Below are positions 1 through 64,000 of a stretch of DNA of 64,000 bases, piece by piece. Under the pieces are notes generated by a model, which had not been told where the DNA came from, searched no databases, and worked only from the letters and a program-made list of their open reading frames with translations. The stretch comes from Butyrivibrio sp. YAB3001 (lineage in GTDB: Bacteria > Bacillota > Clostridia > Lachnospirales > Lachnospiraceae): contig NZ_FOKR01000010.1 of assembly GCF_900112195.1 (NCBI RefSeq), positions 1 to 64,000 of the forward strand. The letters run 5' to 3'. Made by a program: the position numbers and the translations under genes. Every line of letters starts with the position of its first letter. The stretch's first letter is position 1.

Positions 1-404
1 GTAAGTCTGCTATTTTCATTGATCTCTTTTAGCAGATCCAGATCTCTTAGTACAAGGTCTGACTTTGTGCAGATAAGTATGTCCGCACCACTGTCCTTTA
101 GTTCTTCCAGAAGTCTTCTTGTATTTTTATATGTTTCCTCTAGCGGATTATAACCATCCGTAACTGTTCCAATGATCACCTTCTGGCCGGCATACTTCTT
201 TGGATTCTTTATTTCAGGCCAGTCTTTCACATCCATGAAAGTTCCCCATTCCTCCGTATGCCCTGTAAAGCGTTTCATAAAAGATGCGTAGCAGTATTTA
301 CAGGCATGGGGACACCCCACATAGGGATTCACCGAATATCCTCCAATAGGAGTATTTGTGTCAAGCACACATATCATAACTTCCGATTTATCGTTCCAAA
401 TCAT
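1..404 (-). CDS. Radical SAM protein (SPL-like family), C-terminus outside window
   Basis: Reading the minus strand gives an open frame that runs off the left edge. It carries GCPHACKYCY, a C-x3-C-x2-C motif followed by Y, which is the [4Fe-4S]-binding signature of radical SAM enzymes. The preceding PIGGYSVNPYVGC context resembles the spore-photoproduct-lyase-like radical SAM family often found in Lachnospiraceae. About 134 residues are visible; the barrel's remaining strands lie outside. The start is uncertain: ATG at 404 lacks a clear ribosome binding site, ATG at 377 (beginning MICVLD) is an alternative, and the frame is closed by a stop 39 bases upstream of 404. The substrate cannot be inferred. 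Confidence 0.8.
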   Translation of the reverse strand, partial: MIWNDKSEVMICVLDTNTPIGGYSVNPYVGCPHACKYCYASFMKRFTGHTEEWGTFMDVKDWPEIKNPKKYAGQKVIIGTVTDGYNPLEETYKNTRRLLEELKDSGADILICTKSDLVLRDLDLLKEINENSRL

Positions 405-465
405 CAAGCCAATTAGGAGTAGAGCTTCCAAGGCAAATGCTGATTAAGCCATACACAGACTGGGA

Positions 466-1656
466 TTATTGCAGCTGTTTTTCTTTGGATTCATCCGAAG
501 CATAAATTGCTTTAAGTATTATTGGTGTCAGAATTGAACTCAGTATTATAAGGAGGATTACAGCGGTAAAGTATCTGCTGTCGATTATCTCAGCTTTAAG
601 ACCACGCTGTGCCACAATAAGGGCTACTTCGCCTCTTGTCATCATACCTACGCCAATCTTCAACGCATCAGAAGTGTTATATTTAAGGAGTTTTGCAACT
701 AGACCACAGCCCACAACTTTTCCAAGCAGTCCAACAATTACAAAAGCTGCTGAGAATGCAAGAATTGTCATATCAACTGTCTTTAAGTTGGTCTGAAGAC
801 CAACACTTGCAAAGAATACTGGTCCAAAGATCATGTATGAGTTGATATCCATCTTTCTGTCAATATACTCGGAATTATCTAAGGAGCTTAAGATAATTCC
901 GGCTACGTATGCGCCTGTGATATCTGCAACGCCAAAGTATTTATCAGCAACGTAAGACATCGCAAAAGCCAGAGCCAATCCCAGGATAGGGATTCTTCTG
1001 GTATGAGGCCATTTTATTTCTACTTTCTTCATAATCTTGAAAATGGCAATTCCTACTACAAAAGAAAGCACAAAGAAAGCAACCGTCTTGATAACAACCG
1101 TAATCAGATTGGCGCTTGGATCCTTAAGTCCAAGAACTGCAGTAAGAACAACGATTCCAATCACATCATCTATGATAGCGGCACTCATTATTGTTGTACC
1201 GACATCTGTAGAGATTTTTCCAAGCTCTTTTAACACCTGAACAGTAATGCTTACGGAGGTTGCAGTAAGGATTGTTCCTATGAAAAGAGCTTTAATAAAT
1301 TCCATAGATCCGGGAGCGGCGAAGCCATAAAATGACATATAAAGTATGGCTCCAAAGACAAGAGGCACAGCAACACCGGTACATGCCAGTATTGTGGCCT
1401 TTACACCGGATTTCTTCAATTTATCTATATCTGTTTCAAGGCCTGCACTGAACATCAAAAGGATTACGCCAATTTCAGCCATACCGGAAAGAAAATCACC
1501 GGCTTCCACAAGATCAAACAGAGTGGGACCGATAATCAGCCCGGCAATTATTTCGCCTGCTACCTGAGGGGCGTGGAGTCGCCTTGCAATCAGGCCAAAG
1601 AGCTTGGCGCTGACAATTATTATCATAAGATCTCTAAGTATCTGAATTGTATCCAT
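466..1656 (-). CDS. Cation:proton antiporter (CPA2 / KefB-NapA type)
   Basis: A 396-residue integral membrane protein with about 11-12 hydrophobic segments spread over its length and no C-terminal TrkA-N/RCK domain. The sequence follows the Na+/H+ exchanger fold of the CPA2 family, including the early APQVAGEIIAG stretch (residues 29-39) and a DD pair at about 163-164 inside AAIIDDVIGI, where family members place their ion-binding acidic residues. Expected role: exchange of Na+ or K+ for protons across the cytoplasmic membrane for pH or salt homeostasis. AAAGGAG lies 9-10 bases before the ATG. It appears monocistronic; the left-hand neighbour is a radical SAM gene on the same strand. The ion transported cannot be decided from sequence. 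Confidence 0.9.
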   Translation of the reverse strand: MDTIQILRDLMIIIVSAKLFGLIARRLHAPQVAGEIIAGLIIGPTLFDLVEAGDFLSGMAEIGVILLMFSAGLETDIDKLKKSGVKATILACTGVAVPLVFGAILYMSFYGFAAPGSMEFIKALFIGTILTATSVSITVQVLKELGKISTDVGTTIMSAAIIDDVIGIVVLTAVLGLKDPSANLITVVIKTVAFFVLSFVVGIAIFKIMKKVEIKWPHTRRIPILGLALAFAMSYVADKYFGVADITGAYVAGIILSSLDNSEYIDRKMDINSYMIFGPVFFASVGLQTNLKTVDMTILAFSAAFVIVGLLGKVVGCGLVAKLLKYNTSDALKIGVGMMTRGEVALIVAQRGLKAEIIDSRYFTAVILLIILSSILTPIILKAIYASDESKEKQLQ

Positions 1657-1739
1657 AGTATTTTTTACTCCTTTCGCTAAATGCTAATGAATGAGTATGC
1701 ACCTTTTGACAGAGTCAGTCAAGTTTTTTTCTGTATGTT

Positions 1740-1878
1740 CTATCTGCCCTTATTAATCAAATCATCATTATCTTTTCTCTTTTTATGAAGTGGAATTAAA
1801 TAGTCTTTATTGCATTTAGGACACATTACTTTTTCTCCATTCCAAAATTTTTTTTAGAAAACTTCTATCTATTTCCAT
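1740..1878 (-). pseudogene. Small zinc-ribbon protein broken by a frameshift
   Basis: A GAGGAG ribosome binding site precedes an ATG that reads 20 codons (MEIDRSFLKKILEW...) and then stops. One base out of register, immediately after an A8 run, the frame continues with GEKVMCPKCNKDYLIPLHKK and ends at a TAG. Removing one A from the run gives a plausible 45-residue protein with a CPKC knuckle. The interval is 139 bases, i.e. 46 codons plus one base, as expected for a single-base insertion. Function is unknown. It could be a sequencing error in the homopolymer rather than a real mutation. Confidence 0.5.
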
Positions 1879-1901
1879 GTATTCATCTCCTCGATAACTT
1901 A

Positions 1902-1997
1902 CTATTTTATTTTGATTATTGGACCATCAATATTGGTTCTCAAATCCGTAGGACCAACAGCGAGGTAGACAGGACATGCAGTAGTCATTCTTAGCAT
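1902..1997 (-). mobile_element. tnpB: IS66-family TnpB (Orf2) N-terminal remnant
   Basis: The 31-codon frame MLRMTTACPVYLAVGPTD.. matches the conserved start of the IS66 accessory protein TnpB (CPVYLAVGPTDMRKSIDGL in intact copies). It stops after about 31 residues where family members run to about 115. Its ATG overlaps the end of the TnpA frame, the translational coupling typical of IS66 elements. No TnpC transposase or terminal inverted repeat is visible, so this is an inert scar. Confidence 0.75.
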
Positions 1998-2272
1998 AAG
2001 GCAGTTAACACCTCAAATGCATCTTTCAGGGTGCCTTTATCAAAGCCTTGATTTAACGCTATGGAACACCCTTTAATTTTAATTTCGATAGGTGAACTTG
2101 CAACTTTCATTGTAGAACTAGGCAATTCTTCTGGTGTTTGTATAAAAGTTACTTCATCGGTTGCGGCAGCTGCCTCAGCTTCTAAGACTTCTATAGGTAC
2201 AAAATCAAATGTTTCAGTATCCTTATTATTAATCTCTACGCCATTAGAAGAGTTTTTTACTGAAATATTATC
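1991..2272 (-). mobile_element. tnpA: IS66-family TnpA (Orf1) C-terminal remnant
   Basis: An open minus-strand frame of about 93 codons without a start. It ends with IEIKIKGCSIALNQGFDKG then an EVLTALC C-terminus, matching the end of IS66 TnpA, where a strand-rich segment is followed by a helix and the stop overlaps tnpB. The N-terminal helix-turn-helix is missing: a stop at 2273-2275 closes the frame just beside the end of the neighbouring reductase gene. An antisense frame on the plus strand over the same bases is not a gene. Confidence 0.75.
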
Positions 2273-2294
2273 TTACAACCAGCCGATTCTTGTC

Positions 2295-3065
2295 TTAAGA
2301 ATTCGTTTCCTTAAGCTGTTGTCTAAATAATATATGTTTTCTTTTTTCCTCATTTGCTACAATACAGCTATCATCCCATCCATATTTTCGACAAAGAGCC
2401 TTGTTAAATGCATAATGCGATACTGGTTTTTCCTCAGAAACATTAAGAATCCCGACATAATCATTTGTAGTCAGTTCAATAATTGCATCAGCCAATTCAT
2501 TCACATCAACGATACTGAATTCAATATTATTGGCTCTGATATATATCTCTCCGGAGTCCACATGTTTTTTCAATGCAAGACTCCTATTATCCATTTCTCC
2601 AAAAGGATCAATGCCATAAATACTGCCAGGACGAACAATACAATAATTCGGCAACTTGCTGATAACTTGCTCAGACTTTATTTTTCCATTGAAGTAATGA
2701 TGATTATAGCTTTCTTCCGTCCTAAGAAATGGTTCAACACTTTCAGACATGTTTTTCTCATAGGCAACTGAAGTAGACACAAAGATAAACCTTTTTGAAC
2801 CTACGGCATCACAAAGGGCAGGCATCACTTTTTCAGCAATCTCTTCCTCACGTTCATGATTCATCACTGTCCAGATAATAACGTCAGGCTTATATTCCGT
2901 CACGAGAGCAGTCAGGCTGCTTATTTCGAAAACATCCAGTTTAATATAATCTCTATTTTTATTATTCTTGCTGTACGTTCCTAATACTTCATTACCACTA
3001 TTCTTTATTTTCGAATAGATAGTGCCCCCAAGGAACCCACTAGCTCCCAAAATCAATACTTTCAT
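2295..3065 (-). CDS. NAD-dependent epimerase/reductase (extended SDR, RmlD-like)
   Basis: 256 residues of the extended short-chain dehydrogenase fold. The Rossmann motif GASGFLG is at residues 7-13, and a YFNGK segment at about 124-128 supplies the Tyr-x3-Lys catalytic pair, with the upstream serine in VSTSVAYE. Extended SDRs of this size act on nucleotide-linked sugars, for example dTDP-4-dehydrorhamnose reductase-like proteins; the exact substrate is not evident. The C-terminus is somewhat short and lies directly against the IS66 scar, so a small C-terminal loss is possible. No operon partner is present; degenerate ankyrin sequence lies upstream. Confidence 0.8.
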   Translation of the reverse strand: MKVLILGASGFLGGTIYSKIKNSGNEVLGTYSKNNKNRDYIKLDVFEISSLTALVTEYKPDVIIWTVMNHEREEEIAEKVMPALCDAVGSKRFIFVSTSVAYEKNMSESVEPFLRTEESYNHHYFNGKIKSEQVISKLPNYCIVRPGSIYGIDPFGEMDNRSLALKKHVDSGEIYIRANNIEFSIVDVNELADAIIELTTNDYVGILNVSEEKPVSHYAFNKALCRKYGWDDSCIVANEEKRKHILFRQQLKETNS

Positions 3066-3098
3066 ACTTTCTCCATAAAACTAAATATAAAACTAATT

Positions 3099-3340
3099 TT
3101 ATTTTGCCGTCTTGGCGTCAATCAACGAATAAAACCATTCTTTAAGATTATAAAATCTGTAACCAATTGATTCTGCTTTTTCAGTATAAAAGCTGAGCAT
3201 ATCTTCAATGCCATTTTCGTATCCATATCATCGATATTCATAGGTTTCTGATCAATCCCGCATTCGATTAGATATTTAACTATATCAACCTGTCCTAAAT
3301 CTGCAGCTACTTAAAGCCAAGTTCCAAATGCAGTTTCGTA
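3099..3340 (-). pseudogene. Ankyrin-repeat protein remnant with stop and frameshift
   Basis: Minus-strand translation gives a degenerate ankyrin repeat (TAFGTWL*VAADLGQVDIVKYLIE..GID) with an in-frame stop where the repeat should read LH-LAA. After a one-base shift a second reading frame runs to a stop at 3099-3101 (DGYENGIEDML..KEWFYSLIDAKTAK). It is a broken C-terminal piece of an ankyrin protein. A live ankyrin module occurs in this window fused to the GH43 gene, but I see no close sequence identity between the two. Confidence 0.6.
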
Positions 3341-3434
3341 ATATTATAACATGTTTCAAAAATGTCTCGAAAATCATTTGTTTTATGGAACAGCTGAAAA
3401 ACAAGAAAATAGCCTATTCTGCTATAGTCATTAT

Positions 3435-3686
3435 TTAGTAACTCTCTATTTCAAAAATAACAGACTCATTGCAATCCACACATTGGTATGGTCCTTTCTT
3501 CAAATCACCACCTCTTCTAAAAGCATAGATAAAAGGATATATTGCATTCATTGCAACCATGCACACATTATCGCTATTCTCCTTATCCAGCATACTTCCT
3601 TCAAAGCAAATCACATCGCCTACTTTATACTTGGGACATTTGCTTTCAATTACTGTAACTTTCACTTTATTATCTATGTATCCCAT
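3435..3686 (-). CDS. Small TIGR04076-family protein
   Basis: 83 residues from the chosen start. The ATG at 3686 has GGAGG seven bases upstream, whereas an upstream in-frame ATG lacks one, so the shorter form is preferred. The body (VKVTVIESKCPKYKVGDVIC..., then MVAMNAIYPFIYAFRRGG) matches the TIGR04076 family of small strand-rich proteins of unknown function. The tail adds one CxxC (YQCVDC), which with the earlier cysteines could bind a metal. No partner gene is adjacent. Function unknown. Confidence 0.7.
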   Translation of the reverse strand: MGYIDNKVKVTVIESKCPKYKVGDVICFEGSMLDKENSDNVCMVAMNAIYPFIYAFRRGGDLKKGPYQCVDCNESVIFEIESY

Positions 3687-3940
3687 GCTAATTCCTCCTT
3701 CAATTGAAAAATTTTGCACCACCAATCTGCCTGTAATTACAATATTGTTGCGTCTCCTCTGCTCCACTTCTTTAATTGTCATACATGCACCTCCATTTTC
3801 AATTCATGAAGCAACTGTAGGCTATAAACAAGGTTTACAGTTAACAACTTTTTAAAAAAAACATGTGATTTCTTCTGCCGCAAATGATTACACGTGTTAT
3901 TTAAGAAAACAAAGACTCTACCATTATACTGAATAGAAAA

Positions 3941-3972
3941 TTTGCACACAATCATTATCGACTGTGTGCAAA
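3941..3972. repeat. Perfect inverted repeat, 10-bp arms
   Basis: TTTGCACACA at 3941-3950 and TGTGTGCAAA at 3963-3972 are exact reverse complements separated by 12 bases. They lie between the small TIGR04076 protein and the M20 peptidase. There is no good T-tract on either side, so an operator or a weak terminator are both possible. Confidence 0.5.
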
Positions 3973-4095
3973 TAAGCTCGTAAAAACCAATCATGCTGAT
4001 ATTCGAGGGTTTTTATTCAGATATAAACGACTACCAATTATAAAAAGTCTACAACTAATATGCACTTTTTATGCATCTTCTTTATATTGCGCCCA

Positions 4096-5244
4096 TTACT
4101 CACCAGTCTCGACTTCTTTTATAATAAGTATCTTTATCAGTTCTGTGAAGTCTGCTATTTCCTGGACAGTTGTGTATTCTTCAGTTGTATGTATGTTATG
4201 CATGGGACCGTATATATTTAGTCTGTCCATTCCGTGTTTTATCAAAGAATTTATATCACTTCCTCCAAAGGATTTCTTTGCCACGCCTCTCCTTCCCTGT
4301 TTCTCTAATGCTCTCTTATATCTATCCAAAGCACTTCCTTCTGCGGCTTCGGGATCTATCCTGTAAACGGTGATTCTTTCTTTTTTATCTATGCAAAGCT
4401 CTGCACCTGCTCTATTCGCTTCTTCTGAAAAAATGCTTTCTACTAAGTCTATTGTCCGATGTGCATCTTCATGGACACCGCTTCTTATCTCACCTTTTAT
4501 AAAACAGTTTTCCGGAACAGCGTTGGTAATACTTCCGCCTTCTATTATTCCGATATTCAGCGTGGTGTGATCATCAGCCCACCCCTGCTTTATTCTGCTG
4601 ATTGCAGCAGCTGCTACTGCTATTGCATTTATTCCCTTTTCAGGCTCATAACCAGCGTGGGAAGCCTTACCCTTTATATGTACTTCGAATGAAATGAGTG
4701 TCGGCTCGCAGGAGGAATAGACTCCATATTCTCCGCTGCAGTCGGGAGCAAAGGCTATCCTGGAGCGAATCCTTGAATAATCAAGAGCCGCACTTCCAAG
4801 GCCGTAAACCTCTTCTGCCACCGTAAACAGAAACTCTATTGGCGGATGATCCAGATTTTCCTCGATTACTCTGGTGTAAGCCTCGATAATTCCTGCTATG
4901 CCAACCCTGTCATCTGCTCCCAGGACAGTCGTATGATCGCTTGTGATTGTTCCGCCGTCATTTAATATGATCTTCTTATTGTTCCCCGGAGATACGGTGT
5001 CCATATGTGCACAGAACAGAATAGGCTCAGAGTCTGCATACTTTCCCCGCCCCTCTGCAAAGCCATACAGATTCCCACAGTTACCACCGATCTTACCGGC
5101 AATATCATCCTCGATAAGCTTTATTCCCAGCTTTTGGAACTCTGCTATAAGATAATCAGCGACAAGCCTCTCATTAAAGGATTCACCGTCTACCAGCGCA
5201 AGCTCTGTAAATCTGTCTACTACTCTCTTGTCATTTTCTCTCAT
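4096..5244 (-). CDS. M20 family peptidase, PepT-like tripeptidase
   Basis: 382 residues from ATG 5244, which has AGGAG nine bases upstream; an in-frame ATG at 5274 has no good site. The M20 di-zinc centre is complete: HMDTV (about residue 80), GADDR (about 110), AEEVYG (about 144), PDCSG (about 168) and the C-terminal NIHTTEE. A lid domain with ASHAG is inserted in the middle. The family removes N-terminal residues from tri- or small peptides in the cytoplasm. It is the last gene of a minus-strand run that otherwise encodes membrane proteases and M13 peptidases, which fits a role in finishing peptide breakdown. A decayed copy of its C-terminus lies at 14406-14540. Confidence 0.9.
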   Translation of the reverse strand: MRENDKRVVDRFTELALVDGESFNERLVADYLIAEFQKLGIKLIEDDIAGKIGGNCGNLYGFAEGRGKYADSEPILFCAHMDTVSPGNNKKIILNDGGTITSDHTTVLGADDRVGIAGIIEAYTRVIEENLDHPPIEFLFTVAEEVYGLGSAALDYSRIRSRIAFAPDCSGEYGVYSSCEPTLISFEVHIKGKASHAGYEPEKGINAIAVAAAAISRIKQGWADDHTTLNIGIIEGGSITNAVPENCFIKGEIRSGVHEDAHRTIDLVESIFSEEANRAGAELCIDKKERITVYRIDPEAAEGSALDRYKRALEKQGRRGVAKKSFGGSDINSLIKHGMDRLNIYGPMHNIHTTEEYTTVQEIADFTELIKILIIKEVETGE

Positions 5245-5367
5245 AGAAAATTGCTCCTGCTTCTTCACAGTCATCTATCAAAATAATAGCCAATGATTGG
5301 ACGGTCTAAAACACCATGTTTTTTAGTCATATCCGTTTTTTCCTTTCATACCTCTTTCACTGTTCTA

Positions 5368-6054
5368 TCAAATCGTAATGGTTATAAAATTAACACCATA
5401 AATAAACGAGTATTTAATATCTTCAGCAAATGACTTCACTATCTTTATACCAATATTATCAAGACTATCCGACTCCTTGCTGTATTCGTATTTTGCAAAA
5501 GGATCTCGCTCTTTACTGCAGTCCTTTACTCTCATGATCATCTTATTATTCCCAAATAAGACAATATGTACATCAATGTTTGGGTTGTTTTCACCATTTG
5601 CCTGCTGGTAATCCAGAATATTGAAGACAATCTCTTCCAGAGCAAGACTGCAAGAACATGACTTCCTCTTTTCGGCAATGCCATTTTTGCAGATATCGCC
5701 AAACTCAGTTGATGCAGCCTTTGCATCTAAAGTTGACCCAATATGAAAATCATATGTTTCGTAATCCCTATCTTCTTCAGCAGGCATAACCAGAAGTTTA
5801 TCAACAATACTTTTATTCTTCCGTCCCATAATCAGCGCGGCAAGGGAAATACATTCCATGGTTTTTGTATATGGATATACAATACCTATCGCCGCAAGCT
5901 CAGCTACTCCCAGTCCTCTTGATGCGATAACCCCATCACAAAGAGACCCTATAGAACCCGCCAGAAAGAGCAACAGGGCAATGACATATCCGCTGTTAAA
6001 AACACCGATAAGAACAGATTTGTTTCCGTCTTTTTCAATACCAGGCTTAATCAT
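5368..6054 (-). CDS. Internally deleted MATE transporter / GHKL-ATPase fusion remnant
   Basis: 228 residues. The first 65 resemble an early helix pair of a MATE-family exporter (GYVIALLLFLAGSIGSLCDG, then VYPYTKTMECIS). After LIMGRKNK the sequence is an RsbW-like ATPase: SCSLALEEIVFNILDY supplies the N-box glutamate and asparagine, then VHIVLFG, MIMRVKDCS and DNIGIKIVKSF. Lachnospiraceae have long MATE proteins carrying such a C-terminal ATPase domain, so I infer an in-frame loss of most of the transporter. The ATPase half may still fold. It lies 5 bases after the PAP2 gene and is probably co-transcribed. Transport is unlikely. Confidence 0.6.
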   Translation of the reverse strand: MIKPGIEKDGNKSVLIGVFNSGYVIALLLFLAGSIGSLCDGVIASRGLGVAELAAIGIVYPYTKTMECISLAALIMGRKNKSIVDKLLVMPAEEDRDYETYDFHIGSTLDAKAASTEFGDICKNGIAEKRKSCSCSLALEEIVFNILDYQQANGENNPNIDVHIVLFGNNKMIMRVKDCSKERDPFAKYEYSKESDSLDNIGIKIVKSFAEDIKYSFIYGVNFITITI

Positions 6055-6059
6055 AATCC

Positions 6060-6959
6060 TTACTTTTCCCTATTCACAGCCTGTAAAAACGCTGTGCTCA
6101 CAACCAGGTAAATAATGTAAGTGATCAGTGTTCCAAAGCATACATCAGAAAGAAAATGGTTTGTCATATGAATTCTGTTATAGCCGTAAAGCACAACAAA
6201 GCATGCTGCAATCACAAAACAGACAATATTCTTTTTCTCTGAACGTTTTTTAAGAACATCCGAGAGCATTGGCAGCGAAAACATCATGCTTGCTATTGTC
6301 ATATTTCCGCTGGGCCAGCTCTTATAACTGTCATTTGATCCGGCGAGATTAGGAATCATCTGCCACCAGTTTCTGAACTCCGACATAGGGTCATCAAGGG
6401 TTATCAGGTACTTATATCTTGGTCTTGATGCTACCTGCTTGAGCCAGAGGTTTGTATTATCGGCTACAATCCCGGCTACCAGAATAGCTGCACCTGTCAT
6501 TATCAACTTGTCCGGACTCACATCATCAAATACACGATAGCAGACAAATGGCACCCAGGCATACAGTACTACCCAGAATCCCCAGCTTACTACTGATAAA
6601 AGCGGTGATGCATCTCCCGCTGTATATCCAAACAGTTCTCTTACCTTTGATCCGTTGTAATTATTGCTGTAGTAAACAGCCATAAAGTATGAGATCAGCA
6701 TTATTGTCCAAGCCAGCATTTTAAATCTGTCGCCCTTTTTCATGAGCCCCTTAAAGATACACATCCCAGCTGCAGGATATAAGCAATAGGAAAAATAAGA
6801 ACCATAGGTAGCAAAAAAGGTTCCAATGTCAGTCTTGTTCGCCAGTGCTACGTTAATACTGTAATCAAAAATAGAGCCCACTATAATCCCTAAAATACAA
6901 ATTACTATCACAAGATACGCACAAATCCTTGGAACAGCCATAACTTTCTTGTTATCCAT
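6060..6959 (-). CDS. PAP2-superfamily membrane phosphatase-like protein
   Basis: 299 residues with about six or seven membrane segments. PAP2 motifs appear in order: K..RP (K174, R179-P180), WPSGN (215-219) and R-x5-H-x3-D (R262, H268, D272). The usual PSGH reads PSGN here; that histidine helps leaving-group protonation in the family, so activity may be altered. The chosen ATG has GGAGGAG upstream. Substrates in the family are lipid phosphates such as undecaprenyl diphosphate. It sits between a CPBP protease and the collapsed MATE/ATPase gene in one minus-strand run. Confidence 0.8.
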   Translation of the reverse strand: MDNKKVMAVPRICAYLVIVICILGIIVGSIFDYSINVALANKTDIGTFFATYGSYFSYCLYPAAGMCIFKGLMKKGDRFKMLAWTIMLISYFMAVYYSNNYNGSKVRELFGYTAGDASPLLSVVSWGFWVVLYAWVPFVCYRVFDDVSPDKLIMTGAAILVAGIVADNTNLWLKQVASRPRYKYLITLDDPMSEFRNWWQMIPNLAGSNDSYKSWPSGNMTIASMMFSLPMLSDVLKKRSEKKNIVCFVIAACFVVLYGYNRIHMTNHFLSDVCFGTLITYIIYLVVSTAFLQAVNREK

Positions 6960-7019
6960 TCGTCTTATCTCCTCCGATGCTTTATATACCTTCCCTCATT
7001 TTTCCTTCTCCGATTGAAT

Positions 7020-7826
7020 TCAGTTGCTCCACTTGGTCTGCCATATATTCTCTATTGTTTCCTGTTTAGTCTTTCTGATAAGATAGCATCCTGCTCCAAG
7101 AAGCGTCACCGAAACCGCCAGTATAATCACATAATACGAAATACCGACATTCCCGCTATCAGAAACTACAACGCCCTTTTCATTGATGGTTGGATCTGTA
7201 ACAAAATTGATAAAATCATACACAGCGTGAGCAATCATTCCCGGGATTACCGATCCGGTCCTCAGATATATTCCGGCGAGAACAAAACCGCCACAGGTTG
7301 CCATGAATGCTTGTATCAGAGTCATGACAGGATCTGCTCCTACGAATATATTTGTCAAATGGAGCGGTCCGAAGATGACAGATGAGATAATTACTGCTGC
7401 CACTGCCCTATTCTTCACCTTCAGATATCTCATTCCTATAGGAATAAGCATCGCCCTGAAAATGGTCTCCTCACTAATGCCAGCCATTAGTGCCAGGCAC
7501 ACGAAAGAAACTGATGGTTTGAAAGCAAGTCCACTATATACAGCATTTATGATTATGCATCCGATAATAAGGATTGCCATCGCAGAGGATACCATAAGTA
7601 TCTCTTTTACCGGAACATGAGCCTTAAACACGCCATCAAATTCAGGCGAAAACCACTTATTATAAACGATCAGAAGAACCAGGGACAGAGCGGAGACAAT
7701 AAGTGCGCTTACTACTCCCTGTGGCTGGCCGCTCAATTGAGTTAATAAACCCAGCGGAACTGTCAGTATCATTGCGATTACAGCATTTTTTTCACATAAT
7801 GAATGTTTCCTTACTTTTTTTTTCAT
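7020..7826 (-). CDS. CPBP family intramembrane metalloprotease
   Basis: 268 residues from ATG 7826, placed by GGAG eight bases upstream; a TTG two codons earlier is less likely. The protein is hydrophobic with about eight segments and shows the three CPBP (Abi/RCE1) motifs: EETIFR (Glu-Glu..Arg, about 119-124), FGPLH (about 152-156) and HAVYDF (about 200-205). Relatives cleave CaaX-like or bacteriocin-related substrates within the membrane, or confer self-immunity to bacteriocins. It begins 13 bases after the stop of the first M13 peptidase and precedes the PAP2 gene, consistent with a shared transcript. Confidence 0.88.
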   Translation of the reverse strand: MKKKVRKHSLCEKNAVIAMILTVPLGLLTQLSGQPQGVVSALIVSALSLVLLIVYNKWFSPEFDGVFKAHVPVKEILMVSSAMAILIIGCIIINAVYSGLAFKPSVSFVCLALMAGISEETIFRAMLIPIGMRYLKVKNRAVAAVIISSVIFGPLHLTNIFVGADPVMTLIQAFMATCGGFVLAGIYLRTGSVIPGMIAHAVYDFINFVTDPTINEKGVVVSDSGNVGISYYVIILAVSVTLLGAGCYLIRKTKQETIENIWQTKWSN

Positions 7827-7838
7827 AACCAATTCTCC

Positions 7839-10019
7839 TTACCAAACGCTAATTCTATCTTCAGGAGCAAGATACATTCCGTCTCCTTCCTTAACGTCAA
7901 AGGCCTCATAAAACTCATCAAACTGCTGTACAACTACATTAACTCTCAGATAATACAGCGGGTGAGGGTTCTGGGTAAGTTGTGAATAGTCTGCTTCATA
8001 AGTGCAGATTTCTTTCCACATATTTGCGTAGCTTTCAAAAAACAGTTTGTAATTGAAATCTTCCTCCTTTGAAGCAAGGAGCAACATTGCCTTAAGCCCT
8101 GCTATATCCGCAACTGCCTCTCCCTGAACAATGCTGCCGTTTACTTTTTCATTTCCAAATGCGGTTATTCCGTTATAATAATCAATCAGCTTTTGTGCTT
8201 TTTTCTGAAATGCCGCGGTATCATCTTCGGTCCACCAATTATTATAGTTCCCGTCCTTATCAAACTGAGAACCACTTGGATCAAATGCATGACTAATCTC
8301 ATGGGCAATAATAGTTCCAACTGAGGCATAAAGCTGCTCCTTTGACATATCTTCCCTGTAGAAATCACCATCAAGGATTCCAAGCAAAATATTTATTGAA
8401 TTGTTTGTGGCATTGTAAAAAGCATTTGTTTTAAGTGTTGAGTTATCCCATAAATTTCTGTTTACTTCACCTCCGGTATTAGCAGCATTAAGCTTGTAAT
8501 AGTAATCCTCCACAGCTATACTGGCTTCAAAATATGAAAGATTGTTAAGATCAAGATCGCTCAGGTCCTGATATTCTTTTGGCTCAATAACATTAATCCC
8601 GATGGCATCAAGCTTATCCATGGCATACTGCCTTGTTTCATCAGATAGCCATTCTTCATTTGAAAGCATCTCTCTGTAAATCGCACAAGTCTCTTTGCAT
8701 ATTTCCGTGATAGTATTCTTTGTTTCTGTGCAATCATACTTTTGTATATATATTTTTCCGATAGATTCAGGCAGGGACTGAAGTACACAGCGATATGCAT
8801 ATTGTTTATCAGCAAGTACACCTGCCACACCTTCTATTTTATTCGTCGCAGAAATGCTGGCATCAAAAGCCTGCTTGTCAAGATATTCCGCGCATTTAAT
8901 AACTCCATGAACTATTAAGTATGCTTTGATATTCTCTGCATTTTCATCTGTATATAGCTCAGATATCTTTTTAATATTTTCCGGTAACATGCACCAAATT
9001 TTCTTTGTGCTGCCAAAGCCCCTTACTTTAATGAATTCTTCCATAGGAAAATTTGGTGTAAGACTATAAAGCTCTTCCGGATCATAGTAATTGAGTATCG
9101 TTTCATATATATCAGGTTGCTGAAGTTCAGCATTTGTTAAGATAGAATCTGCAAGTGCAGTTTCATATGCAATAGCATTATCATAAAGCGCATCAGCTTC
9201 TTCCCTGGAATACCCCATTCTTACATATATTTCTGAAAAAAGTTTCCTGTATTCCGTATCTGCTATTTCTCCTACTACACTTTTGTTTTTGTATTCAGCA
9301 GAATCATCTAAAATTAGGTCACCAAAATTAAGTGCCGTTACATACTTTGTAGAATCAATAAGATCAGCAGTGTTGACTATTTCAAAAATAGAAGGTAAAA
9401 ATACAGACCTGTTGGGGTCGCAAAGATATTCTGAAATATCCCTGGTACCGGACAGGGCTTCAATCTCTTTCACAATGACTTCAAGAGGAGCAAGCGCTTC
9501 TTCATTCCTCTCATCCCAGTTAAGAAATCCCTGATATACAGCTCTGACCAATTCAGCATCGTGCCCTGTCAGAGTGTCATCATCCAAAGCTGCAATAGCT
9601 TTTTCCTCTACAATTTCGCCTATTTTCGTAAAAGAACTATATCTGCTGTATCCTTCAGGAATATCATGGCTAATTATCCAGTCATAATTAATTGCCACGT
9701 TAAAATCATCTTTTTCAGATAGCTTTCCGGTATTTATTACATTATCCTTAAGATTGGAATCTATCCATGGATCACCGCCATTTATAACATATGCTCCGCC
9801 ATCCGATTCTTCGGCTGTTTCTTCGGATGTTTCTTGCACAGTTTCTTCAACTGGTAACTCATCACCTTCTTCAGTATAATGCTCATCTGATGTGCTTACA
9901 TCTGCAGCAGAATCATCCTGCGATTTTTCATCAGAAATGGTGTCCGGAGTTTTTTCCCCACAGCCTGCAAGAAACATACTTCCAATCAGCAATATAACCA
10001 ATATCTTCTTTGCCATCAT
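7839..10019 (-). CDS. M13 family metallopeptidase lipoprotein (copy 1)
   Basis: 726 residues, neprilysin/PepO family. The N-terminus is a lipoprotein signal (LLIGSMFLAGCG, cleavage before the Cys), followed by an acidic Ser/Thr/Glu-rich tether to about residue 75. The catalytic zinc site is HEISH in IIAHEISHAFD and the third ligand region is GEAVADIAG. The protein ends ISVW, the aromatic end typical of M13 enzymes. It is expected outside the membrane, cleaving oligopeptides. Two adjacent ATGs follow AAGGAG. It is clearly more divergent from copies 2 and 3 in this window than those are from each other. Its neighbours on both sides are CPBP proteases. Confidence 0.92.
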   Translation of the reverse strand: MMAKKILVILLIGSMFLAGCGEKTPDTISDEKSQDDSAADVSTSDEHYTEEGDELPVEETVQETSEETAEESDGGAYVINGGDPWIDSNLKDNVINTGKLSEKDDFNVAINYDWIISHDIPEGYSRYSSFTKIGEIVEEKAIAALDDDTLTGHDAELVRAVYQGFLNWDERNEEALAPLEVIVKEIEALSGTRDISEYLCDPNRSVFLPSIFEIVNTADLIDSTKYVTALNFGDLILDDSAEYKNKSVVGEIADTEYRKLFSEIYVRMGYSREEADALYDNAIAYETALADSILTNAELQQPDIYETILNYYDPEELYSLTPNFPMEEFIKVRGFGSTKKIWCMLPENIKKISELYTDENAENIKAYLIVHGVIKCAEYLDKQAFDASISATNKIEGVAGVLADKQYAYRCVLQSLPESIGKIYIQKYDCTETKNTITEICKETCAIYREMLSNEEWLSDETRQYAMDKLDAIGINVIEPKEYQDLSDLDLNNLSYFEASIAVEDYYYKLNAANTGGEVNRNLWDNSTLKTNAFYNATNNSINILLGILDGDFYREDMSKEQLYASVGTIIAHEISHAFDPSGSQFDKDGNYNNWWTEDDTAAFQKKAQKLIDYYNGITAFGNEKVNGSIVQGEAVADIAGLKAMLLLASKEEDFNYKLFFESYANMWKEICTYEADYSQLTQNPHPLYYLRVNVVVQQFDEFYEAFDVKEGDGMYLAPEDRISVW

Positions 10020-10028
10020 AATCTCTCC

Positions 10029-10862
10029 TTACCATTCTCGTCTGATCTTTTCAAAATCAATAGTCTTACCGACTTTCTTCCACACAATAAACGTCAGAAC
10101 TGCATTTATTGCAGCAATTATAAAGTATGTGATGAGGATTCTCACGCCATCTTCACCGGTATTAATATACGATGAACCCGAATCTCCAACCGGAACAAAC
10201 AGGCCTTCTGTATAACCTGCAAAAAAATCAAACAGTCCGTGAGCCAGGCCGCAGGCCCAGATATTTCTTGTCTTCCAATACAGTATAAGGAGGGCCAGAC
10301 CAAAAACGCCTGATTCCAGTGTTTTGGCGACCGCCTGTCCCCATGCAACAGGCGATGAGGGATCAAATCCCAAAACATGTGCAGCTCCGAATACCAGTGA
10401 GGAAACCACTGCACTCAGAACAAAGACATATTTCTTTTCCCTGAACTTATAGATAATCGCATCGTTTATAACTGCCCTGAAAGCCAGTTCCTCAAAAAGT
10501 CCCACAGAAATAAACATAAGAAATATAATGATAAATCCCAATATCGGATTTTCCTTCAGGGGTACCTTTTCTTCTATATTCGAAATCAGCAATACAGAGC
10601 CCATGATAAGGGACATCAATAAAAATCCAATGGCGTTCTTGATGACATATCCTGTAGAAACATAGCAGGAGGCAAGCGTCTTATCTCCGGATATCTGGTA
10701 CAGGAAAAAGCACGACGCTCCGCAGAGCAAAGTCCTCACTATAAAAAACTGGAAATTTGTCTCTGTAGGTACCGTATTGAAACACACAACCACGTATACT
10801 ATGCAGAGCGCAGCAGTTATCAGTGGCGATTTTTTCATAAATTCAATATACTTTTTAAGCAT
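10029..10862 (-). CDS. CPBP family intramembrane metalloprotease
   Basis: 277 residues from ATG 10862, chosen because AGGAG precedes it and it overlaps the stop of the PrsW-like gene by 8 bases, a sign of translational coupling. CPBP motifs: FEELAFR (about 123-129), FGAAH and LAHGLFDF. About eight hydrophobic segments. It stops 9 bases before the first M13 gene. This is the second CPBP protein of the island; the two share motifs but are otherwise divergent, suggesting different substrates rather than a fresh duplication. Confidence 0.88.
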   Translation of the reverse strand: MLKKYIEFMKKSPLITAALCIVYVVVCFNTVPTETNFQFFIVRTLLCGASCFFLYQISGDKTLASCYVSTGYVIKNAIGFLLMSLIMGSVLLISNIEEKVPLKENPILGFIIIFLMFISVGLFEELAFRAVINDAIIYKFREKKYVFVLSAVVSSLVFGAAHVLGFDPSSPVAWGQAVAKTLESGVFGLALLILYWKTRNIWACGLAHGLFDFFAGYTEGLFVPVGDSGSSYINTGEDGVRILITYFIIAAINAVLTFIVWKKVGKTIDFEKIRREW

Positions 10863-11664
10863 TGGTATTCTCCTGCTCTGTACTGTTTTCAGCAATGAAG
10901 GAAAGCGCTACAAGGTTTGCGGCATTTTTCTTAAGTCGTCTGAATATGTAGAACTGGAAAAAGAATATCGGAATTACCGCAATTAACACCATACCAGCAC
11001 CAATATATGTTGTTCTTTGTATTTCCGCTGTCATAGTCTCTACATTATCCCCGGCATGTATGAGCATGTTTGCACCAAAAAAATCAAAAACAGTATGCCA
11101 AACCACAGGGACAAAAAAAGCAAGAAGATATTCTTTTAATACAGACCCTCTGCCTGTTACTTTGTTATATCTGGCAAGTCCAAGATGTCTTCCCATGGCA
11201 AGCCCCAGCATCATATGCACTGTTATACCCGGCAACCTCATCAAGAGAACAGGAAGACTGACACTATATACAAAGTCTTCTATAAGAATAAACCCGAATC
11301 CGACAGCACCTGCTATCAGCATATATTCATATACATTTCTAATTTTTTTCCTATAGATGCATAATACAATAAGCGTAATGATAAGTTTTGCCAATTCTTC
11401 ATTCAGCGCTGCAGAAAAAAGCGCATGATTGAAACTGGCAAGTAATAGAGGTCCATCTGTAGGTACAAATCCGGTTACAGCCCTGAATGTAAGTCCGATT
11501 ATCAGGAAAAAGACAAATGAAAGCGGCACTGATAATAGTCCAAGTAATACCGGCAATAATGCCTGTCCTCTTGAAATTCTGTAATCTCCTTTCCAGGCAA
11601 TCATATTCTTATAAAGAATCCCCACAATAATCAAACTTAGAACAAAACTGATAATCGATGTCAT
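10855..11664 (-). CDS. PrsW-family intramembrane metalloprotease
   Basis: 269 residues with about seven membrane segments. The PrsW motifs are present: NEELAK (E89, E90, K93), VHMMLGLAMG and VWHTVFDFFG. In Bacillus PrsW starts regulated intramembrane proteolysis of an anti-sigma factor; other family members have unknown targets and none is encoded nearby. AAAGGAG lies upstream of the ATG. It overlaps the following CPBP gene and follows the second M13 gene after 97 bases. Confidence 0.85.
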   Translation of the reverse strand: MTSIISFVLSLIIVGILYKNMIAWKGDYRISRGQALLPVLLGLLSVPLSFVFFLIIGLTFRAVTGFVPTDGPLLLASFNHALFSAALNEELAKLIITLIVLCIYRKKIRNVYEYMLIAGAVGFGFILIEDFVYSVSLPVLLMRLPGITVHMMLGLAMGRHLGLARYNKVTGRGSVLKEYLLAFFVPVVWHTVFDFFGANMLIHAGDNVETMTAEIQRTTYIGAGMVLIAVIPIFFFQFYIFRRLKKNAANLVALSFIAENSTEQENTNA

Positions 11665-11761
11665 ATTTTTCTCCTTTCTTTGTTGGTTGCTATAACTTAA
11701 TACAAATTATGGATATACTCAGTCAGAGCTTTTCTGCCAAAATAATGCTCCGGCTGATGGA

Positions 11762-13927
11762 TCACCAGATCAAAAGCCTGTCTTCAGGAGCAAGGTACAT
11801 ATTATCGCCTTCTCTTACATCGTAGGTTTCATAAAACTCTTCAAACTGTTGAACAGGGACATTTGTTCTTAGATAGTCTCTTGGATGCTCATCCTGTAAA
11901 AGGTTAGTTAATTCAGAACTGTAAATAGCAAGATTAGCATTAATCTGAGCATACTTTGTAAAAAATTTATCATAGTTAAATCCATCTACTTTTGAAGCCA
12001 TCCTAAGAGCACATTGAAGTCCGGTTATATCAGCCACCATTTCGGTATCAATATTCGTACCTATGCAATTGTAATCTCCAAAGACAACTATACTATCAAG
12101 GTAATCATCCAGCTTTTTTACACGTCTCATAAATTCTGCCTTATCATCTTCTGTCCACCAGTCTTTATATTTTCCTTCAGCATCAAACTGTGATCCATAG
12201 TTATCAAAAGCATGTGACACTTCATGTCCCACCCAGAATGCTCCAATTGAGGCGTACATCTCTTCCACGTCCATATCACTTGAATAGAAAGGTTCTCCCA
12301 TCATTCCTATGATCATGTTAATAGTGTTGGCAGACGGATCATACCCGGCATTGCAGGTTAAAATATTAAAGCCTTCTGCCCACATGTCCTTATCAAGGTT
12401 TTGACCTAAACAACTCATATCATGCTTTGTCTCAGCCATCCAGATGCGCCTGGTAGCTTCAATAAGTGAACAATCAGAAATATCAATATCGGAAGTGTCT
12501 CTGAATTTATCCGGGTAAGCAGCATGAATGGCTATCTTATCCAGTTTTTCAATGGCTTTTTTCTTAACTTCATCCGAAGCCCAGCTATTCTCATTAAGCA
12601 GCTCTCTATAAGTATCGATAACCTGCTGACACAAATCTTCCATTCTCTTTTTGTCTTCTTCAGATCCGTACTTTGCAATGTATACTTTCTGCATTGATAC
12701 CGGAAGTAAATCTGTGACAATATTATAAGCGTTCTCTTTATCGGATAATGTCCCACTTGTACCAAGATACTTGGCATTCAACTCATTTGTTTTATCGTAA
12801 GTTTCTTTATCGAGGTATTTTGCATACTTTGAAAAATAATTGAATAGCAAGATTCCCTTGATGCCATCCAAATTGTCATCTGTGTACACCTCATCAAGAG
12901 TTTTAAAATAATCAGGAGTAGTAACAAGATATATGCCATCATATTTATATCCGACCGCCTCAATAATGGCTGCTATAGGAAGCTTCACAGAAAGTGCAGC
13001 CAGTTCCTCAAAGCTCATCTCATTGTTTACCTTATCCAGATATCCTTCACCTTTCTTCTCCATTGTGGTATATATTGATCCTGAAAGCTTTCCTTCCAAT
13101 TCAATCGCTGCATCAAAATACTTAACAGCATCCTCCGATGACATTCCCAGTTTCCCCGACATAAACGAAAACAATTCTTTTCCCGAATTATAATAAATAT
13201 CTCCAATTTCTGTCCTATTAGAATACTCAGCAGAATCTTTCAGAATAAGCGTCGGTGTATCCACGCAAAGCAGGTATTTACTCGGATCATTAAGGCCGCT
13301 TCTTACAGCATATGCCATAAAATTGTAATACTCAAAAGCCGTATCTTTGTCCGTGATAAGTCCGCTTATGTCATCAACACTACTTGCTTCGAGAATTTTC
13401 TCATAGCCTTCTTTTATATCCGTATATCCGGCTTCATTTCTGGCATTCCAGTCTAAAAGCAGATTATTATATGTGCGGACTACTTCAGCATCATGGCCTT
13501 CTATGGTCTCATCTTTAAGCAGCTCCATGCATTGTTTTTTTATTTCAATTTCCCGCTCATGGTAATGAGACCATATCGTATATCCATCTGGGATATCATT
13601 CTCCAAAAGCCATCCTTTATTTACATAGAGATGAAAATCATCCTTAGGAGAAACCTCCATGTCAGGAGTAACATTCTCTTTTATGTCCGAGTTTATCCAC
13701 GGATATCCTCCTGTCGTTACCGTCTCTTTTTCCTCTTCACCTGCCGGTGCGTCTGAATTTCCTTCACTGACGGACATATCTGTTTCTTCATTTTCAGTGC
13801 TTTCTTCCACCACTGATATTGCTTGCGGCGCTTCATCAACAACCTCCAAAGGAGCCGCGTTATTACCACAGGCCATAATAGTTTCTAACATAGCCATACA
13901 TATAATTGATACCACTCTCTTTTTCAT
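11762..13927 (-). CDS. M13 family metallopeptidase lipoprotein (copy 2)
   Basis: 721 residues from ATG 13927 (AAAGGA upstream; an in-frame GTG further up is less likely). The leader is a lipoprotein-type signal with a slightly unusual lipobox, TIMAC. An acidic linker follows, then the M13 fold with HEVSH as zinc motif and EMVADITG carrying the third glutamate. It ends LLIW. Copy 3 at 41700-43880 is very similar through the whole length, e.g. PKDDFHLY near the start, GSQFDAEG after the zinc motif and VPVQQFEEFYETYDV near the end. It starts the minus-strand run of proteases and is probably surface-exposed. Confidence 0.92.
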   Translation of the reverse strand: MKKRVVSIICMAMLETIMACGNNAAPLEVVDEAPQAISVVEESTENEETDMSVSEGNSDAPAGEEEKETVTTGGYPWINSDIKENVTPDMEVSPKDDFHLYVNKGWLLENDIPDGYTIWSHYHEREIEIKKQCMELLKDETIEGHDAEVVRTYNNLLLDWNARNEAGYTDIKEGYEKILEASSVDDISGLITDKDTAFEYYNFMAYAVRSGLNDPSKYLLCVDTPTLILKDSAEYSNRTEIGDIYYNSGKELFSFMSGKLGMSSEDAVKYFDAAIELEGKLSGSIYTTMEKKGEGYLDKVNNEMSFEELAALSVKLPIAAIIEAVGYKYDGIYLVTTPDYFKTLDEVYTDDNLDGIKGILLFNYFSKYAKYLDKETYDKTNELNAKYLGTSGTLSDKENAYNIVTDLLPVSMQKVYIAKYGSEEDKKRMEDLCQQVIDTYRELLNENSWASDEVKKKAIEKLDKIAIHAAYPDKFRDTSDIDISDCSLIEATRRIWMAETKHDMSCLGQNLDKDMWAEGFNILTCNAGYDPSANTINMIIGMMGEPFYSSDMDVEEMYASIGAFWVGHEVSHAFDNYGSQFDAEGKYKDWWTEDDKAEFMRRVKKLDDYLDSIVVFGDYNCIGTNIDTEMVADITGLQCALRMASKVDGFNYDKFFTKYAQINANLAIYSSELTNLLQDEHPRDYLRTNVPVQQFEEFYETYDVREGDNMYLAPEDRLLIW

Positions 13928-13960
13928 GCTAGAAATTCCTTTCTTCTCCACCTGTTAAAA

Positions 13961-14032
13961 TCAGAAGTCCAGCTCTTTCTTCCTAAAGAGCAGATATGCC
14001 AGAATGATCGAAATTTCAGAAATCAGACAATC
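13961..14032 (-). pseudogene. C-terminal scrap of an ABC-2-type permease
   Basis: Twenty-three codons, ISEISIILAYLLFRKKELDF then stop, almost the same as the end of the permease at 61453-62199 (ISIILAYMLFRKKELDF). The frame is closed upstream by a stop at 14033-14035. It lies directly upstream of M13 copy 2, whereas the intact permease belongs to an ABC unit beside M13 copy 4. This suggests that an ABC-M13 cassette once existed here and was lost. Confidence 0.7.
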
Positions 14033-14194
14033 TTAAACACGATTTCTGACTCAATTTCCTGCTGATGATATTCCGCTAAGTTGCATAAATACTACATATT
14101 TATTGTAAATGATATTGTTTCATATAGTCTACTAACCGGAATATTGTTTTCCATTTTTAAGAGATTTTTTATATTTTATTTCGTTTTGTTTTGC

Positions 14195-14223
14195 TTTACA
14201 CCTTCTGTAGAATGTGCTATGAC
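14195..14223 (+). promoter_or_regulatory. Sigma-A-like promoter before the ribbon-helix-helix remnant
   Basis: TTTACA (14195-14200), a 17-base spacer and TATGAC (14218-14223) on the plus strand, about 45 bases before the broken ribbon-helix-helix frame. Upstream (14033-14190) is AT-rich and shows nothing else I can interpret. Confidence 0.4.
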
Positions 14224-14266
14224 TCATGCCTGCTGTCTGCCGAAATGAACTCCCTTCTCCTTGGCA

Positions 14267-14388
14267 ATGGCTATAGATTCAGAAACTCACGCAAAATTAA
14301 AAGACCTGGCCGAATTGAGGGCAGGTCCATTAATGGTGAAATTGTATATTTAATTAGACAAGCTATTAAGAAGAAAGAGCAGGAATAA
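14267..14388 (+). pseudogene. Arc-type ribbon-helix-helix protein, frameshifted
   Basis: From ATG 14267 the frame reads MAIDSETHAKLKDLAEL, then loses register. The next frame continues EGRSINGEIVYLIRQAIKKK to a stop at 14388. The combined product has the Arc/MetJ pattern, where GRSINGEI forms the turn into helix B. The 122-base span is one base short of a whole number of codons, so a single deletion near 14317 explains it. There is no ribosome binding site in the expected place. Probably a dead antitoxin-like DNA-binding protein; no toxin is adjacent. Confidence 0.55.
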
Positions 14389-14405
14389 AGATAACTATAT
14401 CCCAA

Positions 14406-14540
14406 TCATTCTGTCCAATCCAGAACCATAAGAATCTTAAGCAGTTCTGCGAAGCTGACTATTTCCTGAACAGTTGTATCTTCCTCAGTTGTATGTATGT
14501 TATACATAGGACCGTATACATACTGTACAATCTATCTTTC
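14406..14540 (-). pseudogene. C-terminal remnant of an M20/PepT-like peptidase
   Basis: The minus strand reads VYGPMYNIHTTEEDTTVQEI then VSFAELLKILMVLDWTE and a stop. This parallels the end of the intact peptidase at 4096-5244 (IYGPMHNIHTTEEYTTVQEI). The DNA of the two segments is also visibly similar. Upstream of YGP the frame is lost. It is a paralogous scrap that, with the intact gene, brackets the M13/CPBP island. Confidence 0.75.
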
Positions 14541-14561
14541 CAACTCATATGAATCCTTTCT

Positions 14562-15470
14562 TCATTTCCCACCGCCAGCAGTCAGCCCTCTGACAAAAAA
14601 TCTTCTAAAAAATGGGTAAACAATTATTATAGGCAGAATTATCAGACTGGCCAATGCCATTCTAAGTGACTGCGTAGGTACATCGCCCATAACAGCACCA
14701 CTTATGTTCTCATTAGATGTAATGTAAGACGCACTCTTTTCCATGTTGTACAAAATGTACTGCAGCATATACAGCTCGCTGTGCGCTGAATCCGTATAGA
14801 TGAGATTCTCGTACCAGCTATTCCAGTATGAAAAAGCTTCAAATATGCCAACGGTAAGTAATATAGGTCTCGACATTGGAAGAACAAACTGATAATACAG
14901 CCTGAATTCTGAAGCCCCTTCAAGTCTTGCAGCCTCCAAAATCTCCTCGGGAATATTCCTTAAGAAATACGTGCGCATGACGATGATATACCAGCTTGAA
15001 CAGGCTATGGGAAGTATCAGAGCAAGATAAGAATTCTTCAGGCCAAATAGCTGAGTATTGACCGCATAAGATGCCGCCAGACCACCACTGAAAAACATAG
15101 GAATCATGACACCAACTGTCAAAATATTTCTGTGCCTGTAGTATCTGTTACTGATTACATATGCCATGGTGCTTATCAGAAACAGGGACAGTATCGTACC
15201 CACTATGGTAACTGCGAAAGTTACCCCAAAAGCTCTTAAAATATTACCTGCATTTTTAAAAATATACAGATAAGCGCCGGCTGACCACTCTGAGGGCAAA
15301 AAGCTATACCCTTTTTCTACTATGGATTTCTCCGACGAAACTGATATAACAAGTATTAGTACAACAGGTAAAATCATGCAGGTTGAAAGCAGCAGCACAA
15401 GAATGCTGAGGACTGCATTAGCTCTTTTTCCAAGCCCCTTTATATATCCTCCGGATGTACTTTTGTTCAT
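14562..15470 (-). CDS. Carbohydrate ABC transporter permease (MalG/LplC type)
   Basis: 302 residues with six membrane segments and the inner-membrane permease EAA loop (EILEAARLEGASEFRLYYQFVLP). It ends in the short basic tail common to LplC/YtcP proteins (FVRGLTAGGGK). It forms the translocation pore with the partner permease, with which it overlaps by 4 bases (ATGA). No substrate-binding protein or ATPase is adjacent; such importers commonly share an MsmK-like ATPase encoded elsewhere, but a missing binding protein is unusual. Because the sequence upstream is scrambled, the original operon head may have been lost. Confidence 0.9.
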   Translation of the reverse strand: MNKSTSGGYIKGLGKRANAVLSILVLLLSTCMILPVVLILVISVSSEKSIVEKGYSFLPSEWSAGAYLYIFKNAGNILRAFGVTFAVTIVGTILSLFLISTMAYVISNRYYRHRNILTVGVMIPMFFSGGLAASYAVNTQLFGLKNSYLALILPIACSSWYIIVMRTYFLRNIPEEILEAARLEGASEFRLYYQFVLPMSRPILLTVGIFEAFSYWNSWYENLIYTDSAHSELYMLQYILYNMEKSASYITSNENISGAVMGDVPTQSLRMALASLIILPIIIVYPFFRRFFVRGLTAGGGK

Positions 15471-16402
15471 ATAGCGCCTCCCTCCGGACTGATAGCCTTA
15501 ACCATGCGGTTAGCGACAATAAGCAGCAGACAGCCGATTCCATTCTGTATAAGACTGGCTGCTGCTGAAAACCCGTAATTTGACTGTTCCATAAGTGCTT
15601 TATAGACAAATACGTCGATTGTCTCTGTAGTACTTAAGATTGAACCGGCATTTCGGGTAACCTGGTAGAAAAGGCCGAAGTCTGTGGAAAGTATATGCCC
15701 CAGATTGAGGAGCATCAGAACAACAACCATCGGCTTAAGCTGCGGAAGGATAACATACCTGATAACCTGCCTTACTGTCGCTCCATCTATCGCAGCACAG
15801 TCAAATAGAACGGAATCTATAGCACAGATAGTCGCATAATAGATAAGCATGGAATAACCTGATGTTTTCCATAGCTGCACGAGAACAAGGATAAATGGCC
15901 ATACCGCTGGTTTGAGATAGAAGTTTACCGACGACATTCCCAGATTTTCAAATACCGCATTTAACATCCCTTTGTCTGCCGAGAGAAAAGCATAGACAAA
16001 ATAGCTGACTATGACCCAGGACATAAAATGCGGAAGAAGCATGCATATCTGGACAATGGATCTCACCATACCCGAATGAAGATAGGATAGGATCACTGCT
16101 ATGGTAACAGGAACGACAATCCCCAAAATCAGAAATGCCAGGTTGTAAAGAAATGTATTTCGCACCACCCTCATCATCTGTGGATTCAGCATCAGAAAGC
16201 GGAAATTGGACAGCCCCACCCATTTGCTTCCAAAGAACAGGCTGTAGAAAAAGTTTCTCCCCGGAACAAGCTGATATCTCTTGAACGCAAGTACAATTCC
16301 AAATACCGGGAGATAGCAGAAGGCAATATACCAGATAATCGTAGGAAGGCAAAGAAGTGTAAGCTCAATATTTATTTTATTATTGCTTATCCTCTTTTTC
16401 AT
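15467..16402 (-). CDS. Carbohydrate ABC transporter permease (MalF/LplB type)
   Basis: 311 residues with six membrane segments. It opens with the LplB-like LPTIIWYIAFCYLPVFGIVLAFKRY and carries a CAAIDGATVRQVIRYVILPQL coupling loop. It pairs with the following LplC-type permease to import an oligosaccharide or similar compound. Its ATG lies inside the last codons of the preceding chimeric frame (23-base overlap), so it now depends on whatever transcript reads through 16380-17346. No cognate binding protein is visible in the window. Confidence 0.9.
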   Translation of the reverse strand: MKKRISNNKINIELTLLCLPTIIWYIAFCYLPVFGIVLAFKRYQLVPGRNFFYSLFFGSKWVGLSNFRFLMLNPQMMRVVRNTFLYNLAFLILGIVVPVTIAVILSYLHSGMVRSIVQICMLLPHFMSWVIVSYFVYAFLSADKGMLNAVFENLGMSSVNFYLKPAVWPFILVLVQLWKTSGYSMLIYYATICAIDSVLFDCAAIDGATVRQVIRYVILPQLKPMVVVLMLLNLGHILSTDFGLFYQVTRNAGSILSTTETIDVFVYKALMEQSNYGFSAAASLIQNGIGCLLLIVANRMVKAISPEGGAI

Positions 16403-16865
16403 ACAATTCCCTATACTGAGCGCAGCTCTTTAAAAGCTCATCATGAGTTCCTTCTGCCAGGATCTGTCCATCCTGCAGATACAGTGTCATATCCGAATCA
16501 CGGATACTGTCCACGTAATGTAAGGTGTTAACATCGTTTTCTGACAGTGAGAAAATGCCCTTGCCTATGATAGACATATATTTTGCGAATAAAAAGCAGT
16601 CAACCATATCATAAGAGTCATACTCTGCAGGCATAATACGGAAGAACTTCTTTATGCGCTCAAATGGATTATATACTACATTCTGCTGATTAAACCACGT
16701 GAAGAAGCCCGCTTGAAAACAATCATATGTTTCCGGGCGTCGATCAACATACATTTTCGATATTATAGGCGTTTTATCTGCTTCTTTAGAAAGAATAGGT
16801 GAATAAAGATAACTTATATTTGAAGTGTACACTTTCCCATATTTTTCAAAAGATCTATTCTGCAT
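16380..16865 (-). CDS. Chimeric frame ending in an ABC-exporter ATPase tail
   Basis: 161 residues made of two unrelated parts. The last 35-40 (SIRDSDMTLYLQDGQILAEGTHDELL..YRELYEKE) are the C-terminus of an MsbA/LmrA-type ABC exporter ATPase, just after the H-loop. The first 120 (e.g. YGKVYTSNISYLY and FERIKKFFRIMPAEYDSYD) match no family I recognise. There is no Walker A, Q-loop or signature motif, so it cannot be a working ATPase. It overlaps both neighbours by a few bases. It is most likely a deletion junction, although a new hybrid protein is possible. Confidence 0.4.
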   Translation of the reverse strand: MQNRSFEKYGKVYTSNISYLYSPILSKEADKTPIISKMYVDRRPETYDCFQAGFFTWFNQQNVVYNPFERIKKFFRIMPAEYDSYDMVDCFLFAKYMSIIGKGIFSLSENDVNTLHYVDSIRDSDMTLYLQDGQILAEGTHDELLKSCAQYRELYEKEDKQ

Positions 16866-17346
16866 TTACTCCACAAGCTGTGAATCTTCTGGCCCTGGCT
16901 GCAAGAAGCGATATATTTCGGATATAGAAAGGTCCTGTTTCAATATTCTTTTCGTTTCGGAATACAAAATTGACATCATTCTGTAAGCACCACGCCGACT
17001 GGCAGGCAACCTTCACATGATCCTTACTATCATCAGAACTGCAAAGATATGCAACACCTTGATATTCTTCTGTTCCGTCTTTATATTTTACCCATGCATT
17101 GAACAGAACCTTTGACTCCTTCCCTCCTATATAGACAGTGGTTTCCAAAGGATATTCACAGTACCACTCCACATCAGCTATCTTCTCGTCATCTGTAGAC
17201 ACCATCACAGCATCAAATAATTGACTATCCAGCGCCGCCTGAATTGAATATGCGATTATTGGCTTGCCGCAAAACTCTTTTATATTCTTGCCAGGAATCC
17301 TTTTGGAGCCGCCCCTTGCGGTAATAATAGCAACCGTTTTTACCAT
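16855..17346 (-). CDS. Truncated NeuA/PseF-like cytidylyltransferase with foreign C-terminus
   Basis: 163 residues. The first 60 are unmistakably an acylneuraminate cytidylyltransferase: AIITARGGSKRIPGKNIKEF is the CTP-binding loop, then KPIIAYSIQAALDSQLFD and VMVSTDDEKIADV. From residue 61 (EWYCEYPLETTVYIGG...) the sequence no longer follows the family, which normally runs to about 230 residues and has further catalytic Asp/Arg motifs. The second part is strand-rich and unrecognised. It lies 29 bases after the AstE-like gene. Probably an in-frame deletion product; sugar activation is doubtful. Confidence 0.55.
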   Translation of the reverse strand: MVKTVAIITARGGSKRIPGKNIKEFCGKPIIAYSIQAALDSQLFDAVMVSTDDEKIADVEWYCEYPLETTVYIGGKESKVLFNAWVKYKDGTEEYQGVAYLCSSDDSKDHVKVACQSAWCLQNDVNFVFRNEKNIETGPFYIRNISLLAARARRFTACGVNAE

Positions 17347-17375
17347 ATCATCTCAGTCCCCATCAATAGTACATC

Positions 17376-18296
17376 TCAAACCATCTTTATCACTGCTGTT
17401 TCCGCATATGTAATCGGGTCAGAATGCATAAAGAACAGCGTACCTCTTCTTGGCGCGTACAATGTTTCCATTACTGAACCATCATAGGGATTTATGATCT
17501 CAGCAAGAGGAGTCCCCTCATCCACACTGTCTCCCACTTTTACAAGCGGCTCAAATATGCCTGATTTTGCAGTTCTGACACTAATCAGCTCCTTATCACT
17601 TATAACTATTGACGGGTGATCACCATTTTCCTGGTATTTTACAAATCCAACGCTTTTGCAGAATCTAAGAATAGACAGCACTGCCTGACCGGCACTCTTT
17701 TTATCAATCCTACTTGTTGTAGATGTATAGAGGCTGTAAGCTTTTGTGTTCCACACCTGCCAGTTATAGTTCAGCGTTGCCGTATCATACGGTCTGACAG
17801 TTCTTTTTACAACGTAAGGCATTCCAAACTTCATTGCCGTTATAACATCAGAATATCCTTCATCCATTAGTCTCACATGTGGTATAAACTCACCCGGCAT
17901 GTAAAATGATGTAAACTGAATCCCATACTCGTAATCTTTTATCTGAGAAAAAATGCCGTCGGCAATTCTCTGGGTAGTCTCCCCTAGGTCATACCCTGGG
18001 AACATTCTGTTTATGTCAGTATTATCAATAGTCCAGAATCGCTTCTGCGTATTAATCGAATATGGGTTACAGCAGGGTATAATCAGAATTTTGACATCAG
18101 GACGAATTCGTCTTTCTTCCTCAAGCTGCCTGAATTTTTTAACAAGCTGGGAACAACAGTATAACTGCTGAACTTCATTTCCCCGCATGCTTCCGACAAT
18201 GCAGAGAGACTTTTTGCCCTTTCCAAATTCAAAACCTGTTATTCTGAAACTGTCTCTGTACAGCCCTTTGATCTCATAAATAATCTTCTTTTTCAT
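17376..18296 (-). CDS. AstE/aspartoacylase-like protein with degenerate zinc site
   Basis: 306 residues of the succinylglutamate desuccinylase/aspartoacylase (M14-related) fold with a C-terminal beta domain. The first zinc motif reads SMRGNE (R38, E41), with Arg in place of the His of HGxE, and the third-ligand position reads GIQFTS (about 126-130) instead of DxH. The substrate-binding NR is kept in DINRMFPG. Both histidines are therefore missing, so a metal-dependent hydrolase is unlikely; a regulatory or scaffold partner of the upstream paralogue is plausible. The start overlaps the upstream gene by 4 bases (ATGA), so the two are translationally coupled. Confidence 0.8.
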   Translation of the reverse strand: MKKKIIYEIKGLYRDSFRITGFEFGKGKKSLCIVGSMRGNEVQQLYCCSQLVKKFRQLEEERRIRPDVKILIIPCCNPYSINTQKRFWTIDNTDINRMFPGYDLGETTQRIADGIFSQIKDYEYGIQFTSFYMPGEFIPHVRLMDEGYSDVITAMKFGMPYVVKRTVRPYDTATLNYNWQVWNTKAYSLYTSTTSRIDKKSAGQAVLSILRFCKSVGFVKYQENGDHPSIVISDKELISVRTAKSGIFEPLVKVGDSVDEGTPLAEIINPYDGSVMETLYAPRRGTLFFMHSDPITYAETAVIKMV

Positions 18297-19240
18297 ACAG
18301 CCATGACTTCCTTTTTAAGCAGTCTGCCAATGAGCGATCCTTCATCAACAATCGGGTATTCTCTTATGGTAAAAAGAATTCCGTCTACAGGACTTTCAAC
18401 ATTTTGTAAAACCTGCCCGGAAAGCGGATCAATAATCCTCCCAATCCTGTCGCCCTTACAAAGCTTCTCCCAGTGCTTCACATCAGGGATAAAAAGCCCA
18501 CCTGATGCCGCATTGAGAAAACAGACATCTTCAGCATTCTCAGAAACAATAGGCTTTCTTGGTGCTTTCGTTTCTCCGGTCCACATTCCCATATAATGCA
18601 TTAGCCCCAGTATCCCATCCACAAGCTGGTCACCGTACTCTTTTGTTATACGCATCCCAACGCCCATCTCAACAACAAGGCATGGTGTTCCCGCATGGTT
18701 TAGGCTGTATGCAAACGTAGACTCAAGAACAGTACTTGCTTCATGTATCCAGACAAAATCAACATTGCAATGCTTTGCAAGTGGAACAAGTTCTTCTTTA
18801 TGGAGTCTGTTGATTCTTATTTGCGGAATCTCAGTAAGATAGATATTACTTGCATGTATATCCAGCACCACAGCGGATCCTGATACATCCTTTAAAATAT
18901 TTGCAGCAAGTAATTCTGTCATATTGCCTTCTGTATTTCCCGGAAATATCCTGTTCATATCAAGGTCAAAAGCTGGTATCCCTCGGATCACCGAGTCTAT
19001 CCCAAGTGGATTCATGGCAGGGTAGATGTCAACTATTCCCTTAAGGCACTTTTTGTTTTCCTCTATCTGCCTTGCAAGTTCAAAGCATACATACTGCCCT
19101 TCAAGCTCATCTCCGTGTATTCCTGTAACAATGCTTATTCGCTTCGGAACACTTTCAGAGCCATCCGGCAATATGCGTCTTTTTTTTATTCTTAAAACTT
19201 CATCAACTGGTAGTGCTACCTCTGCTACAGTTTTTATCAT
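18293..19240 (-). CDS. AstE/aspartoacylase-like metal-dependent deacylase
   Basis: 315 residues. The zinc site is complete: GIHGDE gives H42 and E45, and LDIHAS gives H129. DMNRIFPG holds the substrate-carboxylate-binding Asn-Arg (96-97). A beta-rich C-terminal domain (about 230-315) resembles that of succinylglutamate desuccinylases. Enzymes of this class hydrolyse N-acyl amino acids or related amides. It starts at a TGATG overlap with the transglutaminase-like gene and overlaps its inactive-looking paralogue downstream. In this operon a natural task would be removing or exchanging an acyl or amino-acid group on the ATP-grasp product; this is inference. Confidence 0.85.
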   Translation of the reverse strand: MIKTVAEVALPVDEVLRIKKRRILPDGSESVPKRISIVTGIHGDELEGQYVCFELARQIEENKKCLKGIVDIYPAMNPLGIDSVIRGIPAFDLDMNRIFPGNTEGNMTELLAANILKDVSGSAVVLDIHASNIYLTEIPQIRINRLHKEELVPLAKHCNVDFVWIHEASTVLESTFAYSLNHAGTPCLVVEMGVGMRITKEYGDQLVDGILGLMHYMGMWTGETKAPRKPIVSENAEDVCFLNAASGGLFIPDVKHWEKLCKGDRIGRIIDPLSGQVLQNVESPVDGILFTIREYPIVDEGSLIGRLLKKEVMAV

Positions 19241-20076
19241 CAGAACAATGCTCCTCTGCTTATGATGCTCTGTCCGGGGCTTATCTCAGATACATTCACA
19301 TATATATCCTGTGTCTGCTCTCCTCCCCCATGCATAATCCCTCTATTAATCTGGCACTCATTTGCATCCCTGCCACAGCCTATTTTTATGTGTGAGTCTT
19401 GCACCAGAATATTATTTGTCGGGTCAAGGCCATACCATTTTCCATCATCTATAACTTCCACCCATGCATGAGATTCACCCTCTCCTATGATGAGTCCGGT
19501 TACGTATCTGGCTGAACATCCTGACATATTAAGGAGTGAGATCATGATATGGGAATAATCCTGGCATACTCCCCTTCCAATCGAAAAAGCTTCCTCTGCC
19601 CCTGTATCGATTCCGGTACATCCTTTTTCATAAACCAGGTATTCATGAAGTTTTTCCATTATATGCTTTGCCTTATCAAGTGTTTTTTTCTCGTCAAAAG
19701 AAGGCATATCAGCCCTTATGGATTCCAAATATTCCCGTAGCCTTTCTCCTGGAACAGTAAGTCCATGACTATGCCTGTATATCATCTCTTCAGTTTCAGT
19801 TGAGGCAGATTCATGCGTCGCACATCCGCATTCTGCATCACCCTTAATGTGATATTTAAAATATGAATGCGGTATCTCATTGCTGCCATATATGTATCTG
19901 TTTCCGTGGGAATCGGTAGCCCATTCTGCTTTTGTTTCTGGTATCATATCGATCTTTATATTCGATATTTTCTGTCTGTCACTATCCTTTGGGATACACT
20001 TTATAGTGTAGCAGCACCATGAAACATCAGCAGAATAGCGGATTTCCATGCAATAATCAAAATGAAGTTTTTTCAC
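19240..20076 (-). CDS. Transglutaminase-like protein (bacterial N-terminal domain type)
   Basis: 278 residues. The N-terminal beta domain (about 1-90) is that of bacterial transglutaminase-like proteins; the papain-like core has Cys171 in GRGVCQDYSH, His203 in ESHAWVEV and Asp218 in YGLDPTN. It starts with GTG, supported by AAGGAT about nine bases upstream. This family is repeatedly encoded beside alpha-E and circularly permuted ATP-grasp proteins, as here, and is thought to hydrolyse or transfer amide bonds made by the ligase. There is no signal peptide, so the protein is probably cytoplasmic. The following AstE-like gene overlaps its stop. Confidence 0.9.
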   Translation of the reverse strand: MKKLHFDYCMEIRYSADVSWCCYTIKCIPKDSDRQKISNIKIDMIPETKAEWATDSHGNRYIYGSNEIPHSYFKYHIKGDAECGCATHESASTETEEMIYRHSHGLTVPGERLREYLESIRADMPSFDEKKTLDKAKHIMEKLHEYLVYEKGCTGIDTGAEEAFSIGRGVCQDYSHIMISLLNMSGCSARYVTGLIIGEGESHAWVEVIDDGKWYGLDPTNNILVQDSHIKIGCGRDANECQINRGIMHGGGEQTQDIYVNVSEISPGQSIISRGALF

Positions 20077-20095
20077 GACATCACATCCTTAACCC

Positions 20096-20761
20096 TTAGG
20101 CAATCAACGTCTCTACCATTCTTATCACACCGTAATAATCTACTTCCTGTTCTTCCACAGCCTTGCGGATTTCCTCGAGTCTGTCTTTTTTTATGTCCAT
20201 ACCGCTCTTTTCAATCCTTGGAATCATTCTGTTTGCCTCTCTTACCAGCACCTCTCTTCCAAGCCCCAGCCTTGCATAAAGATCGAATCTTTCAATCCTT
20301 TTTCCGGACTTGATTATGTTCCTTACGTGATCATCATCCAGCTTGTCATCTATCATTCCCCAAAACGCCAAAATGTCATCTATTACAAGCTGAAGCTCAA
20401 TGAGCGGTGCATCGCTAAGCTTTGCCTTGTTCATCTCATATATCGCAAGCTGTATATATGAAAGAGACTCTGAGCCAATGCTTTCCCTCAGCACAATGGC
20501 ATTATCATAGGCTCTGATGAGATTACTGATAATTGAGTCAGGATTATTCTCATCAAAGGGATAAGACTCCATAAAATCCTGCTTGTCCTTGTAAATATCC
20601 GGTATATCAATCATCTGGCAAAAATCATGATAGCTGTCACGGATTTCATCAATCATGGTGTCATAGCTTTTGAAATAACACCTAACCAACGTGTACACCC
20701 GCTCTGCATATCTTCCCAGCCAGTATAATCTGTTTGTCTGTTCTACTGAGATAATACCCAT
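20096..20761 (-). CDS. Alpha-E domain protein (DUF403)
   Basis: 221 residues, almost entirely helical. Family hallmarks: RLYWLGRYAERVYTL at the start, RAYDNAIVLRESIGSESL in the middle and NIIKSGKRIERFDLYARL towards the end. Many relatives are about 300 residues, so this is a compact version. Alpha-E proteins accompany circularly permuted ATP-grasp ligases and transglutaminase-like proteins in many bacteria; their biochemical role is not established. The gene overlaps the end of the ATP-grasp gene by 19 bases and lies 19 bases before the transglutaminase-like gene. Confidence 0.9.
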   Translation of the reverse strand: MGIISVEQTNRLYWLGRYAERVYTLVRCYFKSYDTMIDEIRDSYHDFCQMIDIPDIYKDKQDFMESYPFDENNPDSIISNLIRAYDNAIVLRESIGSESLSYIQLAIYEMNKAKLSDAPLIELQLVIDDILAFWGMIDDKLDDDHVRNIIKSGKRIERFDLYARLGLGREVLVREANRMIPRIEKSGMDIKKDRLEEIRKAVEEQEVDYYGVIRMVETLIA

Positions 20762-22062
20762 GTATCCTTAAACCCTCCTCCCTGTGAAGAATTTACAATG
20801 AATGAGTCAGGATTCCTTGAAAAACGCGTAAGACCACTTTTCCATACAAGTGGCTCATCTGCCATCAGCACAAATGCCCTGAGGTCTGCTTTTCTTGGAA
20901 CCATATCATCGCCTTCAAGAATATCCAGATCCTGGAAGTCGATGACTTCCTGTGCGATAAACCTTCTTGGCTCTGCCTTGAGAAGGCTTATAAAGCTCTC
21001 CTTCTGCTCCATTGTCATTGAACTGCCAAACACCACTCCATAGCCACCCGCTTCTGCCACATCCTTGAGTACCAAACTGTCAAACTTATCAAGCACATAT
21101 TTCATATCTTCTTCATAGAAGGGCAGATATGTCGGTGCATTCTGGAGTATTGGCTCTTCGCCCAGATAATAGCTGATCATTTTGGGGACGAAATAGTAAA
21201 TGCCTTTATCATCAGCAATACCATTGCCCGGTGCGTTTATCAGGGCAACGTTGCCTTTCCTGAAAACATCATAGATATGAGGAATTCCTATGACAGACTC
21301 GGGGTTGAAATTCATAGGATCAAGGTATTCATCAGAGATTCTTCTGTAAACAGCCCCGACTCTCTCATGCTTTCCATCAGCAGTTATAAAGTATAGCTTG
21401 TCATTTTCCACGATCAGCTCAGAACCGTTGGCAAGATGCGCTCCCGTCTGCTCAGCAAGATAAGAATGTTCAAAATATGCAGCATTATATCTTCCGGGTG
21501 TTAGGATAACTGTGTGTCCCCCGACATTCACATTATCCATAGTCCGCCTTAGGAGCTTTGCATAATTTCGGTTGTCTTCAAGCCTGACATCATTGAATGT
21601 TCCGGGTGAACTCCTTCTACAGAGCTCCCTGGCTATCATGGGATACGAAGCTCCTGAAGGAACACGCAGGTTGTCCTCCAATATATACCACTGCCCGTCT
21701 TTACCTTTTACAAGGTCGATTCCTGATATGTGGGAATAGATTCCTTTTACCGGGCAAACTCCCTCGCACTCAACCATATAACCACTGGAAGCAAAGATAA
21801 AATCCTCAGGCACAACGCCGTCCTTTACAATCTTCTTGCCACTGTATATATCCTTAAGAAAAAGATTCAATGCAGTAACACGCTGTTTTAGCCCCTTTTC
21901 AAGGTATTCAAATTCATCGTGTTCTATAACCCTTGGTATGGCGTCAAAGGGAAAAAGCTGCTCCTTAAACTCATTATTCTTATAGATTCCAAATTTCACT
22001 CCATACCTTGCCAGCAGTGCATTGACATCATCTGTATGTTTTAGCAGGTTTACATTGTTCAT
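20743..22062 (-). CDS. Circularly permuted ATP-grasp ligase (CP_ATPgrasp)
   Basis: 439 residues. Signature segments of the circularly permuted ATP-grasp family are all present: ILEDNLRVPSGASY (127-140), LTPGRYNAAYFEHS (187-200), VYRRISDEYLDP (about 238-249), GNGIADDKGIYYFVP (279-293) and the C-terminal NSSQGGGFKDTWVL. Comparative genomics predicts that such proteins form amide or peptide bonds using ATP. ATG 22062 has AAAGGAA upstream and lies 35 bases inside the FUSC gene, so translation is coupled. The substrate is unknown; the adjoining amino-acid importer suggests an amino acid is one of them. Confidence 0.92.
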   Translation of the reverse strand: MNNVNLLKHTDDVNALLARYGVKFGIYKNNEFKEQLFPFDAIPRVIEHDEFEYLEKGLKQRVTALNLFLKDIYSGKKIVKDGVVPEDFIFASSGYMVECEGVCPVKGIYSHISGIDLVKGKDGQWYILEDNLRVPSGASYPMIARELCRRSSPGTFNDVRLEDNRNYAKLLRRTMDNVNVGGHTVILTPGRYNAAYFEHSYLAEQTGAHLANGSELIVENDKLYFITADGKHERVGAVYRRISDEYLDPMNFNPESVIGIPHIYDVFRKGNVALINAPGNGIADDKGIYYFVPKMISYYLGEEPILQNAPTYLPFYEEDMKYVLDKFDSLVLKDVAEAGGYGVVFGSSMTMEQKESFISLLKAEPRRFIAQEVIDFQDLDILEGDDMVPRKADLRAFVLMADEPLVWKSGLTRFSRNPDSFIVNSSQGGGFKDTWVLSQ

Positions 22063-22600
22063 AGGCAGTTTCCTTTTTCTCTTCGATATTTTCTAACTCT
22101 TCCATTTTCTTCATATATCTGTAATTCAAAGCAAGTCCAAGCATAATTCCTATTAAGGTATCCAGAGATCTGTTAGCAACGAATATGTATGGGTTTTCAT
22201 CCATAAGATGATTTACGACTATGCTCAGAAAAACAACACATGAAAAATATGATGCTTTCTTCTGCTTTATAACAACAGTTGTATATATTATGGGAATCAA
22301 TGCTATTGATATGATGCAGTAATGAAGAAAGCTATCACCAAGTTGCGGGACTCTTTGTTTTATCAAGATATATATCAGCCCATATGCAGCTCCTATGCCC
22401 GTCCCAACTGTCCTTTGAAGCGCATTTTGAACTGTGTTTTTTGTCTGGTTCTGTATGCACCATAAAACTGCCAGTGCTGAATAAAACGGTGCTCCCTGTT
22501 TTCCCCTCATGAAATAAATAGCAAAGCAGATAAGCACTCCTAATGCTGATTTTATAATCCGCATCCCTATATGCGGAACATGTACCATGCCCTTTTCCAT
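22028..22600 (-). CDS. FUSC / aromatic-acid-exporter-type membrane protein
   Basis: 190 residues with about five or six hydrophobic segments in the first 160 and a charged cytoplasmic tail. The pattern GAPFYSALAVLWCIQNQTKNTVQNALQR with GTGIGAA is that of the ArAE/FUSC N-terminal membrane half; the soluble half is absent. Relatives are proposed to export small acids or to act as membrane anchors. It starts 3 bases after the kinase-like gene stops and overlaps the ATP-grasp gene by 35 bases. In this operon export of the ligase product is the simplest idea, untested. Confidence 0.75.
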   Translation of the reverse strand: MEKGMVHVPHIGMRIIKSALGVLICFAIYFMRGKQGAPFYSALAVLWCIQNQTKNTVQNALQRTVGTGIGAAYGLIYILIKQRVPQLGDSFLHYCIISIALIPIIYTTVVIKQKKASYFSCVVFLSIVVNHLMDENPYIFVANRSLDTLIGIMLGLALNYRYMKKMEELENIEEKKETAYEQCKPAKTYR

Positions 22601-22603
22601 ATA

Positions 22604-22897
22604 TCAGTCAAAAACACTCCTCACAACTCCACACAGAATATCGGCGCTTGTATCAGCTCCAAACTTTCCGGAATCTATGCATATATCTCTGTTGTCAAAG
22701 ATTCCTGCTATATCCTTACAATATTTACGCCTGTAATTCTCGCGGGCTTTATCGACATCCTGTATCATTCCCCTTGCAGTATGTTCAACAATATCCCTGT
22801 CATAAAATTCTATTCCCAGTTCAGCGGCCATCTTCTGAGCTATTGTTCTTCCCATCGCGCCAAACTGTCTGGAGATCGTAATTACATATTTATCCAT
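22604..22897 (-). CDS. Cytidylate kinase-like protein, internally deleted
   Basis: 97 residues. The first 40 fit the cytidylate-kinase-like family (YVITISRQFGAMGRTIAQKM, then IEFYDRDIVE) and the last 45 fit its end (RENYRRKYCKDI, then DICIDSGKFGADTSADIL). Family members are about 200 residues; the middle, including the NMP-binding and LID parts, is missing and the join lies near residues 40-50. Even the P-loop is atypical (FGAMGRT). It overlaps the upstream permease stop by 8 bases and is read in the same operon. Catalysis is unlikely. Confidence 0.65.
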   Translation of the reverse strand: MDKYVITISRQFGAMGRTIAQKMAAELGIEFYDRDIVEHTARGMIQDVDKARENYRRKYCKDIAGIFDNRDICIDSGKFGADTSADILCGVVRSVFD

Positions 22898-23696
22898 TGT
22901 AGGCCCATCCTGTCTGCCTTCTCTCCTCCAAAACCGGAGTTTTTTTCACTTTTACAGTCATTTTCTTTTTCTGCAGATTCCTTACTGTCATGGAAATCGA
23001 AAAATTGATCACAAAGTAAATGGTTGCAGCAAGACCAAACAGTACAAATACGTCAGATACATTTATCGAATTAAGTCCGTTATACCTGTTAGCTGCTGAC
23101 AAAACCTGCTTGGTCCTTGCCATAAGCTCAATAACTGCAACATTTGCAAGAAATGAGCTGTCCTTGATAGTTGTTATAACCTGGCTTAAAAGTGTAGGGA
23201 CAATTGCTCTGAATGTCTGAGGCAGCACAATATACCACATGATCTGAAGCATGGAAAATCCCTGCGATTGCCCAGCTTCAATCTGTCCATGAGAAACGGA
23301 ATTCAATCCGCCCCTCACTATTTCGGCAATAACACCTGATGTATATAAAATAAGCGCCACAGCAGCCTTAAACAAAAGCTTGTTGTTTACTGAAGAAAGA
23401 CCGAACATCTGCCTGTCTACAAATCCCGGTGCAGGACAGAATACAACACATATGAAGATCCAGAATAACAACGGTGTGTTTCTGAACACTTCTATGTATA
23501 TTACGGAAAGAGCCTTCAGTACTCCTGTCTGTTTACCTGTACAATAATTCCTCATAAGTGCCAGTACAGTTCCTATCACTATACTGAAAAGTACTGCAGC
23601 AACAGATATTATCAGTGTAAAGAGCACCCCCTGAAGTATGAATTTTATAATTGCCGGATTTCTCAGCATTGAAAGGCTGCCATCCAATGTGTTCAT
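22890..23696 (-). CDS. Polar amino-acid ABC transporter permease (HisM/GlnP family)
   Basis: 268 residues with five or six membrane segments and the permease signature ELVRGGxxSVxxGQxEAG-like loop (IAEIVRGGLNSVSHGQIEAGQSQG) followed by VLPQTFRAIVP. ATG 23696 has GGAGG upstream. Together with the next permease, the binding protein and the ATPase it makes a complete polar amino-acid importer. The last codons overlap the kinase-like gene, tying the transporter to the ligase genes downstream on one transcript. Confidence 0.92.
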   Translation of the reverse strand: MNTLDGSLSMLRNPAIIKFILQGVLFTLIISVAAVLFSIVIGTVLALMRNYCTGKQTGVLKALSVIYIEVFRNTPLLFWIFICVVFCPAPGFVDRQMFGLSSVNNKLLFKAAVALILYTSGVIAEIVRGGLNSVSHGQIEAGQSQGFSMLQIMWYIVLPQTFRAIVPTLLSQVITTIKDSSFLANVAVIELMARTKQVLSAANRYNGLNSINVSDVFVLFGLAATIYFVINFSISMTVRNLQKKKMTVKVKKTPVLEERRQTGWAYNG

Positions 23697-23697
23697 A

Positions 23698-24414
23698 TCA
23701 CGCCTCCTTTGGTGTGCCGTTCTGGAATACTTTCTGATCCCTCTTCTTTAATGATGTCTCCCACATCGATGCAAAGGATGAAAGAGGGAAACAGATCAGG
23801 AAGAATATTACTCCACATACGATATATGCTGGAGCATACGAGCCACCTGTGTTTTCTCCTGTAACAAAGCTATACGTAAGCGATAAAAGATCTGCTCCAC
23901 CCACTATGTATAAACAGGAAGTATTTTTAATCATGTTCACAATTACATTTGTCATCGGTGGCAAAATCACTTTTATACTCTGTGGGATTATGATGTAAAA
24001 CATCTGTCCTGCATACCCAAATCCCTGGGACTGGGCTGCTTCGAACTGGCCCTTCGGCACCGACTCTATCCCTGCCCTTATAACTTCTGCCATGTATGCT
24101 CCGGTATATATACCAAGTGCCAGGAATCCAGTGACTATAATTCCAGGACTGTGACCAGAAAAAGCCAGTGCATAGTATAGAAAGCACATCTGTAAAAGGA
24201 CCGGTGTATTCTGAATCACCTCAACATACACTCTGCTGATACTCTTCAGTATTTTTCTATTACTTGTTGCCATAAGTCCAAATATGATTCCAAGCAAAAG
24301 AGCTATCAGGAGCGCCACCACGGCTGTTTTCAATGTATTTGCAAGCCCGAGGAGGAATGTCCCCCGATAAATCCATATTTTATTCCATGCTCTTGGTGAG
24401 AATAATCCAGACAT
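23698..24414 (-). CDS. Polar amino-acid ABC transporter permease (HisQ/GlnP family)
   Basis: 238 residues with the same architecture as its neighbour: AEVIRAGIESVPKGQFEAAQSQGFG is the EAA-type coupling loop, followed by IIPQSIKVILPP. GGAGG lies about ten bases before the ATG. It stops one base before the partner permease starts and begins 17 bases after the binding-protein gene. It should form a heterodimeric channel with the 22890-23696 product. Confidence 0.92.
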   Translation of the reverse strand: MSGLFSPRAWNKIWIYRGTFLLGLANTLKTAVVALLIALLLGIIFGLMATSNRKILKSISRVYVEVIQNTPVLLQMCFLYYALAFSGHSPGIIVTGFLALGIYTGAYMAEVIRAGIESVPKGQFEAAQSQGFGYAGQMFYIIIPQSIKVILPPMTNVIVNMIKNTSCLYIVGGADLLSLTYSFVTGENTGGSYAPAYIVCGVIFFLICFPLSSFASMWETSLKKRDQKVFQNGTPKEA

Positions 24415-24431
24415 TGCCGGTCCTCCGTTAC

Positions 24432-25334
24432 TTAATCAAGTCCATTTTCTGAAACAAGTTTAGCAATTGTTCCGTTATCAAAGCTCTCGGTTACAAGATC
24501 CTCTGCAACCTTTGAAAGGCCTGATTCCTTCGTGGTTGCGATACCATAATTCTGTGGTGAGAACTCTGCATCGATATAAGATCTTCCCTCTGTCTTGTAT
24601 ATAGCAAGTATGGACTTATCGACACAGAACGCATCAACTTCACCGGCACTAAGTGCTGTAGAGATTGTTGGATAATCATCATACTGCTGGAACTTTATAC
24701 CATCAGTCCAGGTGGCCGGATCAAAGCTTTCTTCATCAAAGCCATCACCACTTATAAGACCTTTTTCAATCATTGCTTTTACAAGAGCCTTAGCTGATGT
24801 TGATCCGGAAGAGACACCTACAGTTGCATCAGCCAAATCATCAAGTGTCTTAATTCCTTTTGAATCCTCAACAAGAACGCTTACATAATCTGTATAGTAC
24901 GGTGTCGTAAAATCCCAGCTCTCTTTTCTTTCATCAGTGATTGTGAATGTAGCGAGTACACAATCAATATCTCCTGAATCAAGAAGCTCAGTTCTCGTTG
25001 CAGCTGTTACGGCTGTAAACTCCACATCAACTCCAAGCTTACCTGCCAGAGCTTTTGCAAGTTCAATTTCCATTCCTGTATACTCACCTGTCAGCGGATC
25101 TTCATAGCCGAAGCCAACTACCGCATTCTTAACGCCAACCTTCAGGACACCTCTATCAACAATTGCCTGTACATCCGCTGCCACACTTTCATCGGCTGGC
25201 GCTGCTGCCAAAGGTGTCTCCTGGGAAGCCTCTGTTATCTCTGTTACTTCTGGTGGCTCTGAAGCACTTCCACAGGCAACAAGCATCGCCCCCATGATCC
25301 CCGCTACCACTGTGCTTAATAATCTTCTCTTCAT
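24432..25334 (-). CDS. Amino-acid ABC transporter substrate-binding lipoprotein
   Basis: 300 residues. The lipoprotein signal ends AMLVACGS; after an acidic linker the family-3 solute-binding fold starts at IVDRGVLKVGVK (about residue 60). TFTITDERKESWDFTTPYYTD is typical of glutamine/glutamate and other polar amino-acid receptors, and SSGSTSAKAL marks the second lobe. The ligand cannot be called from these motifs. GAGGAGG precedes the ATG. The protein is anchored outside the membrane and feeds the two permeases encoded just downstream. Confidence 0.92.
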   Translation of the reverse strand: MKRRLLSTVVAGIMGAMLVACGSASEPPEVTEITEASQETPLAAAPADESVAADVQAIVDRGVLKVGVKNAVVGFGYEDPLTGEYTGMEIELAKALAGKLGVDVEFTAVTAATRTELLDSGDIDCVLATFTITDERKESWDFTTPYYTDYVSVLVEDSKGIKTLDDLADATVGVSSGSTSAKALVKAMIEKGLISGDGFDEESFDPATWTDGIKFQQYDDYPTISTALSAGEVDAFCVDKSILAIYKTEGRSYIDAEFSPQNYGIATTKESGLSKVAEDLVTESFDNGTIAKLVSENGLD

Positions 25335-25394
25335 AATTTTTTCCTCCTCGTTTTGTCTATAGACAGTACAGATAAAATACTCTGTACATTGTCA

Positions 25395-26123
25395 TCATCT
25401 GATTATCTTTCCCAAAAACTGTTTAACTCTCTCGCTCTCTGGGTTATTGAAGAAATGTTCCGGCGTTCCCGATTCTATGATCTGCCCGTCTTCCATGAAT
25501 ATCACCCTATCAGCCACCTGCCTTGCAAATCCCATCTCATGTGTTACTACAACCATCGTTATGTTCTCTTTTGCAAGTTTTATCATTACATCAAGTACTT
25601 CCTGAATTGTCTCGGGATCAAGCGCTGATGTTGGCTCATCAAACAAAATGATCTTACTCTGTGAGCAAAGAGCCCTGGCAATTGCTATTCTCTGTTGTTG
25701 TCCCCCGGAAAGTGTCGTCGGATATACATCTGCTTTATCCTTTAATCCCACGATATCCAGATAATGGTATGCCAGCTCATCAGCTTCTTTCTTGGTTTTA
25801 TGATGAAGCTTCATAGGTGCAAGTGTAAGGTTTTTAAGAACAGTCATATGTGGATAGAGATTAAACTGCTGGAATACCATCGAAGTACTTTCGCGAACCA
25901 CTTTGGTTTTATTCTTTGAAGTCAACTCAGTCCCGTCTATATAAACATGTCCACTACTTGGTGCCTCCAGAAAATTCATGCAGCGAACTGTTGTGGATTT
26001 TCCTGATCCGGACGGACCAATAATTACCAATTTTTCTCCCTCTTCAACCTCAAGATTCACATCTTTTAATACGTGAAGATCCCCAAAGCTTTTATTTACA
26101 TTTTCCAGCTTGATCATTGCCAT
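25395..26123 (-). CDS. Polar amino-acid ABC transporter ATPase (GlnQ/HisP family)
   Basis: 242 residues. Walker [11 protein letters not shown]-loop [17 protein letters not shown], signature LSGGQQQR, Walker [12 protein letters not shown] and the H-loop THEMGFAR are all intact. It is the first gene of the long operon; its start is placed by AAAGGAAAA upstream of ATG 26123. The leader before it is about 250 bases long and rich in hairpins. A gap of 60 bases separates it from the binding protein. It energises uptake by the two permeases. Confidence 0.93.
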
Positions 26124-26146
26124 AGCTTATTTTTCCTTTCTCTATT

Positions 26147-26285
26147 CGAATGTCGCCCGCGACATTCGTGCACCGAGCGCGGTTGCATTTATGCAACTAT
26201 TTCCTATCGCGCGAGTGTGCATCCATGCGGAGTATTTGGCCTTTAGGACAAAAGATGGCGCTCCGGTATCAAGCCGAAACGCCAT
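26147..26285 (-). promoter_or_regulatory. Structured 5' leader of the importer/ligase operon
   Basis: Three hairpins on the minus strand. A perfect 10-bp one at 26147-26168 (CGAATGTCGC / GCGACATTCG, 2-base loop) lies just upstream of the ribosome binding site. A 7-bp one at 26182-26197 (GTTGCAT / ATGCAAC) is next. A third at 26255-26285 has outer arms ATGGCG/CGCCAT and inner CGG/CCG. The third shares GGCGTTT at its 5' side and CGGAGCGCC at its 3' side with the terminator-like hairpin at 26336-26374. It matches no riboswitch class I can name. Confidence 0.5.
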
Positions 26286-26321
26286 TGTCTCATTGCACTT
26301 ATATAGGATTAGTTATAATGA

Positions 26322-26374
26322 AAAAGAATAAAAGAAAAGGCGCTCCGAAACACTGTGTGAATCAAAACGCCTTT
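26322..26374 (-). terminator. Terminator-like hairpin directly behind the operon promoter
   Basis: On the minus strand AAAGGCG ... CGCCTTT (arms 26368-26374 and 26336-26342) with an inner CAC/GTG pair, followed by a T-rich run (TTTTCTTTTATTC). It begins only a few bases after the predicted transcription start, so it could act as an attenuator. It could also end plus-strand transcription. Confidence 0.5.
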
Positions 26375-26385
26375 GTTTGTATACA

Positions 26386-26413
26386 AGTATACGGTTTGTA
26401 TTTATTTTGACAA
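26386..26413 (-). promoter_or_regulatory. Promoter of the importer/ATP-grasp operon
   Basis: Minus-strand TTGTCA (26408-26413), 16-base spacer, TATACT (26386-26391). The -10 is embedded in a palindromic stretch, GTATACTTGTATAC, which could bind a dimeric repressor of GntR type. Confidence 0.55.
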
Positions 26414-26459
26414 TTGCCATTTTATACAAAAATTTTGCGACAATATCCTGATCTTATCA

Positions 26460-27026
26460 TTATTTTTGCCAAATCAAAGCTCCTGACAATGTTTCACAAA
26501 CTCCCTGAATATCAGCAAAATGCTGTTTAACAGCCTTACTTATATTAACTTCCCTAAATGATGCACCTATCTCTTTTATGAGCCTTACTGCATTTTCATA
26601 TGTCCTGTCTGTAGTACCAAAGCCCGGCATTGTGACTGCTATAATTCCATTTCGATTGAAGGTCAGATAGTCAAAGGCCTTTGCAATAACAAGAAATGCA
26701 AGTGTCGAGTCAAGGCCGCCTGATATACCAATGACTGCTGTCTTACATCCGATATGATCAAGTCTTTTTCTTAATCCCATTGCCTGTATGGTAAGGATCT
26801 CATTACATCGCATGTCGCGTTCCTGTCCCAAAGCAGGTACAAACGGATTGGGATCAATATATCTTGTCAGTTCTGCATGTTCCTTATTCAGTGAGAATAC
26901 CACGCGGGTATACTTGACGCTGGAGTCTGCCTCATATGTTGTCATACGTCTTCTTTCAGCTTCAAGATATTCCAGATCAATCTCTGATACGATCATATTT
27001 TCAGAGAAACGTTCCGATTCACACAA
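26460..27026 (-). pseudogene. nadE: NAD+ synthetase (glutamine-dependent) internal fragment
   Basis: 188 codons covering the junction of the two NadE domains. The first part is the end of the nitrilase-type glutaminase domain (IVSEIDLEYLEAERRR), the second the start of the synthetase domain with the PP-loop ISGGLDSTLA. Full enzymes are about 640 residues; here about 250 are missing at the front and more than 300 at the back. The homologous reading (YDGNVLCESERF) continues a few codons upstream into the end of the RelA-like gene without a proper start. It cannot make NAD. A working nadE must be elsewhere. Confidence 0.8.
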
Positions 27027-27043
27027 AACATTTCCATCATATT

Positions 27044-28033
27044 TTAATCTATAATGTCATTCTGAAACCTTGACAGATGCTCATATGGCAAGATAAGCCT
27101 TCCCCTGTATAATCCACATCCGTCATTTACAAGTTGATTGTTTACCGCCCCAAACATATTTACATCAACCTTGGCCAGATCAAGCCCCTGCAACAGCATT
27201 CCCCTCTCATAAGCCTCATCAAAATAAGTGCATTCCCCCGAAGGTACTGCATCCCTACGGCTTCTCTCTTTATCCTGTCTCTTCTCATATCCAAGGTGAT
27301 GTGCCGGTCCTATCTCAGCATAATCATCCATCTGTTTGGTACGCATCTGCACTTCAAGGTAAGACCTGGACTGATTATCATAGAAGGTAATGTGAAGAGA
27401 TTTATATCCATAGGGACTAGGATTCTTTATATAGTCCCTGTAATATGGCCTTAATGATTCTGTTATCATCTCAGAAGGTTCTTTCCCTGGTATTCCATAG
27501 ATTTCTGACGTAAAGCCTTTCTCTTCCAGAAACCCCGGAAGCGCATTGGCAATCTCGTAGAGATACTTAAGTTCTATCTCCTCTCGTTTTTCACCATCCT
27601 TAAGGTGACAGACAGGCATGGATATAACTATGCGATAAGCAATAAGATCACGTATGGGACCAATCTGTTGTTTAAGCTCTGTGATACTTGGGAAAGAAGT
27701 GTTTTTCTCATAGTAATCATATACATGTTCTACTATGTTTCCATTGAATTTCTGTTCCGCTCTTATAAGCGATTTGATTCTTCCCTTAAAAGTAAACGCT
27801 AGAAAAGGGTATTCACTTGACATATATTTGTAAAATTCCCTGAGTCGCTGGGACTGAGAAGTAAGGAAATCATTATGTTCAAGAAGTTCCATCAGCTGCA
27901 AAAGGAAATTACAGTGAATCATATCCATACCATTTTGTGTCTTTTTAGCATCTTCTTTCAAATCATTGTGATATCTCTGCAGAATCTTTAAGACTGTGTC
28001 CCCTGAATACAGGTAATCATTCAATGTAATCAT
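27044..28033 (-). CDS. RelA/SpoT-domain protein, (p)ppGpp-synthetase-like
   Basis: 329 residues from ATG 28033, chosen because GGGAGG lies ten bases upstream; an earlier ATG includes that site within its codons. RelA/SpoT nucleotidyltransferase segments are visible: FKGRIKSLIRAEQKF, RDLIAYRIV, SPYGYKSLHITF, and LEVQMRTKQMDDYAEIGPAHH. The N-terminal 80 residues are helical and there is no HD hydrolase or TGS/ACT domain, so it resembles a stand-alone small alarmone synthetase or a related toxin-like enzyme. The end abuts a broken nadE. A strong hairpin terminator lies upstream, so it should have its own control. Confidence 0.75.
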   Translation of the reverse strand: MITLNDYLYSGDTVLKILQRYHNDLKEDAKKTQNGMDMIHCNFLLQLMELLEHNDFLTSQSQRLREFYKYMSSEYPFLAFTFKGRIKSLIRAEQKFNGNIVEHVYDYYEKNTSFPSITELKQQIGPIRDLIAYRIVISMPVCHLKDGEKREEIELKYLYEIANALPGFLEEKGFTSEIYGIPGKEPSEMITESLRPYYRDYIKNPSPYGYKSLHITFYDNQSRSYLEVQMRTKQMDDYAEIGPAHHLGYEKRQDKERSRRDAVPSGECTYFDEAYERGMLLQGLDLAKVDVNMFGAVNNQLVNDGCGLYRGRLILPYEHLSRFQNDIID

Positions 28034-28069
28034 TCCCCAGATCCTCCCTTTCATAAATCTTACCTAACA

Positions 28070-28111
28070 GAAAAAGGCAAAGACACCATCATCTCTGAAA
28101 GCGTCTTTGCC
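28070..28111 (-). terminator. Intrinsic terminator / leader hairpin upstream of RelA-like gene
   Basis: Arms GGCAAAGAC (28076-28084) and GTCTTTGCC (28103-28111) pair perfectly with an 18-base loop, followed on the minus strand by TTTTT. It separates the GNAT fragment from the RelA-like gene, whose ATG is about 40 bases downstream; attenuation is also possible. Confidence 0.7.
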
Positions 28112-28188
28112 TCTAACCAATATAATATCACAATTATATACATCATCATGCAAGAAATATACAGATTGTTAAGATATTTGTAAGCATT

Positions 28189-28380
28189 TTATACTACTGG
28201 AAGTATATTGTTTTCTTTCCCTTCTTCCTCAAAAACAAACCTGCAATTCTTTACGTGACCTTCATTCCACTCAGTAAAACTAGGACACTCTGTATTAAAA
28301 GTTGATGTTCCCTCTTCTAATCCCTGCTTGTAAATCTCTGATATTGACCCCCAGTCTTCATCTCTCATTTCTCTAATCAC
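28189..28380 (-). pseudogene. GNAT acetyltransferase N-terminal fragment
   Basis: 63 residues starting at GTG 28380 with a strong GGAGGT eight bases upstream. MIREMRDEDWGSISEIYKQG, followed by EEGTSTFNTECPSF and HVKNCRFVF, is the beginning of a phosphinothricin-type GNAT acetyltransferase. The acetyl-CoA-binding half is gone: after EEEGKEN the frame runs only a few codons to a stop. The start overlaps the stop of an upstream MarR fragment, so the two were a coupled regulator-enzyme pair. Not functional as it stands. Confidence 0.7.
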
Positions 28381-28598
28381 AGCATTCCACCTCCGATTTT
28401 TTTATCGCATCATTATAGATATTTAATGCCTCTAAAACCTGACTCTGTTTTTCCTTTGGAATCATTGAAAAAACTCTCTCAAACTTCAAATTCATATCTT
28501 TTTCTATTGTATTGAATCTTGCCATTCCTTCATCAGTCAGATTAAGCACTACACACCTGCGATCCCTTTTCGAAGCGGAGTCTGTGAGGGTAGTTCAT
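28373..28598 (-). pseudogene. MarR-family regulator C-terminal fragment
   Basis: About 75 codons without a start: DSASKRDRRCVVLNLTDEG is the MarR wing (the beta hairpin DxRD..R..L.LT..G), followed by the C-terminal dimerisation helix. The helix-turn-helix is missing; the frame is closed upstream by a stop close to the end of the MazF gene. The stop TAG overlaps the GTG of the acetyltransferase fragment. The break point near 28595 may mark where the toxin-antitoxin module joined. Confidence 0.7.
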
Positions 28599-28604
28599 TC
28601 ATTT

Positions 28605-28910
28605 TCAGATGTAGTCAAAGATTCCTTGAATAGCGTCTGTGATATTTATAATGTCATGATAATGTATCCTATCAATCATCGAATAACCCCTGATATTTAA
28701 ATCAAGGAGTGCCATTTTTTCGCATTGCACATAACCCTCTACATCTTCAGTTTTGATATGTATATGTAATGGTCCTGCTTCCCCTTTTTCAAAAATAGGA
28801 CAGCCGATTATTTCAAAGGTCTGATTAAAGAAATCCTTACTCACAATAAGAACCGGTTTCTTGATATGTTCAATCTTAAGTATATCCCCCTGATGCAATT
28901 CTTCCTTCAT
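28605..28910 (-). CDS. mazF: MazF/PemK-family toxin (mRNA interferase)
   Basis: 101 residues from ATG 28910, which overlaps the antitoxin stop as ATGA. The SH3-like PemK/MazF barrel is recognisable: LHQGDILKIE at the start (with G where the RGDI arginine usually stands), KKPVLIVSKDFFNQ, VQCEKMALLD with the conserved Q and D, and the C-terminal helix. Family members cleave mRNA at short motifs. The changed residue near the active-site loop could alter cleavage. It is expressed with the AbrB-type antitoxin encoded just upstream. Confidence 0.85.
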   Translation of the reverse strand: MKEELHQGDILKIEHIKKPVLIVSKDFFNQTFEIIGCPIFEKGEAGPLHIHIKTEDVEGYVQCEKMALLDLNIRGYSMIDRIHYHDIINITDAIQGIFDYI

Positions 28911-29152
28911 TCCCAAATCTCTCTTCCTACCGGTTCACCCCAGTCAAATTCACCGTCTAAATGGAGCTGCCCACCATATTCTGCAGCACGTTCTTCCAGC
29001 GTTCTATGTCTAAATGGTTTAACAAGCATTATCATGCCATCAGATACCTTGACATCGAGAACATCATCAACTGAAATAGCTGCTTCCTGAAGCACTTCTT
29101 TGGGTATTCTAATTCCTTGACTATTTCCCCATGCTTTAACTTGAGCTTGCAT
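28907..29152 (-). CDS. mazE: MazE-type AbrB-fold antitoxin
   Basis: 81 residues from ATG 29152, placed by GGAGG nine bases upstream. The swapped-hairpin AbrB domain is clear: VKAWGNSQGIRIPKEVLQEA then VLDVKVSDGMIMLV. The acidic tail (EYGGQLHLDGEFDWGEPVG) is the part that wraps the toxin. It overlaps mazF by four bases. A perfect palindrome in the promoter region just upstream is the probable autoregulatory site. Confidence 0.88.
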   Translation of the reverse strand: MQAQVKAWGNSQGIRIPKEVLQEAAISVDDVLDVKVSDGMIMLVKPFRHRTLEERAAEYGGQLHLDGEFDWGEPVGREIWE

Positions 29153-29170
29153 AAGCAATACCTCCTTTGT

Positions 29171-29185
29171 ATATACATTGTATAT
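29171..29185 (-). promoter_or_regulatory. Palindromic operator of mazEF
   Basis: ATATACA-T-TGTATAT, a perfect palindrome 19-33 bases upstream of the mazE start and next to its GGAGG. The position suits autorepression by the MazE dimer or MazEF complex; TATACA within it could also be the -10 element. Confidence 0.55.
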
Positions 29186-29230
29186 CCCTAAGGTAAAAAA
29201 ATCAACTTATTCATCATTCAGGTTAGTACA

Positions 29231-29461
29231 TTATATTTTTTCTTTAATCTGATAAATTGCGCTTTCAGGTGTCTTGTCTTTTTTTAGCTCTATGATCATG
29301 GCTGGAACATTGGGTACATATGGAATATAAACCACATCAGCAAAGCCTTTTCCTGTTGTCATTTCTTTTACTACGGTATATTTGTTTAGTGCAAAAATAT
29401 ATGCAAGGTAAATAGCGCTCTGGAGAGCATCTTCATTATTATAGCTGCGGTTGGATGTCAC
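29231..29461 (-). pseudogene. PD-(D/E)XK nuclease-domain C-terminal fragment
   Basis: 76 codons: SYNNEDALQSAIYLAYIFA, then TGKGFADVVYIP and AMIIELKKDKTPESAIYQIKEK. This is the C-terminal nuclease-like domain (FAD..IELK is the D...ExK core) of the AAA-ATPase/DUF1703 proteins abundant in gut Firmicutes and Bacteroidetes. The ATPase part is missing and the frame stops before the last strands. Probably a leftover. The 150 bases beyond it (29462-29610) contain no recognisable gene. Confidence 0.7.
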
Positions 29462-29628
29462 ATGAATGTGGCTGGAATCAAGAGCCTCTTCTTGCAGCCT
29501 AACTCACTTTTTCTGCCCTTATTCTTTTGGATAAGCATACCCATAATAGTATTGGCAAACCCTGTCCAGTTCGCTTTATTTTCTGTGTCACCTTCTACGT
29601 ATACTTTAAATAGACTCTAAATAATTGT

Positions 29629-29634
29629 TATAAT
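29629..29634 (+). promoter_or_regulatory. -10 element of the GH3 gene promoter
   Basis: A consensus TATAAT 43 bases before the GH3 start; the -35 region (TTAAAT, 17 bases upstream) is poor. AGGAGG lies nine bases before the ATG. Confidence 0.45.
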
Positions 29635-29676
29635 GATTATTATGATTTTAAAAATCACTTAGGAGGATTAAAGAAA

Positions 29677-31674
29677 ATGAACTTTAGGTTTGCAAAACTA
29701 TTATCAATTGCTCTTGTACTTACTATGTTAACGGCCACATGTGCATTGACCGGATGTGCTTCTGATCAAAGCCCTGAAGCACAGGTATCAAAAATAGTCT
29801 CAAAAATGACTCTTGATGAAAAGATAAGTCAGATGATAATTCCTGCAATACGTACCTGGAATGAAGAAAATGTAACAGATCTGAGCGCAGTTCCGGAATT
29901 AAGCAAAGCTCTAAGGCGCCATCAGTATGGTGGAGTCATCCTCTTTGGAAGTAACATAACAGGAAATGCGCAGGTCACAAGACTCCTGCATGACCTTCAG
30001 GAAAACAACAGAATGATAGAAAATACTTCTATCCATATCCCTTATCTGACACCGGTGGATGAGGAGGGCGGAATTGTGGTAAGGCTAACCTCTGGAACTC
30101 GAATGACAGGAAACATGGCTATAGGCGCAACTGAGGATGCAGAAGGAAACGCTCTTAAAACCGGAACAATTCTTGGCGAAGAACTTGCGGCCCTTGGCTT
30201 TAATGCTGATTTTGCACCGGACATTGATGTCAATAACAATCCCAATAACCCAGTAATTGGAACAAGATCTTTTTCCGATGATCCTGCCTTGGTTGCTAAG
30301 CTTGGAACAGCCTACACAAAAGGTCTTTCAAACAGCCATATTATTGCAACATATAAGCACTTTCCCGGCCATGGTGATACCGGAGTTGACAGTCATATAG
30401 GAACTCCTTCTGTTGAAAAGACCTATGATGAGATAAAAGAAACTGAGCTTGTGCCCTTCAAGTCTGCGATAGAAAATGGCGCTGAAATGATAATGACAGC
30501 CCACATTACCTACCCTCTTATTGATGAGGAAAAAACCTTTGGCGATGGCGTGACACGAGGCTTTTATCCCGCAACCATGTCAAAGAAAATGATAACAGAT
30601 ATTTTGAGGACTGATATGGGTTATAACGGTGTAGTTGTAACTGATGCTCTCGAAATGGATGCCATAGATGAAGCCGGACTCGTTCCAGGAGAAAAGGGTT
30701 CCGCTGAATATAGCATAAACATTGCCAAGGAGGTTATAAACAGCGGTGTTGACCTACTTTTGCTCCCGCGTGATATTACTGACCCAGAGGCAGTTTCTTT
30801 TTATGAGGAATACATTTCAGGAATTGCTTCCAAAGTTAAATCCGGAGAAATAGACAAAAAGAGAATTGATGAAAGCGTTAAACGTATCCTGACACTTAAG
30901 GTTAAATACGGATTTTTGGATAATACGGCAAATCCTGATGTTGAACAAAGAATTGCAGACAGTACAGCAATTGTCGGTTCTTCGTCCCATCATGAAGCTG
31001 AGATGACCATGGCAAAAGAGGCTATTACCGTCGTGAAAAATGAAGACACCGTTCTTCCTGTTTCATCGGATGCAAAAGAGATTTTTATTCTTGGAAGATT
31101 AAATTCAGACTCTGCCACACTTCAATACGCTGTGGATAAACTTAAAGAAGGCTCTTATATCGGCTATGATACAACCGTAAATATTGATTACTACTACGAT
31201 TCCTCTGCTGATGTAAAGCTTCATTATACGGATGAGGTAAAAGAAAAAATATCCAACGCAGACATAGTAATAGGCTTTTCGTACGCTTCCGGAAGCAGTG
31301 CTCTGGATATAGAAAGCCCACAGTATATAGGCCTGAGAAGCGCAATTGATGATACTCATGCTGCAGAAGGTAAGTTCATACTTGTGAGTCAGAATCTTCC
31401 TTATGATGCAGCCATATTCAATGATGCAGATGCCATAGTGCTAGCCTACATGGGCTCAGCTCTTGGAACTGATCCCACTGATAAAACAGACAGCGGCTCA
31501 GGCTCCAAAGCAACTAATGCCAATATCGTAGCTGCTATTGATACTATATTCGGAGAAAATAATGCCAAGGGACATCTGCCTGTTAATGTTCCTGAAGTAA
31601 TCAAAAACAGCGATGGAACGCTCAACTACGGTAGTAATTATCTCTATGAAAGAGGATTTGGTATAACGTACTAA
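29677..31674 (+). CDS. GH3 glycosidase lipoprotein, NagZ-like beta-N-acetylhexosaminidase
   Basis: 665 residues. Lipoprotein signal with lipobox ALTGC near residue 27. The GH3 barrel contains KHFPGHGDTGVDSH, the His-Asp acid/base loop typical of NagZ-type enzymes, and VVVTDALEMDAI with the nucleophile Asp. A C-terminal alpha/beta sandwich follows from about residue 430, longer than minimal NagZ, as in YbbD-like surface enzymes. Predicted role: release of beta-linked N-acetylglucosamine from muropeptides or other glycans outside the cell. It is a single gene ended by a strong bidirectional terminator. Confidence 0.92.
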   Translation: MNFRFAKLLSIALVLTMLTATCALTGCASDQSPEAQVSKIVSKMTLDEKISQMIIPAIRTWNEENVTDLSAVPELSKALRRHQYGGVILFGSNITGNAQVTRLLHDLQENNRMIENTSIHIPYLTPVDEEGGIVVRLTSGTRMTGNMAIGATEDAEGNALKTGTILGEELAALGFNADFAPDIDVNNNPNNPVIGTRSFSDDPALVAKLGTAYTKGLSNSHIIATYKHFPGHGDTGVDSHIGTPSVEKTYDEIKETELVPFKSAIENGAEMIMTAHITYPLIDEEKTFGDGVTRGFYPATMSKKMITDILRTDMGYNGVVVTDALEMDAIDEAGLVPGEKGSAEYSINIAKEVINSGVDLLLLPRDITDPEAVSFYEEYISGIASKVKSGEIDKKRIDESVKRILTLKVKYGFLDNTANPDVEQRIADSTAIVGSSSHHEAEMTMAKEAITVVKNEDTVLPVSSDAKEIFILGRLNSDSATLQYAVDKLKEGSYIGYDTTVNIDYYYDSSADVKLHYTDEVKEKISNADIVIGFSYASGSSALDIESPQYIGLRSAIDDTHAAEGKFILVSQNLPYDAAIFNDADAIVLAYMGSALGTDPTDKTDSGSGSKATNANIVAAIDTIFGENNAKGHLPVNVPEVIKNSDGTLNYGSNYLYERGFGITY

Positions 31675-31728
31675 ATCTAGCGTAAAAAATCGAGGACTAT
31701 TGCGACTTAGCATTACTGATATTGTCAT

Positions 31729-31764
31729 CAAACGCTCCTGAAATCACTGTTTCAGGAGCGTTTG
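31729..31764. terminator. Bidirectional terminator between convergent GH3 and GH115 genes
   Basis: CAAACGCTCCTGAAA and TTTCAGGAGCGTTTG form a perfect 15-bp stem with a 6-base loop. Genes converge on it from both sides (ends at 31674 and 31784). Confidence 0.85.
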
Positions 31765-31783
31765 CACATATACTTTTTCATCC

Positions 31784-33976
31784 TTATTCTTTATCCATCA
31801 TAAGCTCCCACAACTCTTCATCAGTTAAATGCTTTTTTATTCGAAGGATTAGGTGTACTTTATTGCCTCCGGCTTCCTGCTGGAACATTCGCTGCCATTT
31901 ATAAAAATGAGGTCCATCGCCCTGAAAACGAAGATAACTCATAAGACCTTTGGCAACATAGTAGGATTGCCTTATGTCTGCTTCACAATCATTTTCAAAA
32001 AAGCCTTCAAATATACCATTTTCAGTGGCTCTCATTTTGGTATAGCCTTCTTGGAATGCCTTTGCTGCAAGTCCTGCTTCGAAAAAGGCTTTTAGAAAAA
32101 CAGGACTGCCGGAAGTACTATTATCAAGTGGATTTAATTCATCTTCCTGCATTTTTGTATCAGTCAGGCAGTATGTCATGGCTTTGCAGGCATGCAATGC
32201 CCCAAGATAGCCGTAATAATGATAATTGACCTGCCATATTAAAAGTTTTTCAAGGAGGTGTTTCTTATCATCCGTAAGCATGTCTTTTACCATTTGGCAC
32301 TTATTCAGATATTCTTCATATCCGTTTACTGCGCCTTCTATGACATTAAGATAATCATCAATCTGTTCTTTTAAAGTCTTTTTATCTGAAAACCAGCGCC
32401 ATTCGTCTGCGGAAGCTGTAATAACAGGATTATTCTTATTGAAGCCGGTAATAAAGGCGGTTATCAAAGATCTGGCTCCATGGTTTGCAAATTGCTCTCC
32501 TGCGTGATCATCCTCATTTGGTCCGTAGGAAGGGCAAAACTTTGGCCATAATCTATAGAGTTCTGCTACTTCTTCAGAATGTGAACTACCAAAATATCTG
32601 TCGCAGTAATCTTTTCTGATATTTAAAGTAAACTGTTCTATTTCATTATCTAAATTTGCTGTACAACCATCAGCAACATGTCTTAACTCCGAAAGCTTTC
32701 CATTCTCATCTTTCCAGCAATTTGCTATTAAATTTAAATAGTAAGCATGGGGCTTGATATTTGAACAGTTGATGATCCAGAAATCATCAGCATTTTTCTC
32801 ATATACATTGAGTAATTCTTTTACCACAAATTCGGGAGAATTCGGAAGCATTGTCATCTGCGCAGCTGCCTGAAGGTCGTAAAAAGATGCATGATAATAG
32901 ATTCCATGTCTTCCTTTGGTACCGGCTTCAGGAAGGGCATAAACTCTAGGGTTATGGTTGCCCTGCCTGCGTGAGACCATCTTACCAAAACCGTTGTCAG
33001 CCCAAATAAAGATTATGTCATCGGGAAGATCGATAAAACCTTTTTTGTACAGTTCCATGATCTCACCGTAGAGATTACTGCAAAAAATTGCATTTTCGTC
33101 ATAACTTTTTACAAGATTATACTGTTTACGAATAAGCCTGCTGATAAGCGCTCCTCTTTTTTCATCTGTATCATAAGTTGGATCATCTAACCAGAATGGT
33201 CGGTCGCCCTGCCCTCTAAAGCCAAGATTCCAAATTACCTTGTAGTTCTTTTGCTTCTCTATTGCATCTATCCAGAGTTTTTCAAAAAGTTCTGGATATT
33301 TATCGTAAGATGCTTCAAGGTCCGGGTAAGCTCGCGCAAACATTTGTGCTCCGAGAGGTTCTGCGTGGTGATGTGTGATCCAAAGACCCATATCAGAGGC
33401 AAGTTGATTATAAATATGCGCATTTTCATCTGTTCCGGGAATTACCATATTTCCGCCACAGCGAAGAAGCGCTTCAAAAGCCATTCTCCAAGGAAGCAAT
33501 GTATCTCCATTAGGATTCCAGGAATCAATAAGAACTTCATCATTTACAAACCAGCCTCTGAATCTAACAGGAAAAGGCTTGGATGCAAAGTGATAGTTAT
33601 CGTCAACTTCATAGACATCTTTTTTTACAAAATTCTGCTCGTTCCAAAACCAGAATTCATTTACTCCGAGAAATACTTTACTGACATGGTATATTCCATA
33701 AATGAATCCAAAATCATCAGAAGCAGAAATCTCAAGACACTGGCCTTTTTCTTCGCAGTTATCTACGCCTTTTAGCCTGATCTCAAAGCACTGCGCTTCT
33801 ACGTAAGGCTCTTTTTTTAATGATATGCAAATTCCTTTATTGTCAGACTTGGTGCATGTATTGGCTATATCTCTTTCAAGGGAAGTTATAGCGTATTGCA
33901 CTGCTTTAGAGAAATTATTCTTGTCTGCTATATATGTATTACTTGTAATCAGGTTAGATTTATCTTTTGTACTCAT
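31784..33976 (-). CDS. GH115 xylan alpha-1,2-glucuronidase
   Basis: 730 residues without signal peptide, so intracellular. The family core is easily seen: KPFPVRFRGWFVNDEVLI, then LLRCGGNMVIPGTDENAH, HHHAEPLGAQMFARAYP, NLGFRGQGDRPFW and HGIYYHASFYDLQ. GH115 enzymes remove (4-O-methyl)glucuronic acid from xylan or xylo-oligosaccharides. It is shorter than many members, missing part of the C-terminal beta domain typical of secreted forms. The ankyrin-GH43 gene lies directly upstream on the same strand, separated by about 150 bases, fitting joint intracellular xylo-oligosaccharide breakdown. Confidence 0.93.
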   Translation of the reverse strand: MSTKDKSNLITSNTYIADKNNFSKAVQYAITSLERDIANTCTKSDNKGICISLKKEPYVEAQCFEIRLKGVDNCEEKGQCLEISASDDFGFIYGIYHVSKVFLGVNEFWFWNEQNFVKKDVYEVDDNYHFASKPFPVRFRGWFVNDEVLIDSWNPNGDTLLPWRMAFEALLRCGGNMVIPGTDENAHIYNQLASDMGLWITHHHAEPLGAQMFARAYPDLEASYDKYPELFEKLWIDAIEKQKNYKVIWNLGFRGQGDRPFWLDDPTYDTDEKRGALISRLIRKQYNLVKSYDENAIFCSNLYGEIMELYKKGFIDLPDDIIFIWADNGFGKMVSRRQGNHNPRVYALPEAGTKGRHGIYYHASFYDLQAAAQMTMLPNSPEFVVKELLNVYEKNADDFWIINCSNIKPHAYYLNLIANCWKDENGKLSELRHVADGCTANLDNEIEQFTLNIRKDYCDRYFGSSHSEEVAELYRLWPKFCPSYGPNEDDHAGEQFANHGARSLITAFITGFNKNNPVITASADEWRWFSDKKTLKEQIDDYLNVIEGAVNGYEEYLNKCQMVKDMLTDDKKHLLEKLLIWQVNYHYYGYLGALHACKAMTYCLTDTKMQEDELNPLDNSTSGSPVFLKAFFEAGLAAKAFQEGYTKMRATENGIFEGFFENDCEADIRQSYYVAKGLMSYLRFQGDGPHFYKWQRMFQQEAGGNKVHLILRIKKHLTDEELWELMMDKE

Positions 33977-34128
33977 TTTTTCTTTGACAACTCCCTTATA
34001 ATGACCTTGGAATCATACTCTGCGTTGTCTGGCAACTTCTGCTTCACCACTTGTTATGCTACGCTTTTTTTGCAAAATCTGTCAAATCTGTATTGTTACA
34101 TCTACGGTATAAATAATAGGAGCAATAA

Positions 34129-36018
34129 TCACAGTCCATGAGAATATTGCTCCTGAGAGAAATCAACTACAAGATCATCGTTCCCTGCGTAGGCATACAT
34201 TCCCACAAGTGCTCCGGTAAATCGTTTTCCTTTGCTAAGACCTTCATCGCACAGGTAAAAGACATTGCTGAGATTCTTGAATTCTTTTTCGCAGTCAGCA
34301 CCATCAAATTGATATAAAAGTTTTCTTTCGAGGTAATTGGTAGTCATCTTTAATCGTATAGTTTTTATATCTGAGGCAATCGCTTCTTTAGCCAGTTCAA
34401 ATCTATCTTCATCTCCAATATGTTCATTGGCATAAAGATAAAGATTGCCGTCTCGGGATGTTATTCCGAACTCAAGATAGGTATTTTCATCATAATATCC
34501 CGTAATTCCTGCGTTCTGGCCGTCCGACATCTTTGGAATAACAAGCGTTACTTCATAAATAAAAGAAAATGATGTCTGTCTTCTTAGGACTAAGTTTCTA
34601 CTCTCTAAACTGGAAAGCGGTGCTCTGCTTCCTCTGATTGAAAATATGCCGGTTTCTTTGTTATATAGGACATCTCCCTTTTTAAATGGTCTGGGAGTCA
34701 TATAGTCAAAAGGAAGACCGCACTCAGAAATTTTAAATTGATCATCAAATGGTGCATCCTTAAAGGGCTTTATCTGCATTGCCGATGGACCTTTGAGATT
34801 ATTTACAATAGGCCATCCATCTGCGGTCCAGGTGACAGGATCAAGAGCCGTTTCGCGTCCAAGAATGCTGTAACCATCACCTATAGTCCTTCCGCATAGA
34901 TAGACCATGTACCATCTGCCATCCTGAGTCTCTACGAGATCACCATGACCGCATCTTTGTATTGCCGCATCAGGATTATCCTGCCTCATTATGGGATTAT
35001 AAGGACACGGTTCATAGTTGCCAAAAAGCTCTTTTGACCTGGAGACTGTAACTCTGTGTCCCAGTCCGGTTCCTCCTTCTGCTTCGAGAAGATAATAATA
35101 ACCATCTTTTTTATAAAGATGTGGTCCCTCTGGGGCTCTTTTGTGGTCACCGTAAAAAAGAAGCTGTGCTTCAGATATTTTTCGAGTTCCGTATTTATTA
35201 AGCTCAAATATTCTGGCACCTCTGTTAAGAAGCATATATCTTTTCCCATCATCATCATTGAAAATGCTTGGGTCTATGCCATCTTCATCAATGAATACCG
35301 GCTTGGAATATGGCCCCTCCGGATTTTCAGAGTACAAAACCACCTGTCTTCTGTAGACAGGCGGAACATCATTTAATCTATATGTGGCTGTAATGTAGAA
35401 TTTTCCCTCGTAAAAAGAAATGTCGGGCGCCCAGTAACCTCTTCCACCCTCAAGTTCATCAAGATATGCCCAGTCCGGGGTTGTTATGGCATGACCTATT
35501 ATCTCCCAGTGAATCAGATCCTTAGAATGGGATATCGGTATGCAGGGAAAAAAGATGAACGAGGAATTGACCATGTAGTAGTCATCACCCACGCGACATA
35601 TGGATGGATCAGGAAAAAAGCCTGATCTTACAGGGTTCTTATAGTATTCATCATATTTATGACCATAACGTTTTTCGAGGTAGTTTTCTATTTCTTTTCC
35701 CTCGGACTTATGAACAATGTCCCAACTGGTTACAAGATCATGGTCTCCTTCAAAAGGATCCATCCCACATCTCTCAATCAGATATCTGAAAAGCTCGATA
35801 TTCCCGGACTCTGCGGCATAATGAAGTACATTTCTATGTGAACTATCATATTCATTAAGGCTTATCCGTGAATACTCAACCAGATACTTTACTAACTCAA
35901 GGCTTCCCTTTTTTGCTGCGTCAAATAAAGATTCTTTACTGACAAGATTTGGATCATTAATAAGAATACTTTTAACTTCATCAAGATTGCTTTCTGCAAT
36001 TGCTTTTGATAAATCCAT
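34129..36018 (-). CDS. Ankyrin-repeat / GH43 beta-xylosidase-arabinofuranosidase fusion
   Basis: 629 residues, no signal peptide. Residues 1-115 are about three ankyrin repeats (LFDAAKKGSLELVKYLVE, then NVLHYAAESGNIELFRYLIE). A GH43 five-bladed propeller follows from about 130, with the catalytic base Asp137 in GFFPDPS, the APDIS aspartate and the EGPHLYKKDG glutamate. A C-terminal beta-sandwich (about 440-629) of the xylosidase type completes it. AGAGG precedes the ATG. The ankyrin part may hold the enzyme in a complex or at a partner protein; such fusion is uncommon among glycosidases. It is encoded with GH115. Confidence 0.9.
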   Translation of the reverse strand: MDLSKAIAESNLDEVKSILINDPNLVSKESLFDAAKKGSLELVKYLVEYSRISLNEYDSSHRNVLHYAAESGNIELFRYLIERCGMDPFEGDHDLVTSWDIVHKSEGKEIENYLEKRYGHKYDEYYKNPVRSGFFPDPSICRVGDDYYMVNSSFIFFPCIPISHSKDLIHWEIIGHAITTPDWAYLDELEGGRGYWAPDISFYEGKFYITATYRLNDVPPVYRRQVVLYSENPEGPYSKPVFIDEDGIDPSIFNDDDGKRYMLLNRGARIFELNKYGTRKISEAQLLFYGDHKRAPEGPHLYKKDGYYYLLEAEGGTGLGHRVTVSRSKELFGNYEPCPYNPIMRQDNPDAAIQRCGHGDLVETQDGRWYMVYLCGRTIGDGYSILGRETALDPVTWTADGWPIVNNLKGPSAMQIKPFKDAPFDDQFKISECGLPFDYMTPRPFKKGDVLYNKETGIFSIRGSRAPLSSLESRNLVLRRQTSFSFIYEVTLVIPKMSDGQNAGITGYYDENTYLEFGITSRDGNLYLYANEHIGDEDRFELAKEAIASDIKTIRLKMTTNYLERKLLYQFDGADCEKEFKNLSNVFYLCDEGLSKGKRFTGALVGMYAYAGNDDLVVDFSQEQYSHGL

Positions 36019-36215
36019 AATTCCTCTTTTCCTTGGATGTTTTTATGTCTACTCTTTTTATTATAAGCAAAAAGATTCTTCAAAGAAAATCGCATTGACT
36101 ACGTTTTTTATGTTTTTACATCTTCTTTTTTCTTTTCCCTATTTGCTATATGAGATTAATCGTTAAACATGATTTTCACCAATTTTTGTACTGTAAGTTC
36201 GTGAATTTTTATTTC

Positions 36216-36254
36216 ATGTAAGCGGTTACATTGCGATGAATACTGTGCTATGAT
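36216..36254 (+). promoter_or_regulatory. cre-like operator overlapping the pectate lyase promoter
   Basis: ATGTAAGCGGTTACAT (36216-36231) fits the CcpA cre consensus WTGNAANCGNWNNCAW at every position. Its right arm TTACAT is also the -35 element, followed by 17 bases and TATGAT (36249-36254). Binding of CcpA or a LacI-type repressor there would block the polymerase. The rest of 36019-36316 shows no gene. Confidence 0.75.
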
Positions 36255-36316
36255 GAGTACATGTTTTTATTGAGTGGGGGCTCAAAAACTATGAAAAAGT
36301 GTGTGGAGGAAAAGAA

Positions 36317-37864
36317 ATGCAGAACAAATTATTTTCAAAACTAATTGTAACTGCAGCTGTAGTCTCAACTGTTGTTGCAGGAATCTTTGCGCCAAGTTCT
36401 AATATTACAGCACAGGCAGCATCAACGACTTCGGTTTCAAATGGATGGTATTACATCAAAAACGTCAACAGTCAATTGTATGTAGAAGTGGCAGGATCTT
36501 CTGACGCTAAGGGGGCTAACGTTCAGCAGGGACAAGGTACTGGCACTGCTAATCAGAAATGGTATGTTGAGAATAAGGGGAACGGGTACATAACCATTAA
36601 AAGCGGCATGAGCAATGGCTATTATCTTGATGTAAACGGAGGCAAGAAGGTAAATGGGACAAACATTCAGGTGTGGCCTTCTAACGGAAAAGATTCACAG
36701 AAGTTTAAAGCAGTAACTATTTCAAATGGTGTTGTAGCTCTTACAACCAAATGCTCGTCAGGTAAACAGGCTGTTGATGTTTACGAATGGTCAACTTCAG
36801 CTGGTGGAAATATAGCTACTTGGGAATATAACGGACTTGCTTGTCAGCAGTTCAAATTTGAGTCCTGCAATGGCAGTTCAAATTCCGGTGGTGGAAATAA
36901 TTCGGGCGGTAATTCAGGAAGTGGCTCAGGAAGCGGAAATCAGACTCCATCAGGCAATACCATTACAGTAAAAAATGGTGGAACAAGCCTCTCTGACGCG
37001 ATAAATAAAGCAAGCAAAGGAACAACAATTGTAATTGACGGAACCATAAAGAGCGGCGCAGTTAATCTTAAGAGTGGTGTGAACATTACAGGTAAGAACA
37101 ACGCTACAATAGATTTTTCATCGACTCGTGGAAACTCAGGAAGGGGAATCACAATCTCCGGATCTGGAAGCACTCTTTCAAATTTCACAGTTAAGAATGC
37201 TGCTGACAATGGTATCTTTATCGATGGAAATAATAATACTTTTAGAAACGTAACCTGCTGTTACAACAAAGATGCAGGATTCCAGATTAGCAATGGCGGA
37301 TCTAATAACAAGTTCTATAGCTGTTATTCACATCATAACGCTGATCCCAAAGGCGAAAATGCTGACGGTTTTGCTTGTAAGCTTCATTCCGGAGCCGGAA
37401 ACTATTTTGAAGATTGCGTAGCTGAATATAACAGTGATGATGGCTGGGATCTTTATGCAGCTCACGGTGCTGTAACATTCAAAAACTGCAGAGCTAATTA
37501 CAATGGGTATTGTGACGGAATCTATGGCGATGGTAATGGATTCAAGCTTGGAGGTGTTGATAACAAGACTCCAGGTGTTGCAGCGCACATTGATCCTCTT
37601 AATCATGTGTTAGAAGGATGCTCAGCCGTAGGCAATTATGCATCCGGTTTTGACCGTAACAACCAGAGTGGTGTTGTAACCATGAAAAAATGTATTGCTG
37701 ATGGTAACAAGAAATACAACTATAACTGGCCAAAGGAAGGAACTCCTTCAGCTCTTGGCAAGAAGGTTACATTTGGTACAGCTATTATAGACAGCTGCAC
37801 ATCAAAAAATGGAAAGAACAACCTTAAAGGAGCTACATTAAAGGGAAATTGCTCAGGATTCTGA
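36317..37864 (+). CDS. Secreted pectate lyase, CBM13 (ricin-type) plus PL9
   Basis: 515 residues from ATG 36317 (GGAGG upstream; the in-frame GTG at 36299 precedes that site). A Sec signal ends near AQAAS (about residue 35). Residues 40-185 are a ricin-type beta-trefoil with repeated QxW motifs (NQKWYV, SQKFKA, CQQFKFE). A Gly/Ser linker leads to a right-handed beta-helix (about 215-515) with the PL9 hallmark GENADGFACKLHSG and the following EYNSDDGWDLY; the lysine is the probable base. It cleaves polygalacturonate outside the cell. The gene stands alone between a cre-controlled promoter and a terminator. Confidence 0.93.
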   Translation: MQNKLFSKLIVTAAVVSTVVAGIFAPSSNITAQAASTTSVSNGWYYIKNVNSQLYVEVAGSSDAKGANVQQGQGTGTANQKWYVENKGNGYITIKSGMSNGYYLDVNGGKKVNGTNIQVWPSNGKDSQKFKAVTISNGVVALTTKCSSGKQAVDVYEWSTSAGGNIATWEYNGLACQQFKFESCNGSSNSGGGNNSGGNSGSGSGSGNQTPSGNTITVKNGGTSLSDAINKASKGTTIVIDGTIKSGAVNLKSGVNITGKNNATIDFSSTRGNSGRGITISGSGSTLSNFTVKNAADNGIFIDGNNNTFRNVTCCYNKDAGFQISNGGSNNKFYSCYSHHNADPKGENADGFACKLHSGAGNYFEDCVAEYNSDDGWDLYAAHGAVTFKNCRANYNGYCDGIYGDGNGFKLGGVDNKTPGVAAHIDPLNHVLEGCSAVGNYASGFDRNNQSGVVTMKKCIADGNKKYNYNWPKEGTPSALGKKVTFGTAIIDSCTSKNGKNNLKGATLKGNCSGF

Positions 37865-37884
37865 TCATATAAATATTTAAAAAC

Positions 37885-37936
37885 AAAACTGCTCAGCTTT
37901 ATGAATGATAACATAAAGAATGAGCAGTTTTTAATA
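37885..37936 (+). terminator. Terminator after the pectate lyase
   Basis: AAAACTGCTCA / TGAGCAGTTTT outer arms and CTTTATG / CATAAAG inner arms, ending in a short T run. Confidence 0.8.
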
Positions 37937-37986
37937 TCAAATTTATTATATAATAAGCATAAGTTCATTTTATAGAGGAATAAAAT

Positions 37987-39048
37987 ATGCCTGAAAAGAA
38001 ATCTGCTAAGACTAACACTCAAAAATTTAATTCTATTACAGATCAGCTTCCTGATTTTACGCATCAGTATTTTTACTCAGGGACATCCGGCAAAGCAATT
38101 CTTACAAGAATATCCTATGCGCTTGATATCAAATATTTTCTGGAATTTGCTGTGAATTACTATCCTTATTTTACGGATAAGCAGGTAAAAGAACTTTCAA
38201 TTGAGGATATCAGGCAGATAAAGGCCACAGATATTGATGATTTTCTTACCTGGATGGATGAAAATCAGCACCTTTCAGAAAGAACACGCGCAAGGCGCAG
38301 ATCATCGATATCGGGAATTTTTGAATATCTCATAAATACTGAAAGAAAGCTGGATTATAACCCAGTTGCAGGTTCTTTATCAGTAGAAATCCCAGAAAAT
38401 GAATATGTAATCTATCTGAATATTGATGAACAGGAGCAGCTCCTTAACTGTATCCGCTATGGGACAGGATTAACTCAAAGGCAACTTATATTTCATGAAA
38501 AATATAAGAAAAGAGATCTGGCAATTGTATTTCTTTTCCTGGATACCGGACTTAGAATATCAGAGCTTCAAGCCCTCAATGTTAATGATGTGATTATCTA
38601 CGAAGATCTCATAGATCCTGAAAAAAACGAGTGTTATGTTTTAGCTCTCAGGAAGGGGAAAAAGAAATCCGGAACTACATCTAAGGTATATTTTTCGGAT
38701 GAATCCAAGGAGTATATTACAGAATATCTGGACTCTCGCAAGGTACTTGGTGAAAAGTTCACGGAAAACACGCCTCTTTTTACCACTAATACCGGAGACA
38801 GGTTGTCCATTCGCGAAATCCAACAAATGCTGAAAAAGTATGTGGCCGCGTCTTTAAAAAGAACAGACATCAGCGTCCACAAACTTCGTTCCAGCTTTGC
38901 TATGGAGTTTTATAAGCATGAAAAAAATATTCTGGTGCTTCAGCAGCGCATGGGGCATCGATCAATCAATGCTACGAATATCTATGCCAGAGCCAGCGAC
39001 CGCGAGGAAGCAGTCAAGAATTCAAGAAACTGGCGGAATAATAAATAA
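37987..39048 (+). CDS. Tyrosine recombinase (XerC/XerD-like)
   Basis: 353 residues. The N-terminal SAM-like domain (about 20-125) is followed by the catalytic domain with Arg in TGLRISELQALN, HKLRSSFA (His-x2-Arg), MGHRSINAT (His) and the nucleophile Tyr in NIYARAS. It resembles the core-type Xer proteins with an N-terminal extension rather than phage integrases. No attachment site, excisionase or other mobile genes surround it, so chromosome dimer resolution or a minor recombinase role is likelier than mobility. AGAGGA precedes the ATG. It converges with the DUF2798 gene, whose stop directly adjoins its own. Confidence 0.88.
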   Translation: MPEKKSAKTNTQKFNSITDQLPDFTHQYFYSGTSGKAILTRISYALDIKYFLEFAVNYYPYFTDKQVKELSIEDIRQIKATDIDDFLTWMDENQHLSERTRARRRSSISGIFEYLINTERKLDYNPVAGSLSVEIPENEYVIYLNIDEQEQLLNCIRYGTGLTQRQLIFHEKYKKRDLAIVFLFLDTGLRISELQALNVNDVIIYEDLIDPEKNECYVLALRKGKKKSGTTSKVYFSDESKEYITEYLDSRKVLGEKFTENTPLFTTNTGDRLSIREIQQMLKKYVAASLKRTDISVHKLRSSFAMEFYKHEKNILVLQQRMGHRSINATNIYARASDREEAVKNSRNWRNNK

Positions 39049-39522
39049 TTACTTCTTTGCAAATCTTTTTACAAAGAATCCAAATACGTTACGTACCAAA
39101 GGTCCGGCAAAGAAAATCTGCCAGCAAAGGGCCATTGGGAAGTTGAGTGCTGTAGTCTGTAGCCATACTGCTACAATTTCTTTTCCTGAGTTTTTGAAAA
39201 GTAAAGTTGCTGCAAAGCTCATCAGTGGGCACATGAGGCAAACTGACATGGCAGAAATGGCAAGAATGATCATGATCATTGGATCCTTACCGGGGGTTAC
39301 AAATCTGAAAGCAAGCTTCTGTGCGAGCTTTCCTACAAATAATAATTCTAAAGCTATGGCTATTGGCCACATGATCAATATTTCTTCAAATGCTGCGAGA
39401 AAAACAAAGTTCTGCATTCCGCCAACGTTAAGTGCGATGTTGTAGCAGATCATTGCATAAACCATGACGAATGCCATGAAAATGGTGAAAATTACATCCT
39501 GAAACTTATTTTGTGGTAACAT
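39049..39522 (-). CDS. DUF2798-family membrane protein
   Basis: 157 residues with four hydrophobic segments arranged as two similar halves: a MAFVMVYAMICYNIAL half, and a second half with ALNFPMALCWQIFFAGPLVR, the paired pattern of DUF2798. AAAGGAG stands eight bases before the ATG, which supports this strand over the long plus-strand frame across the same bases. Function unknown. It sits alone, ending exactly where the recombinase gene ends. Confidence 0.8.
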   Translation of the reverse strand: MLPQNKFQDVIFTIFMAFVMVYAMICYNIALNVGGMQNFVFLAAFEEILIMWPIAIALELLFVGKLAQKLAFRFVTPGKDPMIMIILAISAMSVCLMCPLMSFAATLLFKNSGKEIVAVWLQTTALNFPMALCWQIFFAGPLVRNVFGFFVKRFAKK

Positions 39523-39704
39523 ATTAAGGTTCTCCTTTCAAAAAAAACGGGGAAGACTTAAGCGTGTTGTTCGTTAGCACTCGGTTCGAGTGTGCGTTTC
39601 CAATGTTACCAACTTTTACATCTTCTAAATTTTGTTTAGCAAGGTGTGATTATAGCAGAAAAAATTTCATGATGTAATACCTAAATTTTTGAATTTATAG
39701 GAAA

Positions 39705-39913
39705 TTAATTTTTATCAGTCAGGAATGAGTAAATTCTATTCCGATAATCGGGCACTGTATCAAATGCGGCGTGACCGTATCCTTTCATTACTGCTGCGGT
39801 ATCTTTTGCCATCTCATGTATTGTGTATTCTTTAGGGATCTCTTTTCCCCATGACCGAATTTAAAGTAATCCATATGAAAATCATTTACTGCAATAGTCA
39901 TTATTTCAGCCAT
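39705..39913 (-). pseudogene. Alpha/beta hydrolase with its middle deleted
   Basis: From ATG 39913 (GGGAG upstream) the frame reads MAEIMTIAVNDFHMDYFKFGHGEK, the start of a small alpha/beta hydrolase. It then switches: one register reads a few more codons to a stop, another continues with PKEYTIHEMAKDTAAVMKG, FDTVPDYRNRIYSFL to a stop at 39705-39707. These are the region before the nucleophile elbow and the very C-terminus of such enzymes. The GxSxG elbow and the catalytic His and Asp are missing. Confidence 0.5.
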
Positions 39914-39977
39914 TACTAATCTCCCACCATAGAAAAAAGTATTCATTTAAATCATACTAAATATTTTGTTTTTCGTT

Positions 39978-40742
39978 TTAGATATTGTAGTTTTTAGACT
40001 GTAGCAGTGTATAGTGTCCGTCAAATATTTCTTTGCAGATTTTAAGTTCCAGTTCCTGGCGGTGTCTGAAATGTTCAAGCAATGCATCGGTACCGGATAT
40101 TCCTTTTTCTTTTGCATAAGGAGAATTGTCAAAATACCACATCATCAAAGGAAACCACATTTCATTTCCTTTATCATCTGAGCGCTCTTTTCGGATGACA
40201 TCAATATTTGATGCTATGTCATCTGTTTCAAGATACATTATTTTGTACTCTTTTCCCGTAAGTGCTTCTTTAACTTCCGCATAAAAATCTAATATTTCCT
40301 GGTCAGTCTTTTTCTGGAAAAGAATCATATCCTCAACGATATTTTGAAAAAGAGAACACTCAAAAATATTGTTGTCGCTGTTCCAATTTTGAAGTCTTCT
40401 CAAGATAACATCTTTGAAAGATTCTGAGTTTAAGTTGCCGTTATAGATTTCATATTTCTCAAGATCTTTGTGAAAGCCCGGAATATCTGTAATAATCTTT
40501 GTATAGCAGATGATCTTATGATCATTTTCAGTAAAACTCTTCTCTTCTATTTCACTTCTAATATCATTGTATTTTTCAAGAATATCGTTATAGGTTGCTT
40601 CGTCCACATAAGCACACCATGCAAGCTCGACCGGAGAATAATCGCCTTCGCATATAGCTCTATGATCCGGATACTTCTCAGAAAGCCTTTTCACAAGTGT
40701 ACTCTTACCGCTTCCTTGTAATCCCTCGATAAAATAGTTCAT
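39978..40742 (-). CDS. P-loop NTPase, nucleoside/thymidylate-kinase-like
   Basis: 254 residues. The Walker A loop is at the N-terminus (EGLQGSGKSTL, residues 6-16). There is a DxxxxP-like CEGDYSP soon after, and an FECSLFQN segment near the centre like the substrate-side motif of deoxynucleoside kinases. The family is widespread in Lachnospiraceae as uncharacterised small kinases. The phosphate acceptor is not evident. GGGGG lies six bases before the ATG. The HD-domain gene is upstream on the same strand after about 60 bases, so co-transcription is possible. Confidence 0.75.
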   Translation of the reverse strand: MNYFIEGLQGSGKSTLVKRLSEKYPDHRAICEGDYSPVELAWCAYVDEATYNDILEKYNDIRSEIEEKSFTENDHKIICYTKIITDIPGFHKDLEKYEIYNGNLNSESFKDVILRRLQNWNSDNNIFECSLFQNIVEDMILFQKKTDQEILDFYAEVKEALTGKEYKIMYLETDDIASNIDVIRKERSDDKGNEMWFPLMMWYFDNSPYAKEKGISGTDALLEHFRHRQELELKICKEIFDGHYTLLQSKNYNI

Positions 40743-40804
40743 GCCATGCCCCCTTATTACTGATGTATATTGAGCTCATTGATAAATATTTCCAAAAAAC
40801 TTTT

Positions 40805-41590
40805 TTATTCAATGCTGAGATTCTTGCAAGTATAATAGCTTTCCACCTCTTCTCGAGTCTCTTTAAGTGCTTTTTTCATGCTTTCATTTTGAGTGGGGAA
40901 TTCAAACATTTTGTAAAGATATCCCTGCTTTTTAGCAAGTTCCCAACTCTTGGGGTATACAAGCTCAAAGGTAAGAGCAATATGCCCTATCAAGTGCTCA
41001 GCAGGTGAGTCCATGACGTCGCGGTTGACTGCGTGATGCTCTCTTACCTGCTCCATAACCTTTTCAGATACACCTGATGAAAACAAAACTTCTTTGGTGA
41101 CGTTGTAGATTTCTTCCATTGGAGTTTCAACATTTACTCTGAGAATGTCCACTTTGTCTGCATCGCGAAGTATATTACAAAAGATGAGTGTTTTCCCTGC
41201 TATTGATTCATCAATCCTATATTTATTATGTTGCCTTATAACGATTTCTAACTCTTTGTCCCAGGATCTGTCATCTGCATAAGCCTTTATAAGCTTATCA
41301 TCTCCAAAGAGAAGATCTGCTCCAAATTCTGCGTGGTCAACAGATTCTGAATCAATAAAAGTATTAAATCTTTTAACCTGCTCAAATCTTCCAATATCAT
41401 GCAGCATTCCGGAAAGCCATGCAAACTCAACTTCATCGTCTGATAGTGATATAGACTTTGCAATCTGCTCACAATTATCTGCAACTCTGTAAGTATGTGC
41501 AATCTTAAGCGCTATCTTAGGATCTGAGGGATTGTAATTTTTTACATAAGAAGCAAACTGCTCCTTTACTCTTTGACGGTCAATCATCAT
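40805..41590 (-). CDS. HD-domain phosphohydrolase
   Basis: 262 residues from ATG 41590 (GGAG seven bases upstream; a second ATG follows directly). The HD metal site is H...HD...D: HTYRVADN, then LSGMLHDIGRFEQV, and later CNILRDADKVDILR. Proteins of this kind hydrolyse nucleotides or related phosphates; this one resembles stand-alone HD proteins of Firmicutes without a sensor domain. It lies between a terminator following M13 copy 3 and the P-loop kinase gene. The substrate is unknown. Confidence 0.85.
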   Translation of the reverse strand: MMIDRQRVKEQFASYVKNYNPSDPKIALKIAHTYRVADNCEQIAKSISLSDDEVEFAWLSGMLHDIGRFEQVKRFNTFIDSESVDHAEFGADLLFGDDKLIKAYADDRSWDKELEIVIRQHNKYRIDESIAGKTLIFCNILRDADKVDILRVNVETPMEEIYNVTKEVLFSSGVSEKVMEQVREHHAVNRDVMDSPAEHLIGHIALTFELVYPKSWELAKKQGYLYKMFEFPTQNESMKKALKETREEVESYYTCKNLSIE

Positions 41591-41651
41591 TAAAATTCTC
41601 CACAAAAAAATAATTCATTTAAAATTATACTACATACAAAAATATACATAC

Positions 41652-41690
41652 AAAAAAGGAATCACTCGTCATTTGAATGATTCCCTTTTT
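41652..41690 (-). terminator. Terminator after M13 copy 3
   Basis: GGAATCA (41658-41664) pairs with TGATTCC (41678-41684), flanked by A5-6 and T5 runs, so it works on either strand; it lies 10 bases past the M13 stop. Confidence 0.8.
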
Positions 41691-41699
41691 GCTATATCT

Positions 41700-43880
41700 T
41701 TACCAAATAATTAGTCTGTCTTCGGGAGCAAGGTACATGTTGTCGCCGGGCTTGACGTCGTAGGTTTCGTAGAATTCATCGAACTGCTGAACAGGAACGT
41801 TGGTCCTTGAATAGTTCAGAGGATGTGCGTCCTGTGTAAGTGCGGAAAACTCCTGGTTGTATCCTCCAAGGCTTGCGTTCATTTGGGCATACTTGATAAA
41901 AAACTTATCATAGTCAAAATTCTCAACCTTGGAAGCCATGCGGAGCGCGCACTGAAGTCCTGTCATGTCCGCAACCATCTCAGTATCAATGTTTCCGCCT
42001 ATAAAATGATGATCTCCAAAGGCGATTATTGTATCAAGATAGTCATCCATCTTTTTAACACGCTTATCGAATTCTTCTTTATCTGCTTCTGTCCACCAGT
42101 CTCTGTAGACACCTTCAGCGTCAAACTGAGAGCCGTTACTGTCAAAAGCATGGGATATCTCATGCCCTACCCAGAAAGCCCCGATGGAAGCGTAGAGTTC
42201 TTCGATACTCATATCACTTGAATAAAATGGTTCACCCATCATTCCGATTATCATATTTATGGTGTTATCAGAAGGTGAATAGTAAGCATTGCACTCAAGG
42301 ATGTTCATGTCCTCTGCCCACATTTCCTTGTCTATCTTTTTACCAAGAAGACTTGTATTATAGGCTATTTCACTTTTATTGATCCTATCAAGAGCTTCAT
42401 TTAGTGTGCAGCCTGAAAGGTCAATATCTGAAGTGTCCCTGAACTTGTCAGGATAAGCAGCGTGGATTACTATCTTTTCAAGCTTTTCGATGGCGTAATT
42501 CTTAACTTCCTCAGAAGCCCAGGTATTTTCGGAAAGGAGCTCTCTGTAGGTGTCGATAACCTCACGGCAAAGGTCTTCCATCTTTTTCTTATCTTCTTCG
42601 GAACCATATTTAGAGATATAGACTTTCTGCATGGAAGCAGGAAGCGCGCCTGCCACAAGATCGTAAGCCATTTCTTCATCAGATATCATTCCACTGATGC
42701 CATAGTATTCGTTTCCAATATCATTTAGAGCATCATAAGTATCCTTATCAAGGAAATTTCCGGAAGAATTGAGGTAATAAACAAGCATCACATCTTTTAT
42801 GCCCTCGATGTTTTCCTGAGTATATACTTCATCCAGAGCCTCGAAATATCCGGGGTTCGTTACAAGGTATACTCCATCGTACTTATATCCGGTAGCTGTA
42901 AGCAGTTTTTCAAGAGGAAAATTCTTGGATAAGGCTACAAGTTCCTCAAAGGACATTTCATTGTTTATTTTGTCGTAAATGTCTTCGCTGTAATTTTCTT
43001 CAGTGGTGAAGATTTTTTTAGCAAGAATCCCTTGAATATCGATGGCTGCATCAAAACGCTTACTTGCTTCGTCCTCGGACATGCCCATTTTTCCTGCTAT
43101 ATAGGTAAAAATGTCTTTGCGATAGCCATAAAGAAGGTCGCCATAATCCGTTCTTTCCTTGTACTCTGCTGAATCTGACAGAAGGAGTCTGGGAGTTCCT
43201 ATACTGCACAGATATGTGTTGGGATCATTAAGACCAGTATCTGCCCCGTATCCAACAAAATCATAAAATTCAAATAGTGTATCCTTGCCTGTTAAAAGCT
43301 CAGTGATATCATCAATTGTCTCTGCTGCAAGTATCTTGTCATAGAGCTCTTTTATTTGTGATACACCAATGGCATTTCGCGTATCCCAGTCAAGGACCAG
43401 ATTATTATAGGTTCTGATGAGATCAGCATCATGTCCCTCAAGACTGTCATCTTTAAGCAGTTCCATGCATTTTTCTTTGACCGCAAGGCCACACTCAGAA
43501 TAGTGAGACCATGTGCCATAGCCATCGGGAAGCTCAGTAGACAGGATCCAGTCCTTGTTTGCATAAAGATGAAAATCATCCTTAGGATCTGTCTCCATGT
43601 CGGCAGTGATGTTTTCCTTAATCTCAGAATCTATCCAGGGTTTTCCACCTGTGGTGACCTGAGCGCCTTCTTCAGCTTCTAAATTCTCGGATGGCTCTTC
43701 TGTTTCGATTTCAGTGCTTGCTTCAGTTGCACTTTCTGCCTGATTCGAGCTGTTGTCATTTGTTGTGGTTTCTTTTTCCTCTGATTCAGGTGGGTTATCC
43801 ACAGTTGTCGCCTTACCACAGCCATAGATTCCGCCTATCATAGCGATTGTCAGTAGTATTGCTACCAGCTTCTTTTTCAT
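41700..43880 (-). CDS. M13 family metallopeptidase lipoprotein (copy 3)
   Basis: 726 residues from ATG 43880 (AAAGGAG upstream); the frame extends further upstream without a better start. Lipoprotein signal with lipobox GIYGC, then a Glu/Ser/Thr-rich tether. Zinc motif GHEISHAFD, third ligand in DTEMVADMTG, C-terminus LIIW. It is closely related to copy 2 at 11762-13927 across the whole chain, including the linker pattern, which points to duplication followed by separation by some 28 kb or by rearrangement. It stands alone with its own terminator, without CPBP or PrsW partners. Predicted surface oligopeptidase. Confidence 0.92.
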   Translation of the reverse strand: MKKKLVAILLTIAMIGGIYGCGKATTVDNPPESEEKETTTNDNSSNQAESATEASTEIETEEPSENLEAEEGAQVTTGGKPWIDSEIKENITADMETDPKDDFHLYANKDWILSTELPDGYGTWSHYSECGLAVKEKCMELLKDDSLEGHDADLIRTYNNLVLDWDTRNAIGVSQIKELYDKILAAETIDDITELLTGKDTLFEFYDFVGYGADTGLNDPNTYLCSIGTPRLLLSDSAEYKERTDYGDLLYGYRKDIFTYIAGKMGMSEDEASKRFDAAIDIQGILAKKIFTTEENYSEDIYDKINNEMSFEELVALSKNFPLEKLLTATGYKYDGVYLVTNPGYFEALDEVYTQENIEGIKDVMLVYYLNSSGNFLDKDTYDALNDIGNEYYGISGMISDEEMAYDLVAGALPASMQKVYISKYGSEEDKKKMEDLCREVIDTYRELLSENTWASEEVKNYAIEKLEKIVIHAAYPDKFRDTSDIDLSGCTLNEALDRINKSEIAYNTSLLGKKIDKEMWAEDMNILECNAYYSPSDNTINMIIGMMGEPFYSSDMSIEELYASIGAFWVGHEISHAFDSNGSQFDAEGVYRDWWTEADKEEFDKRVKKMDDYLDTIIAFGDHHFIGGNIDTEMVADMTGLQCALRMASKVENFDYDKFFIKYAQMNASLGGYNQEFSALTQDAHPLNYSRTNVPVQQFDEFYETYDVKPGDNMYLAPEDRLIIW

Positions 43881-44000
43881 AACATCTCCTTTGTATATTA
43901 CTTTATTTAATAATGTTAATCCGTACATCGATTTTACCATTATACGTATATTTTTATAAAGTATAAAATATGCAATCCAGCAAAGGGGCTCGCCATCTCT

Positions 44001-44927
44001 TTAATAAGCGTGATCAACAAATATCTCTTTTATCCAATCAATTCTTCTGTTCATGCATTTTTCAACGATTGAGCTTTTCAGCGCTGACTCATAACCATGA
44101 CAAGCTCCGGAAATTTGATGTACTTCTGCTGAAATTCCTTCTGAGACTAATCTTTTGGCAAACTTATGTCCCTCATCTCGAAGGCAATCATATTCAGCAA
44201 CTTCAACATACGTTTTTGGGAAAAAATTAAGAGATTTCAGTTCAGAAATAGAATAATAATTTCCATGTTCAGAAGCCTGCTCTCCCAGGTACAGGTTCCA
44301 AAACCATTTCATGCAACGCGAATCCCAAATAGGTGTGTCCGTAAATCTTTTCATGGATTCCGTGATCATTCTTCTATCAAGGACCGGGTAAATCAGCATC
44401 ATTCCTTTTGGAAGCGGAAAGCCTCTGTCATTAAGCATAGTAGTAATTGCACCTGAAATATTGCCCCCGGCACTATCTCCGGTAACAATGGTCATATCTT
44501 TATTGATGCCTAATTTTTCAGCAATTTCAAGTGCCCACACATAAACGCTATAACAATCCTCGACTGCAACAGGATATTTGTGCTTGGGTAACAATCTGTA
44601 ATCCGGAAATATAACTTTGCAATGTGCTCTTTGAGCATACCACTTTGCAATCTGATAGTGCGCCTTAGACGCGCGGAGGATAAATCCTCCTCCGTGGAAA
44701 AAGAAAATACAAGGGAGTTTTCCGCTATATTGTTTTGGTTCAATTACAAGTGTAGAGATTTTTTCCCCGTTATATCCCGGTGCATCATATTTTTTGACAT
44801 TAACATATTTATCCGATTTGCATTTATTTAATCTGTATCCAATATTTATAATCGGGTATAAACGTCCAATTACCGTTCCGCTACATAGTGAAAATGATCT
44901 CAATTCTTTGTCGATATTGTATTTCAT
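44001..44927 (-). CDS. Alpha/beta hydrolase, acetyl-esterase/HSL family
   Basis: 308 residues from ATG 44927, supported by GGGGAG ten bases upstream; an ATG nine codons earlier has no such site. The hormone-sensitive-lipase motifs are intact: FFHGGGFIL (oxyanion hole) and VTGDSAGGN (nucleophile Ser). The C-terminal region has VEYDCLRDEGH-like Asp and GACHGYE with the His. No signal peptide. It probably deacetylates small esters, possibly acetylated xylo-oligosaccharides given the xylan enzymes in the window, but it is not in their operon. Confidence 0.88.
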   Translation of the reverse strand: MKYNIDKELRSFSLCSGTVIGRLYPIINIGYRLNKCKSDKYVNVKKYDAPGYNGEKISTLVIEPKQYSGKLPCIFFFHGGGFILRASKAHYQIAKWYAQRAHCKVIFPDYRLLPKHKYPVAVEDCYSVYVWALEIAEKLGINKDMTIVTGDSAGGNISGAITTMLNDRGFPLPKGMMLIYPVLDRRMITESMKRFTDTPIWDSRCMKWFWNLYLGEQASEHGNYYSISELKSLNFFPKTYVEVAEYDCLRDEGHKFAKRLVSEGISAEVHQISGACHGYESALKSSIVEKCMNRRIDWIKEIFVDHAY

Positions 44928-45026
44928 ACCTTGATTACTCCCCACCTTTTTCATAACTAATGTTATATAATGCCTTTTACCCTCGTTGTGGATTTATACT
45001 ATTTCCCCTGACGCCATACTTATAAT

Positions 45027-46040
45027 TTAGTATCCAAAAATTTCATTTCTTAATTCAAGGTATCGTTCAACAGTTATTTCCTCATCCCCAAAATGACACT
45101 GTGCAGCTTCTGCGTTAAATTCGACATAATCCCAATACTCTGCAGTTAAAGATGTGGAATCTACAATTGCGCCATTTCCGTTATACTGGTCCATTAGGAA
45201 AATTTCCCTGCCTCCATGGGAATTGTCTACATGACAGATGTATGTTTTATCGTTATAGTTTACGTAGCAAAGCTGACCTGCTGTGCCCTCCCCTTCAGCA
45301 AGCTGGTACACTTTGCCATCTCTTGCATCGAGGTACTTGCCGCCATAAGGACCATTTATTATAAGTTCTTTAACTCCGTCGTTATCAAGATCTACTCTTT
45401 CTCCGACGGTATAGCTGTAGAAATCTTCAGGATCATTTGGAAGATCAGTAATATAATAAGAAAAATCTTTTCCATCTTCATAGGTGGCATTTACTATGAT
45501 TTCTCCGGCTATTGCCTTTGCAAAAAGTTCATCAGCTTCTTTTTCCAAGCTATCCGCTGCTGCTCCGTCGTCAATAGGAGCTACATCCGACTCATCATAT
45601 GTACTTCCGTATGCGTATTCGCTCCACTCACTGAATTCCCTATTATCACCTTCGCACCTGTATGCCCTGACCTTGATCCTGAAATCAAAATAATCCTGAG
45701 CCCCGGTAACATAGGTAGTCTGGGATGTATCTACTTTCTGCTCTTCTTCCGGTTCACGATATGTATCTTCTTTGTAGAATTTATTTTCCTCTATAACTTC
45801 ATATCCGTCAGCCCCTTCAACAGGCTTCCACTCAAAACGTACAGAAATCTGATCTTCTCCGGGTTCAGTGCCACCTGCATTAACTGTTGGCGTTGCCAGA
45901 GCAGTGACAGCTGTTGTTTCCTCTGTGATTGGTTCTACCTGCAGGTCTGGATTGATGTCTTGCTCGGATGGTTGCTTGCCACAACCTGACAGTGTGATAA
46001 TAAGTGCACTTGCAAGTGCAATAAAACTTGATTTTCTCAT
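45027..46040 (-). CDS. Lipoprotein with Fn3-like and FG-GAP-like segments
   Basis: 337 residues. The lipoprotein signal ends ITLSGCG. After a Thr/Glu linker, residues 70-145 look like a fibronectin type III strand set (RFEWKPVEGADGYEVIEE ... FRIKVRAYR). The C-terminal half contains VDLDNDGVKELIINGP, an FG-GAP/calcium-type loop often seen in lipoproteins of Lachnospiraceae. GGAGG precedes the ATG. No enzyme motif is seen. Probably a cell-surface protein of unknown function; neighbours give no hint. Confidence 0.7.
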   Translation of the reverse strand: MRKSSFIALASALIITLSGCGKQPSEQDINPDLQVEPITEETTAVTALATPTVNAGGTEPGEDQISVRFEWKPVEGADGYEVIEENKFYKEDTYREPEEEQKVDTSQTTYVTGAQDYFDFRIKVRAYRCEGDNREFSEWSEYAYGSTYDESDVAPIDDGAAADSLEKEADELFAKAIAGEIIVNATYEDGKDFSYYITDLPNDPEDFYSYTVGERVDLDNDGVKELIINGPYGGKYLDARDGKVYQLAEGEGTAGQLCYVNYNDKTYICHVDNSHGGREIFLMDQYNGNGAIVDSTSLTAEYWDYVEFNAEAAQCHFGDEEITVERYLELRNEIFGY

Positions 46041-46048
46041 AATTATAG

Positions 46049-46252
46049 TTACCTCCTGCTGATTATTCTATCATAAATCGGAGAAAAAATAGGTTTTGAA
46101 TCGGAGAAAAATGAGGATTTCAATCGGAGAAATGTAACAGTTTTATCAAATATAGCAGAATAAGATGTCCCGGATAAAAAACATAAAATAGCCACTTCTA
46201 TGATTTTTAACATGGTGCCGTCAAGAAATCGTATTTTCTTTGTTTTCTCCAT
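46049..46252 (-). pseudogene. Probable TraX-family remnant coupled to the ABC-F gene
   Basis: 67 residues from ATG 46252. The ribosome binding site AAGGAG lies in the last codons of the ABC-F gene. MEKTKKIRFLDGTMLKII is how TraX-like membrane acetyltransferases of Firmicutes begin (LDGTxLKII), but the rest does not follow the family and lacks its ten or so membrane helices. A frame change soon after residue 20 is likely. Recognition rests on a short stretch, so this is tentative. Confidence 0.35.
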
Positions 46253-46256
46253 ATTA

Positions 46257-47852
46257 TCACTCCTTAATCGCAACCCACTTAACATCCGATGGCTCGGTGA
46301 TATGGTCTGCGAGAAGATTCTTTAATCCTTCTTCAGTTAAAGTATACGTCTTTGTGCAAACTTCTTCTATATACTTTCTGTCATGCGAAATGCTGATTAC
46401 TGCCCCAGGAAAAGAGGCTATCATCTTTCTTATAACAGGACCGGAAAGTGGCGAAAAGTTTCTGGTGGGCTCATCCAATATTAGAACGTTTGCATCTGAT
46501 AAACTCATCTTAAGTAAAAGCACCTTGGCCTTCTGACCGCCGGACAATTCTTTTATTGGATGTTCCATTTCATCTGCAGTATATTTTAGTGAGCCAAGAT
46601 ATGTTCTGATGCGGGTTCGTATTGCCTTATCGCCTGTGTCATCCAGAAATTCTATCGGTGTGGCATCGAGATCAAGCAGTTCTTCGTAGTTTTGAGGCAT
46701 ATACTGGACCTTTAAATCTTTTCTGCAAAACAACTCATCAGCTATTTTCTTTAGAAGCGTTGTCTTACCAATTCCATTATTGCCAATAATGCAGATTTTC
46801 TCAGGCCCTCGGACTCTAAGAAAAATATCTTTTGCAAGGATTTTTGATTCGTCAGGCGTCTTTAGCTCATCAAGTTTGTACTCAATTACTGTTTTTCCGG
46901 CGGGCATCATGGCATTTTCATCACCAAGCTTAAAAAAGATGGCTTCTTCCTGCTCAGGCATTTTTGTCATGTTTTCATCTTCTTTTTCAAAGTGCCGTCC
47001 CATTGCCTTTACAGTGTGCATCTTATCCTTGAGATTTTTTCCAGGTGCATCCCGCGCACCCTTGGAAATAGTTGAAAGTGCATGTTCAACACTGTTATAA
47101 ACTCGTGCATATTTTTCATCACGACGTTTTTTCTCTTTTTTGTCGTTGATTGCCTGCTGTTCCTGTCTTTCGAAGTTCTCAGCTCTTCTTTCGATATAAT
47201 TCTTATAATTGTCCCTTACGACTGTATATCTGCTCTTGGTTTTCCTCATGATCTGCTCGATGTGAACTATCACATTTGCAGTATTCTCAATAAGCGTCTC
47301 ATCATGTGATATAAAAAGAACTATATGCTTCCATTCATTGATGAGCTTTTCCAGAAGTTCAAGCGTGCTTATATCTATGTCGTTTGATGGCTCATCCAGC
47401 AAAAGAACTGTTGGCTTTTCAATTAGAAGCCTCATGAGCTGTGCCTTTACCTTCTCGCCACCTGACAAACTGCCCATTTTCTGGTCACTGTAAAAGAAAT
47501 CTGTTGGCACTTGGAATTTTATAGCCATTTCAGATAATTCTTTTGGACTTTTATCATAAAAAAGCTGTGCCTTCGAAAAATACTCATAAAGCGTTTTTTC
47601 TTTATCTTTTTCCGGAAGTTCCTGTGGAAGATACCCCAGGGCTTCTCCGGCAGCTATTCTTTCCCCTTCACATTCCGAGTATTCTTCGGCAAGTTCAGGA
47701 TCATAGATCCACTTCATCAAAGTGGACTTGCCATTTCCTTCCTCACCAATGATTACTGCTTTATCTCCGTCATTTAATACCATATTGAATTTTTCTAAAA
47801 TAATCCGCAGGTCTTTGCGATGTGTTATAGTCAAATCCTTAATCTGTAGCAT
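46257..47852 (-). CDS. ABC-F ATPase, probable ribosomal protection protein
   Basis: 531 residues with two ABC domains and no membrane segments. Walker A GEEGNGKST (36-44) and GNNGIGKTT; signatures LSGGEKVK and LSGGQKAK; Walker B LLLDEPSNDID and LILDEPTRNFS. The linker (about 200-300) is basic and helical and includes GARDAPGKNLKDKMHTVKAMGR, characteristic of Lsa/CplR-like resistance ABC-F proteins. These displace ribosome-targeting antibiotics such as lincosamides, streptogramins A and pleuromutilins. The second Walker B has NFS instead of the usual NHLD-like segment. The long leader with a terminator hairpin points to antibiotic-induced attenuation. Confidence 0.88.
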   Translation of the reverse strand: MLQIKDLTITHRKDLRIILEKFNMVLNDGDKAVIIGEEGNGKSTLMKWIYDPELAEEYSECEGERIAAGEALGYLPQELPEKDKEKTLYEYFSKAQLFYDKSPKELSEMAIKFQVPTDFFYSDQKMGSLSGGEKVKAQLMRLLIEKPTVLLLDEPSNDIDISTLELLEKLINEWKHIVLFISHDETLIENTANVIVHIEQIMRKTKSRYTVVRDNYKNYIERRAENFERQEQQAINDKKEKKRRDEKYARVYNSVEHALSTISKGARDAPGKNLKDKMHTVKAMGRHFEKEDENMTKMPEQEEAIFFKLGDENAMMPAGKTVIEYKLDELKTPDESKILAKDIFLRVRGPEKICIIGNNGIGKTTLLKKIADELFCRKDLKVQYMPQNYEELLDLDATPIEFLDDTGDKAIRTRIRTYLGSLKYTADEMEHPIKELSGGQKAKVLLLKMSLSDANVLILDEPTRNFSPLSGPVIRKMIASFPGAVISISHDRKYIEEVCTKTYTLTEEGLKNLLADHITEPSDVKWVAIKE

Positions 47853-47874
47853 ATATCGCCCTCCTGTTCTGCTG

Positions 47875-47908
47875 CAAAAAAAAGCCTATTCTGCATACGC
47901 AAAATAGA
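47875..47908 (-). terminator. Leader terminator / attenuator of the ABC-F gene
   Basis: Minus strand: CTATTTTGC, 4-base loop, GCAGAATAG (one G-T pair), then a run of eight T, 23 bases before the ABC-F start. A second hairpin, AGCTGC/GCAGCT, lies upstream in the leader. Between promoter and gene there are about 235 untranslated bases. Confidence 0.7.
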
Positions 47909-48094
47909 CTCACACAAATAGACCTACTATGACAGTATGGCTAAAAATGCATGATAATCCAGTTTAAGCGTACACAAAACAGCTGCGCCAGCAGCTATAC
48001 CAAAATCATCGTGTTCACTCAAGCTAAATTATCTAATAATCATTTTTTCACCTAAACGCCAAGCGCTCTTTCTTTATATTTTTTATTCTTTTTT

Positions 48095-48123
48095 ATACTA
48101 TCATTTATAACAGGTGGTTGCAA
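48095..48123 (-). promoter_or_regulatory. Promoter of the ABC-F gene
   Basis: Minus strand TTGCAA (48118-48123), 17 bases, TAGTAT (48095-48100). It sets the leader length at about 235 bases. The leader has no long gene; weak short frames such as 47927-48022 (TTG start, 31 codons) are possible leader peptides. Confidence 0.45.
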
Positions 48124-48146
48124 TCGTTTCTTAGATAAAAAGTGCA

Positions 48147-48710
48147 TTATTTAACAACAGGTTCGATTCTTCTTGCAATTACTACAGCGAGTGAAAGCTT
48201 TAACAGATCAGGAATGATGAATGGGAATACGCACCATCCAAGTACAGTGATCAAGCCGATATCTCCACTATTCTGCATATAGACATGCATGAACCAGGCT
48301 GTTCCAAATGCATAACATACTGCAAGTCCAAGGACAAGTGCTACTACTTTAATAACAATATTTTTCTTGAAGAATCTTGTAAAAAGGATGTAAATGAGAC
48401 CGATAAACAGGAATCCTAAGATATATCCGCCTGTATTTCCCAAAAGAATTCCGATTCCTCCGCTAAATCCTGCAAAAACAGGTACTCCGATTGCTCCAAG
48501 AAGAACATATATAAGTGTTGCCACTGTTCCTCTTTCGCCTCCAAGCAGCAATAATACAAAGAACACTGCAAATGTCTGAAGTGTAAACGGAACTGCTGTG
48601 GGGATGCTTATCCAGGAACATATCGCTATCAGTGCTGCCCCGATTGCAATATATACCAAATCTAATACTTTCATATTTTCTCTTGTCTTAACTGCTTCTG
48701 TACTACTCAT
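48147..48710 (-). CDS. bioY: BioY biotin transporter substrate-binding subunit
   Basis: 187 residues, six membrane segments. BioY family core: FVLLLLGGERGTVATLIYVLLGAIGVPVFAGFSGG, followed by LLGNTGGYILGF. BioY is the S component of the biotin ECF transporter and can work with a shared EcfAT module; none is encoded here. Regulation is evident: a BirA-type operator overlaps the promoter upstream, so transport is repressed when biotin is sufficient. GGAGGA lies upstream of the ATG. Confidence 0.93.
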   Translation of the reverse strand: MSSTEAVKTRENMKVLDLVYIAIGAALIAICSWISIPTAVPFTLQTFAVFFVLLLLGGERGTVATLIYVLLGAIGVPVFAGFSGGIGILLGNTGGYILGFLFIGLIYILFTRFFKKNIVIKVVALVLGLAVCYAFGTAWFMHVYMQNSGDIGLITVLGWCVFPFIIPDLLKLSLAVVIARRIEPVVK

Positions 48711-48764
48711 GATGTCTTATCCTCCAACAAATATCTATGATTAGGCTCGCCAAATACAAATATG

Positions 48765-48820
48765 AAGATAGCATAACAAAAAATAATTGTCAACCTGCAA
48801 TGTAATTGAGGTTGACAATT
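48765..48820 (-). promoter_or_regulatory. bioY promoter with BirA operator
   Basis: AATTGTCAACC (48785-48795) and GGTTGACAATT (48810-48820) form a perfect 11-bp inverted repeat with a 14-base spacer, the layout of Firmicutes BirA boxes (TTGTTAACC-N14/16-GGTTAACAA). One arm contains the -35 TTGACA (48788-48793); after 17 bases comes TATCTT (48765-48770). Confidence 0.85.
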
Positions 48821-48830
48821 ATCAAATATC

Positions 48831-51410
48831 TTAAACGGCATCTTCTTTGAGAGCTTCTATGATGTTATCATCCTTGATCTTGTTTATGCTAAGAGCCATG
48901 CTTATTCCCAGAATACCAAATACTGCAACCACGATAATTGCGTACATGAGCAGGTCTGGATTAAACGTAAACAGGCTGGAATCAAAAGTTTTGTACATGA
49001 GATAGCTCAGCAAAAGAGAAATCGGAAATCCCCATACGAGCGCCTTTATCCCATAAAGGAGAGTTTCAAGCCTTATCATCTTCTTAAAGCCTATATTTTC
49101 AAGGCCAACTGATTTGTACATGGCAAATTCTTTTCTCCTAAGAAGGACTCCTGTGGAGATTGTGTTTACAATATTTGCAATAGCAATTAGTGTTAGAAGA
49201 ATTGTAAAGCCGTACATTGCAGTCTTAAGTAAAAGAGTTATCGCATCCATTGCCTTCACAGCGTCTGTAAGGTCTGCGCAATAATAGCTATGATATCCGT
49301 TGTTTTCCAAAAGGGAATAGATTTTATCGTGCACTTCTTCATGCGTGGATGTTTCTACGGCAAGGTCTATCGTTAGCCTGTCTTCGGGAAGGACTTCTTT
49401 TGCCTTCTCATAGTACATGGATACCGGTACAAAAGTTGCAATGTTGGTCTTGGGAATCAGATCCAAAACCTTGTTGTTTGCATTATATTTCACAAAAGCT
49501 GCAATCTCGATAGCTGGAGGATTTCCCTGCTTTTCATCATAGTGAATAACCTGCCCAAGAATGCCATCATTAAAAATTTCACTGGGCTTTTTTTCATGGA
49601 AGAAGTCATTTAACAGGACACCCCTTAGCGTATCGCCATAATAGTCAGCTTTGTTAAGATTATTATCCTCAAGAATCCTGTTAAAATCCTCATCGTCTAC
49701 CACTACGACATCCATCACGCTGAAATCCAACTCGGTAAATGCCGGTAAAAGAAACTTTGAATCAGCTATATCTGTATTAGCGAGCTCGACTGTAGATTCA
49801 GGAGCTTTCTTGAATAAAAACTGAATCATGCTTGCACTGTATACATCATCAACTCCTTCAATATCAGTGATGGCACTGCGCAATTTATCACTTTCATTAT
49901 AGGCGCAGGAAGCCACAATCTGGTAAGGAATATCAAACTCATACTGATTGGCTCTGACAATTGAGTTGCAGAAATAATTGATGGAAAGGAACAGAATAAT
50001 TGAAACTGCTATGGTTGCTGTAATAACTTTCCCTTTCACACCATTTCTTTTTATGTTCTTGTAAGCAAGTTCCCCTTCATATCCAAAGATTTTTCTTATA
50101 AGAGGATTTACACGAAGATTTCTTGCTTTTACTTTGACTGTGTTATTCTGCCTAAGGGCATCTATAGGCATAACTTTGGCCGCTCTGATAGCCGGAATAA
50201 ATGTAGAGATAAGTATCGTAATTGCTGCGAAGAAAACAATTGCAGCGATAGCTGAAGGCGCACATACAATAGGAATGCTGCCCCTCATTCCTTCAGCCCC
50301 GGCAAGCATATCTGCTTCAAGAATTTTCCTTCCAAGAAAAGACAACGTGATTTTGGTTCCTATATATCCAAAGAAAAGACCAAGCGGTATTCCGACAAGT
50401 CCAAGGATAAGTCCTTCGTAGTATATTGAGAATCTCTTTTGCTTTGATGTAGCTCCGACACTTGCAAGCATTCCAAGATAGCGCATTCTCTCTGTAAGAG
50501 ACATACCTATGGAGTTGAAAATCAGGATAACCGATGTAACTATAACAATTCCAAGAGCCACAGCCATCATTACAAAAAATGACTTATAAGTCCCTCCGCT
50601 TTCTTCAAATGCAAAGCAGCTGAGGAGATATTCTGTGTTGTAGGCACGCTTTTCAATTCCGTATTCCGAAACGATATTCTTGAGCTGCTTAAGCGCGGTA
50701 TGATCACATTTTTTTAAGGTGATGATTACCTGAGACTTGATTTTATCAGGAAAATAACCATCATCCAATCCTCTAAGAATATCCCAGCCATCGGTTGGTC
50801 TGTTTCCGTGAAGAATTGCAGTCACCGTGCATGTTTCAATTCCCAAAGACTTAAACTTTTCATCAGATCTGTAGTTTCCCGCAAGATATATAAAGCCTTC
50901 CAGATCATCATCAATATATCTGTAGCCCTGTTCAAATGTAAGGGTGTCTCCAACTCTGAGATTTTCCAGCCCATTATCAATAAGGAACTGCTCTTCAACT
51001 GCTATCTCGGAAGAGTTTTGTGGAAGCTTACCTTCATATTCAGATACTACTTTCATATTTATGAAGTCTGCGTTCACATGATCTATATTTCCGACTCTGA
51101 ACCTATTTTCCTTATCGTTTATAAGCCTTATTCCGGTATTATTTTCTTCCACTTCACGAAGTCCAACCGAAGCAATCCTGCTATCATTGATAAGTGATGT
51201 ATATTGCTTACTGCTAATTTCATCAAACTGTGCGTGTACATTTCCGCCTGACTGTATTGCCAGAAGTCCAAAGAACTTAAAGAATGAAAAAACGCCAAGG
51301 ACTATCGCACTTATAAGTGCTGTAGATGCTGCAATTCCGAGGATTGTTACGATGGATCTTTTCTTGTTTCCTAGAAGATGTCTTAATGTAAGTTTTGAAA
51401 TGATATTCAT
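48831..51410 (-). CDS. FtsX-type ABC transporter permease (MacB/Bce-like)
   Basis: 859 residues. One membrane segment at the N-terminus, a large external region (about 45-270), three membrane segments forming an FtsX domain (about 275-415), then a second copy of this arrangement with external region (about 490-720) and C-terminal FtsX domain. Such permeases with their ATPase export peptides or transmit mechanical signals rather than import. It overlaps the ATPase gene by four bases. Together with the sensor kinase and regulator upstream it resembles antimicrobial-peptide detoxification modules. Confidence 0.9.
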   Translation of the reverse strand: MNIISKLTLRHLLGNKKRSIVTILGIAASTALISAIVLGVFSFFKFFGLLAIQSGGNVHAQFDEISSKQYTSLINDSRIASVGLREVEENNTGIRLINDKENRFRVGNIDHVNADFINMKVVSEYEGKLPQNSSEIAVEEQFLIDNGLENLRVGDTLTFEQGYRYIDDDLEGFIYLAGNYRSDEKFKSLGIETCTVTAILHGNRPTDGWDILRGLDDGYFPDKIKSQVIITLKKCDHTALKQLKNIVSEYGIEKRAYNTEYLLSCFAFEESGGTYKSFFVMMAVALGIVIVTSVILIFNSIGMSLTERMRYLGMLASVGATSKQKRFSIYYEGLILGLVGIPLGLFFGYIGTKITLSFLGRKILEADMLAGAEGMRGSIPIVCAPSAIAAIVFFAAITILISTFIPAIRAAKVMPIDALRQNNTVKVKARNLRVNPLIRKIFGYEGELAYKNIKRNGVKGKVITATIAVSIILFLSINYFCNSIVRANQYEFDIPYQIVASCAYNESDKLRSAITDIEGVDDVYSASMIQFLFKKAPESTVELANTDIADSKFLLPAFTELDFSVMDVVVVDDEDFNRILEDNNLNKADYYGDTLRGVLLNDFFHEKKPSEIFNDGILGQVIHYDEKQGNPPAIEIAAFVKYNANNKVLDLIPKTNIATFVPVSMYYEKAKEVLPEDRLTIDLAVETSTHEEVHDKIYSLLENNGYHSYYCADLTDAVKAMDAITLLLKTAMYGFTILLTLIAIANIVNTISTGVLLRRKEFAMYKSVGLENIGFKKMIRLETLLYGIKALVWGFPISLLLSYLMYKTFDSSLFTFNPDLLMYAIIVVAVFGILGISMALSINKIKDDNIIEALKEDAV

Positions 51411-52102
51411 GATGCCATCACCCCTTCCTTCTTGCTATCATGGGTGATCCTGCCGTCTTCAATCGTAATTACCCTGTCCGCAGAAAGAGCTATCCTCTCA
51501 TCATGAGTGATAATGATGACGGTCTGGTTATTTTCCTTATTGAATTTCCGTAAAAGAGATATGATTTCCTTACTGTTCTCAGAATCCAGATTACCTGTAG
51601 GTTCATCTGCCAGTAAAAGAGCAGGATGATTCATCAGCGCTCTTCCGATAGATACTCTTTGCTGCTGACCACCGGAGAGCTGATTTGGCAGATGGGATAA
51701 TCGTTCCTTTAATCCAAGCTTTTCAACCAGGTCACTTAAGAGCTTTTTATCCGGCTTTTTTCCATCAAGCAAGATCGGAAGTGTCATATTCTCTTCCACG
51801 TTCAGGATAGGAATAAGGTTATAAAACTGGTAGATAAGACCTATATTTCTTCTGCGAAAGATTGCAAGCTTAGTCTCATCAAGTTTGCCGATGTCTGTTC
51901 CGGCAATGTTACAGGTTCCCGATGTGGGAACATCTACTCCGCCAAGGATATGAAGAAGTGTCGATTTTCCGGAACCGGAAGGCCCTACTATTGCAACAAA
52001 CTCTCCCTGTTCTATATCAAAAGAAACATCTTTAAGTGCATCTACTCTTGTTTCTCCTGTTCCATATACCTTGCAAAGGTTTCTGATTTCCAAAATGTTC
52101 AT
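51407..52102 (-). CDS. ABC transporter ATPase (LolD/MacB type)
   Basis: 231 residues. Walker [11 protein letters not shown]-loop LIYQFYNLIPIL, signature LSGGQQQR, Walker B LLLADEPTGNLDSE, H-loop ITHDERIA. The family pairs with FtsX-type permeases, here the overlapping downstream gene. Its own start is preceded by about 110 bases after the histidine kinase gene, which may hold a separate promoter activated by the adjacent response regulator. Confidence 0.92.
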   Translation of the reverse strand: MNILEIRNLCKVYGTGETRVDALKDVSFDIEQGEFVAIVGPSGSGKSTLLHILGGVDVPTSGTCNIAGTDIGKLDETKLAIFRRRNIGLIYQFYNLIPILNVEENMTLPILLDGKKPDKKLLSDLVEKLGLKERLSHLPNQLSGGQQQRVSIGRALMNHPALLLADEPTGNLDSENSKEIISLLRKFNKENNQTVIIITHDERIALSADRVITIEDGRITHDSKKEGVMAS

Positions 52103-52211
52103 TTTAATTGTGGCTCCCTTCTCATGATTTTGTGTTTCTGAGATAAGGTTATAACTTTATCATTACAATCAAGTGACTTTAATATTACAGAATTGTAAGA
52201 TTTGATTTTCA

Positions 52212-53243
52212 TTAAATGATCGTTTTATAAAACTTCACGGAAAACTTGGTTCCGGCTCCTTCTGTGCTTTCCACAACGATATCGCCGTGCTGGCCGTTCA
52301 TAATGGTCTTTGCCAGAGCCAGGCCTATGCCGACACTGTTTTTTCCTGCGTTTTTCCCTTTATAGAATCGTTCAAAAATATGCGGAAGATCCTCCGTGGA
52401 AATTCCACATCCTGTATCTTCTATAATTATTTCATTGTAGATATTTGTGTCAGATGCGCTGATTGTAAGCGTGCCTCCGCTTTCCATATGTTCAATACAG
52501 TTTTTTACAATGTTCTGGATAGCTTCTATGGTCCAGTTTATATCGCAATTAATGTCAAAATTTGCAGCAGCCACATTATTGTCTTTTGACGCATCCAAAT
52601 ATATGCATGAGCAGGTGATATCTTTAAGCTCCATCTGAATTTCAAAAGGTTTTATAACTTCCCTGACAAGGGCATCCACTGCAACTTTCTCGGTTTTCAT
52701 CGCTATTGTTCCGGCATCGATCTTTGACAATTTCAAAAGTGTCTGAATAAGCCAGTTCATTCTGTCAAGCTGGTTTGATTGTGTCTGCAAAAACTCAATA
52801 CGTTTATCTTTATCGTCTTCCGATTTTAAAAGGTCATTCATGACTATCATAGATGTCAGCGGAGTTTTTAGCTGATGACTGATATCAGCTATTGCATTGG
52901 ACAGAGCCACCTTATCTTTTGTTAAAAGATTTTTCTGATAGTTTAGTGTTGTGGTGGCTTTATAGATATTGGTTTTAAGGAGAGATATCTCGCCCTCTTC
53001 CTGATCAAGAATGTTTAGTGCTTCACCACCTGCAAGAACACTTACAAGGTAAGAGTTTAGAGCATCCAAATCTTTATATCTGCGGATAGTCGTAACAGCA
53101 AACATTGTAGTAAGCGTTATTCCAAGCATGAGCATTATAAAAAATGCAGATACACCGCAAAAAGCATATCCGCATATAGAAGCAGCAACTGTTAGTACAG
53201 CTGCTGCAACAATCATATATTTGAATTCCTTATTATTCAGCAT
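52212..53243 (-). CDS. Sensor histidine kinase (short intramembrane type)
   Basis: 343 residues from ATG 53243; an in-frame TTG lies five codons upstream. Two membrane segments (about 8-50) follow each other with hardly any external loop, the layout of kinases that sense through a partner transporter. H-box ADISHQLKTPLTSM, N-box QNIVKNCIEHM, G1 EDTGCGIS, F-box HIFERFYKG and G2 SVGIGLALAK are intact. It is downstream of the OmpR-type regulator, separated by about 115 bases with a hairpin, and upstream of the ABC genes it probably controls. Confidence 0.9.
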   Translation of the reverse strand: MLNNKEFKYMIVAAAVLTVAASICGYAFCGVSAFFIMLMLGITLTTMFAVTTIRRYKDLDALNSYLVSVLAGGEALNILDQEEGEISLLKTNIYKATTTLNYQKNLLTKDKVALSNAIADISHQLKTPLTSMIVMNDLLKSEDDKDKRIEFLQTQSNQLDRMNWLIQTLLKLSKIDAGTIAMKTEKVAVDALVREVIKPFEIQMELKDITCSCIYLDASKDNNVAAANFDINCDINWTIEAIQNIVKNCIEHMESGGTLTISASDTNIYNEIIIEDTGCGISTEDLPHIFERFYKGKNAGKNSVGIGLALAKTIMNGQHGDIVVESTEGAGTKFSVKFYKTII

Positions 53244-53288
53244 ACAAAGTATCCCCAAACTTTTATCTGTATTTATACATTGATGAAC

Positions 53289-53313
53289 GAAATCCGCAGC
53301 AGGCGCGGATTTC
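53289..53313. repeat. Hairpin between response regulator and kinase genes
   Basis: GAAATCCGC / GCGGATTTC, a 9-bp perfect stem with a 7-base loop and no T-tract; it may tune relative expression or stabilise one part of the transcript. Confidence 0.5.
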
Positions 53314-53359
53314 TGTATGTTTATTTAAGAATATATTATATAGTTCAAATTTATATTGA

Positions 53360-54070
53360 TTATTTCTCCACAATATATCCCAGGCCTCTTACGGTTTTTA
53401 TAATCTGAGGATCTGCAGGATCTTTTTCAATCTTGTCTCTAAGTCTTTTTATGTAGACAGTAAGAGTATTATCATTTACAAAATCGCCGCTGACATCCCA
53501 CATGTCCTCAAGGAGCTGACTTCTGGACATTACATTTCCTCTATTGTTGCAAAAAGCAAGGAGCAGTCTGTATTCAAGAGCGGTAAGTTCAACTATTTCT
53601 TCTTTGCCGGTAGTGTCATCAAGTATACCAACCTTGGCTTCACTTGTATGAATGCGGACATTTTTTATTGAAAGGATTCCGTTTCCATCAGAAGCAGAGG
53701 CGGACATACCCTTACCACTCCTTCTAAGAACAGTCTTGATTCTTGCCATAAGCTCATTTATCCTGAAAGGCTTACATACATAATCGTCAGCCCCCATCTC
53801 AAGGCCCATGACAACATTGACTTCGGCATCACTTGCTGTCAGGAAGATTACCGGAACGTCTTCTTTTTCTTTGATGAATTTGCAAACATCATAGCCATTC
53901 CCATCCGGAAGGTTGATATCAAGTATGCATATATCAAACGTATTTGTTTTCCATGTTGCAAGTGCATCAGCCTTGGTACGCACATGGATGGCTTCATAGC
54001 CCTCTTTTTCCAAAGAGTATTTAAGTCCCATTGCAATTGCATCATCATCTTCCAACAAAAATACCTTCAT
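53360..54070 (-). CDS. OmpR-family response regulator
   Basis: 236 residues. Receiver domain 1-120 with the acidic pair EDDD (7-10), phospho-acceptor Asp in ICILDINLPDG (about 52), Thr in FLTASD and Lys in CKPF. The winged-helix domain (about 140-236) has LTALEYRLLLAF and NTLTVYIKRLRDKIE, the OmpR recognition helix, ending VRGLGYIVEK. An insertion of about 20 residues links the domains. It is first in the two-component/ABC series and has GGGGA upstream of its ATG. Confidence 0.92.
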   Translation of the reverse strand: MKVFLLEDDDAIAMGLKYSLEKEGYEAIHVRTKADALATWKTNTFDICILDINLPDGNGYDVCKFIKEKEDVPVIFLTASDAEVNVVMGLEMGADDYVCKPFRINELMARIKTVLRRSGKGMSASASDGNGILSIKNVRIHTSEAKVGILDDTTGKEEIVELTALEYRLLLAFCNNRGNVMSRSQLLEDMWDVSGDFVNDNTLTVYIKRLRDKIEKDPADPQIIKTVRGLGYIVEK

Positions 54071-54147
54071 CTCAGATTCCCCTTACCTCCACTGCTTGCG
54101 CATTTTCTTTATGCTCAGTAATAAGATTATTAAATAAATAAAAACAT

Positions 54148-55155
54148 TTAGCTAAGTCTGATTTTATACTTTTCAAGATTTACGTTATCTTCCTCTAAAA
54201 AGACTGTTTCTACGTATTCTCCGCCATTGGCAAGGATGGTTTTCTTGCTTGCCTCATTATCAGGAAGACAACTAACATAGATTTCCTCAAATCCGAAGCT
54301 TGAAAGGAAATCTAATGCTTTTGCAAGCATTCTTTTTGCATAGCCTTTACCTCTTTCGGAGGGGCGAACTGAATAGCCTACATGCCCTGTATATTTCTTC
54401 ATTCTCTCGGTTAGAACATTGTGAACCTGCATGCAGCCTACCATTTTCATATCGGATTTTCTTATGACCAAGAGCACATTTCCCCATGCGCCATGTTCAT
54501 CCGCTTTTCTCCTTGGATTTGCCCAGCCTATGCAATAATCAACGTATTCCTGAATATCGGGCATTCTTTTCATAGAAAAGCATCCGTCAAAAGATGAATC
54601 TGCGTCCAGCATTTCCTGCCTGTAAGCTGCAATTTCTTTTGCATAGTCCATCGAAGGTTCTACAAAAAGAAGCTCTTCCTCAGAAAAGTCCTGTCCGGGA
54701 GCGTATACGACACTGAATTTCTCGCATATAATGCGTGATTCCTGATTAAATGGCATATCTGTTTCATCAAGGCATTCCTTGAAAAATTCAGTGTGTACAT
54801 CGCGCCAATATTGTAGCGATCTATCGCCTTCACCTTCTGCATATGCATGGAATGGGGGCACATCGCCAAATGCTCTCACATACACATCATAATTTCTGAT
54901 CACGCATACAGCCTCATCGTTGCTGTCTAAGATCACGCTATAATCGCCCGGCTGTGGAATCTCATCCAGAACATCTTCCATGACATACTCATCGTAAGAA
55001 CTGGCTGTTCCAAATTTTTTACCCTTTAAAACCAGCTGCGCAAGTTTGTCAGTATCTCCTTCTTCAATTCCACCAAAGCCCCATGCCTCATAAGGTGTAT
55101 TGATATCAATATTCTTCTTAGAGCAAAATTCTGCCCATAATTCTTTTTCTGTCAT
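54148..55155 (-). CDS. ASCH-domain / GNAT acetyltransferase fusion
   Basis: 335 residues. The N-terminal 150 form an ASCH domain (an RNA- or nucleotide-binding fold): AWGFGGIEEGDTDKLAQLVLKGKKFGTASS, DEIPQPGDYSVILDS and ending ICEKFSVVY. Residues 160-335 are a GNAT domain of the RimJ/RimL type with the acetyl-CoA loop VRPSERGKGYAKRML and the NEASKKTILANGGE motif. ASCH-GNAT fusions occur in Firmicutes; the acceptor is unknown, though the ASCH part hints at RNA or translation. It lies upstream of the response regulator on the same strand, about 80 bases away. Confidence 0.82.
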   Translation of the reverse strand: MTEKELWAEFCSKKNIDINTPYEAWGFGGIEEGDTDKLAQLVLKGKKFGTASSYDEYVMEDVLDEIPQPGDYSVILDSNDEAVCVIRNYDVYVRAFGDVPPFHAYAEGEGDRSLQYWRDVHTEFFKECLDETDMPFNQESRIICEKFSVVYAPGQDFSEEELLFVEPSMDYAKEIAAYRQEMLDADSSFDGCFSMKRMPDIQEYVDYCIGWANPRRKADEHGAWGNVLLVIRKSDMKMVGCMQVHNVLTERMKKYTGHVGYSVRPSERGKGYAKRMLAKALDFLSSFGFEEIYVSCLPDNEASKKTILANGGEYVETVFLEEDNVNLEKYKIRLS

Positions 55156-55277
55156 CGTGTCATCCTCCTGTTGTCGTTGAAATGATTCAGTAGTGGCCGT
55201 TGTAAGCGTACATGGCCATTATAAGGTATAGACGAAGCTAAGGTAAAGTATTATCATTTCTTTTTGGAGGAAAAACA

Positions 55278-55730
55278 ATGTTTGAGCCATTCTTTTTGAT
55301 CCCGTTCATTTTTGTGGCGGGTGTATGGGGATTCTTTTTATTGAATTTTGCAGGGAATAATCGAAGATTTTTAAAAGATGACCTTATATATAAAAATGAG
55401 AAGCAAGTGAAAGATGCTAAGAGTTCCATGAGAATAATTCATCTTATGGCGCCGGTTTGGTTTATTGTGGTTGCTGCGGTAATTCTTTTTTTGGTAAATG
55501 CCTATCATCCGTTTATTCGATTTAGCGTTGTAGGCGCAGCACTGATTGCAGGAGGTGTTTTCTTTACCTATCTTGGGTGGGCGCTTGGAATGATCTTCAA
55601 AGGAACCAAGGATGCTCCGGGAGATAAGGATGCGAAGTTCTTTTCCAGAGCATTCATGATTTCCTTTATGAGTTCAGGTCTTATACTGGTGGCATTTGGA
55701 ATAATGATATGCATGTCGCCTTTTGCATGA
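55278..55730 (+). CDS. Four-helix membrane protein of unknown function
   Basis: 150 residues. Hydrophobic segments at about 5-25, 55-72, 78-102 and 125-148, with a positively charged cytoplasmic loop at 28-50 (NNRRFLKDDLIYKNEKQVKDAK). No family recognised. GGAGG precedes the ATG by seven bases. It is one of few plus-strand genes in this half of the window and has no co-directional neighbour. Confidence 0.7.
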   Translation: MFEPFFLIPFIFVAGVWGFFLLNFAGNNRRFLKDDLIYKNEKQVKDAKSSMRIIHLMAPVWFIVVAAVILFLVNAYHPFIRFSVVGAALIAGGVFFTYLGWALGMIFKGTKDAPGDKDAKFFSRAFMISFMSSGLILVAFGIMICMSPFA

Positions 55731-55784
55731 ATTTTTATCTGTTGCAATAACAAGTGATTTTTTTCGATGGCATATGATGCCTGA

Positions 55785-56690
55785 TCACAGGTTCCCTTCT
55801 TTTGAATTATAGGAGCCACGTATATAATTTCCTATATCTGTTATACAAAGAAGCGTCACTACAAGAAAAATACCGGGAATCAGTATTATCCACCAAGAGC
55901 TTGTCAGAAGAGCTTTTTCTGACAAGCTAAGCATACTTCCCCAGGTTATGATCTCAACCGGGAGGCCAATTCCAAGGAAACTCAAGGTCGACTCGGAAAC
56001 AATGGCGCTTCTTACACTCATTACGATCATGAACATGATACTGCTCATGAAATTAGGTGCAAGATGCTTAAACAGCACATGCATAAAGCTTCCGCCCATC
56101 ATTTTGGAGATTAGGACGTATTCTTCGCTTCTTATCTTTCTTACTTCTGCGCGGACAATCTTAGCAATGCTCATCCAGCTGGTAATGCCTATAATGACAG
56201 ATATTCCAAGGAAATTTCTCTGTCCTAGGGCAGCCTGCATAAATACAACCAGAAGAATCGAAGGAATGCTAAGAAGAATCTCCGTAAATCTCATCATGAT
56301 ATTATCGACAGTTTCTCCGGCAACTCCGCTCAAAGTTCCATAAACAACAGCTATAAACGAAGATATAACTGTAGCTACAGTACCGATAATAAGGGACTTT
56401 CTTCCTCCGAACCATATCATCGACCAGATATCTCTGCCAAGCGTATCTGTCCCAAAGATATGTCCGCTTCCCGGTGCCCTGTTTATTTCATCAAGAAACA
56501 TTCTGGATGGATCATGTGTCATGATAAGTTCGCAAAAAAGACATCCCAGAATAATAAGCACAAGAATTACAACAGATAATATGGGAATGCCTTTGATAAA
56601 CGGCTTTCGTGCTTCCTGCGTTTCATCTTTTTTGCTATATTGTGTTCCAACTATTTCAAAATTATTCAAAACTTTATTTACTTGCATCAT
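55785..56690 (-). CDS. Oligopeptide ABC transporter permease (DppC/OppC)
   Basis: 301 residues. A soluble N-terminal stretch leads to six membrane segments with the OppC hallmarks HIFGTDTLGRDIWSMIWFGGR and RTEILLSIPSILLVVF-like sequence, and the coupling loop RAEVRKIRSEEYVLISKMMGGS. The ATG overlaps the end of dppB by 17 bases. It is the last gene of the importer operon. Substrates are probably short peptides, although nickel or other ligands use related systems. Confidence 0.92.
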   Translation of the reverse strand: MMQVNKVLNNFEIVGTQYSKKDETQEARKPFIKGIPILSVVILVLIILGCLFCELIMTHDPSRMFLDEINRAPGSGHIFGTDTLGRDIWSMIWFGGRKSLIIGTVATVISSFIAVVYGTLSGVAGETVDNIMMRFTEILLSIPSILLVVFMQAALGQRNFLGISVIIGITSWMSIAKIVRAEVRKIRSEEYVLISKMMGGSFMHVLFKHLAPNFMSSIMFMIVMSVRSAIVSESTLSFLGIGLPVEIITWGSMLSLSEKALLTSSWWIILIPGIFLVVTLLCITDIGNYIRGSYNSKEGNL

Positions 56691-57717
56691 CCATCATCTC
56701 CCGATGAGAAACTATTTCCATAAGATCTTTCATCTTATCCTGAGCTTTCATTCGCTGATCAATCTTTTCGCTAATGGTCTGACCGATTATGTTGCCGATA
56801 ATTACAACGATTCCTGTTATCACCGTGAGCACCATAAGCATGTTGTAGTCGTGGTATTTGGCGCTTTCAAAAGAAAGAGTGCCAATGCCCGGGTATGAGA
56901 AAACCATTTCAACTATGTATGTACCTTCTAAAATGTGATTCATGGAAATGGCCATAATGGCAATCATTGTAGGCATAAGATTTCGTACACAGTGTTTCCA
57001 CATTACATTTCTTTTGCTGATGCCCTTTGCTCTTGCAAGAAGCACGTACTCCTGCCTGATTTCCTCAAGGAGCTTATTTCTTAGCATATATGCGTAGTAC
57101 CAGAGGTGGCTCATAACAACGACTATTAGTGGAAGAATTAAGTGCTCAATCCTGCTTCCTATATCGTTAGCTCTTCCTATGGCATAAGCGCCGCTACTTG
57201 GCAAAAGATGCCACATAACCGCAAAGAATAAGATGAGGACCAGTGAAAGCCAAAACTCTGGAATACAGCTGGTAATTGTTCCAATTCTGCAAATGATCCT
57301 ATCCGCAAGGCTGTTTTCTCTATATGCGCATGCAACGGCAAGAAGGAGCGCCAGCCCAAAGGTTATGACAAAGCCTATGCCTCCTAGTAGTAAGGTGTTT
57401 AGAAGTCTTCCTGCAATTACCGTCATAACATTCTGTTTATATTTAAAAGAAATACCAAAATCTCCTGAAAGAGCCGCTTTTAGCCACTTAAAATACTGCC
57501 CGATGATCGGTCCGTCAAGACCAAGTCTCTCATAGGCGTGCATTCTTTCAGCAGTACTCATTCTCTCAACCCTGTCTCCATAGTAGGAAGCAAGCGGGTC
57601 TCCCGGAGCCAGCCTTGACATAAAAAATGTGATAAGAGAAAGCAAGAAGACGGAAATCAGCACAATAATTATTTTATTTATCAACGATTCCAGTTTGATT
57701 TTATTCCTAAGATTCAT
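56674..57717 (-). CDS. Oligopeptide ABC transporter permease (DppB/OppB)
   Basis: 347 residues. N-terminal helix, periplasmic-type region with APGDPLASYYGDRV, then five membrane segments and the coupling loop REYVLLARAKGISKRNVMWKHCVRN in slightly varied form. It starts two bases after the ATPase stop, whose last codons (AAGGAG) supply its ribosome binding site. Forms the channel with DppC. Confidence 0.92.
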   Translation of the reverse strand: MNLRNKIKLESLINKIIIVLISVFLLSLITFFMSRLAPGDPLASYYGDRVERMSTAERMHAYERLGLDGPIIGQYFKWLKAALSGDFGISFKYKQNVMTVIAGRLLNTLLLGGIGFVITFGLALLLAVACAYRENSLADRIICRIGTITSCIPEFWLSLVLILFFAVMWHLLPSSGAYAIGRANDIGSRIEHLILPLIVVVMSHLWYYAYMLRNKLLEEIRQEYVLLARAKGISKRNVMWKHCVRNLMPTMIAIMAISMNHILEGTYIVEMVFSYPGIGTLSFESAKYHDYNMLMVLTVITGIVVIIGNIIGQTISEKIDQRMKAQDKMKDLMEIVSHREMMDDASK

Positions 57718-57719
57718 TC

Positions 57720-59642
57720 TTAATGCTCCTTTAATACGAAATGTCCTTCGGCAACTTCTTCCCAGCCCTCATGCATAAATTCCGTTAACGACTTCTTATA
57801 TCTTGTGCTAACCCGCGTTTTTTCAACTTCAGGGTCAGGTTTTGGCGCTGCGGATAAAAGAGCTTTTGTATACGAATGAACGGGATTTCTAAATAATTCC
57901 TTTGTTGGGGCAAGCTCTACAAGGTGTCCTTTGTACATTACTCCTACTCTGTCGCTTATAAATTCAACCATGGAAAGGTCGTGAGCAATAAACAGCATTG
58001 CAGTCTCATGATCTTTCTTTAGTTCAGATAATACTTCCACTATCTGAGCCTGAATTGAAACATCCAGTGAAGAAAGCGGCTCATCTGCCACAAGTAGCAT
58101 CGGATTCATAACATAGGCCCTTGCAATATTGACACGCTGACGTTGCCCGCCGGATAGCTCTGATGGACGTCTTTGCATAAGCTGCTCATCAAGACCAACT
58201 TTTTTCATGATTTCTTTGATGCGCTCATCGGCAGCCTTTCGGTTTTTGTATACTCTGTGAATTTCCAGTGGCTCTGCGATTATGTCACGTACAGTCATTT
58301 TCATATCAAGGGCTGCGCCTGAATCCTGGGAAATAAACTGTATTTCCTTTGATATTCTGGCCTTGTCCTTTCTTGTGCGTCGCTTGGATGTGATATCTAT
58401 TCCATCATAAAAAGCTTTACCACCAAGTGGCTTATACATTCCGAGAATACATCTTGCGAGTGTGGATTTACCACTTCCCGATTCTCCTACAAGAGCAAAA
58501 ACCTCTCCTTTATATATGTCAAAAGAAACATGAGAAACAGCTTTTACATATGAATTCTGACCAAGCCTGAAATAATGAGTCAGGTCATGGATTTCCATCA
58601 GTTTTTCAGTTTGCTTTATATCATGGGCAGTTTTTGGGGGCGCTGTATTTGTAAGGGAGAATTGTATCTTTGGGGCTCTCTCGTCCAAAAGCCAGGTTGC
58701 GGCTTTGTGGGTAGGACTTAAATCAAAAAAAGGCGGTTCCTGTGCATAGTCAATCCTAAGAGCATATGGATTTCTTTCAGCGAAAGCATCTCCTTCAAAA
58801 CCCTCTTTTAACACTGGAGGAGCTCCGGGAATGGGATATAATCTTCCATTTTCAGCAAATGAAGGCAAAGCATGCAAAAGTCCCCAGGTGTACGGATGAG
58901 TTGGCCTGGCAAATATTTCTTCGCACAATCCCTGCTCTATGATCTTTCCTGCATACATGATCGCAACTTTATCGGCAACTTTTGCAACAACGCCGAGATC
59001 ATGGGTGATAAAAAGGATTGTCATGCCTGTTTTATTCCGGATTTCTTTGAGAAGATCTAATATCTCAGCCTGCACTGTAACATCAAGAGCTGTAGTTGGC
59101 TCATCTGCTATAAGAAGTTTCGGTTCCTGTGCAAGAGCCATGGCCATTACGCATCTTTGACGCATTCCGCCTGAGAGCATCCAGGGAAAAGAGCTATATC
59201 TTTCTACTGCCCGATCTATGCCAACAGCATCCATGAGATCTATAACTTTTTTCTTAAGAGCATCAGCAGTTATTTTCTTGTCATGGACACGGACAGCCTC
59301 AGCAATCTGTGCACCTATGCTATAAGTAGGATCAAGAGATGTCATGGGATCCTGGAAAACCATGGAAATATCAACACCTCTTACCCTGCACATTTCTCCA
59401 TCAGAAAGACCTACGATTTCTTTTCCGTTTACAGCTATGTTCCCGCTTGTAATCTCAGTATTTGACGGTAGTATTCCCATAATGGTTTTACAGAGAACGC
59501 TTTTGCCGCATCCTGATTCTCCAACAACGGCAAAAACCTCTCCCTGCCCGATAGACAGAGAGAGGTCACGTATTGCACTTATACGTCCCTCAGGTGTATT
59601 AAATACTACCGAAAGATTTTTTACCTCAAGTATATTACTCAA
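57720..59642 (-). CDS. Fused DppD-DppF oligopeptide ABC ATPase
   Basis: 640 residues holding two complete ABC domains. First: Walker A GESGCGKS, signature LSGGMRQR, Walker B LLIADEPTTALD, then the Opp-type C-terminal extension (HPYTWGLLHALPS). Second, from about residue 340: GESGSGKST, LSGGQRQR, LLVADEPLSSLD and HSYTKALLSAAP. Usually these are two genes. The start is taken as TTG 59642, giving MSNILEVKNLSVVF, which begins as homologues do and overlaps the binding-protein stop by 8 bases; an ATG six codons upstream is the alternative. Confidence 0.9.
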   Translation of the reverse strand: MSNILEVKNLSVVFNTPEGRISAIRDLSLSIGQGEVFAVVGESGCGKSVLCKTIMGILPSNTEITSGNIAVNGKEIVGLSDGEMCRVRGVDISMVFQDPMTSLDPTYSIGAQIAEAVRVHDKKITADALKKKVIDLMDAVGIDRAVERYSSFPWMLSGGMRQRCVMAMALAQEPKLLIADEPTTALDVTVQAEILDLLKEIRNKTGMTILFITHDLGVVAKVADKVAIMYAGKIIEQGLCEEIFARPTHPYTWGLLHALPSFAENGRLYPIPGAPPVLKEGFEGDAFAERNPYALRIDYAQEPPFFDLSPTHKAATWLLDERAPKIQFSLTNTAPPKTAHDIKQTEKLMEIHDLTHYFRLGQNSYVKAVSHVSFDIYKGEVFALVGESGSGKSTLARCILGMYKPLGGKAFYDGIDITSKRRTRKDKARISKEIQFISQDSGAALDMKMTVRDIIAEPLEIHRVYKNRKAADERIKEIMKKVGLDEQLMQRRPSELSGGQRQRVNIARAYVMNPMLLVADEPLSSLDVSIQAQIVEVLSELKKDHETAMLFIAHDLSMVEFISDRVGVMYKGHLVELAPTKELFRNPVHSYTKALLSAAPKPDPEVEKTRVSTRYKKSLTEFMHEGWEEVAEGHFVLKEH

Positions 59643-61188
59643 TAGTCCAATCCTTAACATTCCAGAAGATACCTACGCCATGATGGCCAAGAATAGTATC
59701 TTTGGTTATTCCGGTAATCTTTACGTTACTTACGTAATCAACATCAATGTAGCAGAAGAAAGTATATGCAGGATCATCAACCATAGCCTGCTGGAACTCA
59801 GAATAATACTTCTGTCTCTCAGCCTTATCTGTTGTCTGACGAGCCTTTGTAAGTGCCTCATCTACAGCAGGATTGCTGTAAGCACTGTAGTTGTTACCCT
59901 TGTCAGTTCCAAATACCTTGTAGGTATGATCATCAGCGTCAAACGGGCTTCCCCAACCAATGAGGAATGCTTCCTGGCCATCCCAGTCAATCTTGGACTT
60001 TACTTCGTACTTGGCATCAACACCAATGTCCTGAAGATTCTGACATGCAATAGCTGCAAGATCTGCTCTTACCTGATCACCTTCCTTGCAGTTGATAGTA
60101 AATGTGAGTTTCTTGCCTTCTTTTTCATAGATACCGTCAGAACCAAGTGTCCAACCGTTTTCCTCGATGATCTGCTTAGCTTTCTCAGGATCATAGGATT
60201 CCTGATTGATTGAAGCATCATTATATTCGTTTCTTGCAAGTGGGCCATATGCAGGAATGCCTTCGCCAAGAACAACGCTTGCTACCATGGCATCTCTGTC
60301 AACAGCACAGTTGAATGCATGAATGAGTTCTTTATTCTCCTTCCAGAGGTCATTGTTAAAGTTGTACATGATTCCTCTGTAGTCGGAAGTCTTCATCTGA
60401 TAAACAGTGTAATTGTCTTTTCCTTCAAAATTCTTGGAATCCTTAGGTGTAAGCTGTGCAAAGTTAAGCTCGCCTGACTCAATCTGAAGAGCTTTTGCGT
60501 TGTCATCTTCAACAATCTTAAAGATGATAGTATCGATTGAAGGTGTTCCGTTCCAATATTCTTCATTTTTAACAAGGGTAATGCTCTGTCCCTCGTCCCA
60601 TGCTGAAAACTTGTATGGACCTGTTCCTACAGGTGCCTTAAAGTAACCATCTTCCTGCATGTCTTTGCCTTCAAGAAGGTGAGCAGGAAGCATTCCGATT
60701 GTCATGTACTCAAGGAATGCAACGTTTGGAGCTGCAAGAGTAAACTTGACAGTGTAGTCGTCGATAACATCGATTGAAGTAACATCTTCGTAGTTAGAGA
60801 AAATCTCGGACTCATTGTCAGGATTCATGATAGCTTCGATGGTAAACTTAACGTCTTTTGCAGTGAAAGGCTCTCCATCGTGCCATTTTACATTGTTTCT
60901 TAAATGGAATGTGTAAACTCCGGCAGCATCGTCAGCATCAACGCTTTCTGCAAGTGCAGGAACAACCTCATTCTTTTCATTATGTCCCATCAGTCCGTCA
61001 AAGATGAGAAGATTTATCTCTCCGTGCTCGTCAATAGCAGGATTGATTCTTGTATAATCATTACTTCCGTATACAAGTGTCTTACCGCCTTCATTGGAAG
61101 CTGTGTCACCGCCATTTGAATTACCGCATGCTGTGAGCGCAATAATCATTGTCAGTGTGAGCAGCAATGCCATAAATTTCTTTTTCAC
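59635..61188 (-). CDS. Oligopeptide-binding lipoprotein (solute-binding family 5)
   Basis: 517 residues, GTG start with AGGAGG eight bases upstream. Lipobox ALTAC. Family-5 features: LVYGSNDYTRINPAIDEHGE, then VPALAESVDADDAAGVYTFHLRNNVKWHDGEPFTA in slightly shifted form and GTGPYKFSAWDEGQSITLVKNEEYW. It delivers peptides to the DppBC channel. It heads the operon; the 260 bases upstream hold its promoter region and, on the far side, the terminator of the ABC-2 operon. Confidence 0.93.
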   Translation of the reverse strand: MKKKFMALLLTLTMIIALTACGNSNGGDTASNEGGKTLVYGSNDYTRINPAIDEHGEINLLIFDGLMGHNEKNEVVPALAESVDADDAAGVYTFHLRNNVKWHDGEPFTAKDVKFTIEAIMNPDNESEIFSNYEDVTSIDVIDDYTVKFTLAAPNVAFLEYMTIGMLPAHLLEGKDMQEDGYFKAPVGTGPYKFSAWDEGQSITLVKNEEYWNGTPSIDTIIFKIVEDDNAKALQIESGELNFAQLTPKDSKNFEGKDNYTVYQMKTSDYRGIMYNFNNDLWKENKELIHAFNCAVDRDAMVASVVLGEGIPAYGPLARNEYNDASINQESYDPEKAKQIIEENGWTLGSDGIYEKEGKKLTFTINCKEGDQVRADLAAIACQNLQDIGVDAKYEVKSKIDWDGQEAFLIGWGSPFDADDHTYKVFGTDKGNNYSAYSNPAVDEALTKARQTTDKAERQKYYSEFQQAMVDDPAYTFFCYIDVDYVSNVKITGITKDTILGHHGVGIFWNVKDWTIE

Positions 61189-61337
61189 AATAAATTTCCT
61201 CCTGTTGTGCGTTTTGAACGAACAACATTTTATCCAATGTAATCACACGCCACAAGCCCCCCTAGGGGTTATTAATTGATAAAAATGATATGCGACAATC
61301 ACATCCATATCGGAGCGTTTTTTATTGAATAGGAATT

Positions 61338-61379
61338 TCAATAAAAAATAGATCTCCACAAACTTATGGAGACCTATTT
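61338..61379 (-). terminator. Terminator of the ABC-2 transporter operon
   Basis: AAATAGATCTCCA (61346-61358) pairs with TGGAGACCTATTT (61367-61379) with one mismatch, 8-base loop, followed on the minus strand by a T-rich run. It lies 74 bases past the last permease stop. Confidence 0.8.
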
Positions 61380-61452
61380 GACTTTTTAAACTGTATTTAT
61401 GATGTATTATTGGGAATTCTTCTTGAAATCCGATAGTCTCCTTCCTATTGAA

Positions 61453-62199
61453 TCAGAAATCCAGCTCTTTTTTTCTAAAGAGCATATATGCCAGAATAAT
61501 CGAAATAACACAGATTTTTGCAACGTGCCAAAGGAGTGTAAATATTGCTGTTCCACCGGTTAGAAGCAGATCTACTTTGGCACATGCAAGGGCATGTGAA
61601 AAAACGTGCCTGTCTATATGCCAGAATTTTATCACCGGAATCATATTCAGACCGCTCAGCAGTGTATCTCCCGCAAAAAGAAGAAATGCATCCACCAAAG
61701 TTGCATAGGCAACGTTCTTACTCCAGAAAAGAATAATCATGGATATGGTTGCATAACCCAGGATAAGAAAAGCATTGGTCAATATCGTACTGTACAAAAA
61801 GCTGCTCTCTGACATGTTCATGTCTGCGCCCATTACCAGACCTGTTAATGTGATAAAAAGGGTATAGATTCCATAAGAAATAAAGGTGATGATCACGCAG
61901 TTAATGAACTTGGCGACAAGGAGCCTTTTTCTTGATATTCCTCTTCCAATAAGGCACTGCATGGAATTAGACGAAAACTCATCGGCGTAGACGCTCACAT
62001 AAATAGCAATCCCTATAAAAAGATTCATTGTATTTATAGCAGTTCCCTGATTAGAAGCGAAATCAAGTCCGCTTACAGTCCCGCCTCTTTTTGCCCCCAA
62101 AGACCAGAAAAATGAAATTACCAGACATATTGCAAGCACAATCCAATATGACGGCTTTCTCAGGATTCTTTTTACATCTGCAAAAATTAGATTTTTCAA
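61453..62199 (-). CDS. ABC-2-type transporter permease
   Basis: 248 residues with six membrane segments in the ABC-2 arrangement: a basic N-terminus (DVKRILRKPSYW), a long external loop after segment 1, and the motif EFSSNSMQCLIGRGISRKRLLVAKFI, the amphipathic coupling region. The C-terminus RKKELDF is shared with the partner permease (RKKEFDF) and with the remnant at 13961. Overlaps the partner by four bases. With the ATPase it forms an exporter of the lantibiotic-immunity or multidrug type; the actual substrate is unknown. Confidence 0.88.
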   Translation of the reverse strand: MKNLIFADVKRILRKPSYWIVLAICLVISFFWSLGAKRGGTVSGLDFASNQGTAINTMNLFIGIAIYVSVYADEFSSNSMQCLIGRGISRKRLLVAKFINCVIITFISYGIYTLFITLTGLVMGADMNMSESSFLYSTILTNAFLILGYATISMIILFWSKNVAYATLVDAFLLFAGDTLLSGLNMIPVIKFWHIDRHVFSHALACAKVDLLLTGGTAIFTLLWHVAKICVISIILAYMLFRKKELDF

Positions 62200-62927
62200 A
62201 AATCAAACTCCTTTCTCCGGAAGAAATAGGTAGTGATCGCCAGTGCAGCCAAGAGATAGCAGGCTGCCGGAAGAATCTGCCACGGGAAAGCTTCCATCTC
62301 TATTCCGGTATATGCCCAGTCCAAAAGGCCATCAAAGGTATAGTCATATAATGACAGTGAAGAAAAAAACTCTATCAGGTTAAACACAAGTCTAAACACA
62401 ACCGTAAATGCCACACATGCGACTATCCCCAGAACCGTGGAGCCCGAAATATACATAATCATAGCTGAAAAGACAATGTAGCCAAAATGTCTAAGCCACC
62501 TCAATATGATAAAAACAACAAGGTTTGTCTGTTGCTGCGAGCTTAATATAATTGCTGATTCTCCGTTTATTACTGCAAGGATTGCCACAATGATGACCAG
62601 GTACACGCAAAGAAGAACAATTGCCGCATCAAGAAGCTTGGCAACTATGAGCTTATCCCTTGTTATGCCATGACCAAGTACAGCCTGCATGGACTTTGAG
62701 GACAGCTCATGGGCAAAAACAGCATAGAAAGTGGGAAAAACTATAAAAAGAGCTATAGGTGCCCCGTTAAGCGACTTCTGCACACCTCTTACCAGTCCAA
62801 TTGAGCCATCATTTACAACGCCTTCAAGCACCGTATATGAAATATAGATCAGCGCCAGCAAAAGCCCTATATAAATAAGCCCAACCCGAAAGATACGCTT
62901 CAAATCCGCTCTTAACAAATTTCTCAT
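62196..62927 (-). CDS. ABC-2-type transporter permease
   Basis: 243 residues, same topology as its neighbour: DLKRIFRVGLIY at the start, HELSSKSMQAVLGHGITRDKLIVAKLL as coupling segment and six hydrophobic helices. The two permeases are paralogues and probably form a heterodimer. It overlaps the ATPase stop by four bases, so ATPase and both permeases are translationally coupled. Confidence 0.88.
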   Translation of the reverse strand: MRNLLRADLKRIFRVGLIYIGLLLALIYISYTVLEGVVNDGSIGLVRGVQKSLNGAPIALFIVFPTFYAVFAHELSSKSMQAVLGHGITRDKLIVAKLLDAAIVLLCVYLVIIVAILAVINGESAIILSSQQQTNLVVFIILRWLRHFGYIVFSAMIMYISGSTVLGIVACVAFTVVFRLVFNLIEFFSSLSLYDYTFDGLLDWAYTGIEMEAFPWQILPAACYLLAALAITTYFFRRKEFDF

Positions 62928-63769
62928 TCTGCAGATCCTCCAATGAGTTCAAAGTAATAATCTTCCAGAGTTACTTTTTCTTTTCCTTCTTTAAGAATAT
63001 CAATACCATTCTCTGCCAGAATACTTTTGGCTCTTTCTAAATTACCGGCTGAGACTGTAAGTTCAACTTCGGGACGTTTAGCAGAAAGATCATCCTGTGT
63101 GATTTCTTTTGCTATAACACCTTCATGTACTATACCGAAACGGTCAGCAGTATTTTCCAGCTCTCCCAGAATATGGCTTGAAACTATGACTGTCATGCCA
63201 AACTCATCTCTGAATCGCCTTATCATATGACGAATATCTGCTATTCCCTGAGGATCAAGACCGTTGGTCGGCTCATCCAGAATGAGAATATCCGGATTAC
63301 CCAGGATTGCATTGCCTATTCCAAGACGCTGTTTCATTCCAAGGGAATAGCCCTTAGCTTTCTGCTTTTCCTTACCGTCTGTAAGACCAACAACCTTTAG
63401 AACCCGGTCCACTTCCTCTTTTAATGCTTTCCCCTTAAGTCCCTTGGCTGCTGCGTAGTATTCGAGGTTTGCCCTGCCGGAAAGATAACCATAAAAATTG
63501 GATCCGACAAAGAAGCCTACCTTTGATCTGTTTGCAAACAGCTCTTTTCTATTCTGAGAACCGGCTATGGAAACATTACCTGAAGTGTATTCCGACAGAC
63601 CTAAGATCATCTTAAAAATTGTGGTTTTACCTGCACCGTTCTTTCCTACCAGTCCGTAGATATCTCCCTTATTCACCTGCATGGTGACACCTTTAAGTAC
63701 GTCATGTTTACCATAGCTTTTTATTATGTTATCAAGCCTTATTGCTGCATTTGAAGTCTCTGATCCCAT
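62924..63769 (-). CDS. ABC transporter ATPase (BcrA/CcmA type)
   Basis: 281 residues from ATG 63769, chosen for AAGGAG about eight bases upstream; the frame extends 12 codons further, into the end of the M13 gene. Walker A GKNGAGKTT, signature YSLGMKQRLG (the SLGMKQR variant typical of drug and lantibiotic exporters), Walker B ILILDEPTNGLDP and H-loop SSHILGE. It begins the exporter operon, 26 bases after the M13 copy 4 stop, so the peptidase and exporter are probably co-expressed. Confidence 0.92.
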   Translation of the reverse strand: MGSETSNAAIRLDNIIKSYGKHDVLKGVTMQVNKGDIYGLVGKNGAGKTTIFKMILGLSEYTSGNVSIAGSQNRKELFANRSKVGFFVGSNFYGYLSGRANLEYYAAAKGLKGKALKEEVDRVLKVVGLTDGKEKQKAKGYSLGMKQRLGIGNAILGNPDILILDEPTNGLDPQGIADIRHMIRRFRDEFGMTVIVSSHILGELENTADRFGIVHEGVIAKEITQDDLSAKRPEVELTVSAGNLERAKSILAENGIDILKEGKEKVTLEDYYFELIGGSAE

Positions 63770-63794
63770 AGTATGTCTCCTTCCTGAACAGATA

Positions 63795-64000
63795 TCACCA
63801 GACATTGACTCTTTTTTCCGGACTCAGGTACATTCCGTCTCCCGACTTTATATCATAGGTTTCTATGAATTCATCAAATTGCTGAAGAACAATATTTATC
63901 CTGTGGAACGGAAGCGGATGCATGTCGCTTTTCATTGTATCAAGTTCATTTTCCTCAGTTGTCTGCTCTGCATACTGCCTTGCAAAAGCTCTGAAAAACT
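63795..64000 (-). CDS. M13 family metallopeptidase (copy 4), C-terminal part only
   Basis: The last 67 residues before a TGA; the remainder lies beyond the right edge. HPLPFHRINIVLQQFDEFIETYDIKSGDGMYLSPEKRVNVW matches the end of the other three M13 copies position by position, with R..VVQQF changed to R..IVLQQF and the terminal Trp kept. The zinc site is not in the window. It is directly upstream of the ABC exporter. Confidence 0.88.
   Translation of the reverse strand, partial: FFRAFARQYAEQTTEENELDTMKSDMHPLPFHRINIVLQQFDEFIETYDIKSGDGMYLSPEKRVNVW

Follow-up and report, generated by a model that had tools for sequence, protein, structure and literature searches.

A five-gene ATP-grasp, alpha-E, transglutaminase-like and AstE1/AstE2 core beside an amino-acid importer in Butyrivibrio sp. 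YAB3001

Gene content of the operon

The window, meaning the whole stretch of 64,000 nt analysed here, comes from Butyrivibrio sp. YAB3001 (NZ_FOKR01000010.1), and its ORF listing contains eleven ORFs between positions 17376 and 26123, all on the minus strand (Table 1). The gaps between them are, in transcription order, 60, 17, 1, -8, 3, -35, -19, 19, -1 and -4. An earlier sequence-only reading of this DNA had described ten or eleven tightly packed genes in the same direction, which is confirmed with eleven ORFs and gaps of -35 to +60. Its gene-family labels were likewise borne out by Pfam matches to ABC_tran, SBP_bac_3, BPD_transp_1 (twice), Cytidylate_kin2 (partial) and FUSC_2/ArAE_1, followed by CP_ATPgrasp_2, Alpha-E, Transglut_core with Bact_transglu_N, and AstE_AspA_cat (twice). 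Two gene modules are fused in the operon: the first consists of the importer and the cytidylate-kinase-like gene, the second of the ATP-grasp, alpha-E, transglutaminase-like, AstE1 and AstE2 genes (the core).

Table 1. Features of the operon in the window
Feature	Module	Length (aa)	Coordinates	Strand	Match
Importer ATPase, polar amino acid	1	242	25395..26123	-	ABC_tran E 4.3e-37
Substrate-binding lipoprotein	1	300	24432..25334	-	SBP_bac_3; PDB 2v25 PEB1a E 7.5e-41
Importer permease A	1		23698..24414	-	BPD_transp_1 E 2.1e-23
Importer permease B	1		22890..23696	-	BPD_transp_1 E 1.3e-16
Cytidylate-kinase-like remnant	1	97	22604..22897	-	Cytidylate_kin2 in two stretches
FUSC/ArAE_1-type membrane domain		190	22028..22600	-	FUSC_2 E 6e-13
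Circularly permuted type 2 ATP-grasp ligase	2, core 1	439	20743..22062	-	CP_ATPgrasp_2 E 1.6e-133
Alpha-E protein, short form	2, core 2	221	20096..20761	-	Alpha-E E 1.8e-20
Transglutaminase-like cysteine enzyme	2, core 3		19240..20076	-	Transglut_core E 4.3e-17
AstE1, predicted metal amidohydrolase	2, core 4		18293..19240	-	AstE_AspA_cat E 5.4e-24
AstE2, predicted conserved pseudoenzyme	2, core 5		17376..18296	-	AstE_AspA_cat E 2.2e-9

The operon is presumably co-transcribed. A terminator-like stem of 12 pairs (26285-26255) lies between an upstream NAD-synthase fragment and the importer ATPase gene, and on the minus strand from 26.1 to 17.4 kb only one other terminator-like site was listed, a hairpin of 5 pairs at 20936 within the ATP-grasp gene. 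The underlying scan is weak evidence, with 8 sites over the stretch it covered where shuffled sequences gave 6.7 on average. No riboswitch or RNA leader was detected at E 0.5 between positions 14000 and 30000, the window has no tRNA, and six related loci yielded no RNA element except one tRNA.

The cytidylate-kinase-like and FUSC genes are shortened in the window. In a near-identical Butyrivibrio locus taken as reference (L007), the kinase-like protein has 197 aa, with a Cytidylate_kin2 match over positions 5-177, and the FUSC protein has 436 aa and consists of FUSC and Hydrolase_3 domains; the window encodes 97 and 190 aa, respectively, and its Cytidylate_kin2 match is split into two stretches. 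Deletion junctions were located in both genes, showing that the kinase-like gene has lost half of its length and the FUSC protein its C-terminal half, including the HAD-like domain that ends the FUSC protein in many relatives. Among 32 genomes, 13 hold a FUSC gene, and in nine of these it lies within 7 kb of the core. The FUSC protein is at most a putative exporter, the role suggested for it in the earlier reading. The cytidylate-kinase-like gene follows the importer permeases in all four ligase-distant importer loci inspected (L186-L189).

For the binding protein of the importer, the closest solved relative in the PDB comparison is the Asp/Glu-binding PEB1a. The residues at the presumed acidic-ligand positions are R114, retained in 8 of 9 rows, and T129, T131, R136 and D239, retained in 9/9. 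By spacing and via the PEB1a alignment they fit the pocket residues of the related GlnH, as described in the accessible text of PMC6069109, with GlnH Trp232 having no counterpart match. We predict from these similarities that the protein binds Asp or Glu, in agreement with the earlier proposal that a polar amino acid is taken up.

Conservation of the core and its neighbours

Comparison by tblastn with 80 loci of close relatives, 8 of which were set aside as too short downstream, showed the order ATP-grasp/alpha-E/transglutaminase/AstE1/AstE2 in 71 of the 72 assessable ones, so the five-gene core is not due to chance. Its first three genes (CP_ATPgrasp_2, Alpha-E and Bact_transglu_N/Transglut_core; hereafter the trio) adjoin in the window. 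The ATP-grasp protein, which matches PDB 3n6x with an E of 4.2e-110, is strongly conserved (89% mean column identity over 15 rows). The alpha-E protein has an invariant E20-R21 pair in 17 rows and covers positions 7-164 of the 294 of its model (158 positions); a profile search for solved structures returned no convincing relative of it (best E 0.5). In the transglutaminase-like protein, the triad C171, H203, D218 is invariant in 67/67 rows, one from the window and the others from 66 of the 80 loci. The earlier description of the trio as a known predicted amide-forming unit is supported, and here the unit is tightly bound to two AstE-like genes.

Work on other bacteria, cited here from the accessible parts of each paper, reports that the Yersinia ATP-grasp protein from an Anbu operon releases Pi from ATP (PMC6376114), that the trio belongs to the NtrC/sigma54 regulon in Burkholderia (PMC5491218), and that a circularly permuted ATP-grasp gene of P. 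putida is among candidate nitrogen-sensitive genes and is up on nitrate vs ammonium (PMC8050072). In the portions of the literature that our searches returned, we found no product, substrate or activity for the five genes in these bacteria and recognised no description of the trio together with an AstE pair, a mention in Iyer 2009 or in the 2023 PNAS paper on cyanophycin-dipeptide hydrolase being possible.

Across 294 genomes of the order, 32 have both the ligase and AstE2, 2 the ligase alone, 13 AstE2 alone and 247 neither, with a p-value of 6e-30 that overstates independence, the genomes being related. The ligase is consequently missing from 13 of the 45 AstE2-positive genomes, and no substitute ligase was recognised beside the AstE pair in the 13 loci inspected. 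In six of these ligase-free loci (L151-L154, L157 and L158) a PurL-type gene adjoins the pair, a call made by Pfam on L152 and extended to the other five by 72-89% identity to the L152 gene. We take it, without proof, to reflect a shared chromosomal position; the amide-store reading set out below does not explain it.

The importer occurs in 10 of the 294 genomes, seven of which also have the ligase (p=1.4e-5). It lies within 3.5 kb of the core in five of the ten, belonging to three genera, and is adjacent to the ligase in 5 of the 34 ligase-positive genomes; in a 61-genome sample of relatives it is adjacent in two of five ligase genomes. Locus L054 has the same importer type downstream of the core and not upstream, a separate arrangement. 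Two genomes carry importer and ligase on separate contigs (G024, G128) and two have the importer without the ligase (G071, G187). In a sixth importer genome, G280 (locus L156), the importer neighbours the AstE pair and a remaining piece of the transglutaminase gene; the ligase and alpha-E genes have been lost together with the larger part of the transglutaminase gene, and one permease is also shortened, to 192 aa. Module 1 is therefore an optional neighbour of module 2. The linkage of importer and ligase put forward earlier thus comes out of the adjacency check as real but optional.

Of the 80 closest loci, 11 have isocitrate dehydrogenase and 8 have citrate synthase no more than 8 kb from the core. 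A glutamate-supply neighbourhood was nevertheless dropped as general evidence, as isocitrate dehydrogenase is beside the core in none of the 24 ligase-positive genomes that have it, out of an evenly drawn sample of 32. Other neighbours recur in few loci each, namely Peptidase_C26, GATase, an ArgD-like protein with Fe-ADH, radical SAM with SecDF, and a Cys/Met PLP enzyme; an attempt to join them into one pathway was unsuccessful.

AstE1 and its paralogue AstE2

Residues H42, E45, H129 and E191 of AstE1 are kept in 72/72 and 46/46 rows. We take the H-x2-E ... H residues to be the metal ligands and the remaining Glu to be catalytic, and by these residues AstE1 is a putative, catalytically complete metal amidohydrolase. 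Among its PDB relatives with a specific named activity, those that score well deacetylate N-acetyl-diaminobutyrate and are not isopeptidases.

AstE2 belongs to the same family by profile (AstE_AspA_cat, 37.6 bits vs a cut-off of 25). In it, R38 replaces the first metal-binding His in 73/73 and 42/42 rows, and the catalytic Glu is replaced at residue 190 by Tyr (72 of 73 rows, with one Phe, and 42/42). The second His position falls on residue 127 in one alignment (Gln in 73/73; Gln in 38 and His in 4 of 42) and on residue 129 with the other alignment method, where Thr (as in the window), Ala, Ser, Pro or Val but never His is found. E41, N96 and R97 are kept in 73/73 and 42/42 rows, N96-R97 being the Asn-Arg motif that presumably contacts the substrate in the AstE/AspA family. 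Judged by its residues, AstE2 appears to be a conserved pseudoenzyme, and the "deacylase pair" of the sequence-only reading has to be given up, as one of its members lacks the first metal His and the catalytic Glu.

AstE1 stands directly upstream of 39 of 41 distinct AstE2, and in a tree of 34 sequences AstE1 and AstE2 form separate groups with support of 100/99, which indicates that the duplication predates the two lineages sampled. In two distant genomes (f79), AstE2 keeps both His metal ligands and has Met in place of the Glu, and only these copies, with Glu lost and His kept, support a sequence of AstE2 losses. A stepwise loss of His with the four His127 copies as intermediates was considered and withdrawn, because the second method aligns residue 129 to the metal His.

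A proposed amide cycle and its relation to known systems

Our preferred reading, held tentatively and at somewhat less than an even chance, is that the core forms an Asp/Glu amide at the expense of ATP and hydrolyses it by means of AstE1, with AstE2 as a non-catalytic partner and the importer feeding the process. The ATP-grasp protein would use ATP to couple a carboxylate, most likely that of Asp or Glu, to an amine, with alpha-E as its accessory protein; the transglutaminase-like cysteine enzyme would transfer or trim the product, and AstE1, as a Zn-type amidohydrolase, would split it. AstE2, as a dead AstE1 paralogue with its Asn-Arg motif kept, may contact AstE1 as a non-catalytic binding or regulatory subunit. 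The acidic amino-acid importer placed in front in YAB3001 would allow uptake and use to be co-expressed. The product would most likely be a small Asp/Glu isopeptide serving as a nitrogen or amino-acid store. Put simply, many gut relatives keep these five genes together, and the probable task of the set is to attach an acidic amino acid to some partner and to release it again, the amide perhaps being a nitrogen reserve. As the AstE pair lacks the ligase in 13 of the 45 AstE2-positive genomes, the AstE substrate need not come from the ligase. A broader version, which we regard as rather unlikely, would be an amide cycle of gut and rumen Lachnospirales analogous to that of cyanophycin, in which an Asp/Glu isopeptide store is built up by the circularly permuted ATP-grasp and mobilised by AstE1 and AstE2 acting as a heteromer, AstE2 having lost first its catalytic Glu, as in f79, and then its metal site, and the pair serving other amides where the ligase is missing.

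One published proposal for the trio is protein tagging, with Anbu as the de-tagging or degrading enzyme (accessible text of PMC6376114 and PMC5666114). Applied here, the trio would tag proteins with an amino acid or peptide for AstE1 to remove, the AstE pair perhaps replacing Anbu, which is over its cut-off in none of 32 ligase-positive genomes. We think this quite unlikely, since small N-acyl amino acids or dipeptides are the substrates of the characterised relatives described, and since the trios of four genomes from other families have no AstE relative beside them, so that a fixed de-tagging partner is not general. Rather doubtful, on a par with the broader cycle above, is a catabolic role in which importer and AstE pair take up and hydrolyse N-acyl amino acids or dipeptides of the rumen, the trio being a frequent neighbour only. 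The AstE2 genes without ligase fit such scavenging, and so does G280, which retains importer and AstE pair, but the cut permease there means that the locus may simply be decaying; moreover, AstE2 is present in 32 of the 34 ligase-positive genomes, the five genes keep their order, and the binding protein belongs to an amino-acid family, SBP_bac_3.

The position of the importer next to the ligase might also be a clade accident and say nothing about the substrate, as its adjacency in so few ligase genomes, the separate contigs and the importers without ligase would suggest. We consider this unlikely given the half of the importer genomes, in three genera, with the importer close to the core, and the separate downstream arrangement at L054. 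Finally, the conservation of R38, E41, N96, R97 and Q127 places the AstE2 site clearly under selection, and AstE2 could still be an enzyme with a changed mechanism, using another metal or based on Arg. That appears least probable, since all 73 and 42 rows compared have lost the first His together with the general-base Glu, and since the f79 copies, without Glu but with both His, speak more for loss of function than for a novel mechanism.

It is years since the trio was recognised in sequences, and the parts of the literature found name no product for it. AstE1 may act on the ligase product itself or on a closely similar compound, and a fixed hydrolase with a fixed dead twin in a compact gut-bacterial version would offer a handle on the role of the trio. 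The stages of catalytic-residue loss seen in AstE2 could serve as a natural series for a subunit becoming a pseudoenzyme, and what the core does would matter for how Lachnospiraceae of the rumen and gut handle nitrogen.

Several known systems resemble parts of this locus. The importer is like PEB1a and GlnH in binding-protein sequence and apparently in its acidic-ligand residues, but differs in the cytidylate-kinase-like gene after its permeases, also seen at L186-L189. For the AstE proteins, the nearest solved relatives with a specific named activity are the AstE/AspA (M14-like) deacylases DoeB/EutE (6twl, 6twm). Both copies belong to the family by profile, and in AstE1 the metal site is complete and the catalytic Glu present; however, AstE1 is far from DoeB by sequence (54.6 bits vs a cut-off of 402.7), the second copy is a predicted pseudoenzyme, and none of the genes observed in the operon belongs to ectoine metabolism.

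The Anbu operon consists of circularly permuted ATP-grasp, alpha-E, transglutaminase-like and Anbu genes (Iyer 2009 and Valas and Bourne 2008, as given in the accessible text of PMC5666114 and PMC6376114). The first three proteins are adjacent here too, with the transglutaminase active site intact, but the AstE1/AstE2 pair occupies the fourth and fifth places and alpha-E is a short form (221 aa, 158/294 model positions). The search for Anbu (PF00227), whose profile gave hits in 10 of 14 controls, gave a single below-cut-off match (G270) among the 32 ligase-positive genomes. The notion that AstE replaces Anbu is supported in part only: the tested ligase-positive genomes of the order lack Anbu, yet the trios without AstE occur in four genomes of other families of the phylum (L196-L199), two of them of one genus and one with an alpha-E-transglutaminase fusion.

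In the cyanophycin cycle (CphA1 synthetase, cyanophycinase and isoaspartyl dipeptidases including an AstE-like family), enzymes annotated as AstE/AspA can be isoaspartyl dipeptidases acting on cyanophycin dipeptides (accessible text of PMC10206079). We regard this cycle as a works-like analogy only, of which the locus is not a member, the ligase here being a circularly permuted type 2 ATP-grasp. CphA1 (TIGR02068) is over its cut-off in 0/32 ligase-positive genomes; below-cut-off matches in 32/32, the best of which covers about model positions 463-850 in 29, are taken to be Mur-ligase-type proteins. What the two would share is an ATP-driven, Asp-based amide synthesis combined with an AstE-type hydrolase, together with the link to nitrogen that the trio has in other bacteria.

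The five-gene core and its neighbouring modules

The window comes from the genus Butyrivibrio, and its ATP-grasp protein is 99% identical to the counterpart in Butyrivibrio sp. XPD2006 (locus L007). The gene order and family assignments read from the sequence alone were borne out for all eleven ORFs of the operon (see table). Among the best 80 of 588 confirmed relatives from GTDB genomes, 72 loci had enough downstream sequence, and in 71 of these tblastn placed the ATP-grasp (ligase), alpha-E, transglutaminase-like, AstE1 and AstE2 genes on one strand and in this order; in the exception, L086, neither AstE was matched. Upstream of this core, gene content differed between loci, and the operon in the window is a fusion of an importer module (acidic amino-acid importer, cytidylate-kinase-like gene and FUSC gene) with the core. 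Ligase genes of Lachnospirales type, 89-90% identical, also occur on two contigs labelled Treponema from horse faeces bins (L012, L013), through either mis-binning or transfer.

Features in and around the operon (window coordinates unless another locus is named)
Feature	Coordinates	Remarks
Operon	17376-26123	minus strand, eleven consecutive ORFs; spacings 60, 17, 1, -8, 3, -35, -19, 19, -1, -4 bases
AstE2	17376-18296	
AstE1	18293-19240	
Deletions relative to L007	22028-22897; 26460-27037	kinase-like gene, FUSC C-terminus, NAD synthase (twice)
Terminator-like stem	26285-26255	12 pairs; between upstream NAD-synthase fragment and operon
CTP_transf_3 (NeuA-like) N-terminal piece	16855-17346	downstream; 55/217 model positions
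Other downstream fragment	16380-16865	no Pfam match; C-terminus resembles ABC ATPase end by eye
RelA/SpoT-like gene	27044-28054	upstream; relatives near ligase in a few other loci (L021, L033, L161)
Full-length FUSC protein	L007:8725-10035	436 aa; FUSC + HAD-like domain
Frame joining ATP-grasp start to AstE2 end	G255:C24:26720-27052	125 codons; ATP-grasp model 2-81, last 31 AstE2 positions

The deletions measure about 300, 740, 740 and 760 bases, those in the kinase-like and FUSC genes being multiples of three, and direct repeats lie at two of the junctions (an exact one of 9 bases and one of 14 bases with 12 matching). The two fragments downstream look like further decay next to the operon. 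The terminator-like stem comes from a scan that gave 8 such sites in all against 6.7 in shuffled sequences, hardly any excess.

Importer presence was scored by the binding protein (E<1e-70) in 294 genomes of the order Lachnospirales. The binding protein was found in 10, the ligase in 34 (including G255 and G326, which hold fragments only) and both in 7, with a Fisher p of 1.4e-5 that overstates independence because the sampled genomes are related. The importer lay 2.2-3.4 kb from the core in five genomes (G000, G304, G263, G160, G312), and on a different contig in G024 and G128. It occurred without the ligase in G071 and G187. G280 (L156) keeps the importer, the AstE pair and 97 aa of the transglutaminase; ligase and alpha-E are lost there, and one permease is truncated to 192 aa. 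These co-occurrence and adjacency counts make the association specific from the importer side (7 of 10, five near the core) and optional from the ligase side; the proposed linkage stands, but not as a fixed one. In a sample of 61 relatives, the ligase occurred in five genomes, all of the window's genus, with the importer adjoining in two, elsewhere in one and absent at E<1e-30 in two; four more genomes of that genus had the importer without the ligase.

As the cytidylate-kinase-like gene accompanied the importer in all four inspected loci away from the ligase (L186, L187, L188, L189), the supposed kinase-like remnant is part of the importer module; at L189 a FUSC gene was also alongside. A cytidylate-kinase-like gene also follows an importer of another type at L058, L061 and L085.

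A FUSC relative was present in 13 of 32 ligase-positive genomes; nine have it within 7 kb of the core, G263 having it on the opposite strand. In four of the nine, one of them the window, the match covers no more than roughly the first 160 residues, with frames of 182-210 codons; since this short form recurs, it could still function in the membrane. Because Gly occupies the expected nucleophile Asp position in most of eight copies compared by eye, and the profile match starts at model position 16, the HAD-like domain may be inactive too. Only the family name suggests an export role, which is a guess.

The two AstE-like proteins

AstE1 keeps H42, E45, H129 and E191 in 72/72 and 46/46 rows of two overlapping sets (the window, for example, is in both). 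In AstE2, Arg replaces the first His in 73/73 and 42/42 rows, and the catalytic Glu is Tyr in 72 and Phe in one of 73 rows, and Tyr in all 42 of the second set; the metal-ligand and catalytic roles are those we take from the aspartoacylase literature. The second His is replaced also, by a residue that depends on the alignment. One MAFFT setting placed it opposite residue 127, which is Gln in 73/73 rows of the first set and, of the 42 rows in the second, Gln in 38 and His in four. Another setting, with which the HMMER alignment to 2qj8 agrees, placed it opposite residue 129 (Thr 49, Ala 21 and Ser 3 in the 73 rows; His in none of the 42). Both sets show E41, N96 and R97 without exception. By its residues, AstE2 is a predicted conserved pseudoenzyme, a call that stands despite the alignment doubt, which affects evolutionary detail, and the "deacylase pair" of the sequence-only reading thus reduces to AstE1. 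Of 41 distinct AstE2, 39 have AstE1 immediately upstream; for the other two (G193, G267), the AstE2 ORF call extends far upstream, and AstE1-like matches were found there.

Two genomes of another family of the phylum (G620, G599) have the same five genes adjacent, and in both the second AstE retains HGDE and DVH with Met for Glu. A 34-sequence tree set AstE1 apart from AstE2, these copies included, with support of 100/99, the tool flagging long branches. The simplest history, resting on these two genomes, would be an old duplication followed by loss of the general base and then of the metal site.

The ligase was not found in 13 of 45 AstE2-positive genomes. Thirteen ligase-free pairs were inspected, 11 from these genomes (not G193 and G282) and two from G255 and G286. 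A PurL-type gene (assigned by Pfam on L152; six copies, 72-89% identical) directly follows the pair in six loci (G258, G268, G306, G272, G255, G286; L151-L154, L157, L158), and neighbours otherwise differ. As the pair stands without the ligase among differing neighbours, nothing ties its substrate to this ligase. The joined frame in G255 looks like the remains left by an operon deletion; an AstE pair survives there on another contig.

In other bacteria, the trio of ATP-grasp, alpha-E and transglutaminase-like proteins has a fourth partner, the proteasome-fold protein Anbu. Anbu was over the cut-off in 0/32 ligase-positive genomes (the two with ligase fragments not included), and no AstE relative adjoined the trio in four other trio genomes of the phylum (L196-L199).

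Predicted substrate and possible nitrogen link

The best solved relative of the binding protein is PEB1a (2v25, E 7.5e-41). In the related GlnH, an excerpt of PMC6069109 gives Ser164, Arg169 and Asp250 as contacts of the Asp ligand, with Arg147, Trp232 and Thr162 at its side chain. By spacing and the PEB1a alignment these map to T131, R136, D239, R114 and T129, Trp232 being unmatched and R114 being replaced by His in one of the nine family rows; the pocket points to Asp or Glu as the predicted ligand. Among AstE relatives, DoeB and EutE free amino acids from N-acyl forms (PMC5924519, in part), and enzymes annotated as AstE family cut beta-Asp-Arg/Lys in cyanophycin breakdown (PMC10206079, in part).

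With the trio's nitrogen regulation elsewhere, this pocket and this chemistry lead us to favour a nitrogen-linked Asp/Glu amide as the putative product. Against it count the PurL-type neighbour of ligase-free AstE pairs, which is unaccounted for, and the cyanophycin synthetase, over the cut-off in 0/32 genomes. Isocitrate dehydrogenase, whose link was apparent in the closest loci (best 80 of 588), also counts against it, lying beside the core in 0/24 even-sample genomes holding it, and that link was rejected. Of the proposed course of uptake, ligation and trimming, the best reading retains a unit that would make and then split an amide, with a dead AstE twin included and the acidic amino-acid importer as an optional supply.

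The literature searched, which left out a key 2009 paper, suggests no earlier description of the trio with an AstE pair. On nitrogen, the sources, each in excerpt, place the trio within the NtrC/sigma54 regulon in Burkholderia (PMC5491218), report a circularly permuted ATP-grasp gene up on nitrate versus ammonium in P. putida (PMC8050072) and, from the Anbu literature, describe expression under nitrogen starvation (PMC6376114).
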